A stretch of DNA of 64,000 nt from a virus, in the IMG/VR virus record IMGVR_UViG_3300028908_000005, positions 27,977 to 91,976 of that record; one strand, 5' to 3'. A program made the translations under genes and the position numbers. Under the pieces are notes generated by a model. It was not told where the DNA came from. It saw nothing but the letters and a program-made list of their open reading frames with translations, and searched no databases. This document shows positions 1 through 64,000 of the stretch, piece by piece (within the stretch, counting starts at the first letter, position 1; each line of letters opens with the position of its first letter).

Positions 1-647
1 CGACGAACACGCAGCGACCGTATGTTGTACCGCAATGCGTCGGACATGGACTTAGGGTCCAAACCCATATACGCCATCAACTTACTGTCGCGATTCGGAC
101 GCAAAAGATCGATAAACCAACGAGGATCTACGATCTCTGCCAAAACTTTAGCTAACGCGAAACTGTCGTGCGGCACAAAAGAAACCGGCAAATACGCCGG
201 ATGTGCGTACAACAAACGCTGCTTCTGCGACACGAACTCGTCATAACGACAGTTACGCATACCAATGATCAAACTGTAAACTGCGTAATCATCCAGACTA
301 ACTTCATGAAATCCCCCTTGTGACGGTGCCAGCCGACAATAGTCCATCTCACGCAAAACAATCTCCGGATGCTTGCGATATCGCTTCGGTATCTGCAAAT
401 CCGGATTGCAAACCTGCAAGGACTTGAATTGGCGCCGCTCCCGAGCCACGAATAGCTCGCAAATCATAGCTGCGTTATCCGCTGCACCGACAAGCTGTAT
501 CGTCTCGTAACCGTCGATGTGACGGTCAACGAACTCCGGGATTGTCGCAGTAATAGACACAGCCCGACGCCCCGGCTGCGCTATCCAAATACGCCGCGAC
601 GACGATCCGAACGGGTCTACGTAGACTTTAAGCTTATCGTGTGACAT
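1..647 (-). CDS. Hypothetical protein, truncated by left window edge
   Basis: Starting at an ATG whose A is at 647, the minus strand stays open for about 215 codons and runs off the left edge, so the C-terminus is not visible. It begins MSHDKLKVYVDPFG and is a soluble, mixed-charge protein with no signal peptide or membrane segment. I do not recognise a family. It starts 5 bp after the stop of the Rad50-like gene, with the same spacing and codon style as its neighbours, so it is probably the next gene of the recombination operon. Confidence 0.75.
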   Translation of the reverse strand, partial: MSHDKLKVYVDPFGSSSRRIWIAQPGRRAVSITATIPEFVDRHIDGYETIQLVGAADNAAMICELFVARERRQFKSLQVCNPDLQIPKRYRKHPEIVLREMDYCRLAPSQGGFHEVSLDDYAVYSLIIGMRNCRYDEFVSQKQRLLYAHPAYLPVSFVPHDSFALAKVLAEIVDPRWFIDLLRPNRDSKLMAYMGLDPKSMSDALRYNIRSLRVR

Positions 648-652
648 TTAGG

Positions 653-2776
653 TTACACTTCCGAATAAACTACGTTGTCGAACAAGTAAGATAATCGCGG
701 ATCGTGCGTTACGAACAACAATTGCAACCCGTTAGTCGACGCAAGTTTCCGCAGCTGTTTCAACGCATCGGGCAAGCGGGCTAAGTGCTGCTCGTCCAAA
801 TACGCCTGCGCCTCGTCGAGCACCAAAACATCACTGCCAATAAACAGTGTATTCAATGCAATGCGCAACGCAAAAGCCAAAACGACGCGCTGCCCAACGG
901 ACAACCGCCGATCCGGTATCCGACGCCCATCAGCGAACAAAGCCGTGAAGCCTAAATCTTCAGTCGGCTCAACGCGGAACGGCGCATCGAAAATCTCCAA
1001 AGTCTCGTTGATATCTCCCAATAACCGTTCCATGTAGGTGTACGTCACAACCCGCTGCAACTCGTCGCGGTGGAAAATGCGTCGCAACTTCGTCATATGC
1101 TCCAAAGCTGCTTTAACACGCTCACGTTTCGCGATTTGCGCGTCAGCACGTTGCAACACACCTTCCATAACACCGAGCTGCCGCCTCAAATCGGTTAAAC
1201 TGTCAGTCAAAACGCGGATATTCGCTTCGATCTCGCTCTGGTCTCGTAACTGCGATTCCATCGCCTCCACGTCGTCACTGACTTCGATCGCATAGGCTTC
1301 GGCCAGCTTGCGGCTCGCCATTTCCTCTTCGTCTTTGATATTCGCTCGCGTCGACTCGTACTCGGTCTTCACTTTCGTCTGCGCCACCAACGTCTCGGAA
1401 ACACGCAAACCAGCTCGCTGCAATTGCTCACGACCGCGCCGCAGCTTGTTCAACTCTTCCTCGTCAGGCGGATCGCCCAACTTCGCCACAGCCTCGTCCA
1501 GCCGCTCCTGCAAGCGCCGCAACCGTTGCAAGCTTTCGTTGTATGACTTGAGCCGCTGCTCATAGTCGTGATACTGCTCGTACCTGGCCTTAACGTCGGC
1601 AGCCGCAGCTTCCAACTGCGCAATCTCTTGCTGCAAAGACGCCGATAGCGTTTGCTTGTCGACCGGCTGCCCGCATGTCGGGCAGTTCGCTTCATCGACT
1701 TGCTGCAGCTTGGCCAATCTGGCACGCGCATGTTCCAGCTGCGACGTCAACGAAGCGAACTCGCCGTACAATTCGCGCACTCTGTCGGGTGAATAGTCCA
1801 CAATCTCGGTCGTCGGCTCGCTTATGGTCGACGCCAACGTAATGACCGCCTGCTCCAACGACGCAACTTCATTCGCCCGCTCAGTGTAAAGCTGGGCCGC
1901 CGCGTTGAGCTCGGATAAACGCTCTTCGACATCGCCGTACTCTGCCAACAATTGATCGAACGCACGTTTAGCTTCGTCGTGCTCGGCGACAGCTTCGGCT
2001 AACGCTACAGCCAACTCGCCAAACCGCTCCGTCTTGGGCAATACCGCGTCAATACGTCGCTGCGCCTCGGCATACAATTGCTGCTGGCGGTCGCGCGCAG
2101 CAATCTGCCTACGGTACTCAGCCACCGTCTCGGGCGATAAACGGACGGCTTCGAGTCGAGACAATTCGGCCTCGTACTTATCGCGCTTCGCAAACATCTC
2201 GGCCAACGTCGACCTGACTTGCTCGATATCGTCAGGATACGGCGGAATCTCGACACGACTCGTTGCCGTCATAATTGCCTGCCAGATCCGCTCCGCCGTG
2301 TCCGTCCCAAAGAGCCGCGCCAGCTCCTTGGCGCGATCAGCCGGGCGCAGCTCCAACCACGCTGTAATCTGCTGCTGGCGCACGAAAATGTGCTCCTGCA
2401 GATAGCGCCGCGAAATGCCCAACCGCCTTTCGATCTCTTCGTTGACCTCGACGATCGTACGCCCGTAACGCTCGCCGTTGACCGTCAGTAACACTTTGTT
2501 CGGCCGCAAACCGCGATAGACCTCAATCGTGTCGCCGCGATGCTCCAGCGTTAATCGCACATACGCTCGGCTGCCTTCGGGTGCTCCTTGGCGTATGTCG
2601 TCGGCCTTCGTACCAGTGCCGCCAGCATCCCCGGTCAATGCGTAAAGCATCGCCCGAATCATGTTCGATTTGCCGGAGCCGTTCGGGCCGGCAATCAAGT
2701 TGAAATGCGGACTGAACTCGACCGTACGGTCGTCATACTGGCAAAAGTTCACCAGTTCAAGTTTCTGAAGTTTCAC
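653..2776 (-). CDS. Rad50/SbcC-like recombination ATPase
   Basis: A 707-aa ABC-type ATPase that should pair with the Mre11-like nuclease encoded just upstream to process DNA ends. The P-loop GPNGSGKS is at residues 30-37. Long charged coiled coils flank a zinc hook CPTCGQ near residue 364. The signature LSVGQ and the Walker B stretch DVLVLDEAQ lie near residues 628-657, with a final HD motif (FVTHDPR). The frame is open further upstream, but that part overlaps mre11. I chose the GTG at 2776 because GAGGAG sits 7 nt before it and the protein then begins KLQKLELVNF, like Rad50 N-termini. It overlaps mre11 by 20 bp, suggesting translational coupling. The length resembles phage gp46/SbcC proteins. 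All key ATPase motifs look intact. Confidence 0.93.
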   Translation of the reverse strand: MKLQKLELVNFCQYDDRTVEFSPHFNLIAGPNGSGKSNMIRAMLYALTGDAGGTGTKADDIRQGAPEGSRAYVRLTLEHRGDTIEVYRGLRPNKVLLTVNGERYGRTIVEVNEEIERRLGISRRYLQEHIFVRQQQITAWLELRPADRAKELARLFGTDTAERIWQAIMTATSRVEIPPYPDDIEQVRSTLAEMFAKRDKYEAELSRLEAVRLSPETVAEYRRQIAARDRQQQLYAEAQRRIDAVLPKTERFGELAVALAEAVAEHDEAKRAFDQLLAEYGDVEERLSELNAAAQLYTERANEVASLEQAVITLASTISEPTTEIVDYSPDRVRELYGEFASLTSQLEHARARLAKLQQVDEANCPTCGQPVDKQTLSASLQQEIAQLEAAAADVKARYEQYHDYEQRLKSYNESLQRLRRLQERLDEAVAKLGDPPDEEELNKLRRGREQLQRAGLRVSETLVAQTKVKTEYESTRANIKDEEEMASRKLAEAYAIEVSDDVEAMESQLRDQSEIEANIRVLTDSLTDLRRQLGVMEGVLQRADAQIAKRERVKAALEHMTKLRRIFHRDELQRVVTYTYMERLLGDINETLEIFDAPFRVEPTEDLGFTALFADGRRIPDRRLSVGQRVVLAFALRIALNTLFIGSDVLVLDEAQAYLDEQHLARLPDALKQLRKLASTNGLQLLFVTHDPRLSYLFDNVVYSEV

Positions 2777-3878
2777 CAACGAGCTCCTCGAAAATAGCCT
2801 TCGCTTCGGTAACAGGATCAGCCGCACGGACCAACCTGACAGCATTCTGGTAAACCGCTTCGTCGTCCCGATAAAGCTCGGCAAGCCCGCGCAACAGCGC
2901 TTCTTTACCGCCGCCGGCGACGATGTGATCGCGCTTATCCTTCGGAATGGCAACTGCAGGGCCCTGCTCCGGCGGCGACACGCTGATAAACAAATGCACC
3001 GAATCGCCCGCCCGCCGCCGAATGAGTTCGACTGCGTCAGGAATATCCGCACGCACCTGAACCCAAACGATGTTCTTCTCGATCTCCGGCGGTACGTGCG
3101 GCTGCGGCTGCGACACTTGCGACTCGTCCCAACGAGCCAACAAGCTGTCCAAGTCGGCTTCGCTGTTGACGTACCACATGAAACACTGCCGCTCCAATAG
3201 CCGCCGAGGCTCCACATGCAAGTCGTCGTACAGAAGATAAACCCGCTTCGGTGCGTTCTCGTTGATCTTCTGCCGACACAACGGACCAGGCGACACGAAA
3301 GGCAAGCATTTGCTGCCAAACTCGCGATACATCCCGCAGTGGAAATCGCCGGATACGATCAAACGATGCTCCTGGCAAGCATCCAACCAGACGTCGCCCA
3401 AGACATCGCCCATCAGATCCTTCCAAACCTGATGCGTGACGAATACGTCAGCCGCCGCAACCTTCCCGACAGCCTCGACGACTTCGCTCGGATGCTGATA
3501 ATCCAAACCGGCAAACGCCAGATTGCCGACCTCGATCGGCGTATCGGTAAGATGCGTTGCCGCATGCGAAAGTGTCGAAATAATCGGCGGTTGCGAAAGT
3601 TCGTGCTGGCCTTGGACGTACAACACGCGACAGCTCGCCGCATCAGCCGCTGACAAGAATCGCTGCATCGTCGCCAAAGCAGTCGATCGTTGCAACTTTT
3701 CGTTGAATATGTCGCCGGCAAGCACCACGGCTCGCGGGGACAGCTGTTCCACGATATTCGCTACTTGACGGATGCCGTAGTCGATATCGCCAACCAAATC
3801 GGGGTGGTCAGCCCAAATGTACGGCATGCGGCGGATATGCCAGTCAGCCGTCAAAACTGCGATAAGCTCGTGTGACAC
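2757..3878 (-). CDS. Mre11/SbcD-like nuclease
   Basis: A 373-aa calcineurin-like phosphoesterase, the nuclease partner of the Rad50-like ATPase. Visible metal-binding motifs in order are DWH (residues 11-13), GDIFN near 55, GQHE near 92 (in place of the usual GNHD), THQVW near 150 and SGDFH near 175. The start is GTG at 3878 within TAGTG, overlapping the stop of the upstream gene by one base, with GGAGG 7-8 nt before it. The last 20 bp overlap the Rad50 start. Phages use this pair in recombination-dependent replication and repair, as T4 gp47/gp46 do; that role here is inferred from family. Confidence 0.92.
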   Translation of the reverse strand: MSHELIAVLTADWHIRRMPYIWADHPDLVGDIDYGIRQVANIVEQLSPRAVVLAGDIFNEKLQRSTALATMQRFLSAADAASCRVLYVQGQHELSQPPIISTLSHAATHLTDTPIEVGNLAFAGLDYQHPSEVVEAVGKVAAADVFVTHQVWKDLMGDVLGDVWLDACQEHRLIVSGDFHCGMYREFGSKCLPFVSPGPLCRQKINENAPKRVYLLYDDLHVEPRRLLERQCFMWYVNSEADLDSLLARWDESQVSQPQPHVPPEIEKNIVWVQVRADIPDAVELIRRRAGDSVHLFISVSPPEQGPAVAIPKDKRDHIVAGGGKEALLRGLAELYRDDEAVYQNAVRLVRAADPVTEAKAIFEELVGETSET

Positions 3879-4246
3879 TAAATATCCCTCCGTTCAAGAA
3901 GCTTGTTGAACTGATCGACCGTCAACGGCGGCGCGTCCAGTTGCCGATGACTGTAAAGTTGCACGCCAAAGTTATAAACTGCGTCCTTTTCGGCTTGAGT
4001 CGAAATACCCATGCTTTCATAAAGACCAGGCGGTACCGCCAGCCGGTGCGTACCGTCACGAACCTGCGACACCAGCGACTCTTTGAAATCGAGCCATAGC
4101 TCGTTGAGCTGCCGCCCATGTCGCATAGCCAACGAAAACTGCAACGTGCCGGCCTCAGCGCCGTACCAGGCAACCGCATCGGCAGCAGCTGCAAGTTCGC
4201 GCTGCAGTGTCTCACGGTAAAGCGATGCAAACAGTCTCGCACTCAT
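3878..4246 (-). CDS. Hypothetical protein
   Basis: A 122-aa protein of unknown function. The frame extends upstream, but the ATG at 4246 is the likely start. It overlaps the stop of the HldE-like gene as ATGA and has AAAGGAG 7-8 nt before it. The sequence is mostly helical and charged, with no membrane segment, signal peptide or cysteine cluster. It lies between mre11 and the HldE-like gene with overlapping ends, so it belongs to the same operon. I recognise no family. Confidence 0.75.
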   Translation of the reverse strand: MSARLFASLYRETLQRELAAAADAVAWYGAEAGTLQFSLAMRHGRQLNELWLDFKESLVSQVRDGTHRLAVPPGLYESMGISTQAEKDAVYNFGVQLYSHRQLDAPPLTVDQFNKLLERRDI

Positions 4247-5610
4247 AGATCGATCTCCTTTATGCGAGCAACAAGTTCCGTTGTACTGCACGATACGGGC
4301 GGCTTCGGCGCTATACTGCAGAAATCGCCGCCGCAGGCCGCCACCGTGCTCCCTTCCGGTATCCCCGTCGGCGTATACCCCGGCCCTTTGAAGTACAGCC
4401 GCGGCTTGAGTTGCCGCAATATCTGCTGCGCAGTACGGCTGCTAAACGACGTCACCGCCGCCACGCTCTCCAACGCCGCTAACGAGAACATCCGCTGCTG
4501 GAGCGGAATGATCGGTCGCGAATAACCCTTGTTCTCCCGCGCTGACGCATCGTCGTTCACCAACACGAACGCCGGTGACATATAGCGATTTCTCGCCTCT
4601 GTCAACAAGGCGATATGCCCCACATGCATCAAGTCGAAAACGCCGTTGGTCGTCGGAAACACCTTGGCCAGCTGCGGCCCGAACGTCAGCGACAATTTCG
4701 GGGACAGAATCTTGCGCTGGATATCGCCAGCAATGTACTCGCCCCAGGCATCGAATAGCGATATCGGACACGGACCCACGTTGTCACAAGCTGCCGTCGC
4801 TGCAGCCGACGCGAACTCCAAGGCGGTCTTTGGCTCTAGTCCAAACAACTCAGCCATCACGTACGACGCTGTCAGCACGTCGCCGGCACCGACGGAATCG
4901 CATACCTGCCGTTGCCTGGTCAGCACGCTCTGCCCGTCGGAAGTAATCGCGCCGCGCGGACTCGTGATGATCAGCCGCTCCGTATTGAGCTGGTAGGCCA
5001 AAGTCTCCGTATCCTCAACACCCAACCGCAGTTGCATCACCGCCGCTTCGTCGCTATTCGGGAATATCGCCGTCGAGGGCGGATAGCGATGGAAATCGCC
5101 TTTGCTGTGCGGATCGATGTAGATTGGCGTCGTCACACCGCGAAATGCCACCGCTGCCGCCCCTACGGCGTCACCGCCGTAATCGGCCAGCACGATTGCG
5201 TCGTAAGCGTACGCGCCCAGCAAATACTCCACCTCATGCCGCAACTCACCTAACGCCGTCGCCGGCAACGCGTGATACTCCCGCGGCGTTATGTCGTGGC
5301 GAGCCAGCAAAGCGCCGTCGCGAGAATAGTATCGCCGGCGGATACGAGGTGGCCGCCGATGCGATATCGCAACGCTCACACCTTCGCCCGGTGCGTACTT
5401 GAGTCGCTCGAAGCAAACCAAGTCGACGTCGGCGCCGTACTTGCCGAGCTGCCGCGCAATCAGCGCCGCACCGCCATATCGGACATCATTCGGGGTCGTC
5501 GATATCTGATACACGGGGATCGGTGTCGTCTGGTCGACTCGGTCGCACTTGATATCGTACCGCTCGTCCGCAACGACATCACCGACCACCAGAATCTTGA
5601 AGTTCGCCAT
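4243..5610 (-). CDS. HldE/RfaE-like bifunctional sugar kinase-nucleotidyltransferase
   Basis: A 455-aa fusion with the architecture of HldE. A PfkB-type sugar kinase occupies about residues 1-300, with DSVGAGD at 238-244 as the PfkB signature. A nucleotidyltransferase occupies about 310-455, with NGVFDLMHVGH ending at residue 332 (the HxGH motif). In bacteria HldE phosphorylates heptose-7-phosphate and then adenylylates heptose-1-phosphate to give ADP-heptose for LPS. Substrate specificity here cannot be read from sequence. The ATG at 5610 has GGAG 8 nt before it; an earlier in-frame start would overlap the neighbour more deeply. A GT9 heptosyltransferase-like gene lies at 46834-47919, which supports a heptose pathway. 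Such a gene is unusual in a phage. Confidence 0.85.
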   Translation of the reverse strand: MANFKILVVGDVVADERYDIKCDRVDQTTPIPVYQISTTPNDVRYGGAALIARQLGKYGADVDLVCFERLKYAPGEGVSVAISHRRPPRIRRRYYSRDGALLARHDITPREYHALPATALGELRHEVEYLLGAYAYDAIVLADYGGDAVGAAAVAFRGVTTPIYIDPHSKGDFHRYPPSTAIFPNSDEAAVMQLRLGVEDTETLAYQLNTERLIITSPRGAITSDGQSVLTRQRQVCDSVGAGDVLTASYVMAELFGLEPKTALEFASAAATAACDNVGPCPISLFDAWGEYIAGDIQRKILSPKLSLTFGPQLAKVFPTTNGVFDLMHVGHIALLTEARNRYMSPAFVLVNDDASARENKGYSRPIIPLQQRMFSLAALESVAAVTSFSSRTAQQILRQLKPRLYFKGPGYTPTGIPEGSTVAACGGDFCSIAPKPPVSCSTTELVARIKEIDL

Positions 5611-5962
5611 TCTGCTGCTCCAACGAGAATATGAGCCGCCCATCGCCGTCTATCACGACAGGCTCGGAAAGATCGACGTGCGGCCGTACGCACGATGCTA
5701 GAAATTTGCCGTCCCGGTGCCACTGTATGTCCAGCCACGGGCCGTGCCTGGAATCGTACAGATACAAGTACACGCGGTCGCTCGAATTAGGTAACCCGGC
5801 AAGCGTAAGCGTATACAGCAGCGAATCTTCTGTCGTCGCTCCTGCGGTCAAAGAAAGCAGCGATGCCAGCGAAGCATACAGCTCCGCTGGCACCACGTAA
5901 ACTGCCGCAATTACCCCAGGCTGCTGGTGCAGCGCTGCCGGCAAGATCGGTTCATTCGCCAT
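5579..5962 (-). CDS. Hypothetical protein
   Basis: A 127-aa protein. The start ATG at 5962 overlaps the stop of the upstream gene, and AAGG lies just before it. The middle contains alternating hydrophobic segments such as DRVYLYLYDS and WLDIQWHRDG, suggesting a beta-rich fold. There is no signal peptide or membrane helix. The 3' end overlaps the HldE-like gene by 32 bp. No family recognised. Confidence 0.7.
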   Translation of the reverse strand: MANEPILPAALHQQPGVIAAVYVVPAELYASLASLLSLTAGATTEDSLLYTLTLAGLPNSSDRVYLYLYDSRHGPWLDIQWHRDGKFLASCVRPHVDLSEPVVIDGDGRLIFSLEQQNGELQDSGGR

Positions 5963-6281
5963 AAGTGCCTTCGACGCCACGCGCTTCGCGGTCAGCAGTC
6001 CGCGCTGCGAGCGCTGTCAACGCCTTGCCGATGTAATCCACCGCCAACGCGTTTTCAGGACACGCCAAACGGCTCTCTTGATACAGTTCCAAGCGATCGA
6101 GCACCGCTTGCAACACGTCCTCGACGCGCGCTCCGTTCGGCTCGTCGCCGTCCTGGACCGGACCGCGCTGCCACGCGATCGTAAAACCGCAACCCCAACT
6201 ATGCCCGCCTTCGGGCAGCCCATCCTGCGTAAACCAATGATGTTGACCGCCTGCCGGCCGCTCAGCTACTGCACTTCCCAT
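5952..6281 (-). CDS. Candidate Tad1/Acb2-type cyclic-nucleotide sponge
   Basis: A 109-aa protein with a strong start: GGAGG 7 nt before the ATG at 6281. The N-terminal half (GFTIAWQRGPV, then PNGARVEDVL) is followed by two predicted helices. It ends RTADREARGVEGTYGE. From memory, the ENALA...AL..L..RT..R..RGVEGT pattern is that of the Acb2/Tad1 hairpin domain. Those phage proteins bind and sequester cyclic-nucleotide or cADPR-type alarm signals made by CBASS and Thoeris defence. I could not run a profile search, so the assignment rests on motif recall. The gene sits between an unknown gene and a small operon gene, in an accessory area typical for anti-defence genes. Confidence 0.55.
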   Translation of the reverse strand: MGSAVAERPAGGQHHWFTQDGLPEGGHSWGCGFTIAWQRGPVQDGDEPNGARVEDVLQAVLDRLELYQESRLACPENALAVDYIGKALTALAARTADREARGVEGTYGE

Positions 6282-6299
6282 AGCAAACCTCCAATAACA

Positions 6300-6313
6300 A
6301 GTATCCGGATACT
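6300..6313. promoter_or_regulatory. AGTATCCGGATACT palindrome, intergenic copy 1
   Basis: A perfect 14-bp palindrome in the 36-bp gap between the stop of the gene at 6318-7142 and the ribosome binding site of the Tad1-like gene. The 12-bp core GTATCCGGATAC occurs six times in the window (6301, 7896, 23097, 38799, 45069, 57081). Four copies are intergenic. It could be an operator for a dimeric regulator; the function is not known. Confidence 0.45.
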
Positions 6314-6317
6314 GATT

Positions 6318-7142
6318 TCAGCGAAGCAGCTCACCGTATCGCTGCACACGCCGCGGAATGCTTCGGTAAATAATCGCTAGGATCGCCGCCGCATGCGGCG
6401 ACATCGCATCTGTAAGCCACGATTTCGGATACCGCGACATGTTGACCACGCCGAACGCGATCTGAAAATCGCTCTGTGGTATCTGCCGCGCTGGAAATTC
6501 CAACGGCGGCTGCCAATCAGCCGGCGCAAGCATCATGTACGAAAACCTCGTTACGACATGCGCTTGCCGTTCGGCAAAACCATTAACCCGCCGCAACACG
6601 ACGGTAAACCTGTTAGCGGCGGCCGGTACGTCTGCTGCCACAAGACGTCGAAATTTTCGCCGCAACGGTTTATAAGTCTCTTTCGCTATTTTGTCAAACT
6701 GGACCGTCGGCGCCGGCCCGTAAAGCTCGATCACATTGCTGCCGTCGGTACTGCCAAGGCTCAATGATCCATGAAACACACGCATATTCGTGCTGTTTTC
6801 CCAGACACGACGCATCGCGAAGAACAACCTGACCACGGATGCGCCGAAACAAAATGGGCAAATTGGGATGTTACATCGCGGACGGGCGCCACGGTAATAA
6901 ACACCAACCGGCGGACAGACCATCGCAAGCCGCATCCTCGGGCTCACCGGCAAACCGGTGCGCTCCATGTCGTACAAACGGCGACGCCACAGTTTCTGCA
7001 CCTGGAGAATCTTCTCGCAGCAATTCTTCTGCGTCATCCGACCAACCAAACGATCGAACACGGCGCGACGAGCAGTCCAGCTTGCCTGGTCATTGAACAT
7101 CGCTACCGGTTCCCAATTCGGGTTCCACTGCGGTTTCTCCAT
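6318..7142 (-). CDS. Hypothetical protein with cysteine cluster
   Basis: A 274-aa protein from the ATG at 7142, which has GGAG 8 nt before it. The frame is open a further 37 codons to a TTG at 7253, but no good ribosome binding site was seen there. A basic N-terminal part (RRAVFDRLVGRM, KLWRRRLYDM) is followed by CPPVGVYYRG and a cysteine-rich RCNIPICPFC near residue 100, which may bind zinc. The rest mixes basic and aromatic residues. It could be a nucleic-acid-binding protein; I recognise no family. It is the first gene leftward of a 700-bp non-coding zone, so its promoter probably lies there. Confidence 0.65.
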   Translation of the reverse strand: MEKPQWNPNWEPVAMFNDQASWTARRAVFDRLVGRMTQKNCCEKILQVQKLWRRRLYDMERTGLPVSPRMRLAMVCPPVGVYYRGARPRCNIPICPFCFGASVVRLFFAMRRVWENSTNMRVFHGSLSLGSTDGSNVIELYGPAPTVQFDKIAKETYKPLRRKFRRLVAADVPAAANRFTVVLRRVNGFAERQAHVVTRFSYMMLAPADWQPPLEFPARQIPQSDFQIAFGVVNMSRYPKSWLTDAMSPHAAAILAIIYRSIPRRVQRYGELLR

Positions 7143-7390
7143 CTGATCTTCTCCGTAGTTTGCCGCCTGAGCTCCGTACGCGGCGGCTGAGACGCTGTAA
7201 CGGTACTTGAGGTGTTCTGAGTCATTCGGCGGCTCGAGGCTCTCAGAAGCCAAATATGAGCTTCAATAAACACCACCCAAAAGTATTACGGTTTAGTGGT
7301 CCTTCGCATTGGTGTCATAGACATCTGTACACTATGGCGGAACTGTCAAAATCGGCGAGTGGAATTGGCTGTAGTCCAGCATCTGTAGGC

Positions 7391-7433
7391 TAGAGCACCC
7401 GCGTGCAAAGTAAAAGCACGCGGGTGTGCTCTA
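7391..7433. repeat. Hairpin A, 16-bp GC-rich stem, loop AAAGTAAAA
   Basis: TAGAGCA-CCCGCGTGC pairs with GCACGCGGG-TG-TGCTCTA: 16 base pairs with a 2-nt bulge around a 9-nt loop AAAGTAAAA (7407-7415). There is no U-run on either side, so it is not a standard terminator. Its loop is the exact reverse complement of the loop of hairpin B, 25 bp away. Confidence 0.75.
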
Positions 7434-7440
7434 TCCTGGA

Positions 7441-7473
7441 TTACTTAGTAACTTTTACTTTGTTACTAAGTAA
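7441..7473. repeat. Hairpin B, perfect 12-bp stem, loop TTTTACTTT
   Basis: TTACTTAGTAAC (7441-7452) and GTTACTAAGTAA (7462-7473) form a perfect 12-bp stem around TTTTACTTT (7453-7461). The loop and one flanking base on each side (11 nt) are complementary to the loop of hairpin A. The two could therefore kiss in single-stranded DNA or RNA. Each arm is itself nearly palindromic (TTACTTAGTAA), which would also suit a dimeric protein. Confidence 0.75.
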
Positions 7474-7855
7474 CCAGCAGGTTACAGAAACCGCATGTGT
7501 TAATTTTTTACCTTGTTTTATAGGCTAAAGTCCACTTTAGAGGCCAATTTCGCCAATTTGTTGTCACAGCAAATTTTGATTTTACACAATAAAAACATAC
7601 CACCTCTGGGGTTTGAAACGACTAGCTGCGGAATTTTCCAATCGGGTGGTTTTTACCACCTTTGGATTGAGATTATGTTTCAATAGTCTCTCTCCCTGCC
7701 GCCGCCGAACTAAACGTATGACCTCAAAGGTTGTAGAAAACTCTGTCATTTTGACACACAATCTAGTAGACCTTGGTTGTGTGCTAACAATTTGTCACAC
7801 TTCTGCCGCCGAAATGCTTGCATTTGTGCGACCAAAAAAAGAATTATTTGAGCGC

Positions 7856-7887
7856 AAAAACAACGGCCTGAGTCGTAGCTCAGGCCG
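7856..7887 (-). terminator. Rho-independent terminator
   Basis: Read on the minus strand, a 9-bp stem (CGGCCTGAG with CTCAGGCCG, loop of 6) is followed by TTGTTTTTG. It lies 20 bp after the stop codon of the gene at 7908-8327 and would end its transcript. Confidence 0.8.
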
Positions 7888-7895
7888 CCGTTTCG

Positions 7896-7907
7896 GTATC
7901 CGGATAC
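7896..7907. promoter_or_regulatory. GTATCCGGATAC palindrome, intergenic copy 2
   Basis: Perfect 12-bp palindrome immediately after the stop codon of the 7908-8327 gene and before its terminator. It is one of six copies in the window. Its position after a stop codon, shared with copies near 6300 and 45069, argues against a simple promoter element. Confidence 0.45.
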
Positions 7908-8327
7908 TTATTTCTTGGACTTCTTGCAGGAGTCGAGTTCTGGATACTTCGCGCACACTTTTGCTTTCACCTTCGCCGGATCAGAAGCGTACCGCCGATA
8001 AGCTAGCGCTGCGATAGCTCTTTTCTTCGTATCGATCGGGAAACTGCCACTCGGCTCATGTTTCTTACTTGGGAATACTTGTTTTGATTTCGGCAGCTTC
8101 TCCCGCCGTTCTTGTGTTATTTCGGAGTACTTCCGAAACATCTTCTCGTGCTTCGCTTTGAGCTTCCGCAGCTTCTTCCTTTTCGTTTCGGCAAACTCTG
8201 TCGCCACCGACGGTTTCACCTTCTTGGCCAGTTGTTTGACCTTCTTGCTTGGCGCTTCGATTTCGCCTTTCTGTACGGCATGGACCATGCCGAACAGCCG
8301 CTGCTGCGCCTTCGATTTAGCGGGCAT
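7908..8327 (-). CDS. DUF3008-like small basic protein
   Basis: A 139-aa, very Lys/Arg-rich protein. The ATG at 8327 has AGGAGG 9 nt before it; an upstream in-frame ATG lacks one. It begins PAKSKAQQRLFGMVHAVQKG, which closely resembles the start of DUF3008-type phage/bacterial small proteins as I recall them. The C-terminus has KRAIAALAYRRYASDP and ends in CKKSKK. High charge suggests nucleic-acid binding or a virion-internal protein; the role is unknown. It is a single-gene transcription unit with its own terminator, standing between two non-coding repeat zones. Confidence 0.75.
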   Translation of the reverse strand: MPAKSKAQQRLFGMVHAVQKGEIEAPSKKVKQLAKKVKPSVATEFAETKRKKLRKLKAKHEKMFRKYSEITQERREKLPKSKQVFPSKKHEPSGSFPIDTKKRAIAALAYRRYASDPAKVKAKVCAKYPELDSCKKSKK

Positions 8328-8400
8328 AATGTTTAACCTCCTGATTGGTTTGTTGTCCAATCCGGATTATAACACTCTGCCGACATAGAAGAAAATAACC

Positions 8401-10220
8401 ATGCGATGCCTTGCCGAGCAGCGACTAGCCGCGCCAAGCCCTACCTAGCCGTGCCAAACCTCGCCGGGCTCTGCCCAGCGTGGCCAAGCCAAGCCAAAAG
8501 AAATCCCAGCAGCCGCCGTTAGACGACTGCTGGGCAATACCATGCAATACCGTGCCTTGCCCGGCAACGCCGCGCCTGGCCCCGCAGTGACAAGCCTTAC
8601 CGTGCTCGAGAAGCCTACGAAGTCCCAGCAGCCGCCGTTAGACGGCTACTGGGCAATACCATGCAATACCGTGCAGTGCCCCGCAACGACTAGCCGAGCC
8701 ATGTAGTGCCGGACCCCGCAGTGCCACACCATGCCATACCAGGAGAAATCCCAGCAGCCGCTGCTAAACGGCTACTGGGCAATACCTCACATCGCCGGGC
8801 AATACCTCGCATTGCCTCGCCGTACCATACCGAGCCCAGCAATGCCTTACACTGCCTAGCGTTACCGTGCCCAGCCGTGCTCGAGAAGCCTACGAAGTCC
8901 CAGCAGCCGCCGTTAGACGGCTACTGGGCGATGCCAAGCCTTGCTTCGGCAAGCGATGCTCTGCCTGGCCAGGCAACGCCCTGCCCAGCGCAGCCGCGCC
9001 TTGCCATAGCTGTTTTGCCACGCACGACCCAGCCTTGCCATACTCTGCCAAACCACGGCTTGCCAGCTGAAATCCCAGCAGCCGCTGTCAAACGGCTACT
9101 GGGCAATACCTTGCAATACCATGCAATACCTCGCAATGCCCAGCATTACCTCGCACCGCAGTGCCTTGCCATACCTAACCTTGCGCTGCGCTACCATGCC
9201 TCGCCACCCCTCGGCGCGCCGTGCCGCTCTTGAGAGCAGCAAGCAGAAATCCCAGCAGCCGCCGCTAGACGACTACTGGGCAATACCATGCAATGCCGCG
9301 CAGTACGGCGCCATGCCCCGCCCAGCCTAGCGCAGCCGAGCCAAAAGAAATCCCAGCAGCCGCCGCTAGACGACTACTGGGCAATACCATGCAATGCCGT
9401 ACACAGCCGTGCCAAACCTAGCCGAGCCATACCTGGCCTCGAACTGCCCTGCCCTACCGAGCCTAACCAAACCAGGCCGTGCCGTGTAAATCCCAGTAGC
9501 CGCCGCTAGACGACTACTGGGCAATACCTTGCAATGCCGCGCAGTACGGTGCCATGCCCCGCCCGGCCGAGCCCAGCAAGGCCACGGCTCACCCTGCCGC
9601 GCCGAGTAAATCCCAGTAGCCGCGGTCAAACGGCTACTGGGCAGTACCTTGCATTGCCACGCAGCGCCGTGCAAAGCCGAACAATGCCATACACTGCGTC
9701 GCCAAACCCCGCCCCGCATTACCAAGCCGAACGATACCTAGCCGAACCACGCCCTGCCCATCTTGGCCAAGCCTCGCCGTATGAAGCCTCGGCAGCGGCG
9801 ATTAAACCGTTGCCGAGTAATTGCCTTGCACCACCGGGGCAAGCCGAGCCTTGCACTGGCAGGCCGAACCCTGCAAAACCATGCCCATCCGGAGCATGCC
9901 GAGCCACGCAAATCCAAGCAGCCGCCGCTAGACGACTGCTTGGCAATACCTTGCAATGCCTGGCATCGCCAAGCCCAGCCCCGCCGTGCATCGCCATGAC
10001 GAGCTGCCGCCGTGCCGGGCCACGCCGATCCGTGCCGTGGGCAAGCCGAGCCTTGCAGTTCCAGGCCGTGCACTACCAAACCTCGCCCTGCCGCGCCGAG
10101 TAAATCCCAGCAGCCGCGGTCAAACGGCTACTGGGCGATATCATGCAATGCCGGACCTCACCAGACCTCGCCGGGCCTTACCAAACCCCGCCGGACCCGG
10201 CCTCGCCACACCTTGGCTTG
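8401..10220. repeat. Array of twelve 30-nt hairpins in 5-bp periodic DNA
   Basis: Twelve hairpins start at 8505, 8624, 8750, 8899, 9074, 9251, 9352, 9492, 9612, 9788, 9914 and 10106. Each is 30 nt: 11-nt arm, 8-nt loop, 11-nt arm. The usual arms are CCCAGCAGCCG and CGGCTACTGGG. AAAT often precedes and CAATACC usually follows. Arms covary: 9612 has a perfect 11-bp stem; 9788 has a different stem (CTCGGCAGCGG with CCGTTGCCGAG); 9914 has CCAAGCAG with CTGCTTGG. Spacers of 71-162 bp are built of pentamers with consensus NNRCC (mostly NNGCC) that hold 5-bp phase from hairpin to hairpin. The plus strand is therefore strongly C-rich. No gene is credible here; long open frames on the plus strand are five-residue periodic artefacts. 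Function unknown. Confidence 0.9.
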
Positions 10221-10235
10221 CATCGAAACTCGGGT

Positions 10236-10829
10236 CTATGCGGCTGCAGACCGGGTCTTCTCGTCGACTTTCCACTTCGTGACGACGAACCGCCCATAAG
10301 GGCCTTTCGTGTCCGGGCGGAAATCTCCCAAGCCGATTCGTTTACCGGCTGCGTCGACCAACTCGCGCGTCAACCCGAGCGACATAATCTCTTCGTCGAG
10401 GTCCAAGGTAAACGCCAATTTCCAATCGGTAAAGCATGGACGGTGCCGCAGGATTCGACCGCCTGTCGACGGAATGCGAACCGCGCGGGTGTCTACCATC
10501 CACGGTTCCTTGTGGATAATTGGCAGCTCGATCTCAACAATCGCCAGCGCGCTCGGCACCAGCGACGTCTTTTGCGTTGTGATCTTCGACTTCCCGTTCT
10601 TGAAAAACTTTCCGGCGGCGATAATGGCGCGGAACAGATTCGGACCGGGGATAATCGGCTTACCGGTCTTTTCGCTGATATACAGGCAATCTTCAGCCTG
10701 TTCTTTCGGCGATTTCTGTTCGCCAACCTGGGCTGCTCTTGTGCCCTTGGTTGCAGCCATCGCAGCCGCATCGGTAAATTTGTGAACCAACAACGGGGAA
10801 ACGCCTTCGATCTCACAACTGATCAACAT
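10236..10829 (-). CDS. Conserved phage-type protein of unknown function
   Basis: A 197-aa protein from the ATG at 10829 (AAGG about 8 nt before it). It starts MLISCEIEGVSPLLVHKF and contains GKPIIPGPNLFRAIIAAGKF, WMVDTRAVRIPSTGGRI and, near the end, GLGDFRPDTKGPYGRF. I have seen this layout in many uncharacterised phage proteins. The glycine-rich C-terminal motif and the N-terminal pattern faintly recall RAMP/Cas7-like folds, but I would not assign that without structure comparison. Its stop codon lies at the edge of the hairpin array. Confidence 0.7.
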   Translation of the reverse strand: MLISCEIEGVSPLLVHKFTDAAAMAATKGTRAAQVGEQKSPKEQAEDCLYISEKTGKPIIPGPNLFRAIIAAGKFFKNGKSKITTQKTSLVPSALAIVEIELPIIHKEPWMVDTRAVRIPSTGGRILRHRPCFTDWKLAFTLDLDEEIMSLGLTRELVDAAGKRIGLGDFRPDTKGPYGRFVVTKWKVDEKTRSAAA

Positions 10830-10884
10830 ACTACACACCTTACAAGAAAATGTCTTCGGTCGCGGGCTTAATTACGCCCGCAGC

Positions 10885-11295
10885 TTATTGAGCCTTATGG
10901 CCTTGGGCCGCGTCCTCGCGCGCCCATTTCAGCAGTAAATCGTAGAGTTCGTCGATCGACGCGACAGTCTCGAAATATGCGTAACTGTCGCTCGGTTCGT
11001 CGCCGAAACTCATACCGCCGGTAAGCAGCATCGCGTAGTCCATTCCCGGAAATCGCACTGCGCTAACATCCCGGCGATCGGGAGCTCCCAGAACGTGCTC
11101 GACGGCGTCCATGATCATCGCGCGGCGTTCTGCCGCTGTGACGTATTCGTCGCCGGCATCGAGCTGTCCTGTAAACTCGGCAATATCTTTAAGATCGCGA
11201 TCGCTGAACTTGTTTAGCAGTTCGCGAATCGCCGCCCGCCGCGAGTCCGTCAACTCTGCTTGCGGAACACCCATGAGGATTAAATCAGCGCCCAT
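10885..11295 (-). CDS. Hypothetical protein
   Basis: A 136-aa, mostly helical protein with an acidic bias and no membrane segment. The ATG at 11295 has AAAGG 8 nt before it. It begins MGADLILMGVPQAEL, followed by helices RRAAIRELLNKF and RDLKDIAEFTG. It lies 4 bp after the stop of the next gene, so it is cotranscribed with it. No family recognised. Confidence 0.7.
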   Translation of the reverse strand: MGADLILMGVPQAELTDSRRAAIRELLNKFSDRDLKDIAEFTGQLDAGDEYVTAAERRAMIMDAVEHVLGAPDRRDVSAVRFPGMDYAMLLTGGMSFGDEPSDSYAYFETVASIDELYDLLLKWAREDAAQGHKAQ

Positions 11296-11299
11296 AACA

Positions 11300-11524
11300 C
11301 TACCTTTTGATTAACGGACATTCACGCAGCAACGCTTCGACCGCCTCGTCGCCGCCATGCTCGTGTGCAAACTTTTTGAACTGTTGCGACAATCGCACCA
11401 CGTTCAAAGTGCGGATACGTCTGCGGCATTTGCTGCAGGCCAGCAAATAACGCCGCTTGCCAGGTCGCAACCACGCGATCGATGTCAAATGCAATGCGTG
11501 GTCATCGTCCTCATACAACAACAT
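11300..11524 (-). CDS. Small protein with CxxC motif
   Basis: A 74-aa protein whose start overlaps the end of the RNase H-like gene by 14 bp. AAGGG lies 7-8 nt before the ATG at 11524. A CSKCRRR motif near residue 30 is the only cysteine pair before a final ECPLIKR, so it may bind metal as a dimer or with a partner. Function unknown. Confidence 0.65.
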   Translation of the reverse strand: MLLYEDDDHALHLTSIAWLRPGKRRYLLACSKCRRRIRTLNVVRLSQQFKKFAHEHGGDEAVEALLRECPLIKR

Positions 11525-12134
11525 CGGTCATCCCTTCAGGAAAACTCTCTGGAAGAACATCATAAATTGTCGCCTCCTGTGGGAACCCTTTGTAGCGTCT
11601 TGCTAGAACAGCGAGGGCGTCATTTTCGACTCCTTTCGCCTTGAGCCTGGCTTGCCTTGCAATCTCGTCTACGAGAATGTTCATATGAACTACGTTTCGC
11701 GGGACATGATGCCACCGCACGCGGTAGCTATTACTCAAAGCATCTATCATCGCCCAGCTCGTACGGTACTTTTTGCGATAATCCGGCGTGTTGCCGGCTA
11801 ACGCGACCGCACGATTATCGGTAATGATGTCGATCGTCACCAACTCGCCGCGCTGCGCCAACTGTTTGCGAAATTTCGGGCCCTCGGTCTTGACGCCGAC
11901 GAACCATTCGATCGCATGCAGATACGGCCATAGCTCAGTGATCTGCGTATTCGCTACATTGAGCGAGCCGTAAAACAGTTTGCGCTTCTGCGTAAGCCGG
12001 TTGATCAGCACGCAGGCCCAGCCGCCTGCCCGTGCCCAGATGCTCCCGCTACCGTCACCAATCAGAATGATATGCCCATCTTCGATATTCAACCGCCGAA
12101 CTAATTGACCAACAGTAAAGATCTGTTGGCTCAT
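11511..12134 (-). CDS. RNase H-like protein
   Basis: A 207-aa protein with an RNase H fold signature. D27 is in GDGSGS, E67 in TQITELW, D106 in IITDNRA and D156 in LVDEIARQAR, matching the D-E-D-D active-site order of RNase HI. The family cuts RNA in RNA-DNA hybrids, for example primer removal. The start at 12134 overlaps the upstream stop as ATGA. The length is somewhat above that of bacterial RNase HI (about 155 aa), with extra sequence at both ends. Activity is likely but not certain. Confidence 0.75.
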   Translation of the reverse strand: MSQQIFTVGQLVRRLNIEDGHIILIGDGSGSIWARAGGWACVLINRLTQKRKLFYGSLNVANTQITELWPYLHAIEWFVGVKTEGPKFRKQLAQRGELVTIDIITDNRAVALAGNTPDYRKKYRTSWAMIDALSNSYRVRWHHVPRNVVHMNILVDEIARQARLKAKGVENDALAVLARRYKGFPQEATIYDVLPESFPEGMTDVVV

Positions 12135-12544
12135 TCCGTTGGCGACTCCTCAGACGAGTTTTCCAGGGCACCGCGTTGTCGCTGCAGCTCTTCGAGCTCT
12201 TTGTTGGCAGATTCCAAGATCTCTGCCGCGACCTGCAAATTGCGAGAGATGCGGTCTGTCACCGCATGCTGCACCCGCGCGATGTTTTCCGATAGTTTTA
12301 TCGAAAACAGCGGTTCGGACCCGGTATTTGTCGCAATCAAACCGAAGTCCAAATCGTGTGCCGGCAGATTCCACACGAACGCAATACCTGCGCCCGCAAA
12401 TTCGGGAATCTCCCGGTTGAGTCTCTGTGTCACTTCGTCGTACGCCTCTACGACTTTTTCGACAAAAGTCTTCTTGGGGTATTCGACGAAGGTCTTCTCG
12501 TCCTGCGACTCCGTAGGAGCCGCTTGTTCGTTTTCATTGCTCAC
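12131..12544 (-). CDS. Hypothetical acidic coiled-coil protein
   Basis: A 137-aa protein. The start is GTG at 12544, with only a weak AAAG upstream. The N-terminal 30 residues are acidic and include a short near-repeat (EKTFVEYPKKTFVEK). The last 50 residues form a predicted coiled coil (AAEILESANKELEELQRQR). There is no membrane segment. Function unknown. Confidence 0.6.
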   Translation of the reverse strand: MSNENEQAAPTESQDEKTFVEYPKKTFVEKVVEAYDEVTQRLNREIPEFAGAGIAFVWNLPAHDLDFGLIATNTGSEPLFSIKLSENIARVQHAVTDRISRNLQVAAEILESANKELEELQRQRGALENSSEESPTE

Positions 12545-12563
12545 TGCTTATTACTTTCTGCTG

Positions 12564-12938
12564 CTACTCCATGTTATCTGCTACGTCTCCGCGAATACGT
12601 TGCAAGACGTAGCCTAACGCTAAACTCAGTCGCGTCGCCGCCATGCTATAGATCGGCAGTTTGACGACAATGTCCCACGGTTCTCGTAACCAGAGACTCG
12701 GAAGGTAGAAAAAGACGATGAGCAACAGCGGTACCCAATGCGATAGGCAGAAGCGGCAGGTTAAAAGGGTTGCCACTAATTCTCTATATGGCCCGACGCG
12801 CCTAGTGCGCGACCCGCCGGGTTCTCCCCACGCGGACACCCATTCCCGCCAGGCGGCAACGACGGATTGCTCGTACAACCAGGCGTTGATGGGTACACCT
12901 GCAGCCAAAGCTATCGCAATTAGGTCCACTGCGCTCAT
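12564..12938 (-). CDS. Small membrane protein, DUF1360-like
   Basis: A 124-aa protein with hydrophobic segments near residues 5-20, 68-85 and about 95-112. It contains LLTCRFCLSHWVP near residue 60, a pattern I associate with DUF1360-type membrane proteins (CxFCxSxW). It sits among other tiny membrane proteins, an arrangement often seen for lysis or host-takeover functions, but nothing here proves a role. The ATG at 12938 is preceded by GATGAGACG. Confidence 0.6.
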   Translation of the reverse strand: MSAVDLIAIALAAGVPINAWLYEQSVVAAWREWVSAWGEPGGSRTRRVGPYRELVATLLTCRFCLSHWVPLLLIVFFYLPSLWLREPWDIVVKLPIYSMAATRLSLALGYVLQRIRGDVADNME

Positions 12939-12981
12939 CGTCTCATCGCACGATTTGGGTTGTTTGCTTCGCTAGCGTGCT

Positions 12982-13164
12982 CTAGCGGTTGTTGGCTTCG
13001 TCCGCTTCGGCAATGCCCATACACACTTGATAAACCATGTACATGGCAAAGCCAACAGGGATGAACGGCAATAATGAGCCTGCGATCCAAGCAAGCACTG
13101 CCGTTCCGCCAAGCCACAATGCTGCGTAATTGAAATAGAAATCAGCAATACTAAAGTCGTCCAC
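12982..13164 (-). CDS. Small membrane protein
   Basis: A 60-aa protein with two hydrophobic segments (about 10-28 and 30-50) and a short acidic tail. The start is GTG at 13164 with AAGGAG 9 nt before it, 3 bp after the stop of the upstream gene. Overlapping frames of similar length exist, but this one has the membrane pattern and the ribosome binding site. Function unknown. Confidence 0.65.
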   Translation of the reverse strand: MDDFSIADFYFNYAALWLGGTAVLAWIAGSLLPFIPVGFAMYMVYQVCMGIAEADEANNR

Positions 13165-13167
13165 GGG

Positions 13168-13377
13168 TCAAGCTCCTTCGCCTCGCGGCCAAGGCTCCAG
13201 CGTCGCTCCTCGATCGGCCAATGGCGGTTTATGCCATAAGGCATCGACGATAGGCAACGGATCTTTCAGTTGCGGTACGCGATGTACCCGAATATCGTCA
13301 GGAGAAAGCGTAGGAGCCGGGTTCCGGTACGTTGCCCGTACACCGTATCGCTCCAAGAACAATTTCGCTGAAGTCAT
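13168..13377 (-). CDS. Hypothetical small protein
   Basis: A 69-aa proline-rich, soluble protein (NPAPTLSPDDIRV, KDPLPIVDALW). The ATG at 13377 is preceded by GGACGGG. It is the first gene of the minus-strand cluster leftward of the divergent terminase start region. Function unknown. Confidence 0.55.
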   Translation of the reverse strand: MTSAKLFLERYGVRATYRNPAPTLSPDDIRVHRVPQLKDPLPIVDALWHKPPLADRGATLEPWPRGEGA

Positions 13378-13392
13378 CTCAACCCGTCCTGT

Positions 13393-13421
13393 TTGTAGTT
13401 ATTGTGGTTAACTCGTATAAT
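13393..13421 (+). promoter_or_regulatory. Candidate sigma70-type promoter for terminase
   Basis: TTGTAG (13393-13398), a 17-bp spacer and a perfect TATAAT (13416-13421) point rightward, about 150 bp before the terminase start. The -35 box is weak (three of six consensus bases). It lies in the 63-bp gap between two minus-strand genes, and a transcript would run antisense through the small gene at 13441-13569 before reaching the terminase. Confidence 0.45.
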
Positions 13422-13440
13422 CTATCCGCCTATGCTCATT

Positions 13441-13569
13441 TTACCTGAGAAGCAGCTCGTATAGTACATAAACCACAACAACCACAACAAACAACCCATC
13501 CGGTACGGCGTCAGCTACGGCGCCGCACAGCTTTCCGAACCCTTCAAGACGCTCACGGTCGTTAGCCAT
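13441..13569 (-). CDS. 42-aa single-span membrane protein
   Basis: From the ATG at 13569, with GGAGG 6-7 nt before it, this reads MANDRERLEGFGKL and then a run of hydrophobic residues rich in valine (FVVVVVVYVLYELL). That gives one membrane helix near the C-terminus. Its start codon and the terminase start codon share two base pairs on opposite strands. A longer version of this frame would run into the terminase gene and is unlikely. Function unknown; size and topology would suit a small lysis or membrane-stress peptide. Confidence 0.6.
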   Translation of the reverse strand: MANDRERLEGFGKLCGAVADAVPDGLFVVVVVVYVLYELLLR

Positions 13570-16500
13570 GTCAAACCTCCATACAGCTACCCAATTACCC
13601 GAAACATTTACACGAGTTTTTGAGTTGCAGAGAAGTGACGGCACAGCGATCCGCGACGAAGAGCGGCTATCGCGATTCGTTCATCTGATCCAAAACAAGC
13701 GTATACACTCTTTCGTCCACGCTTTGCCGCTCATTCTCAACTTGAAGGGCCGGCCATACACGCTCAAAGATCATGCCCCGTTCGAAGAACTGTTCCGGTT
13801 CAAACAGCCGCGGCGGACAACCTACAAGACGGGACGGCAAGTAGGTAAGACCGTATCGCAGGCTGCAGCAATCGTAGCTCGACTTGCGTCGATGCCTAAC
13901 AAGTATCACCCAGAGCCGCATACGATGCTGCACATCACGCCGCTCTATGAACAGATCCGGCGTTTCAGCACGATGTTCCTCGGACCGTTCCTGCAAACGT
14001 CGCCGATACGACAGCTGCTCGTCGACCCGCGCTGCGTCGAAAGTGTGCTGCACCGCACGTTCCGTAACGGCTCGCAAATCCTGCTGTCGTTCACCGGTAT
14101 CGGCCCGGAACCGAACCGAATACGTGGTGCTTTCGCAGACGAATTATCGGAAGATGAATCAGTCACCGGTGACACGCTGCTGACGACGCCGTTAGGCCAA
14201 ATACCGATCAAAGACGCTAGACCCGGCGACATCGTAAAATGTTTTACCGAAGATAACCACGTACGATGGACGACCGTATCCAAAGTGTGGTACGCTGGCA
14301 GACGCCACTGCTACCGCATCACGCTAGAGGATGGATCTTATGTCGACAGCACATCAGAATCGTACGTGGCCACAGATTCCGGATGCTTTCGAGTATCGCA
14401 ACTCATCGAAATTGCCGCCGGAAGCCGCAGCTGCGCAACGCGAAATCGTACTAGCGAACAAGAACAAACCACTGAACCAACAGCAGCTGCAGCTAGTGTA
14501 CGGGACGATGCTCGGCGACGGGCATCTGACGCCGCGAGGTGCCTACGTGGCGACACAGAGCTACGCGTTCAGGGAATACCACTGGGCAAAGTACACGATA
14601 TTGTCCGATTACGTCTACGGCGTACCGTCGAAGCAACAGAAACGCGGAACAGACTTCTGGTCGGTGAAATTCTGGACTGCCGCCACACCGGAATTAGCGT
14701 CCCTACGGCAGCTTTGGTACCCGGACGGCCACAAACGCGTAAATCGCGAAATCTTGCAGACTATCGACGAACTCGGATTTTTGGACTGCGTAATGTGGTG
14801 GATATGCGACGACGGAACCAGATGGGGTCCGAAGTACTCGCCTACACTAAGCCTTTGTACGCACGCTTTTCCACAAAGCGATGTCGAACTTTTGTCGAAC
14901 TGGCTGATGGAACACGGCTATCGATCATCGATTCGCGAGCAGACCCAGTACAGAAAGCCGTTGTATACCCTGATGTTTGCAACGGAGTCAGCCGTACGGC
15001 TGATGCGGAAACTGACACCTTTGGTACATCCTACTATGCTATACAAGGTGGCTGTTACTGGGAGGAACGACACGGAAATCTGTCTGTTCTGCAAACAACC
15101 ATTCCAGTTGAAAACGTTGCGGCGTCGGACCGACCTCGCGTGGTTCCCTTGCTGCGACAACCCCGCGTGCAAGTCTGCCAAGAAGAAGTTCATGCGCCAA
15201 CGCGAACTGTCCAAGCCCGGCGCCAAAGCCAAACGGCAGCAAGCAAAAAGAGAATACGTGCAACGAAACAAAGCCGCAATCTACGCCAAAAACGCCGAAT
15301 GGGCCAGAAACAATCCGGACAAGGTTCGCGAAATTTGGCGACGCGCCGACGCCAAGAAACGCCGCAAGCAACAAGAAGCTATGCCGCCGTGCGTCATTTG
15401 CGGCAAACAAATCAAATTGGAACGCGGCATGAAACATACGCGAACCGCTTGCGGCGGCTGCCAGCCGGAACTGCTGCGGCGACGGGCCAAGATCGCTTAC
15501 TACAAGCGCCGCATGCGTACCGCCAAGACACAGGAACAACGCGAAGCCGCAGCTGCGAAAATGCAAGCCCTGAAAAAGTCGATTGGCGTCGAATAGTCAG
15601 CATCGAATACGTCGGCATACGCGATGTTTACGACGTTGAAACCGCCGGACCGCATACCGTAATACTCAACGGGCATGCGCGACCGCAATGCCAAGACATC
15701 GACCCAAGCCACGAAGGCGTGGTTGACGAAACCATGTCACACTCTACTTGGGCCGTCAAGAAGAGCACCGGCACGCCAAAGACGCTCGACAACTTGCTGC
15801 AGATCAAGTGGGAAGAAAGCAGCCAAGCGGAGTGGTTCGTGCCGTGCTTTCATTGTACCACAAACGGACATCCGACCTACAACATTCCGTCGATCGAATA
15901 TCATCTCGACGCTATGATCGGCCCTTGGCGCGAAGATATATCCGACAAGAGCCCAGCGACGATTTGCTACAAATGCGGTAAGCCGATTTCACCGCGATTC
16001 GGTCGTTGGGTGCATCGTTACAAAGCGCGGCGTTGGACGCATGCCGGCTATCATATACCGCAGATTATTATGCCGATCCACTTCGCTGACCCAAACAAGT
16101 GGTCAACGTTATTACTCAAACGACGCACATTGCCAGCTTATCTGTTTTACAACGAAGTGCTCGGCGAAGCTTACGATACGGCAGCAAAACTTGTCACGCT
16201 CGCCGACCTTAACAAAGCTGCCGTGCTTTGGCCGAACGACGACCACGAAGCTCTGCAGCGACGTCGGAATTATTCACTCGTCGTCCTCGGCGTAGACTGG
16301 GGCGGCGGCGGTAAAGCCGGTGACAGCTACACGACACTTGCGCTCGTTGGCGTTCTGCCGACCGGCGAACTGAATGTCATCTGGGGCAAGCGACTGCTCA
16401 CGCCGCACGATCATATTCGCGAAGCCAAAGAAATCATACACTACTGCAACATGTTCTCGCCCGATTTCGTTGCACACGACTACACTGGCGGCGGTTCGCT

Positions 16501-16915
16501 ACGCGAAACGATATTGATCCAGTCAGGCTATCCGCTGCAGAAGATCATGGCCTGCAGCCTTGTACGCAGCGCTCGGCAGGCTCCGTGCCAGTTCATACCG
16601 GCTACGATGCAGCATCCGCGCGATCACTACAACGTCGACAAGGCCAGAACGCTGCTGCTTACGTGTGCCATGATCAAACTTGGGCGGCTCAGATTCTTTC
16701 AGAACGATTACATCTCGGAATCAGAGCCGGGGCTTATCCGCGATTTCTTGGCCCTCGTTGAAGATAAAATCAGCTCGCAAGCCGCTGCTGAGATTTACCG
16801 AATCACGAAGATCGCGAATAAATCTGACGATTTTGCGCAAGCCGTCAACTTCGCCTGCGTCGCTATCTGGCACGCCACGCGGTCCTGGCCAAACTTGGCG
16901 CTCGGCAACAACTAG
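13568..16915 (+). CDS. Terminase large subunit with intein
   Basis: A 1115-codon frame: a 605-aa terminase interrupted by a 510-residue intein (residues 198-707). The packaging ATPase has GRQVGKT at 89-95. Its Walker B region FADELSEDE is followed, after splicing, by CQDID. A zinc-like pair CYKCGKPI and the RNase H-fold nuclease follow, with VLGVDWGGGG, AHDYTGGG and NKSDDFAQ as the likely metal-binding acids. Family role: cutting concatemeric phage DNA and driving it into the prohead. No strong ribosome binding site precedes the ATG at 13568, and there is no later ATG before residue 108. It is one of only two independent plus-strand genes. Its stop overlaps the convergent stop of the next gene in a shared CTAG. 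Confidence 0.93.
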   Translation: MSNLHTATQLPETFTRVFELQRSDGTAIRDEERLSRFVHLIQNKRIHSFVHALPLILNLKGRPYTLKDHAPFEELFRFKQPRRTTYKTGRQVGKTVSQAAAIVARLASMPNKYHPEPHTMLHITPLYEQIRRFSTMFLGPFLQTSPIRQLLVDPRCVESVLHRTFRNGSQILLSFTGIGPEPNRIRGAFADELSEDESVTGDTLLTTPLGQIPIKDARPGDIVKCFTEDNHVRWTTVSKVWYAGRRHCYRITLEDGSYVDSTSESYVATDSGCFRVSQLIEIAAGSRSCATRNRTSEQEQTTEPTAAAASVRDDARRRASDAARCLRGDTELRVQGIPLGKVHDIVRLRLRRTVEATETRNRLLVGEILDCRHTGISVPTAALVPGRPQTRKSRNLADYRRTRIFGLRNVVDMRRRNQMGSEVLAYTKPLYARFSTKRCRTFVELADGTRLSIIDSRADPVQKAVVYPDVCNGVSRTADAETDTFGTSYYAIQGGCYWEERHGNLSVLQTTIPVENVAASDRPRVVPLLRQPRVQVCQEEVHAPTRTVQARRQSQTAASKKRIRATKQSRNLRQKRRMGQKQSGQGSRNLATRRRQETPQATRSYAAVRHLRQTNQIGTRHETYANRLRRLPAGTAAATGQDRLLQAPHAYRQDTGTTRSRSCENASPEKVDWRRIVSIEYVGIRDVYDVETAGPHTVILNGHARPQCQDIDPSHEGVVDETMSHSTWAVKKSTGTPKTLDNLLQIKWEESSQAEWFVPCFHCTTNGHPTYNIPSIEYHLDAMIGPWREDISDKSPATICYKCGKPISPRFGRWVHRYKARRWTHAGYHIPQIIMPIHFADPNKWSTLLLKRRTLPAYLFYNEVLGEAYDTAAKLVTLADLNKAAVLWPNDDHEALQRRRNYSLVVLGVDWGGGGKAGDSYTTLALVGVLPTGELNVIWGKRLLTPHDHIREAKEIIHYCNMFSPDFVAHDYTGGGSLRETILIQSGYPLQKIMACSLVRSARQAPCQFIPATMQHPRDHYNVDKARTLLLTCAMIKLGRLRFFQNDYISESEPGLIRDFLALVEDKISSQAAAEIYRITKIANKSDDFAQAVNFACVAIWHATRSWPNLALGNN
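14159..15688 (+). other. Intein in terminase (Ser1, Gln510, Cys+1)
   Basis: The intein begins SVTGDTLLTTPLG (block A) at codon 14159. It has a block B-like segment STSESYVATDSG and ends with VYDVETAGPHTVILNG (block F) and HARPQ, before Cys+1 at 15689. It is inserted inside the terminase Walker B motif (DE/CQD), a typical active-site location. Unusual points are a block-B histidine replaced by serine and a C-terminal Pro-Gln instead of His-Asn. Between about 14420 and 15580 the intein frame is open but reads as Arg/Thr/Gln-rich sequence with no endonuclease motifs. That stretch codes for a LAGLIDADG endonuclease in the +1 frame. Confidence 0.85.
14340..15596 (+). CDS. LAGLIDADG homing endonuclease nested out of frame in the intein
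   Basis: A 418-aa protein in the +1 frame relative to the terminase. The two LAGLIDADG helices are LVYGTMLGDGHL (about residue 57) and LGFLDCVMWWICDDG (about residue 145), each with the catalytic acid. The C-terminal half is Lys/Arg-rich with two cysteine clusters (CLFC...CCDNPAC and CVIC...CGGC), likely zinc-binding DNA-contact modules. GAGG lies 9 nt before the ATG at 14340, so it may be translated on its own; an ATG at 14331 sits directly on that GAGG. The stop is 92 bp before the intein end. Homing endonucleases cut intein-less alleles to spread the element. Encoding one in a different frame from its intein is very unusual. Confidence 0.88.
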   Translation: MSTAHQNRTWPQIPDAFEYRNSSKLPPEAAAAQREIVLANKNKPLNQQQLQLVYGTMLGDGHLTPRGAYVATQSYAFREYHWAKYTILSDYVYGVPSKQQKRGTDFWSVKFWTAATPELASLRQLWYPDGHKRVNREILQTIDELGFLDCVMWWICDDGTRWGPKYSPTLSLCTHAFPQSDVELLSNWLMEHGYRSSIREQTQYRKPLYTLMFATESAVRLMRKLTPLVHPTMLYKVAVTGRNDTEICLFCKQPFQLKTLRRRTDLAWFPCCDNPACKSAKKKFMRQRELSKPGAKAKRQQAKREYVQRNKAAIYAKNAEWARNNPDKVREIWRRADAKKRRKQQEAMPPCVICGKQIKLERGMKHTRTACGGCQPELLRRRAKIAYYKRRMRTAKTQEQREAAAAKMQALKKSIGVE

Positions 16916-19578
16916 CCGTAGACGCGTAATGTGCTGCTATCGTTCCACCAGCGAAACGATATGAACCAGCCCGGATTCTCCGCGTCGCCGACGCCTACCA
17001 GCTTGCTCGCTGCTGCCAGCCGTTTGGTAACGTCGTCCGGATCCGGGATCGGCACCCGCCACTTGTCGGCAATCAACAGTAGCGTCGCCTGCGGTATGAA
17101 CACAGTACGCCGAGACGGTTTGTCTATTTGCAGCAATGACAACTCTCGCCGCCGTTTCTCGTACTTCGGATTGTACAAGGCCAATTTGCCGTCGCTGACC
17201 GCCTCTCGCAGCGTATCGCGGAACAGCGCTGCCCACTCGGTCGTGTCCGAAGTATCCGTCAACAGCCGTAACGCTGCACGTTCCAAAGCGTCCGCATCGC
17301 CTGCAGCCATACTGAGCATGTCATGCAAAATGAACCTAACAAACCCCTCTCTAGCGTTAAGCAATCGCTGGGGATCTTTGGCGTACCGCTGCAGCCATGC
17401 CACCATGACAGCGCCAGCATGCCGTAGGAACCGCTCTGCGCCTACGTGACGCGTTTCGTCGCGAATTACGGTCCAGGAGCCCTGTAGGGCCAACCAAGGC
17501 GCCCAGGGCCGCGGAAACGCCATAACAGCGGCCTTTTCACTCCCGTCTTGGACCCATGTAAGCCGTTTTGCCGTTGGGTAACCGCGGCGGACCTCGACGA
17601 TTGCCGGCCAACGGCGTCCGCGGAGCCTGGCCTGCAGCTCACGGGCAAATTCTGCTTCGCTGTAGCTTGCTTGCAGTTTGATCGTATCGCAGCCGCAAGC
17701 CGCCGCCGTCAGGCTGCCGATCGTTTCGGCGCCGGTGCCGGTCAGCGCAACGCCGCGAGGCTTGATGACCCCCAATACCGAAACGACGTTAGCCGCAACG
17801 GCTGCCAACGTCGCCCAAAATACGGGTAGGGCAGGATGAGTGTCTGTCAGCTCATCCCACGGTACGCCTTGCTCGTCCGGGTTAGGAAACGGATCCGACG
17901 CGTTTAGCAAAGATTCCGTATCCGCGCTTACGTCCTTTGCGACAATGCGACCGCCGAGCTCGACTACAAATCGCGGGAAACGGAAGCCTGCAGCATCACC
18001 ATCCCACCCTATCCGGTTGTCTATGTTGCCGGCGCGCGGCGGATGCAGCTGCATGGCGATGTCGATAGCATGCTTCGACAACGTCGGCAAATACCGCATC
18101 ACACCAAGGCCGGCATCGAGTATCTTGTCCCGCATCCATCGAAACGTGTTCTGCTCGATCGTTTCGACAAGCTCGCAAAACTCCAGTGTGCTACCGGCAT
18201 ATTCGATATGCCCCGCATAGTACGTGTCTTGCGTATCTTTACTGTGGATGACGTTCGTTATCCGGAGTTTCGCATCGCATACGCAAGTCATATCTTTCTG
18301 CAGGAACCAGCCTGCTGCCGTCTCGATTACGACACGGTTACCGACAGCCGCGCGCCCGTAGCTCGCCGCTGGTTTGGCAGCTCTTATCGCACGGGAGATC
18401 GGGCGTGTCAGCATGTTATGCAACGAAATTTCAGCGCTTGGCGGCAGGTCCAGATCCTGTGCGTAAATCTGTATTTGGTCGAGTTTTGCCTCACGCAATT
18501 CCCGGTGCAACACGATACGCCATTCTTTTGCCGTTTTTGAGATGGCTTCGAGAAACGCTACTGGTCGCACCTGTAAATGTCCGCTGCCGCAGTGTACGCG
18601 GGCGTCGAGCCTGGCCGCCAAGTTGAATACTGCCGGTGACGGCTCGCAGCACCAGATTACGTAGTCCTTTCGCGGCAGATTGTCTAATGCGACCCGTGGG
18701 AAGCATAGCGGTTGTTTCTTTGTCCTGAGCCGGCCCAAGTAAGTCGCCAGCAGCGGCAGCGTTGTCGCCGTATCGCGGCTGTGTCGCAGGTGTAACAGCA
18801 ACGCTGCAGCCGGGTCAGTCGCAATCACTGTTGTGTTGCAGTGCAGCGGATGCGGGCGATATTCTGCGTCCCACGTCAAGAAACCGACGTCGGCAGTGTC
18901 GCCGCTGACACCGCTTAACGGTAGGTACGTCGCGAACTCCGGGGCATCCAAGCGGTCTGCTACGAAGAACCCGCAAACATGCTTCGGAGCGTCGAAAACA
19001 GGCGATATGATCAGCTCGCTTTTGGTCATTCCGGTCAGCATCTTAACGACGCCGAAGACCTTCGAATCGCCGTCGCGAAGCTGCTCGACAATCTGGTTTC
19101 CGAACATTGTGCCCAATAGCCAACCTACACGGCTTCGCCAAACCTCGCTCGGCAACATGTATGCGGCCGCGCCGGAGGCAAACAATGTCCGAAGATTCCG
19201 CGTGTGCTGCAGATTAGCTACGGCATCGCTGAAGATGTCGAGGGCTTTCGCGTTCTTCCCGACAGCCGCCAGATATTCGCCAAAAGTGTTATGCTCGATA
19301 GCCAAATCACGGACAGTCTCGATCTCTGAACGCCAGTGTAAAATGGCTTTTTCTTGGTCTACATCCAGATATTTGGCCAATAGTGATGTAAAATCACCAT
19401 AAGAGCCGCAGCGAGAACAATGATGCCACGGTACGCCAACTATGGTATCCTGGTAAAGCGTAAGCGTTGTATTACCGCATAAGGGGCATCTGACACGCAT
19501 CGGCAGTGCTGTGCCTGTCGCAGACGTGTCGATTAGCTTAAGTAAGTCATACCACCGCAAATATGAGCCTAATTGCAT
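16912..19578 (-). CDS. Large primase-like zinc-finger protein
   Basis: An 888-aa protein from the ATG at 19578; a TTG at 19602 is also possible. The N-terminus carries C31-x2-C34 and HC54-x2-C57, like the CHC2 zinc finger of DNA primases, with the typical SYGDFTSLL after it. The centre is a mixed domain of unknown type. Near residue 630, ALTGTGAETIGSL sits where a helicase P-loop would be expected but lacks the GK[ST] residues. It may be a primase or primase-helicase relative with an altered ATPase, or an unrelated replication protein. It is convergent with the terminase (stops share CTAG) and divergent from the next plus-strand gene with 12 bp between the starts. Confidence 0.6.
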   Translation of the reverse strand: MQLGSYLRWYDLLKLIDTSATGTALPMRVRCPLCGNTTLTLYQDTIVGVPWHHCSRCGSYGDFTSLLAKYLDVDQEKAILHWRSEIETVRDLAIEHNTFGEYLAAVGKNAKALDIFSDAVANLQHTRNLRTLFASGAAAYMLPSEVWRSRVGWLLGTMFGNQIVEQLRDGDSKVFGVVKMLTGMTKSELIISPVFDAPKHVCGFFVADRLDAPEFATYLPLSGVSGDTADVGFLTWDAEYRPHPLHCNTTVIATDPAAALLLHLRHSRDTATTLPLLATYLGRLRTKKQPLCFPRVALDNLPRKDYVIWCCEPSPAVFNLAARLDARVHCGSGHLQVRPVAFLEAISKTAKEWRIVLHRELREAKLDQIQIYAQDLDLPPSAEISLHNMLTRPISRAIRAAKPAASYGRAAVGNRVVIETAAGWFLQKDMTCVCDAKLRITNVIHSKDTQDTYYAGHIEYAGSTLEFCELVETIEQNTFRWMRDKILDAGLGVMRYLPTLSKHAIDIAMQLHPPRAGNIDNRIGWDGDAAGFRFPRFVVELGGRIVAKDVSADTESLLNASDPFPNPDEQGVPWDELTDTHPALPVFWATLAAVAANVVSVLGVIKPRGVALTGTGAETIGSLTAAACGCDTIKLQASYSEAEFARELQARLRGRRWPAIVEVRRGYPTAKRLTWVQDGSEKAAVMAFPRPWAPWLALQGSWTVIRDETRHVGAERFLRHAGAVMVAWLQRYAKDPQRLLNAREGFVRFILHDMLSMAAGDADALERAALRLLTDTSDTTEWAALFRDTLREAVSDGKLALYNPKYEKRRRELSLLQIDKPSRRTVFIPQATLLLIADKWRVPIPDPDDVTKRLAAASKLVGVGDAENPGWFISFRWWNDSSTLRVYG

Positions 19579-19590
19579 GAGGGTTTCCCG

Positions 19591-20760
19591 ATGACGCAGC
19601 AAAATTCACCTGTTGCCGTACTCCCTCCGGATGGGAGCAGCCAGCATCTTTACAAATTGGCGCAAGCTTACGGCTTACCGCAATTCGTAAAAGATGCGTC
19701 TTTGACAGACGTTCAAGCCGTTGACAATCTAGGGTCGCATATGTTCGCAGACCCGCTGCGGCGACGATTTCCATGCCACTCGGCGGCTGCGACTTGGATC
19801 AGCGCTGCCGCTTTTGCCGAAAGCCAAGATAGTGGCGATAGCAAAATCGAGCATCGCATCAAGCAAGCTGCAGCTTATTTCGGCGTGCTGCCAGACGTCG
19901 AAAATGTCATGGCCAAAATCGCTGCCGACAACGTAGTCGACGAAGATGCGCTGCCAGACGACGTATTTGCTATTGTACGCCAATTCGAAGATGGTACCAA
20001 GCAGCGACATTACCCGCTGCGTAACACTGCCGAGATCCGCAAGGCCGCAGAGTATGTCGTTAAGCATCGCCGTGACCTGCGGTTCGCCGATCGTCACACA
20101 ATTGCAAGTAAAGTCCTCGAAAAAGCAGCCGAGTTCGGCGCCGACATCGCCGAGCATCGCGATATGCTCGAAAAGCTTGCTGCCCGCGGTATTTGCGCCA
20201 AGAGCGACGCGATCAAGATGATCGACAAACGCGTCCGATCGCTACGCGGTCAACAGCCCAAGATAGCAGAGCAACTGCAGAAGCTGGCTGAAACGATCGA
20301 CAAGATCGAAGATATCCATTTCGCGCACGAATCGTTTGTCAAACTGGCCGAAATTATCGACGACTTTGACCACCAACATCGGCTCGTCCAAGCATATGGC
20401 GATTACTACGAGCCGCCGGAAGACGTGCTGTTTGCAGTAACCGAGAAACTAGCAGCCGAGCAATCGAACGCGTTGATCGGTACAGTTACCGGCAATTACT
20501 ACCGCAAAGACGACCTACGCAATGTCTCGCCTGGTGTGCTGCGAGATCACCTCGGCGACGACTTCGCCGAAACTGTCAGTGCCGGCCCTTGGTTGAATAT
20601 CGAGAAGTTCGCCGAAATCGTGCCGACGCTGCCGCGAGACGACGCCGAAGTGCTTGATATAGCATTGCAAGACGCCGGCATTACGCCATTCGCCCAATCC
20701 ACCCCGACGCAGCCGCGAAAGAAATCGGCTGCGTCAGGGCTGTGGGCCGCGTTTGCTTAA
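19591..20760 (+). CDS. Hypothetical protein, possibly structural
   Basis: A 389-aa helical protein. The ATG at 19591 has GAGGG about 7 nt before it; an upstream in-frame TTG lacks one. It begins MTQQNSPVAVLPPDG, contains HSAAATWISAAAFAE and LRFADRHTIASKVLEKAAEF, and has a coiled-coil-prone centre (RGQQPKIAEQLQKLAETIDK). No membrane or catalytic motif was seen. It is the second independent plus-strand gene, next to the terminase, so a head or assembly role is possible. Its stop overlaps the convergent minus-strand stop by 4 bp. Confidence 0.7.
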   Translation: MTQQNSPVAVLPPDGSSQHLYKLAQAYGLPQFVKDASLTDVQAVDNLGSHMFADPLRRRFPCHSAAATWISAAAFAESQDSGDSKIEHRIKQAAAYFGVLPDVENVMAKIAADNVVDEDALPDDVFAIVRQFEDGTKQRHYPLRNTAEIRKAAEYVVKHRRDLRFADRHTIASKVLEKAAEFGADIAEHRDMLEKLAARGICAKSDAIKMIDKRVRSLRGQQPKIAEQLQKLAETIDKIEDIHFAHESFVKLAEIIDDFDHQHRLVQAYGDYYEPPEDVLFAVTEKLAAEQSNALIGTVTGNYYRKDDLRNVSPGVLRDHLGDDFAETVSAGPWLNIEKFAEIVPTLPRDDAEVLDIALQDAGITPFAQSTPTQPRKKSAASGLWAAFA

Positions 20761-21098
20761 CGATCTTCGTTACGCCTGAGCGTCGGCGGCTCCGCGTCGT
20801 CGGCGCTTTTTTCGTCAGTGTCCTCCGTGTTGTCGTCGTTTTCTTCGTCGACAGCTTTTTCGCCTTGCAGCTCTTCTGCTTTGCTTTCTAGCCGCATAAG
20901 TGTCAGCTCGATAGCTTGCAGTCTTGCGTTCAGATGCGCGTAATCGCTAGAGATCGCTTCGACGTCAAGTGCATTATTGAGCAGTTTGTACATCCTGTCG
21001 TTGATCGCTGATATCACGTCCAGCGTGTCTGACGTCAGGATGTAGTTGTAGATCAGAATGGCGACAACAACGAGCCAGGCTACGACTGCTGAAGACAT
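20757..21098 (-). CDS. Membrane-anchored coiled-coil protein
   Basis: A 113-aa protein with one N-terminal hydrophobic helix (AWLVVVAILIYNYIL). A predicted coiled coil (HLNARLQAIELTLMRLESKA) follows, then a very acidic tail. AAGGAG precedes the ATG at 21098. The layout resembles small inner-membrane phage proteins such as i-spanins, but no lysis partner is identifiable next to it. Function unknown. Confidence 0.65.
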   Translation of the reverse strand: MSSAVVAWLVVVAILIYNYILTSDTLDVISAINDRMYKLLNNALDVEAISSDYAHLNARLQAIELTLMRLESKAEELQGEKAVDEENDDNTEDTDEKSADDAEPPTLRRNEDR

Positions 21099-21769
21099 AT
21101 AGGCTCCTTATAGCAAATCCCGCACTGTGTGCAGGTTACCTCATGATGTTGGTTGATGCCGTTCTCTGCCGGACATACCGGCTTGCCGGCGACTGTCGTT
21201 TGCCGGGTATCTCGCATGACGCGAAACACGAGATCGACATATGCAGGCACCCTATCGCAGTCTTCCGGTACGAGCATCCATGCCACACGAACATTCTTCC
21301 ACCGTGGCGGCCTGCCAGATTCGCGATGCGTTTCGCGGTCGGTCGACCACCAGAGTGACATGTTCGGCAATTCCGCCAGCTCACGTAAGGCTTTACGGAG
21401 CCGCGGTAGCCGCCAAGATCGTGTGTACGCCCAAAACCGCGTTTCGGGGCATGCTTTGATAATGGCAATCCATTTGCGTACATATGCCGCAGAGTAAAAG
21501 TCTCCGCTAACGTGAATACGCACTAAACTGCGGCGACGCAAGCGATTGATAGTTTCAATCATCTCGCGCGCAAATTCGCGACTTTCCGCTCGCGAAAGAC
21601 GTTTCTCGTTTGCGCTGCTCACAATATTGTTGGCAAACCGACGGTGCTTTGCGTAGCAATGCTGGCGACACAGCTCGGTTGCACCGGGGCAGGTAACGTC
21701 TGCTGGTATGCTAAAACCGCGGACGTTTTTGCCTACCTTGATGTTCGGTTTCGAGAGCAGCAGCGTCAA
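21080..21769 (-). CDS. Gp88-like protein with cysteine clusters
   Basis: A 229-aa protein. An N-terminal C27-x6-C34-x3-C38 (ending HCYA), the central motif RIHVSGDFYSAAYVRKW, then FWAYTRSW match what I recall of the mycobacteriophage gene-product-88 family. A second cluster (CTQCGIC...C) closes the protein. The arrangement suggests an Fe-S or zinc centre; the biochemical role of the family is not known to me. The start is TTG at 21769 directly after the upstream stop TAG, with GGAG 10 nt before it. No ATG occurs before residue 69. Confidence 0.65.
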   Translation of the reverse strand: MTLLLSKPNIKVGKNVRGFSIPADVTCPGATELCRQHCYAKHRRFANNIVSSANEKRLSRAESREFAREMIETINRLRRRSLVRIHVSGDFYSAAYVRKWIAIIKACPETRFWAYTRSWRLPRLRKALRELAELPNMSLWWSTDRETHRESGRPPRWKNVRVAWMLVPEDCDRVPAYVDLVFRVMRDTRQTTVAGKPVCPAENGINQHHEVTCTQCGICYKEPICLQQS

Positions 21770-22795
21770 CTAACCGATTCTCCGCAGGCGACGACGCACA
21801 GCATGCGTTGTCGCAGCATCGTTGGCGATGTTGACAACCGGTTCGACGGCTTGTGCTAAAGCATTAGCGGCCGCGCGATCTTCTGCGTTCAGCGCTGCGA
21901 TGTCCGCGTTGCTGAGCATTTGATCGAGACGGGAAACTTGTCGCATAATATCTTCGTCCTGCACGAAGCTGAAACCGCGAAGCAGTTCGACGGCTTCGGC
22001 AACCTGCCGTAAAGTTCCTTGTTTAACTACGCGCCGGCGCCGCAAGCTTTCGAGCAGATTCGCCGTTGCTTCGTGCAGCCGCTGCCGAGGCTCGGCAATG
22101 ATCTGCTCGACAAGCGTATCAGCGAACCTGGCGACGCGCTCCCGCAAAGCTTCGGCCAGATGCGGGTTTTGCGTCAACGGTCCGGCGTCGATATCGTCCA
22201 GTACCAGCCGTAAGCGTTCGGCCCGGTCGTTGTCGCCGGCAGCCGCCAACGCGCGGTACGCGTCACGGAGCACCGCTCTGTGCTCCGGCCCGAGGTTGTT
22301 GCCGTTGATCGGCACGACCATCGTCGCGAAATCGAATTTGTTCGCGATCGCGTCGGCACTCGGCAACTTCTCGATAAGCTCGTCTGCCACGATAATCGAG
22401 ATTCGCTGCAACCGTTGCCGAATATTGTGCAAAATATCCGGATATGCGGCGACAAACGAATCGCGGTGCGCAAGGAAGTCATGCCGAATCTCTTCAAGCT
22501 GCCTGAACACGTCGTCAGCTCGTGTTGCCGGCAACAGTGACAGCTTGCTATGGCTGATCGCGTGGCGATGCAGCACTTTTCTCGCTAAGTACTCATCGGT
22601 GCGAAACGTCTTGCTCCACCGCTCAGGCATCAGATGCCACTGCGGGTCGGTGCAAAAGTCGTCACGTACCGGCACGGTCTCATTGCCAGCCGATACGTTG
22701 ACGACAGCATCTCGCATATGCCGACGCAGCCGCGGCCAGCGGATCGTCAGATCCACGACCACGACGTTCTGCTTGATCGTATCAAGTGTTGGCAT
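21770..22795 (-). CDS. Hypothetical protein, weakly DUF3150-like
   Basis: A 341-aa, Arg-rich helical protein. Of several in-frame starts I chose the ATG at 22795, which overlaps the stop of the upstream gene and leaves a natural N-terminus (MPTLDTIKQNVVVVDLTIRW). The middle (KVLHRHAISHSKLSLLPATRADDVFRQ is split over two helices) and the long charged helices recall DUF3150 proteins, which neighbour AAA ATPases in phages; a Ycf46-type AAA gene is 1 kb away. This similarity is from memory and weak. Confidence 0.6.
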   Translation of the reverse strand: MPTLDTIKQNVVVVDLTIRWPRLRRHMRDAVVNVSAGNETVPVRDDFCTDPQWHLMPERWSKTFRTDEYLARKVLHRHAISHSKLSLLPATRADDVFRQLEEIRHDFLAHRDSFVAAYPDILHNIRQRLQRISIIVADELIEKLPSADAIANKFDFATMVVPINGNNLGPEHRAVLRDAYRALAAAGDNDRAERLRLVLDDIDAGPLTQNPHLAEALRERVARFADTLVEQIIAEPRQRLHEATANLLESLRRRRVVKQGTLRQVAEAVELLRGFSFVQDEDIMRQVSRLDQMLSNADIAALNAEDRAAANALAQAVEPVVNIANDAATTHAVRRRLRRIG

Positions 22796-23090
22796 ACTTC
22801 GTGTTTTCTCGCATGTATTCGAGTTCAGCAGCGATAGCTGCATCCTTCGTCGGATAAGGCCCAAGTACCGGGCCGCCGACGGGCAACATGTCTGCCCACC
22901 ACATCTCTGGTCGTATCCGTACCTGACAGTGTTTCTGCAGGTACGCACGAGCTTCCGGGCTCAACGAGTCCCGTGTTTCGACGTGTGAATTTCGCGTAAT
23001 CGCCGCTACCTCGCCAATCGCGTTAAGCCACGGCTGCTCGTCTTCCAACAAGTTAACAATGGTCCCGTCAGCTTTGACTACAAATTCCAT
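22782..23090 (-). CDS. Hypothetical protein
   Basis: A 102-aa soluble protein starting MEFVVKADGTIVNLLEDEQ, with PVLGPYPTKDAAIAAELEY near the end. The start ATG at 23090 lies 6 bp after a copy of the GTATCCGGATAC palindrome and downstream of a terminator. It is therefore probably the first gene of a new transcript, and the palindrome would sit at its translation start. No clear ribosome binding site beyond GGAT. Function unknown. Confidence 0.65.
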   Translation of the reverse strand: MEFVVKADGTIVNLLEDEQPWLNAIGEVAAITRNSHVETRDSLSPEARAYLQKHCQVRIRPEMWWADMLPVGGPVLGPYPTKDAAIAAELEYMRENTKYANT

Positions 23091-23096
23091 GATGCA

Positions 23097-23108
23097 GTAT
23101 CCGGATAC
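23097..23108. promoter_or_regulatory. GTATCCGGATAC palindrome, intergenic copy 3
   Basis: Perfect palindrome (14 bp with flanking A/T) between a rho-independent terminator and the start codon of the 22782-23090 gene, only 6 bp from the ATG. It overlaps the region where the ribosome binding site should be, so a bound protein or RNA fold could block initiation. Confidence 0.5.
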
Positions 23109-23120
23109 TGGGTTTGTGTG

Positions 23121-23156
23121 AAAAACAAACCGCTGCGGATTGTGTATCCGCAGCGG
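23121..23156 (-). terminator. Rho-independent terminator
   Basis: On the minus strand, CCGCTGCGGAT-ACACA-ATCCGCAGCGG (11-bp perfect stem) is followed by TTTGTTTTT. It lies 21 bp after the stop of the DUF2997-like gene and ends the AAA/DUF1257/DUF2997 unit. Confidence 0.9.
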
Positions 23157-23176
23157 CCCAGGAGAAGGAGGAACCG

Positions 23177-23374
23177 CTAGTTGCGGTTCTCAGCTTGGAT
23201 TTTCGCAGATTCGCCGTGAGCATAAAACTCCGGTTTCAGCTGCCGCTCCCCAAGCTGCTCGCCGAAAATGTTTTCAAACGGCGCCGACAGATCGGTGCAC
23301 GACGCGCCCTTGGCGCCGTCGACGCTCACTTCGACGGTGCCGTCACGTTTTGCTGTAATGATGATTTTAGCCAA
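23177..23374 (-). CDS. DUF2997-like small protein
   Basis: A 65-aa protein starting at TTG 23374 (AKIIITAKRDGTVEV), with GGAGGG 7-8 nt before it and an 8-bp overlap with the end of the DUF1257 gene. The pattern of an N-terminal beta strand, DGTVEVSVDGAKGASC, then a helix matches DUF2997 as I know it. DUF2997 genes commonly accompany DUF1257 (Ycf35) and Ycf46-type AAA genes; here all three are in that order. Molecular function unknown. A longer version of this frame would overlap DUF1257 and is not needed. Confidence 0.75.
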   Translation of the reverse strand: MAKIIITAKRDGTVEVSVDGAKGASCTDLSAPFENIFGEQLGERQLKPEFYAHGESAKIQAENRN

Positions 23375-23786
23375 CTGCGTACCCTCCTTCGCCAGCCTGC
23401 TCGTCGCCGCCGTCGACACCATAGCCGCCGACATTAACAGTAATTTTGATGTCGCCGTTATCCAGCGTAGCCACTTCGTAATTGGCCCCAAGCGCTTCGG
23501 CCTGCATGGTAGCTGCCTCGACGGCATACTTTTGCAGCATGTTGTCGAGATCGTGCTGATCGCCCCAGCGGCCCTCGTAGTTGTCGAACGCGACCTCGCC
23601 GGTCTGCGTATCGACGACGATGGGATACCGCCAATTCGGCAATGAGATGCCGATGCCGGTAGCCGAACCGCTGTAAAATTGATAACGGTCGTTGCCAAGC
23701 AGCTTGGCGCCGGCGATCTTGCTCAAGGCGCGCTTCAGCGCCGTGAGATTCTTGACTGTTGTTTTACGCTTCACAGTATGCGACAT
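23367..23786 (-). CDS. DUF1257 (Ycf35-like) protein
   Basis: A 139-aa protein from the ATG at 23786 (AGGAGG 9 nt before it). Hallmarks are MSHTVKRKTTVKNLTALKRA at the start, YPIVVDTQTGEVAFDNYEG and RWGDQHDLDNMLQKYAVE in the middle, and a beta-rich end (DNGDIKITVNVGG). These match DUF1257, found in plastids (Ycf35), cyanobacteria and many phages. It lies between a Ycf46-like AAA ATPase and a DUF2997 gene, a recurrent three-gene set whose function is undefined. Confidence 0.85.
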   Translation of the reverse strand: MSHTVKRKTTVKNLTALKRALSKIAGAKLLGNDRYQFYSGSATGIGISLPNWRYPIVVDTQTGEVAFDNYEGRWGDQHDLDNMLQKYAVEAATMQAEALGANYEVATLDNGDIKITVNVGGYGVDGGDEQAGEGGYAVG

Positions 23787-23799
23787 TAGCAACTTCCTC

Positions 23800-25770
23800 C
23801 TAGTTCGCACTAGCGGTTACGTCGGTAAATACGCCATTACCGACATTCTTCTTGGCCCGCCGCTTCGGCTTCTGCGGCGACGTAACTGGCACCGTACGTT
23901 TACGGCAAAAGTCTTCTACGGTCGCGATTTCCTGACTGTCGAGCTTCGCCAGGATCGGCAAAGTGTCGACTTCTGCCAGCAAATCGTCGATAGTCGGCCA
24001 CAGCGATTCGCCCGATGGCGGCTCGCCAGGCTTTCCGGCGGCTTCCCATTTGCCGAGCTCGCGATCATACGCAGCATGCCGCGCCGAGATCACGATTTCT
24101 TCGATTTCCGAGCCGGTGAATCGATCCAGCGCTGTTGCCACCGTAGCCAACGCCTTCTCATTATAATGCGACGGATCGACGCCGTAGCGCTGCAACTGGA
24201 TGCGAAGATGCTGAATCCGTTCTTCCTTGCTCGGCAGCCCAACGCCGAACACGCGGTCGAATCGCCCAGCACGCAGCATTTCCGGCGGAATGCCGTCGGT
24301 TCGATTCATCGTTACGATCACGAATGTACGATCGTCCTTACCGCGTTCAGTCAGCCATTTCAAGAAATAGCTGACCAAGCGGCTTGAAACACCACTGTCA
24401 GTCGACGCATTCTGGTGCGCGCCAGCAAACGCTTTGTCGATTTCATCGATCATCAACACGCAGTTCTTCAGCGAACTGACGATGCTGAGCGCTTGCCGCA
24501 TCCGTCGCTCGGATGCGCCGACCAAACTGTCGTACATCGACCCGATATCCATCGTAACAAGATCGAGCCCAAGAATCCTCGCCGTGATCTGGCCGATCAT
24601 CGTCTTACCCGTACCCGGCGTACCGATCAGCGCGCATCCGCGAGGAGTCGGAATACCGGCTTCCTGCGCATGCCGGCTGTACGCCCGCGACCGCCGCCGA
24701 ATGAACTTGATGTACTGATCGTAACCCGCAACCGTTGAAACGTCGCGGATATTACGATACGGAATGTACTCCAAGCCTTCGATCTTGCGAAAGATCACTG
24801 ACTTAGCGTCAGCGATCTGCGGCAGCATAGCTTCGCTGAACTGTCCGGAGAACGCAATCAGCTCGGCTAAAAGCTGAATCGCTTCTTCTACGGTCAGCCC
24901 AAGCATCGCATGTGCTAGCTTGTCACGGAGCTCGTCGCTGCACTCCACCGGTTCGCCAACCGTCGCTTCGCGAGACTCGACGATGTAATCGACGACTTCT
25001 TCGCGAAGTTCCTGTGCGTCCGGCAGTTCGAAATCGATAACGGTGCAGTAATCTTTGATCGCCGGATGTGGCGTCGGCGAATCGGCCAAGATGACCAACG
25101 GCGTCATCCGGCTACGGTTGCTCAATTTGCTGTACTTAGCAAGGTTGAGCAGCGATCTCCGCAAACGCCAGTTCGCTTGCGCGTTCAGCAGCAAGTGAAT
25201 GTCGCGTACGATGATCAAGCCGCGCGCCACGTTCAGATTCTCCAACGAATCCAGCATCGCCGTCGGATCCTTCAGTTCAGGATCCCACGATGCGCCCGCT
25301 TGGCAATCCCACATCAGCAGTTCCAGCCGAACATCCTTGCCGAACTCCGGCGGCGAATAGTCGTCCACCAGCGATGCCGCAAGTTGCGGTATGTCGTCGC
25401 TGATCGGCGTAGTCTCGACGATAAACTCCGGCTCGTCGTCGCTCTGTCGAAACTCGTTGATCGAAATAGCCACGAGCCAGCTGCTGCCGACAGGTACTTT
25501 ATCAGTCGGCCATGTTAACCGCAGCTTCCCTGCGATCTCTGACGACTCGCCTGCTGCATACGGCAGCTCGTGCGTATCGCCGCTAGTCCCGCGGACAGTC
25601 ACCACGTCTTCGGCTGTCCGCTCGACGCGGTACACTTCGACGTTATTACACACCGAGGCGATGCTACGTTCGCATCGTCCCTCGTCGCCAGCCATCGATA
25701 TCCAGATGATATCGGTACCGGCGGTGATTTTCTGCCGCAACTGCGCTTTGAATCGTTCCCCTGGTCTCAT
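23800..25770 (-). CDS. Ycf46-like AAA ATPase
   Basis: A 656-aa protein. The N-terminal 330 residues contain an inactive-looking first domain (GLIIVRDIHLLL in Walker B position). The C-terminal AAA module has GTPGTGKT at 383-390, CVLMIDEIDKA from 437, and the sensor/arginine-finger region NRTDGIPPEMLRAGRFDRVF. This two-part layout is that of Ycf46/spore-type AAA proteins. AAA proteins of this class remodel other proteins; the target here is unknown. The ATG at 25770 has GGAG 9 nt before it. It heads an operon with DUF1257 and DUF2997 genes that ends at a strong terminator. Confidence 0.88.
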   Translation of the reverse strand: MRPGERFKAQLRQKITAGTDIIWISMAGDEGRCERSIASVCNNVEVYRVERTAEDVVTVRGTSGDTHELPYAAGESSEIAGKLRLTWPTDKVPVGSSWLVAISINEFRQSDDEPEFIVETTPISDDIPQLAASLVDDYSPPEFGKDVRLELLMWDCQAGASWDPELKDPTAMLDSLENLNVARGLIIVRDIHLLLNAQANWRLRRSLLNLAKYSKLSNRSRMTPLVILADSPTPHPAIKDYCTVIDFELPDAQELREEVVDYIVESREATVGEPVECSDELRDKLAHAMLGLTVEEAIQLLAELIAFSGQFSEAMLPQIADAKSVIFRKIEGLEYIPYRNIRDVSTVAGYDQYIKFIRRRSRAYSRHAQEAGIPTPRGCALIGTPGTGKTMIGQITARILGLDLVTMDIGSMYDSLVGASERRMRQALSIVSSLKNCVLMIDEIDKAFAGAHQNASTDSGVSSRLVSYFLKWLTERGKDDRTFVIVTMNRTDGIPPEMLRAGRFDRVFGVGLPSKEERIQHLRIQLQRYGVDPSHYNEKALATVATALDRFTGSEIEEIVISARHAAYDRELGKWEAAGKPGEPPSGESLWPTIDDLLAEVDTLPILAKLDSQEIATVEDFCRKRTVPVTSPQKPKRRAKKNVGNGVFTDVTASAN

Positions 25771-25811
25771 AACGTACTACTCCCTGAAAAAGTGAGAAAT
25801 TCTGCGATTGC

Positions 25812-26303
25812 CTAGACCGTCAACAACCGCACGAAGGTCGCCAAATCAGCATGCACGCTCTGGTGCGTCTTCGGCTTGATCAACTTACCGTGCTCGTCGA
25901 TGCTGTGGCCCGGTCCGAACTTGGTCAAATTGTTCCAATCGACCAGCTGCATCGGGTAGCTGTCTGGTATGCCAGCAGCCGACAAAGAACCGGTCGTTAC
26001 GACCAGCGTGTCGCAACAGCCGTCAACAAATTCGACCAAATCGAACTCGTGCGTACGTTCGCACGAGAAGTCCGTTATATGGTTTGTAACCGGCGAGTTG
26101 AGTTTGCACTCGCCGTGAAACGTGACGGTAACGCCAGCGGCGTTCGCCGTCTCCAGCACCTCTTCCAGCATCAGCCTGATACGCAGCTCTGCTGTAGCCG
26201 CATCGAGGTCTTTCGGTTTGCTCGGCACGTTTTGCCCGGCCAAACCCATAAAATCCTCGACAGCTTGCTGATGCCACGACTTCCTTTTGATTTCTTCCAA
26301 CAT
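25812..26303 (-). CDS. MazG/HisE-like nucleotide pyrophosphohydrolase
   Basis: A 163-aa all-alpha protein. RIRLMLEEVLETANAA and EFDLVEFVDGCCDTLVVTTG supply the ExxE...ExxD metal-binding pattern of the MazG/phosphoribosyl-ATP pyrophosphohydrolase superfamily. WNNLTKFGPGHS matches the conserved C-terminal part of phage members. Such enzymes hydrolyse (d)NTPs or related nucleotides to the monophosphate, and phages use them to adjust nucleotide pools or alarmones. Substrate cannot be read here. The ATG at 26303 follows GGAG. It lies 12 bp after the stop of the upstream gene. Confidence 0.8.
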   Translation of the reverse strand: MLEEIKRKSWHQQAVEDFMGLAGQNVPSKPKDLDAATAELRIRLMLEEVLETANAAGVTVTFHGECKLNSPVTNHITDFSCERTHEFDLVEFVDGCCDTLVVTTGSLSAAGIPDSYPMQLVDWNNLTKFGPGHSIDEHGKLIKPKTHQSVHADLATFVRLLTV

Positions 26304-26315
26304 GGTGTTCTCCAG

Positions 26316-27140
26316 CTACTGAATATGTTTCAGCTCACGCGACAAATCTTTCGCTGTCGTACGCTCAGAATGCACTGGCGTCCAACAGTGTTTGGCGATC
26401 GTTTTATCGAGCGGCCGCCGCAGCGAAGCATCCATTCGTAACGACGTCATCGCCCGCGGTGCCAGATGCAGCGCCGGAATCAGCCGCGACAGCTGCGAAT
26501 CGCCAAGCAGCCGCACCTGCAGGTAAGCCGATCCGAACACCAGATACGATGCCGGCGACTCCAGATGCGAAAACCACTGGCGATGCAGCCGCACCGCAGC
26601 GTAACCGAACATATCGCTCGAGTTATCTACGATGACTTGGTACGTACCGAACGCTGACGTATCGAGAGTAGCCAGCGGTAGGTCGCGATCGCCGGTAATC
26701 GTCAGCACGACACGCCACGACGTCGACGATGCGCTATTGCGGATCACTTTAAGACACCAGCTAGCGTCGGTGTCGCGGGATGCCACATATCGCCGCGGCG
26801 GTTCGGTGTGGTAATCCAAAACCCACTCCGGCGGCCCTTCAGTAGCTGTGTCATAAATCAAACCGTAACGCCAACCGGCAATACAAGCGCGATCGGTAGC
26901 CGCGCAGCGCGCTTTTAGATGGCGAACGATTCGCCAAAACGTTGGATCACCAGCGTCGATCGTCGCCTTGCGGTTAACACGCCGCGAGAAGTGTGCGCCG
27001 CTAAACGGTGTAGTGACAATCGCAACTGCCGGCAGCGCCGGATAGTACAGTTGTAGCAGTTTCGCGACAACCTCGTGGATCGGTTCTGTCTTTGACTGTT
27101 CGACTAATTCATACTTCGCGTCGATATTCGCATCTGCCAT
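26316..27140 (-). CDS. Hypothetical protein
   Basis: A 274-aa protein with an ATG at 27140 preceded by AAGGGG. It is beta-rich in the middle (RVVLTITGDRDLPLATLD, TYQVIVDNSSDM) and basic at the C-terminus. No membrane or signal segment. It ends LKHIQ, and the upstream neighbour ends LKNIQ; otherwise no convincing similarity between the two was seen. Function unknown. Confidence 0.65.
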   Translation of the reverse strand: MADANIDAKYELVEQSKTEPIHEVVAKLLQLYYPALPAVAIVTTPFSGAHFSRRVNRKATIDAGDPTFWRIVRHLKARCAATDRACIAGWRYGLIYDTATEGPPEWVLDYHTEPPRRYVASRDTDASWCLKVIRNSASSTSWRVVLTITGDRDLPLATLDTSAFGTYQVIVDNSSDMFGYAAVRLHRQWFSHLESPASYLVFGSAYLQVRLLGDSQLSRLIPALHLAPRAMTSLRMDASLRRPLDKTIAKHCWTPVHSERTTAKDLSRELKHIQ

Positions 27141-27151
27141 CGCATCACCCC

Positions 27152-27886
27152 TTACTGTATGTTTTTCAGCTGTCTTGCGCCGCGACGCTTCGCGTCTTGT
27201 TGCATATCTGTCGGCGGCGACACGAACCTACTTTCGCAGGTCCATACCACGTTGCCGATCGAGCTCGATACGCTGCAGGTGTACATAAGCAACGATGTAT
27301 CGCCCGAAACTGACGGTCGCAACGTTTGCAGCAACTGCTCGTATGCTGTCACAGCCGCGTCTGTTGGACTATCGGCAGCCACATCGTTTGTTGTGTACGT
27401 GCCGCGAGGGTCGGCGAAAATGTCGCTGCTTGAAAAGGTGCCGTGTACTGTGAACGTCACATTATACAGTAACGGCAAGCGAGCAGCTGCAGCCGCTTCG
27501 TAAACAGCGTGCCCGGAAACGAAAGGTCGCGCATCCGGCACCGAAAAGCGCTGCGTTACCACGCCGTCTTCGCCGTGTTGCTTTATGTACAGCATGCCGT
27601 CTCGCGTCCAAAGCGCGGCCGTTGCTGTACTTAGCCGCGTTTCCTCCCTGACCATCATCTCTAACGCGCGGTTACAGAGCTCCAGGTACTCCTGGTCCTG
27701 CGTTTGCGGCGAGATATGCCGGATTTCCACGTCGTTGCTGTTGGCCATACGCTTACCGTCTTTGGCCACCACAAGCGTCGCGTCGAAGTTTTCGGCGCCC
27801 TCGAGCACCGTATAATACTGCGACCAGAACCACCAATGAGGGGTGCCGTCTAGATATAATTTCAACAACCGTAGGTTGACCGCCAT
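27152..27886 (-). CDS. Hypothetical protein
   Basis: A 244-aa protein from the ATG at 27886 (AAGG 8 nt before it). The N-terminal part has aromatic-rich segments (HWWFWSQYYTVLEG). The centre and C-terminus are Ser/Thr-rich and beta-like (LLYNVTFTVHGTFSSSD). It belongs to a run of equally spaced small genes of unknown role between the MazG-like gene and csrA. Confidence 0.65.
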   Translation of the reverse strand: MAVNLRLLKLYLDGTPHWWFWSQYYTVLEGAENFDATLVVAKDGKRMANSNDVEIRHISPQTQDQEYLELCNRALEMMVREETRLSTATAALWTRDGMLYIKQHGEDGVVTQRFSVPDARPFVSGHAVYEAAAAARLPLLYNVTFTVHGTFSSSDIFADPRGTYTTNDVAADSPTDAAVTAYEQLLQTLRPSVSGDTSLLMYTCSVSSSIGNVVWTCESRFVSPPTDMQQDAKRRGARQLKNIQ

Positions 27887-27887
27887 A

Positions 27888-28226
27888 CTAATCGACCTTT
27901 TCTAAACGTTTACGAATTTCGTCGACATTCGGATTGTCCAAATAATCGGCAAGACCTTCGGCCAAGTCATCCAAATCGTCGTCTTCCGGGTCGAAGAAGA
28001 CCGGCGTACCCAGCTGCAACACCCAAGTGTCGTCAGCTGCCGATTTGATCGTGACAAAACCGACAACGCGCTCGCCGCAGCTAGTGTCGTAACCGAGCGA
28101 CACTTCGTCAAACCGGATATTTGTGTTCGGATCGATCGCGCACACTTCGCGTATCTTTTCGACTAACTCTTTGCCGAACTCGTCAATGAACCGTTCGGCT
28201 CGACTGATTCTCGCTATCTGACCCAT
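27888..28226 (-). CDS. Hypothetical acidic protein
   Basis: A 112-aa protein with GGAGG before the ATG at 28226. Basic and helical at the start (AERFIDEFGKELVEKIREV), then beta strands, then a strongly acidic stretch DPEDDDLDDLAEGLADYLDN. No family recognised. It overlaps the upstream gene by 44 bp. Confidence 0.65.
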   Translation of the reverse strand: MGQIARISRAERFIDEFGKELVEKIREVCAIDPNTNIRFDEVSLGYDTSCGERVVGFVTIKSAADDTWVLQLGTPVFFDPEDDDLDDLAEGLADYLDNPNVDEIRKRLEKVD

Positions 28227-28494
28227 CGCGGTCCTCCACTGGTTCTGTAATCACTACCGCCGTAACGTTTTGCACGCGACCTGCCGGCAGCATTAACGCT
28301 TCCCGCAAGTTGACCGCTTCTGCATTCTTCACTGCTAATTCCTCCCGCAACGCTTTGGCCCGCTGATGGCACCTGACGAGCGCTGTCGCATCCTTGTCAG
28401 GGTTCGGAAACGTCACAAGCGGATCAAGCACGAACATCGTTTTATCGTTGCGCTTGATCCTAAACATGCAAACGCAATAGCGGTTACTGAACAT
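28183..28494 (-). CDS. Hypothetical protein
   Basis: A 103-aa protein. I chose the ATG at 28494, which has AAAGGA 8 nt before it and lies just past the stop of the upstream gene. A longer frame exists but would overlap that gene. It contains LDPLVTFPNPDKDATALV and a helix CHQRAKALREELAVKNAEAV, and ends in a polar tail. Function unknown. Confidence 0.6.
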   Translation of the reverse strand: MFSNRYCVCMFRIKRNDKTMFVLDPLVTFPNPDKDATALVRCHQRAKALREELAVKNAEAVNLREALMLPAGRVQNVTAVVITEPVEDRDGSDSENQSSRTVH

Positions 28495-28507
28495 GTCGCA
28501 AATCCTT

Positions 28508-29149
28508 TCAACTGTACACGCGATAGCGCCGCAACTCGCCCACGCTACCGTGGCTGAATATCGCAAACGGAACCTGTTCGAAATATCGCGGCAGCTTTCC
28601 GCGGTGTCCTTTGATCTCCACGTTAAATGTTGTATCTAACGCGTCTTTCCCAAACGCGTCTTGCAACCCGCGAGCAATCTCGCGTAGCTGGCTAACACCT
28701 ACCGGCACAGCCAACTGTATGTTATTGTTCGCGACTCTGATCCAGTGTTTCTCTCGGATGATCCAGTCGCGGATATCGTCTGCCGCACCGTCGGCATCGT
28801 TGTCGATCAGCATGCTAAACTGCTTCTCCGGCCATGCGATAATATTTCGCAGCGTCGCGTAACAGTCGACAAGGCTCGCCGGCGACGTGTCATAGATCAC
28901 GCCGCGAAGCGCCACCGGATCGCCGGTATCGGCGACTAACCAAGTCGCAACCTCCCTGGCGATCGCTTTGAGCCACTCGCAGTTCACCTCCGGCTCTCGC
29001 CACCGCGCAGTCTGCAGATCCGTAAGAAATTCTTCGAGAAGATAATTCCAAGCCTGCGACGCATGATTGTCGTCGCCACTGTCACCGGCTGGTATAAGCA
29101 GGCCATTGGCGAGCCAAAACTCGCCACAGAGCGTGTTGTTAGTTGTCAT
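28508..29149 (-). CDS. Hypothetical protein
   Basis: A 213-aa mixed alpha/beta protein with an ATG at 29149 and no strong ribosome binding site. It is rich in acidic and aromatic residues (WNYLLEEFLTDLQTARWREP, DNDADGAADDIRDWIIREKH). No membrane segments or recognisable catalytic motif. It lies 21 bp after the thymidylate-kinase-like gene. Confidence 0.65.
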   Translation of the reverse strand: MTTNNTLCGEFWLANGLLIPAGDSGDDNHASQAWNYLLEEFLTDLQTARWREPEVNCEWLKAIAREVATWLVADTGDPVALRGVIYDTSPASLVDCYATLRNIIAWPEKQFSMLIDNDADGAADDIRDWIIREKHWIRVANNNIQLAVPVGVSQLREIARGLQDAFGKDALDTTFNVEIKGHRGKLPRYFEQVPFAIFSHGSVGELRRYRVYS

Positions 29150-29170
29150 GCGTGTCTGCCGTAGAAAGCG

Positions 29171-29824
29171 TCAAGCCACGTCGGCGCCGATGATACGATC
29201 GTACATCGATGTAACGATCTCTTCGGCACTGCGGCGGCCGCCTGAGCGCAAAGAAGCAGGGATGACCGTCCACGGCCATCCCTGCGAAGCCATCGCAAGA
29301 TACGCCTCGCGTACCCGCTTGAGGTACGCTTTCGTCCACCCAAGCTTGCGGCCTGGGTGCGTCGCCGTAATACGCTTGAATGCGTGTTCGGCCGGCATAT
29401 CGAGATAAAAGATGTGCTTTGGCTTCCTTGCCTTGAAGATCTTATATTCGATAACCGCAATCTGTGCGGCTACCCGTTCGCGGTCCCGATCGCGGTAGTA
29501 ACCGCTCTGGAACGCGATATTACGTTCGACATACGAAGCGCAGACGACGACGCGACCGCGATTGATATTCATCGTGATCTCGTCCTGCATCTCGTAATGG
29601 TCGCCAACGGAAAGCATCGCAGCCAGCAGCGGATCAGACTTTTTGAACTTGCCGGCCTGCAGTTTGGCTGCGAGGTTCCCGAAGAATGTCCGATCTTTCG
29701 CTGGGAAAGTCAGCAATCTCGCATCGCACTCGTAGACACCTTCGCCCGTATTCAGGCGACCGCACAGCAAGCGAGCTTCCAACTCACAGAGGGCCCAATC
29801 CAAGCTCTCTACCGTGATCAACAT
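29171..29824 (-). CDS. Thymidylate-kinase-like protein lacking the P-loop
   Basis: A 217-aa protein. The middle GRVVVCASYVERNIAFQSGY and the later IFYLDMPAEHAFKRI follow the thymidylate kinase patterns (DRYxxSxxAYQ and YLDxPxExAxxR). The expected N-terminal FEGxDGxGKST is replaced by ITVESLDWALCEL: the glutamate and aspartate survive, but the Gly-Lys-Ser/Thr loop is gone. The fold is therefore probably a deoxynucleotide kinase, but ATP binding by the usual mode looks impossible. A non-catalytic or changed role is likely. The ATG at 29824 has GGAG 6 nt before it; an overlapping GTG one codon earlier is possible. Confidence 0.6.
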   Translation of the reverse strand: MLITVESLDWALCELEARLLCGRLNTGEGVYECDARLLTFPAKDRTFFGNLAAKLQAGKFKKSDPLLAAMLSVGDHYEMQDEITMNINRGRVVVCASYVERNIAFQSGYYRDRDRERVAAQIAVIEYKIFKARKPKHIFYLDMPAEHAFKRITATHPGRKLGWTKAYLKRVREAYLAMASQGWPWTVIPASLRSGGRRSAEEIVTSMYDRIIGADVA

Positions 29825-29845
29825 CACGCGCTCCGTCGAGAAATG

Positions 29846-30091
29846 CTAGCTCCGAGATTCTGCTTTACGTCGCTTTCGGCGTCTTAGTGCAGCAATCGCC
29901 CGCCGCAACTTGCCGTCGACAATACGTTGCACACTCTCAGGTAGATTATCGTAGTCCCTGATTTGTGCAAGTACTTCGTCCGACAACTGCGGCAAGTCAC
30001 GGAACTCGTCGTGGTCCAAAACGATCTTGCTTTTGTGCTGCGTCAGCGCTATCGACGTCGGCGCAGCTACCCGGTATCGTTGCCTTCGCAT
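29846..30091 (-). CDS. Small basic protein
   Basis: An 81-aa protein whose C-terminus is strongly basic (LRRAIAALRRRKRRKAE). The start at 30091 overlaps the end of csrA by 25 bp. It probably binds nucleic acid. Overlap with csrA suggests translational coupling. No family recognised. Confidence 0.55.
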   Translation of the reverse strand: MRRQRYRVAAPTSIALTQHKSKIVLDHDEFRDLPQLSDEVLAQIRDYDNLPESVQRIVDGKLRRAIAALRRRKRRKAESRS

Positions 30092-30258
30092 CGCGGCGTC
30101 TCGTTGTCAAAAAGTTGCAACTCCCCGCGAACGACGCGTACGCTTTTCGGCGCCGAGATGCCAAGCTTAACGCGGTTCGCGTCAATCCGTACGACATCGA
30201 CGTAGATGTTTTTGCCGATACGCACGCGCTCTCCCTGCTTTCTTGTTAATACTAACAT
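30067..30258 (-). CDS. csrA: CsrA-like translational regulator
   Basis: A 63-aa protein beginning MLVLTRKQGERVRIGKNIYV, followed by VRIDANRVKLGISAPKSVRVVRGEL. This is the CsrA/RsmA fold with its conserved first strand and the VRGE RNA-binding region. The dimer binds GGA-containing hairpins in mRNA leaders and blocks ribosome access. GGAG precedes the ATG at 30258. A phage copy could redirect host carbon metabolism, motility or translation, or regulate phage mRNAs; many leaders here have GGAG sites, so autoregulation is possible. The C-terminus is polar, with no extra domain. Confidence 0.92.
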   Translation of the reverse strand: MLVLTRKQGERVRIGKNIYVDVVRIDANRVKLGISAPKSVRVVRGELQLFDNETPRCEGNDTG

Positions 30259-30272
30259 CAGCTTCTCCAAAA

Positions 30273-31241
30273 TTAGCCGAAAATTTGTTTACCTTCGTCG
30301 GGCATCGGACGTTTGTTCTGCGTGAACAAATTGACAGACGTGTCGATAATCTCGGGCTGCTGCGGCGGTGTATAGGCCGCCGGCAGCAACACTTGAGTTA
30401 CCGACGTGAAACCGGCTGCATGCTTGTGCCCGCCGCCGCCATATCGCGTAGCGATCACCGAAACGTCAGCGCCGCCCTTGCTTCGCAGCTCGTAGGCGAA
30501 GCCGCCGCTGGCCAGTTCACGCCAGACGACAGCCATTTTGGCGCCGCCTTCAAGCAGCCGCTCGGCAATATCGCTGCTCAACTCTTTGATCGTGCAGTTT
30601 ACAGCTGGCACTTTCTCGCCGTCAAACAGCATGTCGCGAGCATCAGCTACAGCTGCATCGACAAGCCGCGTGCGGTAACGCAATATGGCCGTACCTTCGG
30701 CGGCCAACGCATCCGGACCTTTTTCGGCCATCGCGTCCCACGCTTCAATCGTGTACGGATAGCTCCGAATGGCCGCGTTTACTTCACGAGAGTTTTCGAG
30801 TTTCCAGCGCCAAAGGTCGCGGTCTTCCGTGAAGACGACTAGCCACGGCGGCAGATTCTGCAAATGCTCGTCGGGCGAAATCGTCAATTCTGCGATGCTT
30901 ACGAGGTTATCCTCGTTCACGTCAGATCGCTTGCACACGTACTCCCACATTAGACGCGCGCCCGACCGTTCGATATCGAACACGCAGAATGGGAGCCCGC
31001 TCAGCTTCGCTTCAGCCGATTCGTGATGATCCAATACGATCAACGAATTTGCGGCAGCGTGCATTGTTGTCAGCGTTTCGCGATCGTATGAGAAGTCGGC
31101 GATTATTACGTCTTCGCCAGCAACGTTCGGCGCCGGCTCGCCGTGTTTTGCTGGGTACAGCTTAGCTTCTGGCCACGCCTTCTTGGCGATCCAAGCAGCA
31201 CAGAAACCGTCTGAACAGTTTGCATGGTAGATAATCAGCAT
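30273..31241 (-). CDS. DHH-family phosphoesterase
   Basis: A 322-aa protein from the ATG at 31241 (GAGGG before it); the upstream open frame is a neighbour overlap. Motifs in order are YHANCSDGFCAAW (motif I), IIADFSYD (II), LIVLDHHESA (the DHH motif) and RYGGGGHKHAAGF (the DHHA1 glycine motif). This is a full DHH/DHHA1 enzyme. Relatives degrade nano-RNA, pAp or cyclic dinucleotide products, and a few act as single-strand exonucleases. Substrate unknown; degrading a cyclic-nucleotide defence signal is one possibility given the Tad1-like gene, but that is speculation. Confidence 0.85.
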   Translation of the reverse strand: MLIIYHANCSDGFCAAWIAKKAWPEAKLYPAKHGEPAPNVAGEDVIIADFSYDRETLTTMHAAANSLIVLDHHESAEAKLSGLPFCVFDIERSGARLMWEYVCKRSDVNEDNLVSIAELTISPDEHLQNLPPWLVVFTEDRDLWRWKLENSREVNAAIRSYPYTIEAWDAMAEKGPDALAAEGTAILRYRTRLVDAAVADARDMLFDGEKVPAVNCTIKELSSDIAERLLEGGAKMAVVWRELASGGFAYELRSKGGADVSVIATRYGGGGHKHAAGFTSVTQVLLPAAYTPPQQPEIIDTSVNLFTQNKRPMPDEGKQIFG

Positions 31242-31251
31242 TGTCTTCCCT

Positions 31252-31461
31252 CTATTTAGTTTTCGCTTTCGTTTGACGCAGTTGCGTAATCGCAGCTTGC
31301 AAACACTCTTCGCAAATCGACTCAAAACCGTAAGCTTCGTTGTCGAGAAAAACGAAGCACCACCGCCGCTCCCTGCAAAAGATGCATGTCGCCGGGAGGA
31401 ATCGTATGTCGCGGAAATTGTCTTTGTATAACCGCGATACGTCAATCTCGTCTGTTGTCAT
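31252..31461 (-). CDS. Small zinc-ribbon-like protein
   Basis: A 69-aa protein with two cysteine pairs, CIFCRER near residue 26 and CEECLQ near residue 50. This is the spacing of a small treble-clef or zinc-ribbon domain. It ends in a basic tail. The start at 31461 overlaps the upstream gene by 20 bp. It may bind nucleic acid or a protein partner. Confidence 0.65.
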   Translation of the reverse strand: MTTDEIDVSRLYKDNFRDIRFLPATCIFCRERRWCFVFLDNEAYGFESICEECLQAAITQLRQTKAKTK

Positions 31462-31663
31462 GGTTACCGCCTATAGGCACTCCGCAAATTCGGCATTTCG
31501 GCATTTGCTGCAGCTGCCGCTTTGCTTCGGCAGTCGTCGTCTCCCAGTCGAGCAAGATTTGCCGCAAAGCGAACAGTATCGTTACTGCTACGCCGAACAG
31601 GAATCCGACAACCAATCCAGCGATCATACCCACCGTAACCCAAATCCCGATATTGCTTTGCAT
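31442..31663 (-). CDS. Small membrane protein with CxxC tail
   Basis: A 73-aa protein with one N-terminal membrane helix of about 28 residues (VTVGMIAGLVVGFLFGVAV). A coiled-coil-like linker and a C-terminal CRICGVPI follow. The ATG at 31663 is fused to the upstream stop as TGATG. Function unknown. Confidence 0.6.
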   Translation of the reverse strand: MQSNIGIWVTVGMIAGLVVGFLFGVAVTILFALRQILLDWETTTAEAKRQLQQMPKCRICGVPIGGNHDNRRD

Positions 31664-32151
31664 CACTTCCAGCTCGCTTCCAAATTTGCGGCAAATTCTT
31701 GTGCTTGTTCGTACTGTACGAAACGTTTAAGAATCTTACCTTCATCATTTAATACTGCCCAATGCTGATCGGCTTCAATCCACGCTACACAGCAGCCGTA
31801 GTCCAAGCCGTACAGCTCGCTCAACGCGCGGCAGCCGTCTTCGTCGATGCGCCACCGCTGACCGTCGGCGCTTCCGTGAGCCACTATCACACCATCGCAA
31901 CGAACTAACATTTCGTCGCCACGCTGCGCAATCTGCCCACGTATTTCTTCCGGCATGCCTGGCGGCGGTTCTTGCGACCAGCTCCACCACGCCAGCACGA
32001 CGCGGTCTGTCCGCTCGAGCCACCAAGCGCCGTTGCTGTAACACAACGCAATCGCCAATGGTAATTTGGGTTGCCCCGCATCCGGCAAAGAATGCAGCAA
32101 CCATTTCGCGGCTTTTGCTATTCCGCGACTCAGCTTATCTAGCGCTTTCAT
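31663..32151 (-). CDS. Hypothetical protein
   Basis: A 162-aa Trp/Cys-containing protein. GGAGGGAG lies before the ATG at 32151. It reads basic at the start (MKALDKLSRGIAKAAKW), then an alpha/beta body with AWWSWSQEPPPGMPEE and GSADGQRWRIDEDG. No motif known to me. First gene after the terminator at 32191-32229. Confidence 0.65.
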   Translation of the reverse strand: MKALDKLSRGIAKAAKWLLHSLPDAGQPKLPLAIALCYSNGAWWLERTDRVVLAWWSWSQEPPPGMPEEIRGQIAQRGDEMLVRCDGVIVAHGSADGQRWRIDEDGCRALSELYGLDYGCCVAWIEADQHWAVLNDEGKILKRFVQYEQAQEFAANLEASWK

Positions 32152-32190
32152 CGTCGCTCCCTCCGAATCCAATCCGGTTAAATTAACGAC

Positions 32191-32229
32191 AAATTAAAAG
32201 CAAGGCCGGCTGCATCAGCACAGCCGGCC
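32191..32229 (-). terminator. Rho-independent terminator
   Basis: On the minus strand, a perfect 9-bp stem GGCCGGCTG/CAGCCGGCC with an 8-nt loop is followed by TTGCTTTTAATTT. It lies 27 bp after the stop of the gene at 32257-32517 and closes the portal/glycosyltransferase transcript. Confidence 0.85.
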
Positions 32230-32256
32230 CAAGTTACGATCAGTTTCGTAACGCCG

Positions 32257-32517
32257 CTACTCAGCCGGCGATGCTTTCTCTGATTCGACTGGCGGTTCGG
32301 GTTCGGGTTCCGGAGCTGTCTCTGCTTCCGCCTCTGCTACCGCCTCCGGTTCAGGTGCTGTCTCCGGAGCTGGTTCGGGTTCAGGTGCCGGTTCAGGTGC
32401 CGGTTCAGGTTCGGGTACAGTCGGAGCTTCCGCTATCAGCTCCGCATCCGTACCAGCCGTTGCCTCCGCCTTTGCTGCTTCTTCACGTACTCGTTGTCGC
32501 CATTCGATTGAACTCAT
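32257..32517 (-). CDS. Low-complexity Pro/Glu/Ala protein
   Basis: An 86-aa protein: a short helical head (MSSIEWRQRVREEAAKAE), then about 50 residues of EPEPAPEP-type repeats. The ATG at 32517 overlaps the upstream glycosyltransferase stop as ATGA, with GGAG before it. Such extended acidic-proline rods occur in linkers and virion decoration proteins. No function can be assigned. Confidence 0.6.
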   Translation of the reverse strand: MSSIEWRQRVREEAAKAEATAGTDAELIAEAPTVPEPEPAPEPAPEPEPAPETAPEPEAVAEAEAETAPEPEPEPPVESEKASPAE

Positions 32518-33221
32518 ACTACTGTCTCCGATTTGAAATAGTTTACGGTAACACACTTTGGTTCTGGCATTTCGGCATCGTTTTTACCGAGCAGATACCG
32601 CGATTTCCAAGCGCGGCTATTCGGATGCCACGTATGGAAAAACCCTTGCAAACGTTCGCGGACAAGCTCAAGGCCGCCGCGTTTAGCACGCCAATAGACG
32701 TAATCATCGTTGCCGCCGTACGTCAGCCCGGAAGCAACGCTCCAACCGCCGATTACGCGATTATAGTCTGCCGCTAGGAACGCACAGTTGCCGCGACCAG
32801 ACGACCGCCACCAGCCGTTGCCTCGCTTCGCTTCCATCGGCTTATACCGATATAGCGAAAAGCATATCGGAAACCAGGATACGCCTGGCTCGACCACTTC
32901 TCTCGCTCTGGCTACATACGTCGTCGGCAGCCGCATATCGGCATCGACGAACAATACGATATCGTCATCAGCGATATCCGTATGCGACACGCCGATATTC
33001 AGGCACAGTGGCTTATTGAACGGGATGCCGCAAACAGTGATTAGTTTCGTCGGCACCGTTGTCGCCGCTACGGCCGCTTTGACGTCGCCGTCGGTCGACT
33101 CGTTATCGATAACGGTAAGGTCGTAAAGGCCGGCATCCTGCTGTCGCCCGATGTCGCCGACTAGATCGGCTACCTTAGCCGTGCGATTTTTCGTGCTTAT
33201 GAAAATATGTGCAGTACTCAA
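32514..33221 (-). CDS. GT-A-type glycosyltransferase, paralog A
   Basis: A 235-aa protein. It shows TKNRTAKVADLV at the start, DNESTDGDVKA, and a metal-binding FVDADMRLP. The C-terminal end has FFHTWHPNSRAWKSRYLLG. These fit a family-2-like (GT-A) glycosyltransferase that moves a sugar from a nucleotide donor. The start is TTG at 33221, overlapping the upstream stop as TTGA, with AAGGACG upstream. It is clearly paralogous to the next gene. Acceptor unknown: virion proteins or host surface are both possible. Confidence 0.8.
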   Translation of the reverse strand: MSTAHIFISTKNRTAKVADLVGDIGRQQDAGLYDLTVIDNESTDGDVKAAVAATTVPTKLITVCGIPFNKPLCLNIGVSHTDIADDDIVLFVDADMRLPTTYVARAREVVEPGVSWFPICFSLYRYKPMEAKRGNGWWRSSGRGNCAFLAADYNRVIGGWSVASGLTYGGNDDYVYWRAKRGGLELVRERLQGFFHTWHPNSRAWKSRYLLGKNDAEMPEPKCVTVNYFKSETVV

Positions 33222-33910
33222 TCTGGGAACGTCCTTATGTCGACTCGCGTAGGCTTCGCAACGAAACCGCGTTTACCGGACATATAGCGCGATTTCCATT
33301 GCTTGTCGTTGCGGTGCCATGAATGGTAAAAGCCGTTAACGCGTTTCCGTATAATCCGTAACCCTGCCCGCTTAGCTCGCTTGAATATATCCGTATCCTC
33401 ACCGCCCCAACGCCAGCAAAGTTTTGCGTTCCACTGCCTGATGTTGCAAAAATCAGTTTTAACAAAACCACAGTTACCGTATCCGCGATCTCGCCACCAA
33501 CCGTTTCCGGCTTTGACAACCATCGGCTTGTCGCGGTGTAACGAGTAGCAAATGGGAAACCATGCAGTGCCGGGAGTTATAACAGAAAAGGCTAAAACCG
33601 CAAAGTCTTCCGGCAATCGCACATCCGCATCCGCAAAGAATACTATATCCTGTTTGCGGATATTGGCAGAAGCGACGCCGGTGTTGAGGCATTGTCCCCT
33701 GTTAAACGGCACACCATGCAGTGTCACGAGCGTCGCCGGTATCGCAGCCGCTTTGACGACCTCGGCGACATCCGCATCGTCTGACTGGCAGTCGACAACC
33801 ACGACACGGCATCGCTCGACCTTTTGCAATCTGCGTATATCTTGCAGCAACGCGGCAACGTGCTGTGTACGGTTTTTGTTCGCTACGACGAACGTCAAAT
33901 GCGGTATCAT
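33218..33910 (-). CDS. GT-A-type glycosyltransferase, paralog B
   Basis: A 230-aa paralog of the preceding glycosyltransferase. Shared landmarks are ANKNRTQHVAALL, PFNRGQCLNTGVA, FFADADVRLPEDF, GNGWWRDRGYGNCGF and FYHSWHRNDKQWKSRYMSG. The aspartates of the DxD motif are present. The tandem pair probably arose by duplication and may add two sugars in sequence. No strong ribosome binding site precedes the ATG at 33910. It follows the portal gene by 13 bp. Confidence 0.8.
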   Translation of the reverse strand: MIPHLTFVVANKNRTQHVAALLQDIRRLQKVERCRVVVVDCQSDDADVAEVVKAAAIPATLVTLHGVPFNRGQCLNTGVASANIRKQDIVFFADADVRLPEDFAVLAFSVITPGTAWFPICYSLHRDKPMVVKAGNGWWRDRGYGNCGFVKTDFCNIRQWNAKLCWRWGGEDTDIFKRAKRAGLRIIRKRVNGFYHSWHRNDKQWKSRYMSGKRGFVAKPTRVDIRTFPD

Positions 33911-33923
33911 GATTTCGCTGCAA

Positions 33924-35801
33924 TCATTGCATTTGGCCGACGACCTGCTGCTGTGCCATCGCTACGCCCTGGCGCGCCGCGTCTTGGCGAATTGCGTCAA
34001 GCTGATCGCGGATTATCGGGTGTAAACTTGGTGCCCGCTGTTTGATCTGCCGCAACGCGCTGTCCTTCATCGTTTCCGGAAGCTGGAACAGCTGCTGCGC
34101 AATGTTCTGGGCTATTTGCATTGCTTCTTCAGGTGTGAGTTTTTCGAATTGCCCTTGCGGTAGTTGCGCCAAAATCGCGGCTATCGGGTCGCCGGCGGCT
34201 TGCGCTGCTGGGCCGCCGCCGGCAGGAGCCGCACCGCCGGCTGGCGCTGCTGCGGGTGCGCCGCCAGGAGCAGCACCAGCGGCTGCGTCCTGCTGCCCTG
34301 GCGTAATGCCAGCAGCCAAAATATCGCCAAGGCCGCCGGCTTCCAACTCTTCTTGCGTCTCTTTGCTCTTCTCGGCCACGAACTTCTCTTCTTCGAGCAG
34401 CCGCGATTGCTCTTCCTCGAAATCGAGTCCAATACCTTTGAGTCCGGTAGTTTGGCTGATTTGCCGCTGCATCATCAGCTGCAGTTTTGCCAGCTGGCGG
34501 TTCATGTCGTCGACGTGCGACGGGCGTTGCAGCTTCGGTTTGACCGATTCCCAACGCAACAGCTCGCTGACACGATCGCAAAGCCAATGCAGGAAACGAT
34601 TCATCATATGAATCAAATGACCCCAATGGCTTTCCATAAGCCGCAATGAAACGTTAGCTGACTGGATCGTCATCGAACCGCGGTAAAACTCGACCGGAAT
34701 GCCGGTAGCATTCAGCAGCGTGTCGATCGCTTGATCCATTAGCTGGTACGGTGCCAACTGCGAAGCTTCGCCGCCAAGCACCTGATAACGCACCGGGAAC
34801 GGCAGCGTGTGCCACGTTGTCGGATCTTGCCGCCGTTGCCGCAGCATACTTTGCACTTGGCCAGTAAAGCCGGCCAGGTCCGCAGTGAACATTGGATCTG
34901 CAAACTCGGCGCCAGCCCCTGACGGGCGCGGCTCGGGCGTAATAACGCGGAAAGGAATGATGTAATCCAGTCCGATCGCTTCGTTGTACCGGTGCAACAC
35001 TTGGACGTACCAAGCATGGCGGAAGTTCGTCAGTGTTCGGCTGATTCCCCAACCGCGATTAACGATACCCGCCAGTGTATCTTCCTTGGCGTGGTAGATC
35101 ACGCCAGGGTTGAATTTGAAATACGCATTCTCTTTTACCGCTTGTATGATCTCCCACGGAGCGCGCTCCAACACATGCGGAACGCCGCGTGTGATCAATT
35201 CGCGGTAATACTGAGGGATTCGCCAGATATACTCGACTTCGTGCGTATACGGATCCCAGACGAGCTCGATATGCTTCGGGTTTCGCCGGAGTACCTGCAA
35301 TCTGGACGAGTCGGTTGACCGCCTATCAACACGCGACCACACACCGGTATATCCGCACAGCGGGCATGTAGCGTTGAACTGCATATCCCACTTGAATCTG
35401 AACTTCTGGTTGTCCACAACCGTTCGCATAGGCGCTTCGAAGCCGCATTTGCGGCAGCGAAGATACCGGTGCTGCGGCATGACTACCGTCGTAAAGCTAT
35501 TGCCGTACGTGATGTAATCAAGGCCGAGTTGCCGCAGTACCGGCATGATTCCGATTTCGTCGTAGAGAAAATCCAAATACTGTCGCTTCAGATCGTGGTC
35601 AGCATCAGTGATATCGATGTCGGTTATGAAATAACTGATGATCCGTTCAATCGCCGTACGGTAGATCCCGTTCGCCATGACGACTTGTTCGCACAGCTCC
35701 AAGGCATCTGCTATCGACGCCGGCATCGACATCGAAGCATAATCGTAAAACGGATCGGGAAACGGCTCGATACCAGCCTTCTGCGACCATCGATCTAACA
35801 T
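33924..35801 (-). CDS. Portal protein
   Basis: A 625-aa portal-type protein. The N-terminal and central parts (ANGIYRTAIERIISYFITDI, YGNSFTTVVMPQ, HYNEAIGLDYIIPFR-like segment) fit large-phage portals. An inserted zinc site uses C116/C119 and C146/C149. The helical region with GSMTIQSANVSLRLMESHWG and a long Ala/Gly/Pro-rich linker lead to a Gln-rich C-terminus. Portals form the dodecameric DNA gate at one capsid vertex and dock the terminase. GAAGG precedes the ATG at 35801. It lies far from the terminase (over 17 kb) and on the other strand, which is uncommon. Confidence 0.85.
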   Translation of the reverse strand: MLDRWSQKAGIEPFPDPFYDYASMSMPASIADALELCEQVVMANGIYRTAIERIISYFITDIDITDADHDLKRQYLDFLYDEIGIMPVLRQLGLDYITYGNSFTTVVMPQHRYLRCRKCGFEAPMRTVVDNQKFRFKWDMQFNATCPLCGYTGVWSRVDRRSTDSSRLQVLRRNPKHIELVWDPYTHEVEYIWRIPQYYRELITRGVPHVLERAPWEIIQAVKENAYFKFNPGVIYHAKEDTLAGIVNRGWGISRTLTNFRHAWYVQVLHRYNEAIGLDYIIPFRVITPEPRPSGAGAEFADPMFTADLAGFTGQVQSMLRQRRQDPTTWHTLPFPVRYQVLGGEASQLAPYQLMDQAIDTLLNATGIPVEFYRGSMTIQSANVSLRLMESHWGHLIHMMNRFLHWLCDRVSELLRWESVKPKLQRPSHVDDMNRQLAKLQLMMQRQISQTTGLKGIGLDFEEEQSRLLEEEKFVAEKSKETQEELEAGGLGDILAAGITPGQQDAAAGAAPGGAPAAAPAGGAAPAGGGPAAQAAGDPIAAILAQLPQGQFEKLTPEEAMQIAQNIAQQLFQLPETMKDSALRQIKQRAPSLHPIIRDQLDAIRQDAARQGVAMAQQQVVGQMQ

Positions 35802-35819
35802 TTTTCGGCCTTCGACAAA

Positions 35820-36008
35820 TTAAGATTTCGTTGGCGTTTCTGCAGTTTCCGCAGCTTCCGCAGCTTTCGCCAACTTGCTAAGCGCCCAATCCTCAAGCTC
35901 TCTGCTAGCATCAAATGCTGACGCCTGCTTCTTCTGCTTAGCGTCATCCTCGAATGCCGCTACCGGTTTGGTACGCCCAGGCTCTACGACGTTGCGTTTC
36001 TCCATCAT
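35820..36008 (-). CDS. Hypothetical small charged protein
   Basis: A 62-aa helical protein with an alanine/glutamate-rich C-terminus (LAKAAEAAETAETPT). Two adjacent ATGs (36008 and 36005) are possible. It is located directly before the portal gene and may be a small head-assembly factor, but nothing specific shows this. Confidence 0.5.
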   Translation of the reverse strand: MMEKRNVVEPGRTKPVAAFEDDAKQKKQASAFDASRELEDWALSKLAKAAEAAETAETPTKS

Positions 36009-36012
36009 TGGA

Positions 36013-36612
36013 TCAATCCCAGTCCGACGGTGCCGGCAATTCCTCGGTAATCAGCAGTACCGCCACCTTGTAGTTATCTAATTGAAAGTCGATACCCGGC
36101 GCTTTCGTACGGTATAACACTTTTGTACCGGGTATGTACACCGCAATATCGTCGTCCCCCGCTTGGGGGATGACACGCGGATAGCCAGCAGCCCGGTCGT
36201 CGAAGACCAGCGCCAGCACGAATCCGTTGCGTATCACTTTATGGAAATACGCCTCGATGATCAGCGATTGCCCCTTTACTTGGAACTGCAATCGCTGTTT
36301 TGGCCGCAGATCGGTCGGCGCCGGCGGTTCGTTTGCCTGCGCTACCGGCCACAGCGAACCTTTAATTGCTCGGGGCTGCTCAGCCGCCGGTTCGACCGGT
36401 TCTGGGAGAGCTGCCGTCGTCGCAGCAGGCTCGGGTTCCGCCGCTACCTGCTTCGCCGCTTCTGGCAGCGGTTTCCCTTTAGCAACAGCCTCCAAATACT
36501 GCTGCTGATTTAGTTCCACATTGACGCCGTCGGGGTCGATCACGATCTTCGGCGCCGGTGTCGCAACCGGTCGCTCATCCGGTGTTTCGTCTAATGTCTG
36601 GTTCGCGCTCAT
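36013..36612 (-). CDS. Hypothetical protein with disordered N-terminus
   Basis: A 199-aa protein from the ATG at 36612 (GGAAA before it). The first 90 residues are Pro/Glu/Ala-rich and probably disordered. The rest is beta-rich (KQRLQFQVKGQSLIIEAYFH, DDIAVYIPGTKVLYR). It overlaps the upstream gene by 38 bp. Possible virion protein by context only. Confidence 0.6.
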   Translation of the reverse strand: MSANQTLDETPDERPVATPAPKIVIDPDGVNVELNQQQYLEAVAKGKPLPEAAKQVAAEPEPAATTAALPEPVEPAAEQPRAIKGSLWPVAQANEPPAPTDLRPKQRLQFQVKGQSLIIEAYFHKVIRNGFVLALVFDDRAAGYPRVIPQAGDDDIAVYIPGTKVLYRTKAPGIDFQLDNYKVAVLLITEELPAPSDWD

Positions 36613-36940
36613 GGGTATTTCCAAATGTTGTACTATGCTGCAAAGCGGTTATCGGCACTTCGCAGAACCATAACCGCTGAAGCTTCCGCATCGTAGGCAA
36701 ATCTTGCGGGCGTTCTGCAACGCCCATCACAACTCTGTCGATCTCGGTAAAATCAAGCGGGCTCTCGCCTTCTCCTACGCGAGAGAACGCAAGCAAGTCT
36801 TCGAGCGAAAGGTCGGGGCACTCGACGTAAACCGGCAAGTACCCCGACCTCGGCCAATATGGATAGATCACGGGCTCGCTGTCAGAAACTGACAAAAGCC
36901 AGTCCAACGGCGATGCGCCGCTTAGCGTTTCGATCTCCAC
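36575..36940 (-). CDS. Hypothetical protein
   Basis: A 121-aa protein. The start is GTG at 36940, with GGAGG 6 nt before it, directly after the upstream stop TAG. It has an acidic N-terminus (SLEDLLAFSRVGEGE) and a basic C-terminus (EREPDIRRNTG). No family recognised. Confidence 0.65.
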   Translation of the reverse strand: MEIETLSGASPLDWLLSVSDSEPVIYPYWPRSGYLPVYVECPDLSLEDLLAFSRVGEGESPLDFTEIDRVVMGVAERPQDLPTMRKLQRLWFCEVPITALQHSTTFGNTHEREPDIRRNTG

Positions 36941-38416
36941 CTAACGCCTCCGTGAGTCCATCTGCGACAAGCTCCAGCGCACATGGGCGCTTGCGTCACG
37001 TCCCCGCAGCATCGGTGTGTTGACGGTTCGTCGCCCAGCGTCAACGACGGTCGCGGTACAATTATACCGCAAATCTCGCAATCCGTCAGCATCGACAAGC
37101 TGCGAGATGCCGCAGCCGAAGCGGACGATCATACCGCCAGCAACCGCATCTGTTGCGCGATAATCGACAATCTTTTCACCGCGCAGCGTCAGCTGGTGCG
37201 ACGCCTGCCGAAAGTCGGCACCAACGAACACGAACTCCGGCGGCGCCGGCTTGCCGTCGTAAACCTGGCTGTACGTCGCAAAATCGCAGACGTATAGCTG
37301 CGACTCGCTGACGTGTTCCAGCGGCAAATCCTCCTGCGGCGGTTCGCTAAACGCAGCGACGTAGTTAGCAACTTGCGGCCTACCGTAGCGCACAAACTGC
37401 TGCTCGGCCTCGTCGCGCCACTTGCACAGAACCTCAACCGTGCCTGCCGCGTCGCCGGCCAAACTTGGATCACTCTCCAAATCTGCCATGCTGACGCCGG
37501 CACTCTGAGCGGCAAGTAGCAATTCTTCGCTGCATTTCTTCGCGACGCCGTACGCATAAACGGCCCGGAGTGCATGCAAGAACGCTTGCATGTTTTTCGT
37601 GTTGATCACCCCGAGCTGCCACGGCCTGAACGGCTGGAACTGCTCGGGATCGACTGCGCCGGGGCGACGATTCGCCTCGCGGAGCTCCATCTCAGCGATA
37701 TCGGTAAGCAGCCGTTTGCGGTCGTTAGCCGGCAGCGTATCGACCGTAAACTTGCGGCCGTACTTTCGCTTGGCGTCCCGCAGCGCCCGCTGTTCGCGAT
37801 GCTTGCGCTTTGCCGCGACGTTAAACGCCCCCGGTGTCCGCCAGCCGTCGATATCCCACAAGTTATTCGCAGCCCCACCAATGACGATATCGTCGTCCTG
37901 CCGCTGTATGCGATACCCTCGCCATGCGATCTTCGGCCTCGCCTTCGTGCCATACACATAGCAAACCGCTGCCGACGTGTCGCCGATTGGCATTATCAGC
38001 GACTTTCTCTGCAGCTCCTGCGGCAGCGAAATCGTCGCATACGCGCCTTGAATCTCGTCCCACACGTCACGGAGCCGCAGCCGTACATCGACAATCCAGC
38101 GCAAAAACAGCTGCATCGCGCGGCTCAGCTGCTTGCCGTGGGTAGCGATAATGTTGTCGCCATCGAATGGCCCGGCGATTAGGCCGGCCTCGCTCATGTG
38201 GTACGCATAGCCGGCAAAACAGTATCTGACCGCCTCGATGATGGTCGAAGATTTGTAGTCGTCGAACAGATCGACCGGCCACTCTTCGCCATCGAGAATG
38301 CCTTGCAACATCCGTTCGCCGAGTGCTGCAATTCCCGGATCCTTCGGTTTTTGCGGCCTTTCCAGCTTGCGATCGGCGGCTACCACACTGTTGCCCATGC
38401 TTAAAAACGTCTTCAT
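36941..38416 (-). CDS. Hypothetical protein, 491 aa
   Basis: A 491-aa protein from the ATG at 38416 (AGGAG before it); an earlier start at 38443 is possible. The N-terminal third is helical, the middle basic (AAKRKHREQRALRDAKRKYG), the C-terminal third beta-like (SQLYVCDFATYSQVYDG, RYNCTATVVDAG). It has no membrane helix or enzyme motif that I know. It is the largest unknown gene in the portal cluster, so a structural or head-completion role is plausible by position. Confidence 0.6.
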   Translation of the reverse strand: MKTFLSMGNSVVAADRKLERPQKPKDPGIAALGERMLQGILDGEEWPVDLFDDYKSSTIIEAVRYCFAGYAYHMSEAGLIAGPFDGDNIIATHGKQLSRAMQLFLRWIVDVRLRLRDVWDEIQGAYATISLPQELQRKSLIMPIGDTSAAVCYVYGTKARPKIAWRGYRIQRQDDDIVIGGAANNLWDIDGWRTPGAFNVAAKRKHREQRALRDAKRKYGRKFTVDTLPANDRKRLLTDIAEMELREANRRPGAVDPEQFQPFRPWQLGVINTKNMQAFLHALRAVYAYGVAKKCSEELLLAAQSAGVSMADLESDPSLAGDAAGTVEVLCKWRDEAEQQFVRYGRPQVANYVAAFSEPPQEDLPLEHVSESQLYVCDFATYSQVYDGKPAPPEFVFVGADFRQASHQLTLRGEKIVDYRATDAVAGGMIVRFGCGISQLVDADGLRDLRYNCTATVVDAGRRTVNTPMLRGRDASAHVRWSLSQMDSRRR

Positions 38417-38449
38417 TTGCCGTTCTCCTGTAAAAACTGGCAATCAATT

Positions 38450-38479
38450 AAAAAAGCCGCGGTTTACGTAACCGCGGCT
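38450..38479 (-). terminator. Rho-independent terminator
   Basis: On the minus strand, AGCCGCGGTT-ACGTA-AACCGCGGCT (10-bp perfect stem) is followed by TTTTTT. It lies about 30 bp after the stop of the gene at 38510-38875. Confidence 0.9.
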
Positions 38480-38509
38480 GGTGAGGTACTGACAGCTGAC
38501 TAACTGTGA

Positions 38510-38875
38510 CTACTCTGTCGCTTCTTCGTTTTGCTCTTCCTGTTCCTCTTCGTCGTCCGTTTCCGTAGACGTGTCGGCAAGCCTGCCTGGCGGTCTGACG
38601 CGACCGTCGTCATCAGTCAACGTCCGTACTGCCATCCTTGCTACGTCCATGTCGATATCAGGCCGACCGTCGCGGAGCATCGCTGGAAACTCGGCTACCC
38701 CTACGCGGACGCGGCTGCCCTGAAACATAAACACGTAAACTTCTTCGTCCGGCCTAACAGTCGTGTAAATGTTGTTGGCCGCTTCGACTAGCGTTTCAGT
38801 ATCCGGATACTCGCGGCAGTAAACGTTTGTCGCGTCGCCTACCGTTACGCACACCAAAAAACATTTAGCGTCCAT
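38510..38875 (-). CDS. Hypothetical protein with acidic tail
   Basis: A 121-aa protein: a beta-rich body (KCFLVCVTVGDATNVYCREY, EEVYVFMFQGSRVRVG) and a C-terminal run of Asp/Glu (TDDEEEQEEQNEEATE). Its codons for YPDT form one of the GTATCCGGATAC palindromes (38799-38810). It overlaps the upstream gene by 11 bp. Function unknown. Confidence 0.65.
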   Translation of the reverse strand: MDAKCFLVCVTVGDATNVYCREYPDTETLVEAANNIYTTVRPDEEVYVFMFQGSRVRVGVAEFPAMLRDGRPDIDMDVARMAVRTLTDDDGRVRPPGRLADTSTETDDEEEQEEQNEEATE

Positions 38876-39215
38876 GATCTGCTTTCGTTATCGGTGCCAA
38901 CCGCAGCCATGACGTGTCTTGTTCCTGCTTCGGTAGCGTCGGTTGCGGAGGCGGTGTCGGCGTTGCGGCCGCGTTCTCTCTGTACAACACGACAACGCCA
39001 ATTGTGACTGCGCGCTTCGTCATCTCGCGGTCAAGCCACACCGTGTGGTAACCCGGCGGACTGACGTTGACAATCTCCGCACCAGTCGCCGCCACCCAAG
39101 CGTTGACTTGCGCGTCGAGCGGCGCGTCAGCCGTCGTCGCGTCCCATTTATCACCCTGCTGGTCCAGCTTTACCGCTGTCCACGTTTGCTGGACCAGTTT
39201 CGACTTTATTTGCAT
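38865..39215 (-). CDS. Hypothetical protein
   Basis: A 116-aa protein. I prefer the ATG at 39215, with AAGG 8 nt before it, over a GTG two codons upstream. Contains DAQVNAWVAATGAEIVNVSP, followed by GYHTVWLDREMTKRAVTIGV, and a Pro/Gln-rich tail. It overlaps the upstream gene by 65 bp. Function unknown. Confidence 0.55.
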   Translation of the reverse strand: MQIKSKLVQQTWTAVKLDQQGDKWDATTADAPLDAQVNAWVAATGAEIVNVSPPGYHTVWLDREMTKRAVTIGVVVLYRENAAATPTPPPQPTLPKQEQDTSWLRLAPITKADHGR

Positions 39216-39465
39216 CGTCACCGCCTTGATCGAAAATGCTCAACACTGCCTCTTCCTCGTCAACGTACCGGACATGCACACGACCGGTCTTACCAGATAC
39301 GTACAACGTACCTCGCTTGACCGTGCCGCTGTCGCCAACCGTCTCGACATAGCCGATCGGTTGAAGGCTGCCCGGTGTGCGGAATTTCGGCTGAATAACC
39401 AGCCGGTTCCCGTTGACTGACCAAACGGCTTCCGTCTCACTCGGAGGGATCGCGTTAATCTTCAT
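39151..39465 (-). CDS. Hypothetical protein
   Basis: A 104-aa beta-rich protein (EAVWSVNGNRLVIQPKF, KRGTLYVSGKTGRVHVRYVD) with a Gly/Ala/Asp-rich tail that overlaps the next gene. The ATG at 39465 has AAAGGAAA upstream. Function unknown. Confidence 0.55.
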   Translation of the reverse strand: MKINAIPPSETEAVWSVNGNRLVIQPKFRTPGSLQPIGYVETVGDSGTVKRGTLYVSGKTGRVHVRYVDEEEAVLSIFDQGGDDANKVETGPANVDSGKAGPAG

Positions 39466-40168
39466 GTTTCGTTTCCTTTGCGATTCCAAACTTTAGATTA
39501 CGTTGCAGCTGCTCGTTGTAGCGGCGGACAAAAGAAGCCAACGCCGGGTTTGCTCGTGCTGCGAGTTGTTCGGTCGTATCTTGCGATATGATCGACTGCA
39601 GCGCTTGCGCCCCCGGCGTTGCGGCCACTTTTTGCAGTTTAGCGGTCCCCATGCCAAACTGCGCTCTCACCCCGTAGTCCGGCCCGTTTATGCCGTAGAT
39701 GGTCAACGTGACCAACGGCGTGTCTGGCGTCACCAGGCCGGTTACGGCATCTGCAACATTTCCTGTGTACGGGACAGTCTCATACACTTTCCGCCGGTTG
39801 CGGTCGACGACAACAACACCGCAGAGAAACTCGTGGAGACTCTGCCAGTATTCGTGTCGTACGCCGAGCACCAGCTGGCCCCACGTCGGTTCCCCTCTAT
39901 CACACGATCGATGTGTGAGGCCGCTGATGATCGGCTGTTTGCAAATATACCTGATGATACGGATGTTCGCATCACCTTGCTGCGCGTACCAGTCGGCCAG
40001 CGGATCGTCTTCGGGATCCCGCATGCCGGCAAACTGAAAGAGGGCGCCGTGATTGAAGAATCGGTAGTCGGTCTGCAACGCCGCCAAACTATGCCGCGGC
40101 TTGACTTGCTCAACCGTAGCCGATTCCTTCGGTATTCGCGAACATTTTCCGTATTCGTCAGGTATCAT
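39455..40168 (-). CDS. Hypothetical protein
   Basis: A 237-aa protein. The start at 40168 overlaps the upstream stop as ATGA, and GAGAGCG lies before it. Central beta-rich part (TPLVTLTIYGINGPDYGVRAQ) and a helical C-terminus (PALASFVRRYNEQLQRNLKF). No recognised family. Its position in a run of overlapping genes with the next two supports cotranslation. Confidence 0.65.
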   Translation of the reverse strand: MIPDEYGKCSRIPKESATVEQVKPRHSLAALQTDYRFFNHGALFQFAGMRDPEDDPLADWYAQQGDANIRIIRYICKQPIISGLTHRSCDRGEPTWGQLVLGVRHEYWQSLHEFLCGVVVVDRNRRKVYETVPYTGNVADAVTGLVTPDTPLVTLTIYGINGPDYGVRAQFGMGTAKLQKVAATPGAQALQSIISQDTTEQLAARANPALASFVRRYNEQLQRNLKFGIAKETKHED

Positions 40169-40812
40169 ACGCTCTCTCGTACGAGCTGCATTTTCGCTGT
40201 GAACTCGGCGGCGGCTTGTGCCAACGTCAACGCCGAATTATCCGGCAGCTCGATCTTGTACATTTCGCAAAACTGCCGCACAGTCGTCGCTTTGCGTGCA
40301 GCCGCTTTTGTAACAAGTTCGAACGGATCGATCAAGCCAGTAGACTGCGTCCACAGACTTGCCGGCACCGCCAGATCACGGCTGCCGAACCGCAAATACT
40401 GCGCGCAAAGGACACGCAGAACGTCGCGAACATCGAAGCCGAATATCGCAATTTCGGCGTCGTACACGGTCTGGTATATGTCACCAGTGAACGCGAACAG
40501 CCGTCGCAAAACGGGATGCACCGCCAAATCATGCAGGAACTCGCCGGGAATATCCGTTTGCGAAACGATCTCGTCGTGGCTGTCCAATAAGCAGACCTGG
40601 CGGATACGGCCAAAACCGGCTGCCGTTTGCAGCTCGGCTGCCCGCTCAATCGCCTTCCGCGCTTTGTATTCTGCTTGTTTGTCCGGATTCTTGATCGCCT
40701 TGCTATCCGGGATCGGCACACAGTATTTCTCCATGTCGTCATCCAGGTGCTGATCGTAGTCATCGAAAACGCCGCCCAGATAGAACACGTCGATATGCTT
40801 ACATTGAGACAT
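40165..40812 (-). CDS. Hypothetical protein
   Basis: A 215-aa alpha/beta protein (YLGGVFDDYDQHLDDDMEKY, FGFDVRDVLRVLCAQYLRFG). It starts at 40812 inside the end of the membrane-protein gene upstream (14-bp overlap). It is acidic at the N-terminus and mostly helical at the C-terminus. I recognise no family. Confidence 0.65.
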   Translation of the reverse strand: MSQCKHIDVFYLGGVFDDYDQHLDDDMEKYCVPIPDSKAIKNPDKQAEYKARKAIERAAELQTAAGFGRIRQVCLLDSHDEIVSQTDIPGEFLHDLAVHPVLRRLFAFTGDIYQTVYDAEIAIFGFDVRDVLRVLCAQYLRFGSRDLAVPASLWTQSTGLIDPFELVTKAAARKATTVRQFCEMYKIELPDNSALTLAQAAAEFTAKMQLVRESV

Positions 40813-41101
40813 AAGGAATTTTCCGTTTTCCGAGGATCAAGCGACGCACAAGTACCACAAGCAGGTGGTAAATGCTTGCGACGCAGAGTGCAACGATAAA
40901 TAGCAGCGGCGCGATCGCCGTCAAAACGGCGATAGCCGCCGACAGCAGCGACAGCAGCGTTAGCCACAACGGCCAGGTTAATCCGATAACCGCAGCAAAC
41001 GCCTTTGCGTCTTCGTCAGGCTCGTCGTCGAACAGGTAGTACGCGCGTTCACCAATCAACGCTGCGACCACCAGATACGTAATTACAATCGCAGTAGTCA
41101 T
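40799..41101 (-). CDS. Small membrane protein
   Basis: A 100-aa protein with three hydrophobic segments (about 2-22, 36-58 and 60-85) and a basic C-terminus (RRLILGKRKIPYV). The start overlaps the RuvC-like stop as ATGA. Possible holin-like size and topology, but no lysis genes lie beside it. Confidence 0.65.
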   Translation of the reverse strand: MTTAIVITYLVVAALIGERAYYLFDDEPDEDAKAFAAVIGLTWPLWLTLLSLLSAAIAVLTAIAPLLFIVALCVASIYHLLVVLVRRLILGKRKIPYVSM

Positions 41102-41730
41102 CTCTGCTCTCCGATCAGCGCTGCCCCGTACTCCTCGAAACCGAGATAAGCGACGAAGGCAGCGTCAGCCATGTTATCGACACCTGTCGTTTGGTAATCG
41201 GCAGGATCAAGCTCGGTACCGAACTTCTCGTTGCATGCTTTGATCATAGCGACTTTATTTGCGTTCCCCTTGCCGGTTGCCGCCTTTTTGATCTCGCCGA
41301 TACCGTAGCCGACAGCTGGCGTATTCTGCTCTTCGGCCCAGGTGGTCGTAACTATTTTCAGGCCGCCCAAGAACTCGATCGCAGTCGCTGCCCGTGCCAG
41401 TATAGCCTGCACCGACGTGCGGCCGACGTATCGCTCTTTGCTGCCGCTGAACTTGACATCCTCAAACGCGATCAGGTCCGGCGCCGTCGCCAGCAACAAT
41501 TGTTTGAGGCGTATAAATTGTGTCGGCCCGCTGTCGTAACGGCCCAACGACAAATCCCACTGCCCGAGAAGCAGTTGGACTTTGTTCGGCGTCGTCGCCG
41601 TAAAATCGATTATGGCGACGCCGCACGAGCGACCGAAATCCAAGCCGAGAATGCGACGACCGCGTTTTTGCCGCAGTTTGGCCCGGTACGTTTCGATATC
41701 TCGGAGTTTCGAAAAAACAGCAGTCTGCAT
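41098..41730 (-). CDS. RuvC-like Holliday-junction resolvase
   Basis: A 210-aa RNase H-fold protein. ILGLDFGRSCGVAII (D31), LIAFEDV (E90) and GVDNMADAAFVAYLG near the C-terminus give the acidic active-site pattern of RuvC-type resolvases, including phage and poxvirus relatives. Such enzymes cut branched DNA before packaging. GAGG lies before the ATG at 41730, which is fused to the upstream stop as TAATG. With Mre11/Rad50 it forms part of the recombination set. Confidence 0.8.
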   Translation of the reverse strand: MQTAVFSKLRDIETYRAKLRQKRGRRILGLDFGRSCGVAIIDFTATTPNKVQLLLGQWDLSLGRYDSGPTQFIRLKQLLLATAPDLIAFEDVKFSGSKERYVGRTSVQAILARAATAIEFLGGLKIVTTTWAEEQNTPAVGYGIGEIKKAATGKGNANKVAMIKACNEKFGTELDPADYQTTGVDNMADAAFVAYLGFEEYGAALIGEQR

Positions 41731-42230
41731 TACGGCCTCGGAGTTGCAACTATTTTGTAAAAACGCAGAGTGCCACCGCCATCGTCAACCAGCACTACTG
41801 GCAGTTTCGTAGCATCGTCCGGCGACGCGACCAGAACTCTGCGCTGCGCTATATCAAGCGCTTTGCGTGCGTCGATTCCCAGCCTGTCGCAGTAAAAGTC
41901 GAAAAGGATCGTCTCCGCGTTAGCGACCAACGCTGCTGCCTGCCCGCGCGTAAGCTGCTCGATACGGATATCGGTTGCTTCGCTGGCGAGGTCGGATATC
42001 TCAAACCCGTCTGTAACCAGCACCGATGTGTACCGCGGCGCCTGCGAATCAGCTGCCGCTTTCATTTTCTCCAGCGAATGGTCGTTCTCGCAATAAACGT
42101 CAGGTACTTCGTCAAAGCCGGTTATAACAACATGTTTGAGCTTCCAATTGTCGCCCAGCTTACATTGGCTGGCGTATGCCTTTATCGACGCTTGGATCTC
42201 GCCACCGCAAATAGGACATTTGTCGATCAT
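41730..42230 (-). CDS. Hypothetical zinc-ribbon protein
   Basis: A 166-aa protein that starts MIDKCPICGGEIQASI, has further Cys at about 23 and 47 (YCENDH), and so may hold one zinc. The rest is alpha/beta (VLVTDGFEISDLASEATDIR, LFDFYCDRLGIDARKALDIA). The start overlaps the DnaQ-like stop as ATGA. Function unknown. Confidence 0.65.
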   Translation of the reverse strand: MIDKCPICGGEIQASIKAYASQCKLGDNWKLKHVVITGFDEVPDVYCENDHSLEKMKAAADSQAPRYTSVLVTDGFEISDLASEATDIRIEQLTRGQAAALVANAETILFDFYCDRLGIDARKALDIAQRRVLVASPDDATKLPVVLVDDGGGTLRFYKIVATPRP

Positions 42231-42952
42231 TTGCTCAGCTCCGCATGTTTCTCGTAAAGCGCTGCTAACAACCGCGTTGTCGACGTGACGCGAACAAGCT
42301 GCGAACTCGTCAGTTTTGCAGCGCTAAGTAGATCATACTTCGGTACGCAATGATTCAGCATACTCCAGCGAACGCCAGGAGCTATCTCTTCCGCTATCCT
42401 GTCGTAAAACTCTGGCAGCGATTCATCGAGTACCGGTAATGGCACTATTTCGTAGTCGCGTTCGAAAAGCTGTGCCGCTTTTTCGGCCAACCCAGCGCAG
42501 TAGTATTGCTCCGGCGGCTCCCACTTTATGTCAAACTGCTCCGCCAAACGCACCAATTGCGGTATGTCGAGGCCGTAGCCGTGAAATGTGACCAATGGCA
42601 ACTGCTTGACGGCGTCGAGCGAGTCGAACACCGCTCGCGCGGCAATGTCCGGCAGATTACCTTGTTCCGCCAAAATGCGATCGGTGTAATAATCTTTTCG
42701 CTGTGACCCGCGGCGACCTAAGTCATCGAATGTTCGTCGCTTGATGTACTCTGCCGCGACCTCTGCTGGCACTCCTGGAGCCGACCAGTTAAATATGATT
42801 TCGTCGTTTGCAAAAACTTTGCCGCGGCTTGCCAGCGAGATGCCGACGGCTTTTACGAAATCCTGTGACCCGAGCCCGGTAGTATCGAGCGCTATCGTCA
42901 CATACTCGCGTGCGTATGGAAAGCTACGCGCAAAACTCTTAAACCAGTTCAA
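42227..42952 (-). CDS. DnaQ-like exonuclease with degenerate motifs
   Basis: A 241-aa protein. YVTIALDTTGLG resembles Exo I (DxETTG) but has no catalytic glutamate. LVTFHGYGLDIPQLV resembles Exo II (GYNxxFDxPxL). NHCVPKYDLLSAAKL resembles the region before Exo III. The DEDDh fold is thus likely, but exonuclease activity is doubtful. The only usable start is TTG at 42952 with a poor ribosome binding site. It lies in the overlapping run that ends with the RuvC-like gene, so a replication or repair role fits. Confidence 0.55.
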   Translation of the reverse strand: MNWFKSFARSFPYAREYVTIALDTTGLGSQDFVKAVGISLASRGKVFANDEIIFNWSAPGVPAEVAAEYIKRRTFDDLGRRGSQRKDYYTDRILAEQGNLPDIAARAVFDSLDAVKQLPLVTFHGYGLDIPQLVRLAEQFDIKWEPPEQYYCAGLAEKAAQLFERDYEIVPLPVLDESLPEFYDRIAEEIAPGVRWSMLNHCVPKYDLLSAAKLTSSQLVRVTSTTRLLAALYEKHAELSK

Positions 42953-43014
42953 TGTTTTTCTGATACCTAAAAACTCAGGTAAGCAAGCTACCGCGAGCGT
43001 CTCGCTCGCAGTAT

Positions 43015-43473
43015 TTAATTCCAGGCCGGCCTTGGGCCTTCGCCGGTGTACGGTTTAGCTAGTTTCGCGTCAAGTAGCATCTCGCTAAGCAGCTTACCGT
43101 CCAGCTCTACATCCGCAATGATGCGGAAATACTTGCCGCGGCGCATGTGCCGCAGGTAGATAACCTTGGCTCCGGCCAGCAATTTCTTCGTCAGCATCTT
43201 TGCCCTGACGGCTTTCGTTTTGACGCTAAGCTTATGTGCCGTCATTTCAGGGCAGTCGATGCCGGCAACTCTCACCGGCATCGCATGACCGACAATCGCA
43301 GGCCAACCGTCGACGTCAACGTGAAACGTATCTCCGTCGTACACGCTGACCACGCGGCTGACACGGATGTCGCCGAAATCGGCTGCACGTTCGTGTCGCG
43401 GTTCTACAGTGAACCCGAACACGAACGTGCTGCCGGCTACCAACAGACTAAACCACAAAAGCAGTTGCCGCAT
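43015..43473 (-). CDS. Exported thermonuclease-like (SNase) protein
   Basis: A 152-aa protein. An N-terminal signal or anchor (RQLLLWFSLLVAGSTFVFGF) precedes an SNase domain with VYDGDTFHVDV and VRVAGIDCPEM, the calcium and catalytic core motifs of staphylococcal-nuclease-like proteins. GGGAG lies 8 nt before the ATG at 43473; a longer frame overlaps the upstream gene. It should act outside the cytoplasm or in the periplasm, perhaps on host or competitor nucleic acids. The expected second arginine region (RGKYFRIIADV) is present. Confidence 0.8.
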   Translation of the reverse strand: MRQLLLWFSLLVAGSTFVFGFTVEPRHERAADFGDIRVSRVVSVYDGDTFHVDVDGWPAIVGHAMPVRVAGIDCPEMTAHKLSVKTKAVRAKMLTKKLLAGAKVIYLRHMRRGKYFRIIADVELDGKLLSEMLLDAKLAKPYTGEGPRPAWN

Positions 43474-43894
43474 CTGGAAGCTCCCAGGGAGTGACGCGGC
43501 CCGTTGCTGCGTGCCAGTTATCTGACACGCGGCGGCACAAGCCACACGATTTTGCCGCATACTTCAGTCGGCGGTCGAGTTGCCGCAGATGATACTCAGC
43601 CGCGTACGTGCTGTACCACTTCATTTTCATGGCAAGCACGGCGCAGTAGAGGTCTAACCTCCCCTGCGCTACTTCCGCCAGCACGTCGTCCCGAGCTGGC
43701 TGCGGCAATTCTACAGCTTCGTCTAGTCTTTCTTCAAGCCGAATCGCTTCATAGAAGATTGCCTCCGTGCAATCATCAATGTGGTCATCCGGCGTTTCGC
43801 CGGAAAGCACTAACTTTCCAAATGCGATCGCCTGTTCCAACATGTTGGTCGCACTCTTGTAATCGATTTTCGCCAATGTCTTGAACGCGGTCAT
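43448..43894 (-). CDS. Hypothetical helical protein
   Basis: A 148-aa, mainly helical protein (NMLEQAIAFGKLVLSGETPD, AIFYEAIRLEERLDEAVELP) with three cysteines near the end (KSCGLCRR). AGGGAG lies before the ATG at 43894. The C-terminus overlaps the SNase start by 26 bp, so the two may be coupled. The layout hints at MazG/HEPN-like helical bundles, but I see no diagnostic motif. Confidence 0.6.
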   Translation of the reverse strand: MTAFKTLAKIDYKSATNMLEQAIAFGKLVLSGETPDDHIDDCTEAIFYEAIRLEERLDEAVELPQPARDDVLAEVAQGRLDLYCAVLAMKMKWYSTYAAEYHLRQLDRRLKYAAKSCGLCRRVSDNWHAATGRVTPWELPDAATAFVV

Positions 43895-43913
43895 CTCTAC
43901 ACTCCCTGCAGTG

Positions 43914-43964
43914 AAAAAAGTTAACCAGCAAGCGCATCGGCCAACGCAGCCGTTGCTTGCTGGT
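43914..43964 (-). terminator. Possible rho-independent terminator overlapping gene end
   Basis: On the minus strand a 10-bp stem (ACCAGCAAGC with GCTTGCTGGT, 21-nt loop) is followed by TAAC and TTTTTT. The stem lies inside the last codons of the gene at 43921-44586. The long loop lowers confidence. Confidence 0.45.
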
Positions 43965-44586
43965 CGTTAAAACCTATCGCTCGCAGCTGCGCCATAAGCT
44001 GCTGCAAGCGAGCTTTTACCATATTGTTGATCTCTTCGGTCTTGCCGGCCTCGAGATCGTAGATAGCGTTAAACATCTCCGGGTCGTCAGAAAATTCCTC
44101 TTGGATCTGCTGCCACAGATCCTCGCGACCCAAGATGCCTAAACGCAGTACATCCGGCGGCTGGATAATCCCTTCCGCTTTTACGGCCTCGCCGATGTAC
44201 GCCAAGACATCTCGCGAAAACGGTTCCGGATCGTTACGGTCCGGCGGCGAGATGATCAATGCTTCTGTGACACCCCACGCGATCTCCCCGGCGTCTGCTG
44301 GATCGAATGTCGTCGGGTCGAAGAAGCCAGAATCGAGCGCGTTGCAGATTTCGACAAAATCCGGCACGCTCTTATAAAACGCATCCGACGTAACAAGGCG
44401 AACCGCGGCCATGAGCTTGTTGAAAGCCGATCGCCGCGGTTCGACGCCGAATGTCGCCTTTATCTCGTCGCGGATGGTCTCAGGATCCCAATCGAAGAAC
44501 TCATTCTTCCACGCACGCGCTGCCAAAATGAGCAACGTCGTCGCACGTACGTTAGGATCCAACCACCAGCGTCGATACTTTTCCAT
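43921..44586 (-). CDS. Hypothetical protein
   Basis: A 221-aa helical protein beginning MEKYRRWWLDPNVRATTLLI and containing FDWDPETIRDEIKATFGVEP. Its position beside the tail and adaptor region suggests a virion or assembly role, but I cannot name a family. I chose the ATG at 44586; a TTG two codons upstream is possible. Ends in an Ala/Gln-rich helix (FNDQQATAALADALAG). Confidence 0.6.
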   Translation of the reverse strand: MEKYRRWWLDPNVRATTLLILAARAWKNEFFDWDPETIRDEIKATFGVEPRRSAFNKLMAAVRLVTSDAFYKSVPDFVEICNALDSGFFDPTTFDPADAGEIAWGVTEALIISPPDRNDPEPFSRDVLAYIGEAVKAEGIIQPPDVLRLGILGREDLWQQIQEEFSDDPEMFNAIYDLEAGKTEEINNMVKARLQQLMAQLRAIGFNDQQATAALADALAG

Positions 44587-44588
44587 TT

Positions 44589-44873
44589 TCAAAATCCGTT
44601 CGTCAGCTCAAAACAAGCGCGGAAACCCATATCTCCCGGCGTTGCGACCTGCGACGGCTCGGTGATGATACCGCCCGACTTCTTGTCGATCGCAAACACC
44701 TGCGGAAAACCCGCAAAACCTGCTTGCAGCATACCTTTATCAGCAGCCACTTTCAAAGCAAGTTTCTTGGCCTCCGGGCTTGTCACCTCGTTCCGCGTAT
44801 CTCCGTCTACGCTGACGCGAAGTTTCTGCGAAAATCCGCCTGGCACGACTTCCATATGACTAACTTTGATCAT
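44589..44873 (-). CDS. Hypothetical protein
   Basis: A 94-aa protein from the ATG at 44873 (GGAG upstream; the longer frame reads through non-coding DNA). It contains KLRVSVDGDTRNEVTSPEAK and ends in FRACFELTNGF. No family recognised. It is the first gene downstream (leftward) of a terminator, so a promoter should lie within 44874-44977, but I saw none convincing. Confidence 0.6.
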   Translation of the reverse strand: MIKVSHMEVVPGGFSQKLRVSVDGDTRNEVTSPEAKKLALKVAADKGMLQAGFAGFPQVFAIDKKSGGIITEPSQVATPGDMGFRACFELTNGF

Positions 44874-44977
44874 ATCGATACTCCAATTGACAACAGTAAT
44901 CGAATAGCAGCACCCCGTGTAACTGCTTTCCAACTACTGTTATCGCGGATTTCCGCATTTTGGCAAGTTCAATGGCT

Positions 44978-45035
44978 AAAAAAGCCGGTGAACCGCCATT
45001 GGCAGTTTAGCGAAACGCTAAACTGCCGGCTCACC
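44978..45035 (-). terminator. Nested-stem terminator
   Basis: A perfect 12-bp inner stem with a 3-nt loop (45001-45027) lies inside outer arms GGTGA/TCACC (44987-44991 and 45031-45035). On the minus strand these are followed by GGCTTTTTTAG. It would end the transcript of the gene at 45086-45394. The inner stem is unusually strong and could also pair on the other strand. Confidence 0.75.
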
Positions 45036-45068
45036 TTAAAATGCCACGAAAATTGGGAAAATTAAGCA

Positions 45069-45080
45069 GTATCCGGATAC
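45069..45080. promoter_or_regulatory. GTATCCGGATAC palindrome, intergenic copy 4
   Basis: Perfect palindrome (14 bp with flanks) 5 bp after the stop of the gene at 45086-45394 and before the nested terminator. Same stop-palindrome-terminator order as at 7887-7910. Confidence 0.45.
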
Positions 45081-45085
45081 TGTTT

Positions 45086-45394
45086 TCAGAATTTCAAAAC
45101 GATGATTTTGCCGCTGTCGCTACGGTACGTTACACGCACCTGTCGCGCCTGCAGCAGCCGTTTCAGTTTCAGCTTTTGGTTGTTCGTAGTGCCGACCGCG
45201 AAGTTTTTCTTTACCCAGCCGTAGTCGACCGACGTAATCGTTTGCGCCGGCCGTCCGCAGCAACCTTTTGTTCGCCGCGTACGAACAGCCTGTTTCAGAA
45301 ACGGGAACACGGTAGTGAATCTGCTGTCGTTGATCATGCGATCGATCAACTGCGATGTGATATCGACGCGGGGGAGCTCGCTCACTTTTACCAC
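45086..45394 (-). CDS. Hypothetical small basic protein
   Basis: A 102-aa protein starting at GTG 45394 or, with a better-placed AGGTGG, at GTG 45385. Helical N-terminus (DITSQLIDRMINDSRFTTVF), then TKGCCGRP with two adjacent cysteines, then a basic beta-rich end (KLKRLLQARQVRVTYRSDSG). Last gene before the nested terminator. Function unknown. Confidence 0.6.
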   Translation of the reverse strand: MVKVSELPRVDITSQLIDRMINDSRFTTVFPFLKQAVRTRRTKGCCGRPAQTITSVDYGWVKKNFAVGTTNNQKLKLKRLLQARQVRVTYRSDSGKIIVLKF

Positions 45395-45856
45395 CTAAAA
45401 TGATACCGGCACGGCCTCCAGGAGTGTTCGTGCCTGGTTTACGCTCTGTACCAGCTGCGAAACCTCTTCTTGGGTTATCTGCCAAGCCTCGTAAGCCAAA
45501 CTTTCGGTATCGACAATGATGTCGAAATAGTCCAAGCGGTAAACTTTCGGGCTGTCGCCGTCGCGAGGTTTGTCCTCTGGCACCTCGATAAGATCCACGT
45601 ACGAGCAAACGCCCGTGAACTCGTCAACTTCCGGGCCGCCGACGCTAATCTCTGGGTACCGGTAGTAACGGAATATCTTGGTCGGCATGTTGTCAGCCGA
45701 CGCTACTTCGACACGAATGCGGTAACCGCTGTGTTTGTTGACCTGAAATCGCGGCTCGAACTGCAATCGCAGCGTCAATGTCGCCGGCGGCCCCGTCGTT
45801 GTCGCTTTGCCGCCCGCTACCGGTTCGAACGATACCGTTTTGTCGCTTACTGTCAT
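45395..45856 (-). CDS. Hypothetical beta-rich protein
   Basis: A 153-aa protein from the ATG at 45856 (AAAGGCG upstream). Mostly beta strands (ATLTLRLQFEPRFQVNKH, RIRVEVASADNMPTKIFRYY), then a C-terminal helix (EEVSQLVQSVNQARTLLE). The context of glycosyltransferases and tail genes suggests a virion component; no family recognised. Confidence 0.6.
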   Translation of the reverse strand: MTVSDKTVSFEPVAGGKATTTGPPATLTLRLQFEPRFQVNKHSGYRIRVEVASADNMPTKIFRYYRYPEISVGGPEVDEFTGVCSYVDLIEVPEDKPRDGDSPKVYRLDYFDIIVDTESLAYEAWQITQEEVSQLVQSVNQARTLLEAVPVSF

Positions 45857-45857
45857 G

Positions 45858-46883
45858 CTAGTCGCCTTTCGGGTTGCCGCCGGGTACCCAACCAATTGTG
45901 CCCGTGTGCCGCTCGTCAAGCCCCCGGCGCGGCTCGTTGTCCCAAATCAGCTTCGATCCGCGATTCCAGCCATGCAATTTGTACCCGGCTTGCCAGACCT
46001 GCTGCATGATCATGTAATCGCCGCCGTTGTTTCCGATATCCGGATCGGGGATGTTCTGCTCTCTGACTACATCCATGTCTAAACACCAGACAGCCCCGCG
46101 CGGAAAATGCACGTAGCTGCCGTTCGGCGCCTCGTGACCGTTACGCAACTGGAAGTGCCGCCCGCGATACCAAGGCCGGCTCTTGATCCACTCCTGCTGC
46201 GCCGTGGAAATGCCTATAAAATAAGGATTTCCGAATATACGACAGCCATCCTTGTAGTAATCAACTATATCATAGGCCACACGCACCCACCAACGCGGGT
46301 CGATAATGCGAACGTCATCGTCCAACCAGACTACCCACTTGTCGACAATCGGGTCGTCTTGGTCGTGAAACAGCTGCCGCATCGCCGGATACTTCTTCCG
46401 ATTCTCGTGATTGATGATCAACTTGTAGATTTCGCCGGTATTCGACAAGTTTTTCACAAAATCGACCGTCTTTTGGCAGGCTTCGTTGGTCGCTACGCGA
46501 AGCTGCCGCCGGTTTTTCGGCACCGATGACAAGATTCCGGTAAGCACGCGCTCGTGGAGCTCGAAATACTCGCCATACAGGCATGTGCATATGACGAATC
46601 GCCCGCCGATCAGCGGATTATCCATCACAGAATCGTCCGAAAACTTAGCTGTTTCGGCTGCTTTGGCACGTTGTTGCTGCGTTTCGTGCTGAAATGCCGC
46701 TGTGCGCGTCAGATTAGCGCCTGCTTTGCGCAAATCTCGCAGAGGCGTATCGAGCCCAAACCCAGTAGGGACGAATCTGAGGCCATTCTGGCGGCTCTGA
46801 TCGACCTTCGGAACGTCGATCGGGGCTAAATTGCTAAACGGCTGCTGGCAATAGGGGCAAAGTATCGGTTTTTGGTTGGCCAT
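45858..46883 (-). CDS. Glycosyltransferase with N-terminal zinc motif
   Basis: A 341-aa protein from the ATG at 46883; a longer frame overlaps the GT9 gene deeply. It starts with a CPYCQQP pair. After an 80-residue linker it enters a GT-A-like domain with GGRFVICTCLYGEYFELHER and a metal site VVWLDDDVRIIDPRWW. Later residues YKDGCRIFGNPYF and GNNGGDYMIMQQVWQAGY match sugar-transferase patterns. It overlaps the heptosyltransferase-like gene by 50 bp, so the two may work together. Acceptor unknown. Confidence 0.7.
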   Translation of the reverse strand: MANQKPILCPYCQQPFSNLAPIDVPKVDQSRQNGLRFVPTGFGLDTPLRDLRKAGANLTRTAAFQHETQQQRAKAAETAKFSDDSVMDNPLIGGRFVICTCLYGEYFELHERVLTGILSSVPKNRRQLRVATNEACQKTVDFVKNLSNTGEIYKLIINHENRKKYPAMRQLFHDQDDPIVDKWVVWLDDDVRIIDPRWWVRVAYDIVDYYKDGCRIFGNPYFIGISTAQQEWIKSRPWYRGRHFQLRNGHEAPNGSYVHFPRGAVWCLDMDVVREQNIPDPDIGNNGGDYMIMQQVWQAGYKLHGWNRGSKLIWDNEPRRGLDERHTGTIGWVPGGNPKGD

Positions 46884-47919
46884 AGGGCAGATTCTCGCTT
46901 CGAAAACGGTCTTCGTGGTCCATTCCGGTGTACTTTTGGTCGATTTTCGGCAAAATACCCGTCTGGTAGTACCAAAGTATGGCGTCGCGGGCCATTTCGG
47001 CGGTAACCATCTGGTGGCAGCGCGGAATAAGCTGCCCCGAAACGTCCTTTTCGGGGTATTTGCACCAGGTAGACGGGTTTGTCTTGCCGCCGTGTATTTT
47101 ATTCTTCCAGCAGCCGCGGCGTTGGCAGCAGTCAAGCAGATCCTGCGTGTGCAAATAGCGGTGCGGGACTTTCACCTTGCGCGACGCGATAGGGCCGAAA
47201 TTATCGACCGCTACGTTGACGTAAGCCTCCCACCACCAATGCTCCCGGCCGCCGGCTGTAACGACGCAAGGCTTATCGAACACGGCAGCGACGTGCATCG
47301 CGCCGGTAATCGGGCACAAAACGCCGTCAGCGTGATAGATTACCCACAAGAAGTCTCGTAGATTCGTTTTGCCGCGGATATCGACGACGTTTTTCAGCGA
47401 ATAGTGCTTATGGTTGCCACCGACAGCGCCCATCTGGACGCACGGTATGCCGTATTCGGCCAAATCGTCTACAACCTGCTGGCAATACCGCCAATTCCAA
47501 ATCTTGACCGGGTAATCAAGCTTCCCGCCGGCGAAGACGACCCAATACCGCCCGTTAAACGGCGACTGCTGTTTCTGCTCCGGCGATAGGTACAGATCGC
47601 CCTTGGGTTTGAGTACCGGAACCTCTAGGCCGAGCTGCCGTCGCATGTCGCGATGAAACGCTGTCAGGAAATGCAGCGGCGATCGGTTGGCTTCGTTGAT
47701 GTACCGACCATAGCCGAGTTTGATCTCCCTGGCGTCGAGCTTGTTGTTCACGCCGAGATAGCCGGCAATGTGCGGATTGTAGTTCCATAGCGTGCTGCAT
47801 GAAGTCCGTACATAGATTTGGTACTTCCCCGGATACGTTACTGCCAGATCGCGAATACTCGCGGTCATACAAACGATATCGCCAAGCGCCAATGTGTGTT
47901 TGAAGATTATCGTTTCCAT
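46834..47919 (-). CDS. GT9 heptosyltransferase-like protein
   Basis: A 361-aa protein with the GT9 (ADP-heptose:LPS heptosyltransferase) layout. The N-terminal nucleotide fold has LALGDIVCMTASIRDLAVTY. The C-terminal donor-binding half has WNWRYCQQVVDDLAEYGIP, DIRGKTNLRDFLWVIYHADG and ITGAMHVAAVFDKPCVV. The sequence is rich in Cys/Trp after residue 280 and has a polar tail. Donor may be ADP-heptose, in line with the HldE-like gene at 4243-5610, but that link is inference. The ATG at 47919 has no clear ribosome binding site and lies 10 bp from the fibre gene. Confidence 0.75.
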   Translation of the reverse strand: METIIFKHTLALGDIVCMTASIRDLAVTYPGKYQIYVRTSCSTLWNYNPHIAGYLGVNNKLDAREIKLGYGRYINEANRSPLHFLTAFHRDMRRQLGLEVPVLKPKGDLYLSPEQKQQSPFNGRYWVVFAGGKLDYPVKIWNWRYCQQVVDDLAEYGIPCVQMGAVGGNHKHYSLKNVVDIRGKTNLRDFLWVIYHADGVLCPITGAMHVAAVFDKPCVVTAGGREHWWWEAYVNVAVDNFGPIASRKVKVPHRYLHTQDLLDCCQRRGCWKNKIHGGKTNPSTWCKYPEKDVSGQLIPRCHQMVTAEMARDAILWYYQTGILPKIDQKYTGMDHEDRFRSENLPYGQPKTDTLPLLPAAV

Positions 47920-47929
47920 AGCAATTTGT

Positions 47930-50881
47930 CTAAATCAAGCCGCCGTCGTCGCCAGTATCGGCTGCTGTCGATGAAATACCAGAGCCTTGACCGGCTGACG
48001 GAGACGATACCGGAGTCGTTTCGGAAGTATTTGACTCGGTATCCGGAGACGATACCAACCCTTCCGACGTATGACTCGACTGTGTCTCTGACGGTGTAGC
48101 TGCCAAGTACGCGTCCACGGTATTTGTTTCTGATGGATGCCAACCAAGCAAAGCGTCGACATCGTGTGTCTCCGATGGACGACGCCCGAGGAGTGCGTCG
48201 ACATCGTGTGTCTCTGATGGGTGACGCCCGAGAAGTGCGTCGACAGTATGTGTTTCTGATGGGTGCCAACCAAGCAAAGCATCCACGGTATGCGTCTCTG
48301 ATGGATGACGCCCGAGGAGTGCGTCGACAGTATGCGTCTCTGATGGGTGCCAACCAAGCAAAGCATCCACGGTATGCGTCTCTGATGGGTGCCGGGCTAA
48401 CAATGCGTCGACCTTGTAATCTATCGTGACGATCTTGAGCAATCTTGCATCTACGTTGTACGTCTTTTCGTGGATTTCGCCAAGTACAGCATCGACTGAA
48501 ACAGTAACGATCGGCTGGCGGTACAGTGTTGCGTCGATCGAGTAGGTTTTCGTTTCGGTTTTGGCGAGCTCGGCGTCAGTCGAAACGTCTTTGACGATAA
48601 CAGTCTGCAACACGGCGTCTACCATATACGTCTCGCTGACGGTAGCAGCCAACTCTGCATCCGTACTGGCTGTTTTTGTGAATGATGTGAGCAGCTCAGC
48701 ATCTACACTTGCTGTTTTTGTGAACGATGTAAGCAGCTCAGCATCTACGCTAGCAGTCTTAGTAAATGCCGTAAGTAGTTCAGCATCTACACTTGCTGTT
48801 TTTGTGAACGATGTAAGCAGCTCAGCATCTACACTTGCCGTTTTTGTGAATGATGTAAGCAGCTCAGCATCTACGCTAGCGGTCTTAGTAAATGCCGTAA
48901 GTAGTTCAGCATCTACACTTGCCGTTTTTGTGAATGATGTAAGTAGTTCAGCATCTACGCTAGCCGTCTTAGTAAATGCCGTAAGTAGTTCAGCATCTAC
49001 GCTTGCGGTCTTAGTAAATGCCGTAAGTAGTTCAGCATCTACACTTGCTGTTGCTGTTTCGGCCTTTACGAGCAAGCCGTCAACAGAAATAGTTACTGTT
49101 TTAGCGGCTAGAAGCTCTGCATCGACGCTAACGGTATGCGCCGGCGTTGACAACAACAAAGCATCGATTTGATCTGTAGTCGTAATAGTCTGCAGCAGTC
49201 TGGCGTCTACTTCGGCTGTCGCCGTTTCGGCTACCTGTAAGTCTGCATCGATCTGGTTAGTTACCGTAGCTGTACTCAACAACAGTCCGTCTACGCCGTG
49301 CGTTACGGTAAACGCCGTTTCGATATCAGCATCAACCGAATGATCCCGCGTAAACGACGTCAGCAGCAACGCATCTGTCGTGTGCGTATGCGTGAACGCT
49401 GTCTCGATATCGGCATCGACGTCGCCGGTCAGTGTGGCGGCAGCTTGTAGGTAGGTGTCAGTCGATACAGTCTTGGTAATCGCCTCTAGCAATTCCGCAT
49501 CGACGCTATGTGTCAGCTCCGGATACGCAGCCGCGTAAGCGTCCGTGTCGTGCGTTGTAGTAATCGCAGCCTTTAATACAGCATCCGCACTGGCCGTCGT
49601 AGTAATGGCAGCCTTTAATACAGCATCCGTACTAGCCGTCGTAGTAAGCGATCGGAGCAACTCGGCGTCGATGTCGTGCGACACCGTTTCGGTAGTTTCA
49701 AGGTCTGCATCGACCTTGTACGTCACCGTTTGCGTTTTCTGCAGGTCTGCATCAACCCTATGAGTTACTTGACCGGCACCGCTTAGCATCGCGTCAGTGC
49801 TATGCGTTGTCGTAATGTCGCCTTGCAGCGTAGCGTCTAACTGATGCTGTGTCGTTATACCTGCGAGCAGCAGAGCGTCGACGTCGTGCGTAGCCGTTTC
49901 AGTGCTCTGGATATCGCTATCGACGTCCCATGTCGTTGTCTGCGTTTTCTGCAGGTCTGCATCAACCCTATGAGTTACTTGACCAGCGCCGCTTAGCATC
50001 GCGTCCGTACTGTGTGTTGTCGTAATCACGCCGCGAAGTTCGGCGTCTGTTTGGAACGTATAGCTGCCGATAACCTGCAAAATTGCATCGACTGTACTCG
50101 TCTGCAGCACGGATGTCAGCAAGTCAGCATCAACTTTATGGGTTAGCTGGCCGGCGCCGCTTAGCATGCCGTCAGTCGTATGCGTCACGGTCGTCGCTGC
50201 CTGCAGAATCGCATCGACCGTAGCCGTCTCCTCTTCGGCTGCTACCAGCAAGGCATCGCCGCCGAATGTTAGTATCTCGATCGTTGCCGATGACGACCGA
50301 CCGATCCACTCCGGAGTTCGCGAAGGCTCCTGCTCAGATATGCTTGACCCGATAGGTAACGCTATACTGCTGCTAGCTTGCGCCGGACACGGACACACAA
50401 GCTCTGCTTGGCCTTCGAAATCGCCATTGATAGGCGGCGGGCCGAGTTCGCCGCAGTCTTCGCCGTGCAGCGGGATCCACGTATAGCCGCCTTCGCAGTC
50501 GTCAGTACGGTAGCGTACCAGCGTCCAAGCTTGTGAAGACTCCGAAAGGTACGCAGAAGACGAACCGTATTGGGCCACGCACGGACACCATACCCACAAA
50601 CAACAGTCGATAAGCGGCGTAACATTACCGTCTTTGCCATCTTTGCCGTCTTTGCCGTCCTTGCCAGGCGGCCCAGGTGGTCCTGGTTTACCGTCTTTAC
50701 CGGGTGGGCCTGGCGGGCCAGGTATGCCGATATCGCCTAAATCTTGCGGTGCCGCCGCTTCGCATTGCCAGATAGGGTCTGGCGCCAAAGGGATACTACA
50801 ATTGCTGATCAGCGTCGGCGGCCCGATGACGGTCATCGACGGTAGTGAACACCGATCTGGATCAAAAATGTAGTCGGCCAT
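47930..50881 (-). CDS. Collagen-like tail fibre with 14-aa repeats
   Basis: A 983-aa protein. An N-terminal module (DPDRCSLPSMTVIGPPTLIS...) nearly identical to that of the next fibre is followed by GXY collagen-like triplets (GPPGPPGKDGKPGPPG) from about residue 54. A Cys/Trp module comes next. Several dozen tandem 14-residue repeats of consensus T.xVDAxLLxxxT fill about residues 210-930, with variants VDALLGWHPSETHT and VDAELLTSFTKTAS. The end is Ser/Thr-rich. GXY and short beta repeats form trimeric fibres in phages. The N-terminus is shared with the upstream paralog, so it probably anchors both to the virion. Likely an adhesin or host-range protein. Confidence 0.8.
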   Translation of the reverse strand: MADYIFDPDRCSLPSMTVIGPPTLISNCSIPLAPDPIWQCEAAAPQDLGDIGIPGPPGPPGKDGKPGPPGPPGKDGKDGKDGKDGNVTPLIDCCLWVWCPCVAQYGSSSAYLSESSQAWTLVRYRTDDCEGGYTWIPLHGEDCGELGPPPINGDFEGQAELVCPCPAQASSSIALPIGSSISEQEPSRTPEWIGRSSSATIEILTFGGDALLVAAEEETATVDAILQAATTVTHTTDGMLSGAGQLTHKVDADLLTSVLQTSTVDAILQVIGSYTFQTDAELRGVITTTHSTDAMLSGAGQVTHRVDADLQKTQTTTWDVDSDIQSTETATHDVDALLLAGITTQHQLDATLQGDITTTHSTDAMLSGAGQVTHRVDADLQKTQTVTYKVDADLETTETVSHDIDAELLRSLTTTASTDAVLKAAITTTASADAVLKAAITTTHDTDAYAAAYPELTHSVDAELLEAITKTVSTDTYLQAAATLTGDVDADIETAFTHTHTTDALLLTSFTRDHSVDADIETAFTVTHGVDGLLLSTATVTNQIDADLQVAETATAEVDARLLQTITTTDQIDALLLSTPAHTVSVDAELLAAKTVTISVDGLLVKAETATASVDAELLTAFTKTASVDAELLTAFTKTASVDAELLTSFTKTASVDAELLTAFTKTASVDAELLTSFTKTASVDAELLTSFTKTASVDAELLTAFTKTASVDAELLTSFTKTASVDAELLTSFTKTASTDAELAATVSETYMVDAVLQTVIVKDVSTDAELAKTETKTYSIDATLYRQPIVTVSVDAVLGEIHEKTYNVDARLLKIVTIDYKVDALLARHPSETHTVDALLGWHPSETHTVDALLGRHPSETHTVDALLGWHPSETHTVDALLGRHPSETHDVDALLGRRPSETHDVDALLGWHPSETNTVDAYLAATPSETQSSHTSEGLVSSPDTESNTSETTPVSSPSAGQGSGISSTAADTGDDGGLI
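48110..50260. repeat. Tandem 42-bp repeats inside fibre gene
   Basis: The repeat part of the fibre gene is built of 42-bp units coding for 14 residues. Two blocks are nearly identical at DNA level: 48130-48400 (VDALLGRHPSETHT type) and 48670-49040 (VDAELLTSFTKTAS type). The rest have diverged. Near-identity within blocks points to recent expansion by slippage or unequal recombination. Confidence 0.85.
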
Positions 50882-50910
50882 CCCATTTTGTTGTTCGGCT
50901 CGTGGTTTCG

Positions 50911-51909
50911 TTAAACCGGCGGTACGGCAACCTCGACGTAAATCGTCGGCGGCCAGTTACATATCAACGACGATTCTGCAACTTTGTCCAACGTGTATGC
51001 GATATTCTTGCAATCAATGCGACCGTTCACTTTCTTTTCGTAGGTAGCGCAACCCGTCTCGCAGGTTATCTTAGTTGTGTCTGCCGCTGCATCATAATCG
51101 AGCGCAACGCATATCTGGCCGCACGTTGCAGGATCGGAGTTGATGCTATTCCAGTAGTTGCCCCAAACGCACTGGCCGAGACTGAGGCATGTAGCTCCGT
51201 CTATGACCAAGTAGAACGTACCGTTATAGTCGTTGCAGCCCGTGCCTACGCCGACGACGCCGTCAATGGTAACTTTCAGATATGTCGGCAGCTGATCGCA
51301 GAACAGACACGCCGGACATTTCCAACACAGCGATTGTGATTGACCAATACTAGACGCCGACGACAGCGACGATGCTGAGCCTTCTTCGCACGGGCAGATT
51401 ATCACGGTTTGCCCGAAATACTTCCCTGCTGACGGTGGCGGGCCGAGATCGTCGCAGTCTTCGCCGTAATACAGATCCCAATAACCACCATCGACGCATT
51501 TCGTTGTACCCCAAACGGCTGCAGGCGTTTGTGCCGCTTCTGATGACGGGTGTGTGACGCTCGGATTTGATAACGACGTCGAGCTGTTATTGGTGTCGCC
51601 TCCGTCGCAGGGGCACCAAACCCAGATGCAGCAGTCTAGCAGGAAACCGTCGCCATCTTTGCCGTCTTTGCCATCTTTGCCGTCCTTGCCAGGCGGTCCA
51701 GGAGGTCCAGGGTCGCCGTCTTTGCCGGGCGGGCCTGGCGGACCTGGCGGACCGATTTCGCCCAGATCGGGGATGTCGATATCCACTTGTGCGCACTGGA
51801 ATATCGGATCCGGCGCCAAAGGGATACTACAATCGCTGATCAACATCGGTGGCCCGATGATGGTCATCGACGGTAGTGAACACCGATCTGGGTCGAAAAT
51901 AAAATCCAT
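50911..51909 (-). CDS. Collagen-like tail fibre, short paralog
   Basis: A 332-aa protein whose first 80 residues match the 983-aa fibre (DPDRCSLPSMTIIGPPMLIS, then DGKDGKDGKDG collagen triplets). The C-terminal 230 residues are different: a Cys-rich domain with CWKCPACLFCD, CNDYNGTFYLVIDGATCLSL and CVWGNYWNS. That style of Cys/Trp module I associate with planctomycete secreted proteins. The ATG at 51909 has no strong ribosome binding site and follows the upstream stop by 2 bp. Likely a second tip or adhesin using the same anchor. Confidence 0.75.
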   Translation of the reverse strand: MDFIFDPDRCSLPSMTIIGPPMLISDCSIPLAPDPIFQCAQVDIDIPDLGEIGPPGPPGPPGKDGDPGPPGPPGKDGKDGKDGKDGDGFLLDCCIWVWCPCDGGDTNNSSTSLSNPSVTHPSSEAAQTPAAVWGTTKCVDGGYWDLYYGEDCDDLGPPPSAGKYFGQTVIICPCEEGSASSLSSASSIGQSQSLCWKCPACLFCDQLPTYLKVTIDGVVGVGTGCNDYNGTFYLVIDGATCLSLGQCVWGNYWNSINSDPATCGQICVALDYDAAADTTKITCETGCATYEKKVNGRIDCKNIAYTLDKVAESSLICNWPPTIYVEVAVPPV

Positions 51910-51911
51910 CG

Positions 51912-52466
51912 TTACCAGTAACCGAGTGGGCAGTGCTCGGTAGCCATCCTGATCTTGTTGGTGAGCGTATCTAACAGTCCGAGGAAACTGCGGCCGGCGG
52001 ATCTACTGCTACTCCGCAAATTACAACCGCACACCGTACAACGACCTGACTCGCCAGACCGCTGCGAGAACCGCGGACATACTTTGCAATGTTTTTCGAA
52101 TATCTCGGCTACTTCCTGTACTGACCGCGTCGGGTAGCCGGCAGCCTTCCAACGCGATACCGCGGCAGCATATCGCTGTGCCAGCACTTCCGGGCGCGGT
52201 TTTGTAGGTCCGGTCGTCAGGAAATACGGTTCAAACTCTTTTGCCAATTCTGCTGCGCGTCGTTTGTCGATTTTGCGCATCAAACCAACCGACAACGACG
52301 CGATAACGTTATTCATTTCGCCTAATTTCGGCGTATCCGACTTGCAACAATAAGCGCACGCGTCCTCTTTAACGCTGCACTTTTCAAGCGGCTGTTGCGT
52401 AACGTCTGCTATCAGTCTGCAGCAGCCGTTAATGCGATATTGACAATCGCACAAACCCCCGGACAC
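51912..52466 (-). CDS. Cysteine-rich phage structural-type protein
   Basis: A 184-aa protein. N-terminal CDC...GCC...CACAYCC-like clusters (DACAYCCKSDTP) lead to a basic helix (GLMRKIDKRRAAELAKEFEP). The C-terminal CKVCPRFSQRSGESGRCTVC, then CNL and EHCPLGYW, looks like a zinc ribbon that I have seen at the end of phage small structural proteins. The start is GTG at 52466 with AAGGAG 8 nt before it. Role unknown, embedded in the tail gene cluster. Confidence 0.65.
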   Translation of the reverse strand: MSGGLCDCQYRINGCCRLIADVTQQPLEKCSVKEDACAYCCKSDTPKLGEMNNVIASLSVGLMRKIDKRRAAELAKEFEPYFLTTGPTKPRPEVLAQRYAAAVSRWKAAGYPTRSVQEVAEIFEKHCKVCPRFSQRSGESGRCTVCGCNLRSSSRSAGRSFLGLLDTLTNKIRMATEHCPLGYW

Positions 52467-52479
52467 ATTATGCTCCTTT

Positions 52480-54990
52480 CTAAGACGTATAGCAGTTCAC
52501 TTTGACTTGTTGACCATCGTACGAACCATCGTAAGATGGCGGATCGCCGCAAATACACGTCGGTGCCGGCGATGCCGAGCCTTGGTAATCCTCGCATTCA
52601 TTTGCGACTTCGACCCACGTATAACCTGTACCCGGATTCGACCACTCATACGTACAAGTGCCTGGGCAATCGTCACCGTCGTCAGCCGGCGTCGAAACCG
52701 AAGCTTGTGCGGGTTGCGACCCTTGCGATTGCTGCTGCGATCCTTGCGATTGTTGTTGTGATTGCTGCGAAGGTTGTTGCGAAGGTTGCTGTGAGGGTTG
52801 CTCAGACGGCTGTTGCGAAGGTTGCTCAGACGGCTGTTGCGAAGGTTGCTCAGACGGCTGCTCAGATGGCGGTGTTTGCGACGACGGTTGCTCAGATGAC
52901 AAATGCAAACTGCTGGAAGCAATCGAAGCCGCAGACGAACTCGATGTACAGAGTAACCACGGCTTTGCCATATCGCAGAACGGGTCGCGTATGATGAATC
53001 GCCACGTAGCATCGCAACAAACTGCTGGGTCGGTATCTACCTTGTAAACAGTGATATTGAACAGCGCCTGGAAACAATCCGGAGAGTACAAGCAGTTGAA
53101 CTCAGATGCGCAGACTCTGCCGAAGCACTGCGGGTGCAGCTTGTCCGGGCCGACGGATACTTCCAACACCCAGCAATTACCGTCGTAGTACATCTTCAAC
53201 CACATCGGCCCGTAAATGATATGGTCGCCAGCGGCAATTTTGCAGTAACCTTCCCAATACTTGTACGGGAAGCCGGATTGCTGCCGCAGCCGCATCCATG
53301 AGCAGGTACAGCCGGGCCACGTCGAGGTGTCGCCGCACGGCGTGTTTACGAGTGTGCATAGCACTTCCAGGCAGTCCGTCGGCCAGCAATCCATCGTACT
53401 ACACGACATGCTGCTGGCACTGCTGCATGCGAGATCGCCTATCAAGCCGGTAAACTTGGCGTTGCAGCAGCTATCTGCCGGCGCGGCATTCCGCATATCG
53501 ACGTAAAGCTTCGACACGAAACAAGGGTCGCAACCGCTAACCGGCGATAGCCGACTGCGATACCAGACGTTATCAGCGCCGCACAGTACTGCGAAATACC
53601 AATAACCGTTTATGCACTCCATGCGTACTGCGAAATCGCCGAACGAGAACGACGCGGTGCCGAACCAAGTGTGTAAGACAGGGCTGTACGACAGAATCGT
53701 TTTATCGCTTTCCCTGCCGCAAATGCCGTCGTAGACAAGCAAAAGCGGCAAACACTCGCCCGGCCAGCAGCACGCTTGCGAAGACAGCGAACTCGACGCG
53801 TTGCCGACAGCCGCGCTGCTGCTTTGCGACGCTGCAGATGATTTGGCCGGCCCGGAAGATGGATGGCTAGACGTATCGCTGCTCTGCCCGCCCTGCGTGC
53901 GGCTGCTGCTTGGCCCACTCGTATGCGACGTACCCGGCGTCAGCGGCTGCTGCGATGATCCCGATTGCAACTGCAAACTCGACGAAACTACCGGTGCCTT
54001 CGGTAAGTTCGGGCAAATCGCCAAATCGTGTAAATCGACATCGACCACCACGGTGTGCGGATCAGTCGCGTGTTGCCGTACCGTTACGCCGGTGCCGCCT
54101 AGCAGATTGATTCGCGGGCCGGGAACGCCGTCGATCGTTTTGATAAGCTCGCCGCATTGAGGGCTGCCGTCAAGAAGCGTAGCGCCGGCAGGCGGACGTT
54201 CACCGTCATAAAGGGGCACTTCGCTACACGGCTCGCCAAGACCGGCACCGACAAACGCGTTGACGATGATGCTGTTATCGGCTGCGTTTTGCTCGATCGT
54301 ACAGTTATAGCCCTCCTTGAGCTCGACAGCGCCTTGGATACAGCGGCGGTTGACGTAGTATGCCTGTACTGATTCGCTCAGACTGCCGCGACACGCCGCC
54401 GGCGGTTCGTACATCGTACGGGCGGCGTTAGCTGCGTTCAGCGTCCGTACAAAACCGTTGCGGAGGCTTTGGATTCTCGCCGGCTCGATATATAGCGCGG
54501 TATCGTCCCGCGTCAGCGATTGCCCTTCGGCCAATATGGTACACAGCTCGGTCAGCGTCCCGATCGTCATCCAAGCTTCGGCTACGAAAAGTTCGCACGT
54601 CTGCGAACTTTGCGAGCTGGCGCTGCTAGAGCTCGATGTAGTGGTGAGCGGCGCAGAACTGCTGGACTGCGGTCGCAGCCGCACCTCGGCAATACTGACG
54701 GCGTACTCATCGTCGCTAACGGCAAATTCGAACACCAGCTGATAATTCTGTAAGCTGGCTGCCGTGAAGCCGAATGTGAAGGCGACAATACCGACCGTAC
54801 GCGTGATCTCCTCGAGATATACGCGATTCAAAGCTTCGTCGTAGTCCGCAGCGACGCCAACGACGCACGAGAAGTCGACGACGGTCGTGTCCGGCAGCTG
54901 GAACTTGCTGCCGTCGGATCGCGTCAACTCGCTTGCCGTATCGACAAACGGATAAGCTCGGCCCTGGTTGTCGTTGTAGAACGGAATCAT
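52480..54990 (-). CDS. Large Ser/Gln-rich tail protein
   Basis: An 836-aa protein. The N-terminus (FYNDNQGRAYPFVDTASELT) resembles the starts of the two following tail proteins, which share YPF/YPL-D near residue 14. Several Cys-rich beta domains are separated by Ser/Gln/Thr linkers. One linker holds eight-residue repeats SEQPSQQP (DNA repeats at 52780-52875). The C-terminal module CPGTCTYEWSNPGTGYTWVE is of a type I associate with planctomycetes. Probably a modular virion adhesin. The ATG overlaps the upstream stop as ATGA. Confidence 0.7.
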   Translation of the reverse strand: MIPFYNDNQGRAYPFVDTASELTRSDGSKFQLPDTTVVDFSCVVGVAADYDEALNRVYLEEITRTVGIVAFTFGFTAASLQNYQLVFEFAVSDDEYAVSIAEVRLRPQSSSSAPLTTTSSSSSASSQSSQTCELFVAEAWMTIGTLTELCTILAEGQSLTRDDTALYIEPARIQSLRNGFVRTLNAANAARTMYEPPAACRGSLSESVQAYYVNRRCIQGAVELKEGYNCTIEQNAADNSIIVNAFVGAGLGEPCSEVPLYDGERPPAGATLLDGSPQCGELIKTIDGVPGPRINLLGGTGVTVRQHATDPHTVVVDVDLHDLAICPNLPKAPVVSSSLQLQSGSSQQPLTPGTSHTSGPSSSRTQGGQSSDTSSHPSSGPAKSSAASQSSSAAVGNASSSLSSQACCWPGECLPLLLVYDGICGRESDKTILSYSPVLHTWFGTASFSFGDFAVRMECINGYWYFAVLCGADNVWYRSRLSPVSGCDPCFVSKLYVDMRNAAPADSCCNAKFTGLIGDLACSSASSMSCSTMDCWPTDCLEVLCTLVNTPCGDTSTWPGCTCSWMRLRQQSGFPYKYWEGYCKIAAGDHIIYGPMWLKMYYDGNCWVLEVSVGPDKLHPQCFGRVCASEFNCLYSPDCFQALFNITVYKVDTDPAVCCDATWRFIIRDPFCDMAKPWLLCTSSSSAASIASSSLHLSSEQPSSQTPPSEQPSEQPSQQPSEQPSQQPSEQPSQQPSQQPSQQSQQQSQGSQQQSQGSQPAQASVSTPADDGDDCPGTCTYEWSNPGTGYTWVEVANECEDYQGSASPAPTCICGDPPSYDGSYDGQQVKVNCYTS
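52780..52875. repeat. 24-bp repeats coding for SEQPSQQP
   Basis: Near-identical 24-bp units in tandem code for the Gln/Pro/Ser linker of the large tail protein. Smaller 12- and 15-bp variants extend it on the left (52715-52780). Confidence 0.75.
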
Positions 54991-55766
54991 GGTATCGTTT
55001 TTTCGCCGACGGCTTCAACATGCACGCCGTCAGGCTGCGGGTATATCCGTAAAATCGTATCTTTCGCCCAATGCGAACCGGCTGTGATTTTGAAATCGCC
55101 ATACGCGTCGGGCGGCAAATGGTTGATCGTTTTCAAATAGGCTTTCGGCGCGAACAGTTCAATGCCGCCGGTTTGATCGGTTTGATCTTCGCATTCTTTC
55201 TTGAGATAGAGCGGATCGCCGACCATATCGAATCGGATGGCGCCAGCCGCTTCGTCATAACGTACGACAACGCCGTGCTCGCCAACAAGCCAAACATCGC
55301 CGGTAACAATCGTGTCGTCTTCGAGAACTAAGCCACGCAGACCGATTTCGGGCGTCGGTACGCAAACGCTGGCTGCAAAAGCGCCCGACTCTTGTGTGAA
55401 CAGATGCTTGGACTGTTCCCAAACTTGGAACTGTGACAGGATCGCCGGATCTGCGACAAGCAAGCCGGCTGCGCGCTTGTACGAATCTTCCAGTGCGATC
55501 TCGCTCGGCGGGCTGTACCGATCGAATTTGCCCGAGCACAGGTCGCCGGCATCGTTGCCGATACGCACGGTCACGTCGTCGCGGCTCACCTCGATACTCC
55601 GCAAGTACATATTCGCCGTACCGCCGATCGGGTAGAGCTGCGCGTCCAGCAGCATGTTCTTAGGCAGTACGCGACCGGTGCTGCTTACGAGCGTAGCATC
55701 ATCGGCAAACGGATATTTCGAATCCGCTTGTTGCGGTCGCCACTGTCTGTGAATTATCGCTGTCAC
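54987..55766 (-). CDS. Tail protein sharing N-terminal module
   Basis: A 259-aa protein. Its start (QQADSKYPFADDATLVSSTG, LPKNMLLDAQLYPIGG) matches the pattern of the neighbouring 548-aa protein, so they share a virion-attachment or assembly module. It also has PPDAYGDFKITAGSHWAKDT, similar to a segment of the 741-aa protein. The start is GTG at 55766 in a GTGA overlap. Likely a tail or baseplate component. Confidence 0.65.
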   Translation of the reverse strand: MTAIIHRQWRPQQADSKYPFADDATLVSSTGRVLPKNMLLDAQLYPIGGTANMYLRSIEVSRDDVTVRIGNDAGDLCSGKFDRYSPPSEIALEDSYKRAAGLLVADPAILSQFQVWEQSKHLFTQESGAFAASVCVPTPEIGLRGLVLEDDTIVTGDVWLVGEHGVVVRYDEAAGAIRFDMVGDPLYLKKECEDQTDQTGGIELFAPKAYLKTINHLPPDAYGDFKITAGSHWAKDTILRIYPQPDGVHVEAVGEKTIP

Positions 55767-57409
55767 GGGTAATTGCTCACAAAGAACGTATCGAACTTAG
55801 CCATGCTTTCGCGCACATGCACGCCGCAATACATTTTCCGGGAACCGCTTAGTTTTGCTGATGTTACTTGCGTGTTCGCCAGTTTTTGGCCGCTTACGTC
55901 GTCATACAGTGTGCAATCGACGACAGTTGCCGTAGCCGACGTCGGCATTGTCGTGACGGTTATCTTGTACGTATGGTCGTTCTGCAACGACATCGGCGAC
56001 AACTCAGCCAGTACGATGTAGTGCAGGCCGGTCCAAAACAGCACCCTGAAAGCGTCTCTACGCTTATCGACTTCGACTGCCAAATACTCGGCGTGTACTG
56101 TCGTCAGGCCGGAAGACGTGCTCTGCCGATCTGCATAACCGATGAGTACGCCGGCGTTGGTGGTTACCTTGCCGGACATCAGCTGCACGCGGGCGCTGAT
56201 CAGCTTGTGTTGGATATTGTCGTAGGCGCAGTCGTCCCAGATAGCCAAATTCCTGGCCATCTCGTTGGTAGCTTGGTAGAACCCGCCGTTTACGACATAG
56301 CTGCCGTTCACGACATGGAAGCTGCCTGGGCCGCTCACAAACGTTTCCATCTTCGGCAGCGGCGGGCATGGCGAGCTGCTCTGCGTCGGTGCCGGCGAGC
56401 TGCTGGACGGGCCCGGCGGTATGATGTGCGCCGTCGACGAGTGCTGCGGCAACGACGGTTGCAAACACAAGTCGTCGAACTGCCGTAAGTTGCCGTCAAC
56501 CGGCAAGTCGTCCGGCAAGCACGCTGACGACAGCCCCAGGCAGTAATCGACAACGATGCCCGGATCTGAACTCGCTTCATAGCCGACGGCAGCACACGGC
56601 GACGGAAAGATGATGTTGATATTGCCGTCGCAATCCGGGATCGCAGCGTTGATCGCCTCGATTGGCGGTTTGAGGCAAGTCCCGCTATCCGGACGACCGC
56701 CGCACGGGCCGGTGTACTCGGCCAATACTTTGCGGCCAGTCTGCTCGGCTAAGCGAAAGACGATGGCGTTACGCAGCTTGCCGGCTATTTCTCGCTGCTC
56801 GTGCGAAATTTCGATGTCGTTGCCGGCGCGCAGCTTGACGAGTCCGGTCAGCGCCGTCGCGTTATGCTGTTTGCTGAGCGATTTTATCGGTAGCCCCGTA
56901 TATGATCTGGCTACGCGCGGTGCCAGCATGCTCTGTACGGCCTCGGCAAATTTGCCGGTAAAGTAGTTTTTACACGGCCCGAAGACGAGCCAGCCGCCTG
57001 ATCCCGGATATATCGGCGTGATGAGCACTTGCCGGCCCGGCTGCAATTCGGTCCGCGGGAAACTTACCGATGCGATTACAGTATCCGGATACTTCGTTGG
57101 GTCGTAGTCCGGCGGCAAGCCGCTTCCAGCAGCCAAGTTTGACGCCCGCTTAATGGGCCAAGCGCGGACCTCTCGACCAAGCGCGGCCGGAACGTACGTT
57201 GCCATGATGACGGCTGAAATGAGGTGTTCGCTGACGTGCAAAGCCCCGAGATATGCGTAATGGCCGGCACTGGCGGGAAACCGGATATTGGCGTCGAGCA
57301 GGATATCGTCAGGAATAGACAGCCCGGCATCGCTCTCACCGGAGGCTGCATCGTCGAGCGGGTATTGCCGCCCGGCGTTCAAGTTGTACCAGTTTTGAGC
57401 GATAACCAT
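55763..57409 (-). CDS. Tail/fibre protein with C-terminal beta domain
   Basis: A 548-aa protein from the ATG at 57409 (a GTG at 57439 is possible). The N-terminal module (NAGRQYPLDDAASGESDAGL, ILLDANIRFP) resembles its neighbours. A Ser/Pro linker (PPGPSSSSPAPTQSSSP) leads to a beta-rich C-terminal domain of about 180 residues with NGGFYQATNEMARNLAIWDD and YKITVTTMPTSATATVVDC, reminiscent of a jelly-roll carbohydrate-binding fold. An internal copy of GTATCCGGATAC (57081-57092) codes for YPDT. Likely a receptor-binding or tail-tip protein. Confidence 0.65.
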   Translation of the reverse strand: MVIAQNWYNLNAGRQYPLDDAASGESDAGLSIPDDILLDANIRFPASAGHYAYLGALHVSEHLISAVIMATYVPAALGREVRAWPIKRASNLAAGSGLPPDYDPTKYPDTVIASVSFPRTELQPGRQVLITPIYPGSGGWLVFGPCKNYFTGKFAEAVQSMLAPRVARSYTGLPIKSLSKQHNATALTGLVKLRAGNDIEISHEQREIAGKLRNAIVFRLAEQTGRKVLAEYTGPCGGRPDSGTCLKPPIEAINAAIPDCDGNINIIFPSPCAAVGYEASSDPGIVVDYCLGLSSACLPDDLPVDGNLRQFDDLCLQPSLPQHSSTAHIIPPGPSSSSPAPTQSSSPCPPLPKMETFVSGPGSFHVVNGSYVVNGGFYQATNEMARNLAIWDDCAYDNIQHKLISARVQLMSGKVTTNAGVLIGYADRQSTSSGLTTVHAEYLAVEVDKRRDAFRVLFWTGLHYIVLAELSPMSLQNDHTYKITVTTMPTSATATVVDCTLYDDVSGQKLANTQVTSAKLSGSRKMYCGVHVRESMAKFDTFFVSNYP

Positions 57410-57414
57410 AGCGA

Positions 57415-59640
57415 TCAGCAAACATTGGTCGAAGGGCACGTCCCATAAAAGGCTGATGTTTCAACGACGTCAGGATACGCTTTGCCGGCAAATGTCGCCG
57501 ATACGGTGACGCGGGCACTGCCGCCGTCGAGGATATTGCAGCCTTGTACCATGAATACCAGTTTAGCACCATCTCGGCTGTTCAGCAGATCCCAATGTGC
57601 CAACCAGCGCCCGCCGACGTACGGCAAATCGACAGGAACCATCCTACCAGTTGCCGGATCGCTCTTTTTAGCCGTATTTGGCACCAACTTTACTGAGCTA
57701 GCTGCAGACGGCACTGCTCCTCCACCGCCAGCAGCGAACACCTCGATTTTGATCGCGATATCGAGCGGCCCGCGGCATTTGTCAGTCGTATTGCAGAAAC
57801 CGTACCCGATGCCGAGTTTGTCGTCGCAATACTGGTAAATCGTCAGATTCTGCGGGTTATCCTCGCGGCAGTGCTTTTGCGCTAGCCACCGGCGGCGAGA
57901 GTCGGCATATATATCTCGCGACCGCTCTGCCCGTTTTGCCAGGATTCGCCATTTTTCGAATTGCTTCTGCATAGCTTTCTGCACGCGAACGTAGTCGTCG
58001 CATTCGCAGCACGGCTTACAATTATCGTGCAGCTGCATCGTATGCTGAACGGTATCGACGCGCCGCGGGTGCGAGTTGGTAATCGTGCCTGGCCGCTCGT
58101 ACCAAACGCAGTCTTTCGGCGTCAGTAGGAAATCCCCGTAAGCGTTCGGACCGACGCCATTGATGAATCGCAGCGATATGTCGACATCGCCGCAGCCGGG
58201 GTAGCGGCCTAAGCCGCTTCCTGGCGAGGCCGAAATCTTGATACGCCGGCCGGCTCTGATCGTCGTCTGCTCGATAGGGCTGAATGTCTCCTGCTGCTTT
58301 TCGATTGCTCCGCCGTCGGTCAGCTCGACATTGAATCCGCCGGTAAGGCTGATATGCCCAGTCAACCTATTTGAGCCGATCTTGATGCTTTTTACGCGCT
58401 TCGGCTGCCGCAAAATCGTGCGCGGGTCCAACAATGCGTACTGCGGCGCCATGTGTTCTTCAAAGTCGGGTGCTGTCGGGTTGCCTTTGCCATCACCTAC
58501 ACGGTGGACGAGCCGTAGCACGGACTCGCCGAGTATCCACTCGTGGACAAGCATATGGCTACCCCAAGGCCGGCTGCGATAATCCGTTGATTTGGTCGAA
58601 TCGAAAACCGCGTACCCGTCAGCGTCGGTTACAACCACGTCGTACGCGTGTGACGGTGTCGGTGCCCAGGCAGGTGGCGTGCTCGTCTTCGAGCCGAAGC
58701 CGTAGACGTAGATTATCCGCAACGGCAGTTTGAATGCGGAAAGCTTTGAGTTGTAATCGGAAGGGTCTTCGTACAAGAGATACGCGTCGGCAAACAGATA
58801 CTGCAGTTCGGGCACCGGCAGCGTAAATGGGTAGTCGAAACCGAGTTCTTGCGCTACCGATATCGGTCGCATATCGACGACATCGGCGATCGGTAACGGC
58901 GAACCGGATAAGAGATCGATAGCTGCGACCGGAAACTGCGCTACCGCTCCGGATGTTTTCGGTATGTGCGGCAGAAAACTGTCGGACGTTATAACAGTCG
59001 GCGGCACAACAGTCGCAGCTGCCGAAAGCGTTGCGAGCTGAATATCGATTTTCGGCGTCGGCGCTGGTACGCTCGCTTGCAGTTGTCTTACGGCTGTCTG
59101 TTTTGTCGTAGAGTTGTGCGTTACGAGCGATACTGGCAAAACCGCAGCTGTAGCGGCCAAAGCGGTTGCGGTGAAAGTCTCGCTACGCGTAGCATTAACC
59201 GTAACCGGATTGACCGAAGCTGTAGCGGTCAGCGCGGCTGCTGTGAAAGTCTCGCTAAGTGTAGCTGCAGCTGTAACTGCGTTGACCGAAGCTGTAGCGG
59301 TCAGCGCGGTTGCTGTGAAAGTCGCATTACGCGTAGCATTAACCGTAACCGGATTGACCGAAGCTGTAGTGGCCAAAGCGGTTGCTGTGAAAGTCGCATT
59401 ACGCGTAGCATTAACCGTAACCGGATTGACCGAAGCTGTAGTGGCCAAAGCGGTTGCTGTGAAAGTCGCATTACGCGTAGCATTAACCGTAACCGGATTG
59501 ATCGAAGCTGTAGCGGTCAGCGCCGTTGCTGTGAAAGTCTCGCTAAGCGTAGCATTAACCGTAACCGGATTGACCGAAACGGTTAACTTTGTAGCACCGT
59601 TAAGCGATACGCCGGATGTGATATCAACGACAGTTGCCAT
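57415..59640 (-). CDS. Tail protein with 24-aa repeats
   Basis: A 741-aa protein. The first 160 residues are six 24-residue repeats of the type ASVNPVTVNATRNATFTATA, all Thr/Ala/Val/Asn. A 250-residue domain follows with FDYPFTLPVPELQYLFADAY and SHAYDVVVTDADGYAVFDST, then a Cys-rich part (CKPCCECDDYVRVQKAMQKQ) and a beta-rich end. GPNAYGDFLLTPKDCVWYER resembles a segment of the 259-aa neighbour. The repeat part should form an extended beta rod. Probably a tail fibre or tape-like rod. Confidence 0.7.
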   Translation of the reverse strand: MATVVDITSGVSLNGATKLTVSVNPVTVNATLSETFTATALTATASINPVTVNATRNATFTATALATTASVNPVTVNATRNATFTATALATTASVNPVTVNATRNATFTATALTATASVNAVTAAATLSETFTAAALTATASVNPVTVNATRSETFTATALAATAAVLPVSLVTHNSTTKQTAVRQLQASVPAPTPKIDIQLATLSAAATVVPPTVITSDSFLPHIPKTSGAVAQFPVAAIDLLSGSPLPIADVVDMRPISVAQELGFDYPFTLPVPELQYLFADAYLLYEDPSDYNSKLSAFKLPLRIIYVYGFGSKTSTPPAWAPTPSHAYDVVVTDADGYAVFDSTKSTDYRSRPWGSHMLVHEWILGESVLRLVHRVGDGKGNPTAPDFEEHMAPQYALLDPRTILRQPKRVKSIKIGSNRLTGHISLTGGFNVELTDGGAIEKQQETFSPIEQTTIRAGRRIKISASPGSGLGRYPGCGDVDISLRFINGVGPNAYGDFLLTPKDCVWYERPGTITNSHPRRVDTVQHTMQLHDNCKPCCECDDYVRVQKAMQKQFEKWRILAKRAERSRDIYADSRRRWLAQKHCREDNPQNLTIYQYCDDKLGIGYGFCNTTDKCRGPLDIAIKIEVFAAGGGGAVPSAASSVKLVPNTAKKSDPATGRMVPVDLPYVGGRWLAHWDLLNSRDGAKLVFMVQGCNILDGGSARVTVSATFAGKAYPDVVETSAFYGTCPSTNVC
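59150..59600. repeat. Tandem 72-bp repeats inside tail gene
   Basis: About six 72-bp units coding for 24 residues. Several carry the same silent choices, and the units differ mainly in a CTAAGC/TTACGC block and GCGGTCAG/GTGGCCAA block. This indicates recent gene conversion or duplication. Confidence 0.85.
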
Positions 59641-59650
59641 AACCAGCTAC

Positions 59651-60073
59651 TTACGTGATGTTGATAATACCGTCAGAATCCCACTGAATCGTGAATGTGC
59701 CACTCGATACAGTTTGCGCACCACCGAAATCAATGGAACAGATTAGCGGGTCTGCCGGCGAAGTCGGAGTAGTATCGTGCAACACCGCGTGGTAAGCCGT
59801 AAATGTCGCTGATGTCCAAGATAGGTCATCTGCGTCGAAGACACCATCGTTATTGGTGTTATTCTGTGTGACCGATTTGTTCGCCAACGCTGCGCCACCG
59901 GCGGTATAACCGGTGCCGCTAATCTCGTTAGCGCTTACGCTGGACCAACCAATCGCCGATGCAGAGAACGAATGGGAGCTGTTCATCAACGCTACCTTTA
60001 CGGTGTCGTTGACAAGATCAAACGTCCCACTCATCAGCTCTGCTTTGAATTGATTATAAATACCAGACGCCAT
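59651..60073 (-). CDS. Phage virion protein of the MAxxxYxxFK family
   Basis: A 140-aa protein from the ATG at 60073, with AGGAGG 8 nt before it. It begins MASGIYNQFKAELMSGTFDL and continues VNDTVKVALMNSSHSF, a widespread phage structural pattern, with a beta-rich C-terminus (CSIDFGGAQTVSSGTFTIQW). Exact virion location is unknown. Confidence 0.75.
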   Translation of the reverse strand: MASGIYNQFKAELMSGTFDLVNDTVKVALMNSSHSFSASAIGWSSVSANEISGTGYTAGGAALANKSVTQNNTNNDGVFDADDLSWTSATFTAYHAVLHDTTPTSPADPLICSIDFGGAQTVSSGTFTIQWDSDGIINIT

Positions 60074-60074
60074 G

Positions 60075-60254
60075 TTATTGTCCTCCTGCTGGCCGTTTAG
60101 CACCAGCACTGATCTTGGGAACTTTTACCAAACAGTCCTTGCGGCCGTCGTCGTGATAGGTTTCGACGATTGTTAACGTAACCGGAACCTTTACGGCCTT
60201 TCCTTCGACTAACACATTTACGCTTCCTTGCTGCTGTTTTGTTTCTACTCTCAC
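60075..60254 (-). CDS. Small hypothetical protein (59 aa)
   Basis: A short gene found by reading the gap between the two neighbours. GTG at 60254 overlaps the upstream stop (TTGTGA) and the frame ends TAA at 60077-60075, one base from the next start. The protein is RVETKQQQGSVNVLVEGKAV followed by KVPVTLTIVETYHDDGRKDC and a basic, Gly-rich end. Three beta strands are likely. It fills the gap exactly, which supports it being real. Function unknown. Confidence 0.65.
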   Translation of the reverse strand: MRVETKQQQGSVNVLVEGKAVKVPVTLTIVETYHDDGRKDCLVKVPKISAGAKRPAGGQ

Positions 60255-61066
60255 AACGTCAACTCCAATGTTTTGTTGCTTTGAACGGTATCGCCTGGGA
60301 TTGTTGTTGCTGCTGACAGTTGATTGGCAGAGAAAATGGCGTCCAGCGATGGCGACATGAAAAATGTGCTGCGGGTACGTTTACGGCGGATAAGGTCTGG
60401 GTAGCCTTTGAGGGACTGCTCGTATAAGAAGGTCATTTCCGACTCATTTAATGCCCTAGTAAACGCGGCAAACATTGTCGCCGGACCATCTAACCACTTA
60501 TCGCCATAGCTACCTAAAATCAAGTTGTTTTCTGTCCCAACAGTAGCTGACAGTGTAGAGCTTACACATTTTTGACCATTGCGATATATTATAAACCCAT
60601 CTGTTTCCCCTGAGTTGAACGCCATTGCGCACTGCTGCCACCCATAAACAATATCACCTGTAGCCATAAGCCCAGTATTAGCTATCTGTGCTTCGATTTT
60701 ACCGCCGTTAAATTTTAATTCTGTCCCATAAGACTTATCTACCATGATTCTTGCGTACGCTTGTACTACCGGATTTGGTCTATACACGTAAGCAACATAT
60801 GTTATTTTCGTAGTACCAGCAATTCCAACAGAGGTTGCTGTTACAGTTGGCCCGTATCCGTCAAAATCTATCGCATGGCCGAACTTTGTAGCGCACCACG
60901 CACTACTATTGTCCACAGTTGCGTGATGTTTATTCAAACCAAAATCATATAATTTTCCTCCTGTATAGCACGAGATATGCGGCATCCACCAACCAACTAA
61001 GTTGTGAAATATATCATGGTCAGTAAGCGGACGAGCCAGATCAATGTCAGCGTACCAGTTGCTCAT
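60251..61066 (-). CDS. LamG/concanavalin-like fibre protein
   Basis: A 271-aa protein. LVGWWMPHISCYTGGKLYDF followed by HHATVDNSSAW, AIDFDGYG and later GFIIYRNGQKCVSSTL is the layout of LamG/concanavalin-type jelly rolls, which bind sugars. The sequence is more AT-rich than the rest of the window (60400-61000), suggesting separate transfer. The start overlaps the upstream stop as ATGA. Likely a carbohydrate-binding tail component. Confidence 0.7.
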   Translation of the reverse strand: MSNWYADIDLARPLTDHDIFHNLVGWWMPHISCYTGGKLYDFGLNKHHATVDNSSAWCATKFGHAIDFDGYGPTVTATSVGIAGTTKITYVAYVYRPNPVVQAYARIMVDKSYGTELKFNGGKIEAQIANTGLMATGDIVYGWQQCAMAFNSGETDGFIIYRNGQKCVSSTLSATVGTENNLILGSYGDKWLDGPATMFAAFTRALNESEMTFLYEQSLKGYPDLIRRKRTRSTFFMSPSLDAIFSANQLSAATTIPGDTVQSNKTLELTL

Positions 61067-61491
61067 TGGATCTCTTCGTTGTACGTATAAGCCGTGAGGG
61101 TCACGCTACTAGCAGCCTGATCCAGTTCACTCTTGAGCAGAATCTTAAACGCAAACGGCGAGATCGGAATATCGACCTTCGTTTGCCGTTGAGCTGATGT
61201 CACCGCTCTGGCAAGAAAAGCCTCGTCTGGTCCTTTAGCTGGATCGGTAGGAGTAGCGTCGCCATCTTCGTAATTTGTGCCGTCAAGCGAATAGAGTACA
61301 TACACCTCCACCGCTTTTCCTGCCGATGGCGCTGTTGAGCATGTAAACTGCAACTCTAGCGCCAGGAACCGGTCTTTGTTCGTGCTGTTATCAATAGCCG
61401 AACTCAGCAGGTTAGCTCCAGCGGCTAAACTCGCTGCACTAATACCAGTTGTCCGCGATGTAGCACTCGTCCATTTGATAGCATTAGCCAT
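61063..61491 (-). CDS. Tail-associated virion protein
   Basis: A 142-aa beta-rich protein (MANAIKWTSATSRTTGISAA, KAVEVYVLYSLDGTNYEDGD, FAFKILLKSELDQAASSVTL). AGGAG lies before the ATG at 61491. Such short 'MANxIxWT' proteins are common near phage fibres. Function not defined. Confidence 0.65.
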   Translation of the reverse strand: MANAIKWTSATSRTTGISAASLAAGANLLSSAIDNSTNKDRFLALELQFTCSTAPSAGKAVEVYVLYSLDGTNYEDGDATPTDPAKGPDEAFLARAVTSAQRQTKVDIPISPFAFKILLKSELDQAASSVTLTAYTYNEEIQ

Positions 61492-61948
61492 TTGCTTTTG
61501 CTCCTGTTACATCTGCGGCATACACTGTCCCAAGACCAAGCTCTTCTGCTCTGCTGATCTGCTGCGTTGCCATTGCGTACAACCCGTCTTTCTCATCTGC
61601 CGTCAGCACGCCGCCAGCAACAAGAGCATCGACCATCGCTGCCCGGTCAGGCAAAGACAGATCAAGCTCGGTACTGTCTCTGTCAATCAATCTGATCGCC
61701 GCTTTACATGCCCCACGTACGGCTCCAGACGCGTGTTCCGTAGCTGCAGTCTCGATACGTTCGTAGCGGCTTGCGATGTTGTTGTCATCATCGGCTCCGC
61801 CACCCGACCAAGCGAGCAGCGCAGCCGACGATAACGGAACAATGCGATCGCGATCCTTCGTATTCAGACTGTCAGCAATCTCTGCGTCGGTCATATCGGC
61901 GTATCCGCGGCCAAGCGGATCGTTAAGGATCTCTTCTCGCAGTGACAT
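61484..61948 (-). CDS. Tail-associated hypothetical protein
   Basis: A 154-aa helical protein. MSLREEILNDPLGRGYADMT and AEIADSLNTKDRDRIVPLSS match a recurring phage pattern found just before fibre genes. The rest is helical (RYERIETAATEHASGAVRGA). GGAGG is upstream, but with long spacing. Confidence 0.65.
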   Translation of the reverse strand: MSLREEILNDPLGRGYADMTDAEIADSLNTKDRDRIVPLSSAALLAWSGGGADDDNNIASRYERIETAATEHASGAVRGACKAAIRLIDRDSTELDLSLPDRAAMVDALVAGGVLTADEKDGLYAMATQQISRAEELGLGTVYAADVTGAKANG

Positions 61949-62376
61949 TACTCTTGCGCCTCCTGATATGCTTGCTTAGCTTCGTCTACAGCAGTTTGCG
62001 CTGCGGTAACTGCTTGTTGCAGTTCTTCGTTGTCAGGATCTGCTGCCGCTGCTTGCTTCGCAGCTTCCAACGCCTTCAGCAGTTCCGTCTCCTTGGCGAT
62101 CTTTGCCAGCTCGGCAGTAAATGTCGCCATAGCGGCAGCAAGCGTCGGACGCTCAGCAACAAAGCCCCAAAAGTCGGCAATGTTCAGGCTGATGTCCTGA
62201 TCGTCTTTCTCGTACAGTTCTTTCGTCTCGTAGTTGTAAGGCCGATACGAGACAACTGCATTTCCAGCAGCCGGTCGGATGACCAACAGCACGTTAAACC
62301 AGTTCGGATACGTCCGCTCCGGGACTGGGGGAACCGTAACAGGATTTACAGCTTGGATTTCGGGTAGGTCTGTCAT
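61948..62376 (-). CDS. Hypothetical coiled-coil protein
   Basis: A 142-aa protein with a folded start (NWFNVLLVIRPAAGNAVVSY) and a long Ala/Glu/Lys coiled coil (KALEAAKQAAAADPDNEELQ). The ATG overlaps the fibre stop as ATGA, with GGAGG 7 nt before it. Such chaperone-like or fibre-partner proteins are common directly after fibre genes, but the role is inferred from position only. Confidence 0.6.
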   Translation of the reverse strand: MTDLPEIQAVNPVTVPPVPERTYPNWFNVLLVIRPAAGNAVVSYRPYNYETKELYEKDDQDISLNIADFWGFVAERPTLAAAMATFTAELAKIAKETELLKALEAAKQAAAADPDNEELQQAVTAAQTAVDEAKQAYQEAQE

Positions 62377-64000
62377 TCGATAACCTCCATTAGAGTTTGA
62401 CCAGTAAGTTCTTCAACGAGAGCAACGAGCTTCTCCATGTTGACTCGTTTCGTTATACCCGTCTTAGTGTTATGAGAAAAGAATACCCACTCGCCTGTTT
62501 CTGGATCGTGCGGCGATAGTTGGGTTACGTTGCCTGCTTCGTCGCAAGCAAATAGCTCGACTGTTCCTGATACATCTTTGGCGTAGAGGCCAGCGGTGTC
62601 TGCTCCAAGTGTTGGATCTGCAGCATTGTCGCCAAGGACTAGGACTTTGCCGGAGTTAGCGGTAGGTTTTGTTGTCGTACCAATAAGCGTATCTGAGTTT
62701 AAGTTGATAGATTTACCACTATCGACAGTCAAACTAAGATCAGAATAAAGACAGCGGAAAAGATCGCGTTCCAGGTACGATGCACCTAAATATAATCTGT
62801 TATTCACATATACCGCACACCAATACGCGCCTGCAGAGGTCGCATATGTTTGAATATGAAAAACCCTGTGCGTTAAGGCCCAACATTCTATTGCGTGTGC
62901 AGAATTATAACCATCTATTGGATTGCTGATTTTTAATCCCACATCGCCGTCTACTGGTGTTTCTATATTCAATGTGCCGCTGCTATCAATTGACACATTC
63001 TGAGTGTCTAGCGATGACGAGTCACTGGTTCTGAAAGTGATGCTACCGCCGACACCTGCTTGGTCGATGTAGCTCGTACCGCCAGCATTATTGAACTCGA
63101 CAGTGTTGTTCGAAATGTCTGTCCAATAAGCTTCGCTGTCGTTTCCGACCCGCACACTTCTATTACCGCCTGTTATAGAAAAAACAGCAACATTTGGCGT
63201 CACTGACGTGTCCATAAAGCGGAAATTCGCAGCCCACTCCCCAAAATAAGACACATCTCCACCACTCCCAGAACTGTAGAAATATGACGCAGATGATCCA
63301 GTGCGGAAGTAAATTCTATTAGTATCGCCCCCAAGATTATCGCCGATATGCAAGCTGCCAGAGGTGCTGATTGTCCTATTAAATGAGATCCCACCATAAC
63401 CGGTGTAAATGCGCATATAATCCTTCGCATAAATAACTAAATCGTTTTGGCCAGCACCAATAATTTGCGAAGAATCAATATACGAACCGCCAATAAAATC
63501 AATCCTTCCTGGCGTCCCTGAAGAAGCTGCCCCAACACCAAGACCATTATTAAATTCTACATTACCGGCACTATCAATCGTCATCGCCGTCGTGTCTAGC
63601 GATGATGCGTTGCTTACACGCAATGACAACGAACCACCGACACCCGCTTGGTCGATAAACGATGCCGCCCCTGCGTTGTGGAACACGACATGGTTGTTAT
63701 CCATGCTGGTGTAGTACGTGTCTGCAGACTTACCAATCTGGAACGTACCACTCATGTTCAGTTCTGTTTCAGGGTCCAAATACCCAAACCCTGTGTAACC
63801 GCCGGACGTGACGAAAATACGCATCGCGTTATTTGTACGTATCTCGACACCGTGTGCCGTCCTGGCACCGAGCACCACTGACCCATTACCAGCAGAATAG
63901 CCAAGCAACCCAGTTATTGTTGATGAGCCCCACCATACCTCACCGTTGTAGACTTGCAATTTGGCACTTGGGTTTTCTATGCCAATACCAACAGGACCGT
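62373..64000 (-). CDS. Tail fibre, 5' end beyond right window edge
   Basis: At least 542 codons and still open at the right edge; the real start lies outside. The visible N-terminal part contains GPVGIGIENPSAKLQVYNG, a classic tail-fibre pattern. It is followed by degenerate repeats rich in Gly/Ser/Asp, with two near-copies of a unit (VVFHNAGAASFIDQAGVGGS and VEFNNAGGTSYIDQAGVGGS, then SLRVSNASSLDT and TFRTSDSSSLDT). The C-terminus has GLYAKDVSGTVELFACDEAG and a short helical end. No intramolecular chaperone domain of the S74 type is visible. Likely a major host-binding fibre. Confidence 0.75.
   Translation of the reverse strand, partial: GPVGIGIENPSAKLQVYNGEVWWGSSTITGLLGYSAGNGSVVLGARTAHGVEIRTNNAMRIFVTSGGYTGFGYLDPETELNMSGTFQIGKSADTYYTSMDNNHVVFHNAGAASFIDQAGVGGSLSLRVSNASSLDTTAMTIDSAGNVEFNNGLGVGAASSGTPGRIDFIGGSYIDSSQIIGAGQNDLVIYAKDYMRIYTGYGGISFNRTISTSGSLHIGDNLGGDTNRIYFRTGSSASYFYSSGSGGDVSYFGEWAANFRFMDTSVTPNVAVFSITGGNRSVRVGNDSEAYWTDISNNTVEFNNAGGTSYIDQAGVGGSITFRTSDSSSLDTQNVSIDSSGTLNIETPVDGDVGLKISNPIDGYNSAHAIECWALTHRVFHIQTYATSAGAYWCAVYVNNRLYLGASYLERDLFRCLYSDLSLTVDSGKSINLNSDTLIGTTTKPTANSGKVLVLGDNAADPTLGADTAGLYAKDVSGTVELFACDEAGNVTQLSPHDPETGEWVFFSHNTKTGITKRVNMEKLVALVEELTGQTLMEVIE

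Follow-up and report, generated by a model that had tools for sequence, protein, structure and literature searches.

A LAGLIDADG homing endonuclease gene overprinted in another reading frame on a phage terminase intein, with related cases in other phages and in cyanobacteria

Introduction

How can one gene be read both as a phage terminase carrying an intein and, in a different frame, as a homing endonuclease (HEN)? The question is raised by a 64,000-nt stretch of a 91,976-base IMG/VR virus record, which was analyzed here and is called the window below. In textbook inteins, the endonuclease forms one domain of the intein polypeptide itself. We describe here the terminase locus of the window, its relatives in phages and cyanobacteria, and the constraints acting on the two overlapping frames.

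Results

The terminase gene and its intein

In the whole 91,976-base record, the terminase profile PF05876 (GpA_ATPase; Pfam) matched one ORF only, at 1.4e-6 (Table 1). As the preliminary description had stated, its frame is open across the intein, and the entire ORF is free of stops. The junctions of the intein (14159-15688) are exact, ..SEDE/SVTGD....ARPQ/CQDID.., and over 70 of 80 viral relatives of the terminase are uninterrupted at this point (..IDEV/QDM..). As is usual for inteins, the insert is in frame, occurs sporadically, and interrupts a conserved site of its host protein, here Walker B. The terminase stop (16912-16915) shares 4 bases with the end of a convergent minus-strand ORF of 896 aa, the start of which resembles a CxxC zinc ribbon.

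Table 1. Coordinates of the terminase, intein, and endonuclease features in the window
Feature	Position	Strand	Description
Terminase large subunit precursor	13568..16915	+	1115 codons, one open frame (mod3=2): N-extein, intein, C-extein
N-extein	13568..14158	+	Ends ..SEDE within the Walker B motif; based on alignment with intein-less relatives
Intein, terminase frame	14159..15688	+	510 residues, Ser1 to Gln510; Cys+1 at 15689-15691
Splicing domain, N-terminal part	14159..14428	+	Hint blocks A, N2, and B; AF2 residues 1-90, pLDDT 70-92
GAGG, Shine-Dalgarno-like	14327..14330	+	Inside the Hint-N coding sequence; 9 nt upstream of ATG 14340
LAGLIDADG homing endonuclease (HEN)	14340..15596	+	+1 frame (mod3=0); alternative ATG 14331; TAG 15594-15596
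Terminase-frame linker over HEN	14429..15583	+	Stop-free, Arg-rich, predicted disordered
LAGLIDADG_2 core of HEN	14490..14993	+	TMLGDG, ICDDG; Pfam residues 54-221 of the ORF
HEN C-terminal basic tail	15081..15593	+	CxxC-type pairs CLFC, CDNPAC, CVIC, CGGC
Splicing domain, C-terminal part	15584..15688	+	Blocks F and G, ..HTVILNGHARPQ; AF2 residues 476-510, pLDDT about 76-90
C-extein	15689..16915	+	Starts Cys+1-Gln-Asp; at most 61% identity to viral terminases

The splicing domain was recognized in several ways. Hint-N and Hint-C profiles, the seeds of which include the window sequence itself, matched the window intein, while an independent tblastn search led from its N-terminal part to inteins of phage helicases. 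The class profile of host-frame inteins matched mini-inteins of the PDB (4o1r, 4.8e-23), and a Foldseek search with the AF2 model of the window intein recovered the Ssp DnaB and gp41-1 inteins as fold matches. Pfam Intein_splicing gave no match when the window sequence was searched alone; PF14890 was above its cut-off in three related inteins described below (L102, L105, and FoX3), all with His-Asn or Ser-Asn before Cys+1.

The window intein has Ser1, a terminal Gln, and Cys+1, but its block B reads TSES where TxxH is usual, and Pro-Gln rather than His-Asn stands before Cys+1, the penultimate residue being Pro. Because of the Ser in block B and the Pro-Gln terminus, splicing in the window may be slow or altered. 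The replacement of the block B His by Ser was seen in three +1 inteins, those of the window (TSES), L009 (TSDS), and L063 (TKDS), and, judging from these residues, the first step of splicing may be chemically different in them. The Pro-Gln end is common to the window and L004.

The endonuclease in the +1 frame

The LAGLIDADG HEN that had been placed in the +1 frame at 14340-15596, behind a GAGG motif, was corroborated by a Pfam match to PF03161 (LAGLIDADG_2, E=8.6e-20) and by a duplex energy of -8.2 for its ATG, a level of -8 being attained by about 2% of background ATGs. An I-SceI profile matched the HEN at 4.5e-23, and its AF2 model (pLDDT 82) had the fold of I-WcaI and I-SceI (TM 0.75 and 0.73, respectively), with both acidic motifs (GD and DDG) present and aligned with those of I-WcaI. 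Profile, fold, and the two LAGLIDADG helices with their acidic residues together identify it as a LAGLIDADG_2 (I-SceI-like) homing endonuclease. The TAG of the HEN falls where the C-terminal splicing part begins. CxxC-type pairs, variable in number, were also found in the tails of other +1 HENs, the alignments of these tails being uncertain.

The terminase-frame linker over the HEN had been called Arg-rich and motif-free, and in a Pfam search the terminase-frame translation of the insert gave zero matches, LAGLIDADG included. Nearly all of the 385 linker residues (AF2 residues 91-475) had a pLDDT below 50. The G+C content at the three codon positions was 0.54/0.45/0.66 in the insert when read in the HEN frame and 0.56/0.43/0.65 outside it when read in the terminase frame; since it tracks the HEN frame within the insert, the HEN is the primary coding frame there.

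Recurrence in phage terminases

What had been described as a single oddity turned out to be a recurrent class, with HENs at +1 in terminases and at +2 in helicases and DnaX. The comparison of frames among homologous terminases, which the preliminary description had proposed, spoke for the overlap: +1 HENs were present in the inteins of eight terminases beyond the window, making nine distinct loci, with the HEN out of frame and the host frame unbroken in every one. Among these nine are homologs from unrelated samples whose terminases are roughly 40-55% identical. In L009/L010 (terminase 42% identical), the intein occupies the site of the window intein and the HEN is also at +1. L004 displays the C-terminal half of the arrangement, likewise ending PQ/C, and the intein of L063 lies a few residues upstream of the window's site, its +1 HEN being killed by a single TAG with the host frame still open. 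The HEN-core scan added +1 HENs in terminases of two families (L101, L102, L105, L107, and L109), L102 being represented by the same DNA in three assemblies.

These loci were recovered through terminase queries and HEN-core alignments. The window HEN alone gave no match as a query against viral contigs, and a six-sequence HEN alignment was too diverse to serve as a query for the genome collection. Among the relatives found, none had an in-frame HEN at these terminase sites. The HEN-core scan can detect the classical state, since it also recovered about 30 more distant LAGLIDADG_2 HENs that lie in frame within ordinary inteins.

In most of the distant terminase pairs, the linker as a protein was no more conserved than is predicted by the HEN together with the no-stop constraint. 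Only the L105/L107 and L099/L101 linkers were somewhat above stop-free shuffles, and this excess similarity probably reflects shared ancestry.

Two further terminases were seen in the scans. That of a Rubritepida MAG (L231:3046-5640) has an intein at DE/C with a shortened, decayed +1 HEN and an open host frame. The other (L061:4001-6300) carries a classical intein with an in-frame HEN at the Walker A site, downstream of which, near the TPKS motif, there is an apparent frameshift.

The +2 lineage and selection on both frames

In Xanthomonas phage FoX3, an isolated phage, a helicase carries a canonical intein (DE/C..HN/C) with the HEN at +2, and its relatives FoX1, FoX2, FoX5, Murka, and M29 match this helicase outside the insert only and have empty sites. 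The +2 state was also found in the DnaX inteins of 35 cyanobacterial genomes (genome scan) and in four more phage loci (viral scan), 39 loci in all. In the DnaX set, 6 of the 35 genomes (L193, L204, L205, L209, L210, and L214) have a HEN frame that is interrupted or shortened, and the host frame is broken in none. The usual length of these DnaX inteins is 430 residues; in further genomes sampled, shrunken forms of 339, 229, and 162 residues were present, again with an open host frame.

Since close relatives on which substitutions could be tested are lacking for the window, the evidence for selection was drawn from DnaX; the rates of synonymous and nonsynonymous change in both frames, a check proposed in the preliminary description, were in line with constraint on both frames there. 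Across eight close and independent DnaX pairs, 228 single differences within the overlap were usable, and 154 of these fell at third codon positions of the HEN (omega 0.20). The linker, otherwise free in its sequence, had 0 host-frame nonsense changes, against 11.4 expected; its host-frame omega was near 2, which follows from the constraint in the HEN frame. In the splicing domain directly upstream of the overlap, the host-frame omega was 0.17. A larger set of DnaX pairs, which are non-independent, agreed with these results. From the omegas and the zero nonsense changes, the DnaX HEN and splicing domain behave as working proteins, while the linker need only be readable.

Avoidance of stops

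It had also been argued that a stop-free run of this length is unlikely by chance, and shuffling bore this out. With synonymous codons of the window HEN shuffled 20,000 times as the null, the mean number of terminase-frame stops in the overlap was 9.9 and the minimum was 2, against 0 observed; none of the 20,000 shuffles was stop-free. The third frame of the overlap, with 14 stops against 14.7 expected, turned out to be unconstrained. For the nine distinct terminase loci, shuffles of their own codons predicted about 117 host-frame stops, and for the 39 +2 loci shuffling predicted about 200; there was none in either set, and the 48 pooled loci had 0 against about 317 expected. The AT-rich L102 alone had 0 where 27 were expected. 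The test was weaker at some single loci (P=0.02 for FoX3 and P=0.055 for L249).

Start signals of the endonuclease

At 8 of 10 loci, a Shine-Dalgarno (SD)-like site of -5.9 or stronger preceded the best candidate HEN start, with -10.8 in L101 and -10.2 in L109, whereas -6 was attained by 7% of background ATGs; the comparison is tilted somewhat toward the HENs, because several candidate starts were tried per locus. In L105 and L107, the SD was weak, with no clear site before the HEN. In L101, L102, L105, L107, and L109, the open HEN frame extends back only a few codons beyond its first start. As far as these start signals go, the HEN is probably made by internal initiation.

Origins and split forms

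In the HEN tree, the +2 HENs cluster with the split case of Pectobacterium phage Ymer (90/93), the terminase +1 HENs lie near one another, and L105/L107 are placed elsewhere. The tree, in which many branches are weak, needs two changes for the +2 state and three for the +1 state, and a single origin for all out-of-frame HENs is unsupported by it. The existence of two offsets (+1 and +2) points to at least two origins.

In Ymer (L025:2021-5227), the halves of a helicase intein lie in two ORFs, IntN ending at 2899 and IntC starting at 3515, and a LAGLIDADG HEN (2734-3585), out of frame, spans the gap between them. The number of host-frame stops, 13, is close to the neutral expectation of 13.5, which suggests that Ymer is an overprinted intein turned into a split intein; on its sequence, it may mark a path from the one to the other. 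Four phages similar to Ymer were also noted (hits H69 and H71-H73).

Other kinds of split were seen as well. In L124 (3234-5893), the IntN ORF ends at 4013 and overlaps the start of an ORF for HEN, IntC, and C-extein in another frame; here, and similarly in L146, the split sits between IntN and the HEN and not around the HEN. In L245 (3373-4699), the N-part of the intein is in one frame and the HEN plus IntC in another, with 44 N-frame stops between. The HEN matches in PVP-SE1 and crAss-like phages were set aside as being of another kind, the HENs being separate genes between ORFs.

Discussion

The anatomy, the predicted folds, the avoidance of stops, and the recurrence of the arrangement are established, as is selection on both frames in the DnaX relatives, and splicing, internal initiation, cleavage, and homing are what we infer. 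The locus is, in our judgment, very probably a mobile intein whose HEN forms a complete gene within another frame, one DNA thus giving rise to two products, the spliced host protein and a HEN that stands free of it. Ribosomes starting at 13568 would read the N-extein, IntN, about 385 linker codons, IntC, and the C-extein as one frame, and the two ends of the intein would fold together, excise themselves, and ligate the terminase. With the embedded GAGG in front of it, ATG 14340 would serve other ribosomes as the start of a freestanding I-SceI-like endonuclease, which would cut intein-less terminase genes, with the whole cassette being copied in. Selection would act on the HEN protein in one frame; in the other, it would maintain the splicing domain and keep out stops and frameshifts.

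The HEN might also be reached by a programmed +1 ribosome shift at about the point where the intein N-part ends; the product would be an N-extein-IntN-HEN fusion, made with no internal initiation. The gapless overlap of the two frames would permit this, and L105 and L107 lack a good SD, but the presence in 8 of 10 loci of an SD-like site and an ATG or GTG start, the closed HEN frame just upstream of the first start at the five loci named above, and the need for two kinds of shift to account for both offsets make such a mechanism improbable. We consider it similarly improbable that the intein no longer splices and is tolerated as a loop of the terminase, as has been proposed for the ShiLan domain, its frame being open merely because it is translated. 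The TSES block B and the Pro-Gln end of the window intein are what such a loop could look like; yet the 510-residue insert interrupts Walker B in an ATPase that is essential, the residues Ser1, terminal Gln, and Cys+1 could still support the chemistry, the related inteins of L102, L105, and FoX3 combine PF14890 scores above the cut-off with His-Asn or Ser-Asn before Cys+1, and purifying selection on the splicing domain of DnaX is strong.

Removal of the HEN region from the mRNA, as by a group I intron, or its skipping by the ribosome is brought to mind by the nearest solved structures, I-SceI and I-WcaI, which are intron-encoded endonucleases. We found this very hard to uphold: the ends of the splicing domain are in frame with the exteins, the open frame between them would be unneeded, and Rfam over 13400-17000 gave no match up to E=5. 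A group I intron, which would have a ribozyme core, or another RNA element was rejected because of this missing Rfam match. Least credible, to the point of being negligible, is a product of chance or artifact, whether a fortuitously open GC-rich frame left by a recent frameshift or a pair of sequencing indels. Long open alternative frames are common in GC-rich genes and the window is a single assembly, but shuffle tests were made per locus, AT-rich L102 included, the same state occurs in separate assemblies and in the isolated phage FoX3, and the stops missing from the 48 loci number in the hundreds.

Inteins with a nested HEN might, as we tentatively propose with somewhat less than even confidence, be a distinct recurrent architecture of at least two origins, in which natural entanglement slows the decay of the HEN and a break of the host frame yields a split intein, a route to fractured genes. 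If this is true, frameshifts in the HEN would destroy an essential protein and be purged, and the HEN would decay more slowly. The overprinted HEN is a separate gene over about 200 to 500 codons of a gene whose product is central to replication or packaging, and phages and cyanobacteria have maintained this state; a demonstrable constraint on both frames is rare for so long an overlap. Surveys restricted to the host frame will overlook such endonucleases and label the inteins HEN-less. A testable identity is also offered for the middle of cyanobacterial DnaX inteins, and the overprinted inteins would be a natural counterpart to engineered sequence entanglement.

Canonical bifunctional inteins of the PI-SceI type have the same splicing domain, with the HEN between blocks B and F, but there the HEN is in frame and is a domain of the intein polypeptide, as in our own examples, the KLEP7 RNA ligase (L019), L027, and the actinobacterial L211. 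The window was excluded from this type by its +1 HEN and by the lack of LAGLIDADG in the splicing-domain frame. A separate HEN gene between intein halves is also found in fractured genes, reportedly described by Dassa et al. in 2009, in which the intein is split and its halves flank a freestanding HEN. In these, the host gene consists of two ORFs joined by trans splicing, whereas the window has one ORF of 1115 codons and was excluded from this type too; the split form is that seen in Ymer, which looks like a broken form linking to fractured genes.

Among the closest published cases are the ShiLan domain and the Pacc40 insertion, where DNA methylases of phages carry an out-of-frame HNH endonuclease (Arsenault et al. 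2025, PMC11855218). They share with the window a homing endonuclease hidden in another frame of an insertion whose host frame lacks stops, but the nuclease is HNH, no splicing domain was detected, and the insertion is thought to be retained in the methylase (PMC11855218), whereas the window has a LAGLIDADG HEN within a recognizable intein; splicing domain and nuclease together excluded it as a ShiLan-type HNH insertion. With regard to overlapping frames, PMC11855218 cites a preprint on the "non-canonical architecture" of actinobacteriophage inteins. In the literature searched, we found no description of an out-of-frame HEN inside a genuine intein, and an earlier notice is possible. The Ssp DnaX intein, which splices in Escherichia coli, has been assigned a putative endonuclease domain (PMC3620165, PMC3443213). 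The cyanobacterial DnaX inteins analyzed here are of this kind, the Synechocystis one being taken from its published description, but their endonuclease is a +2-frame gene. The engineered counterpart is STALEMATE, in which a LAGLIDADG meganuclease is entangled by frame overlap with a needed gene and thereby shielded from mutation (PMC12455656); the overlap in the window is natural and nearly full-length, and splicing is expected to remove the overlapping product.
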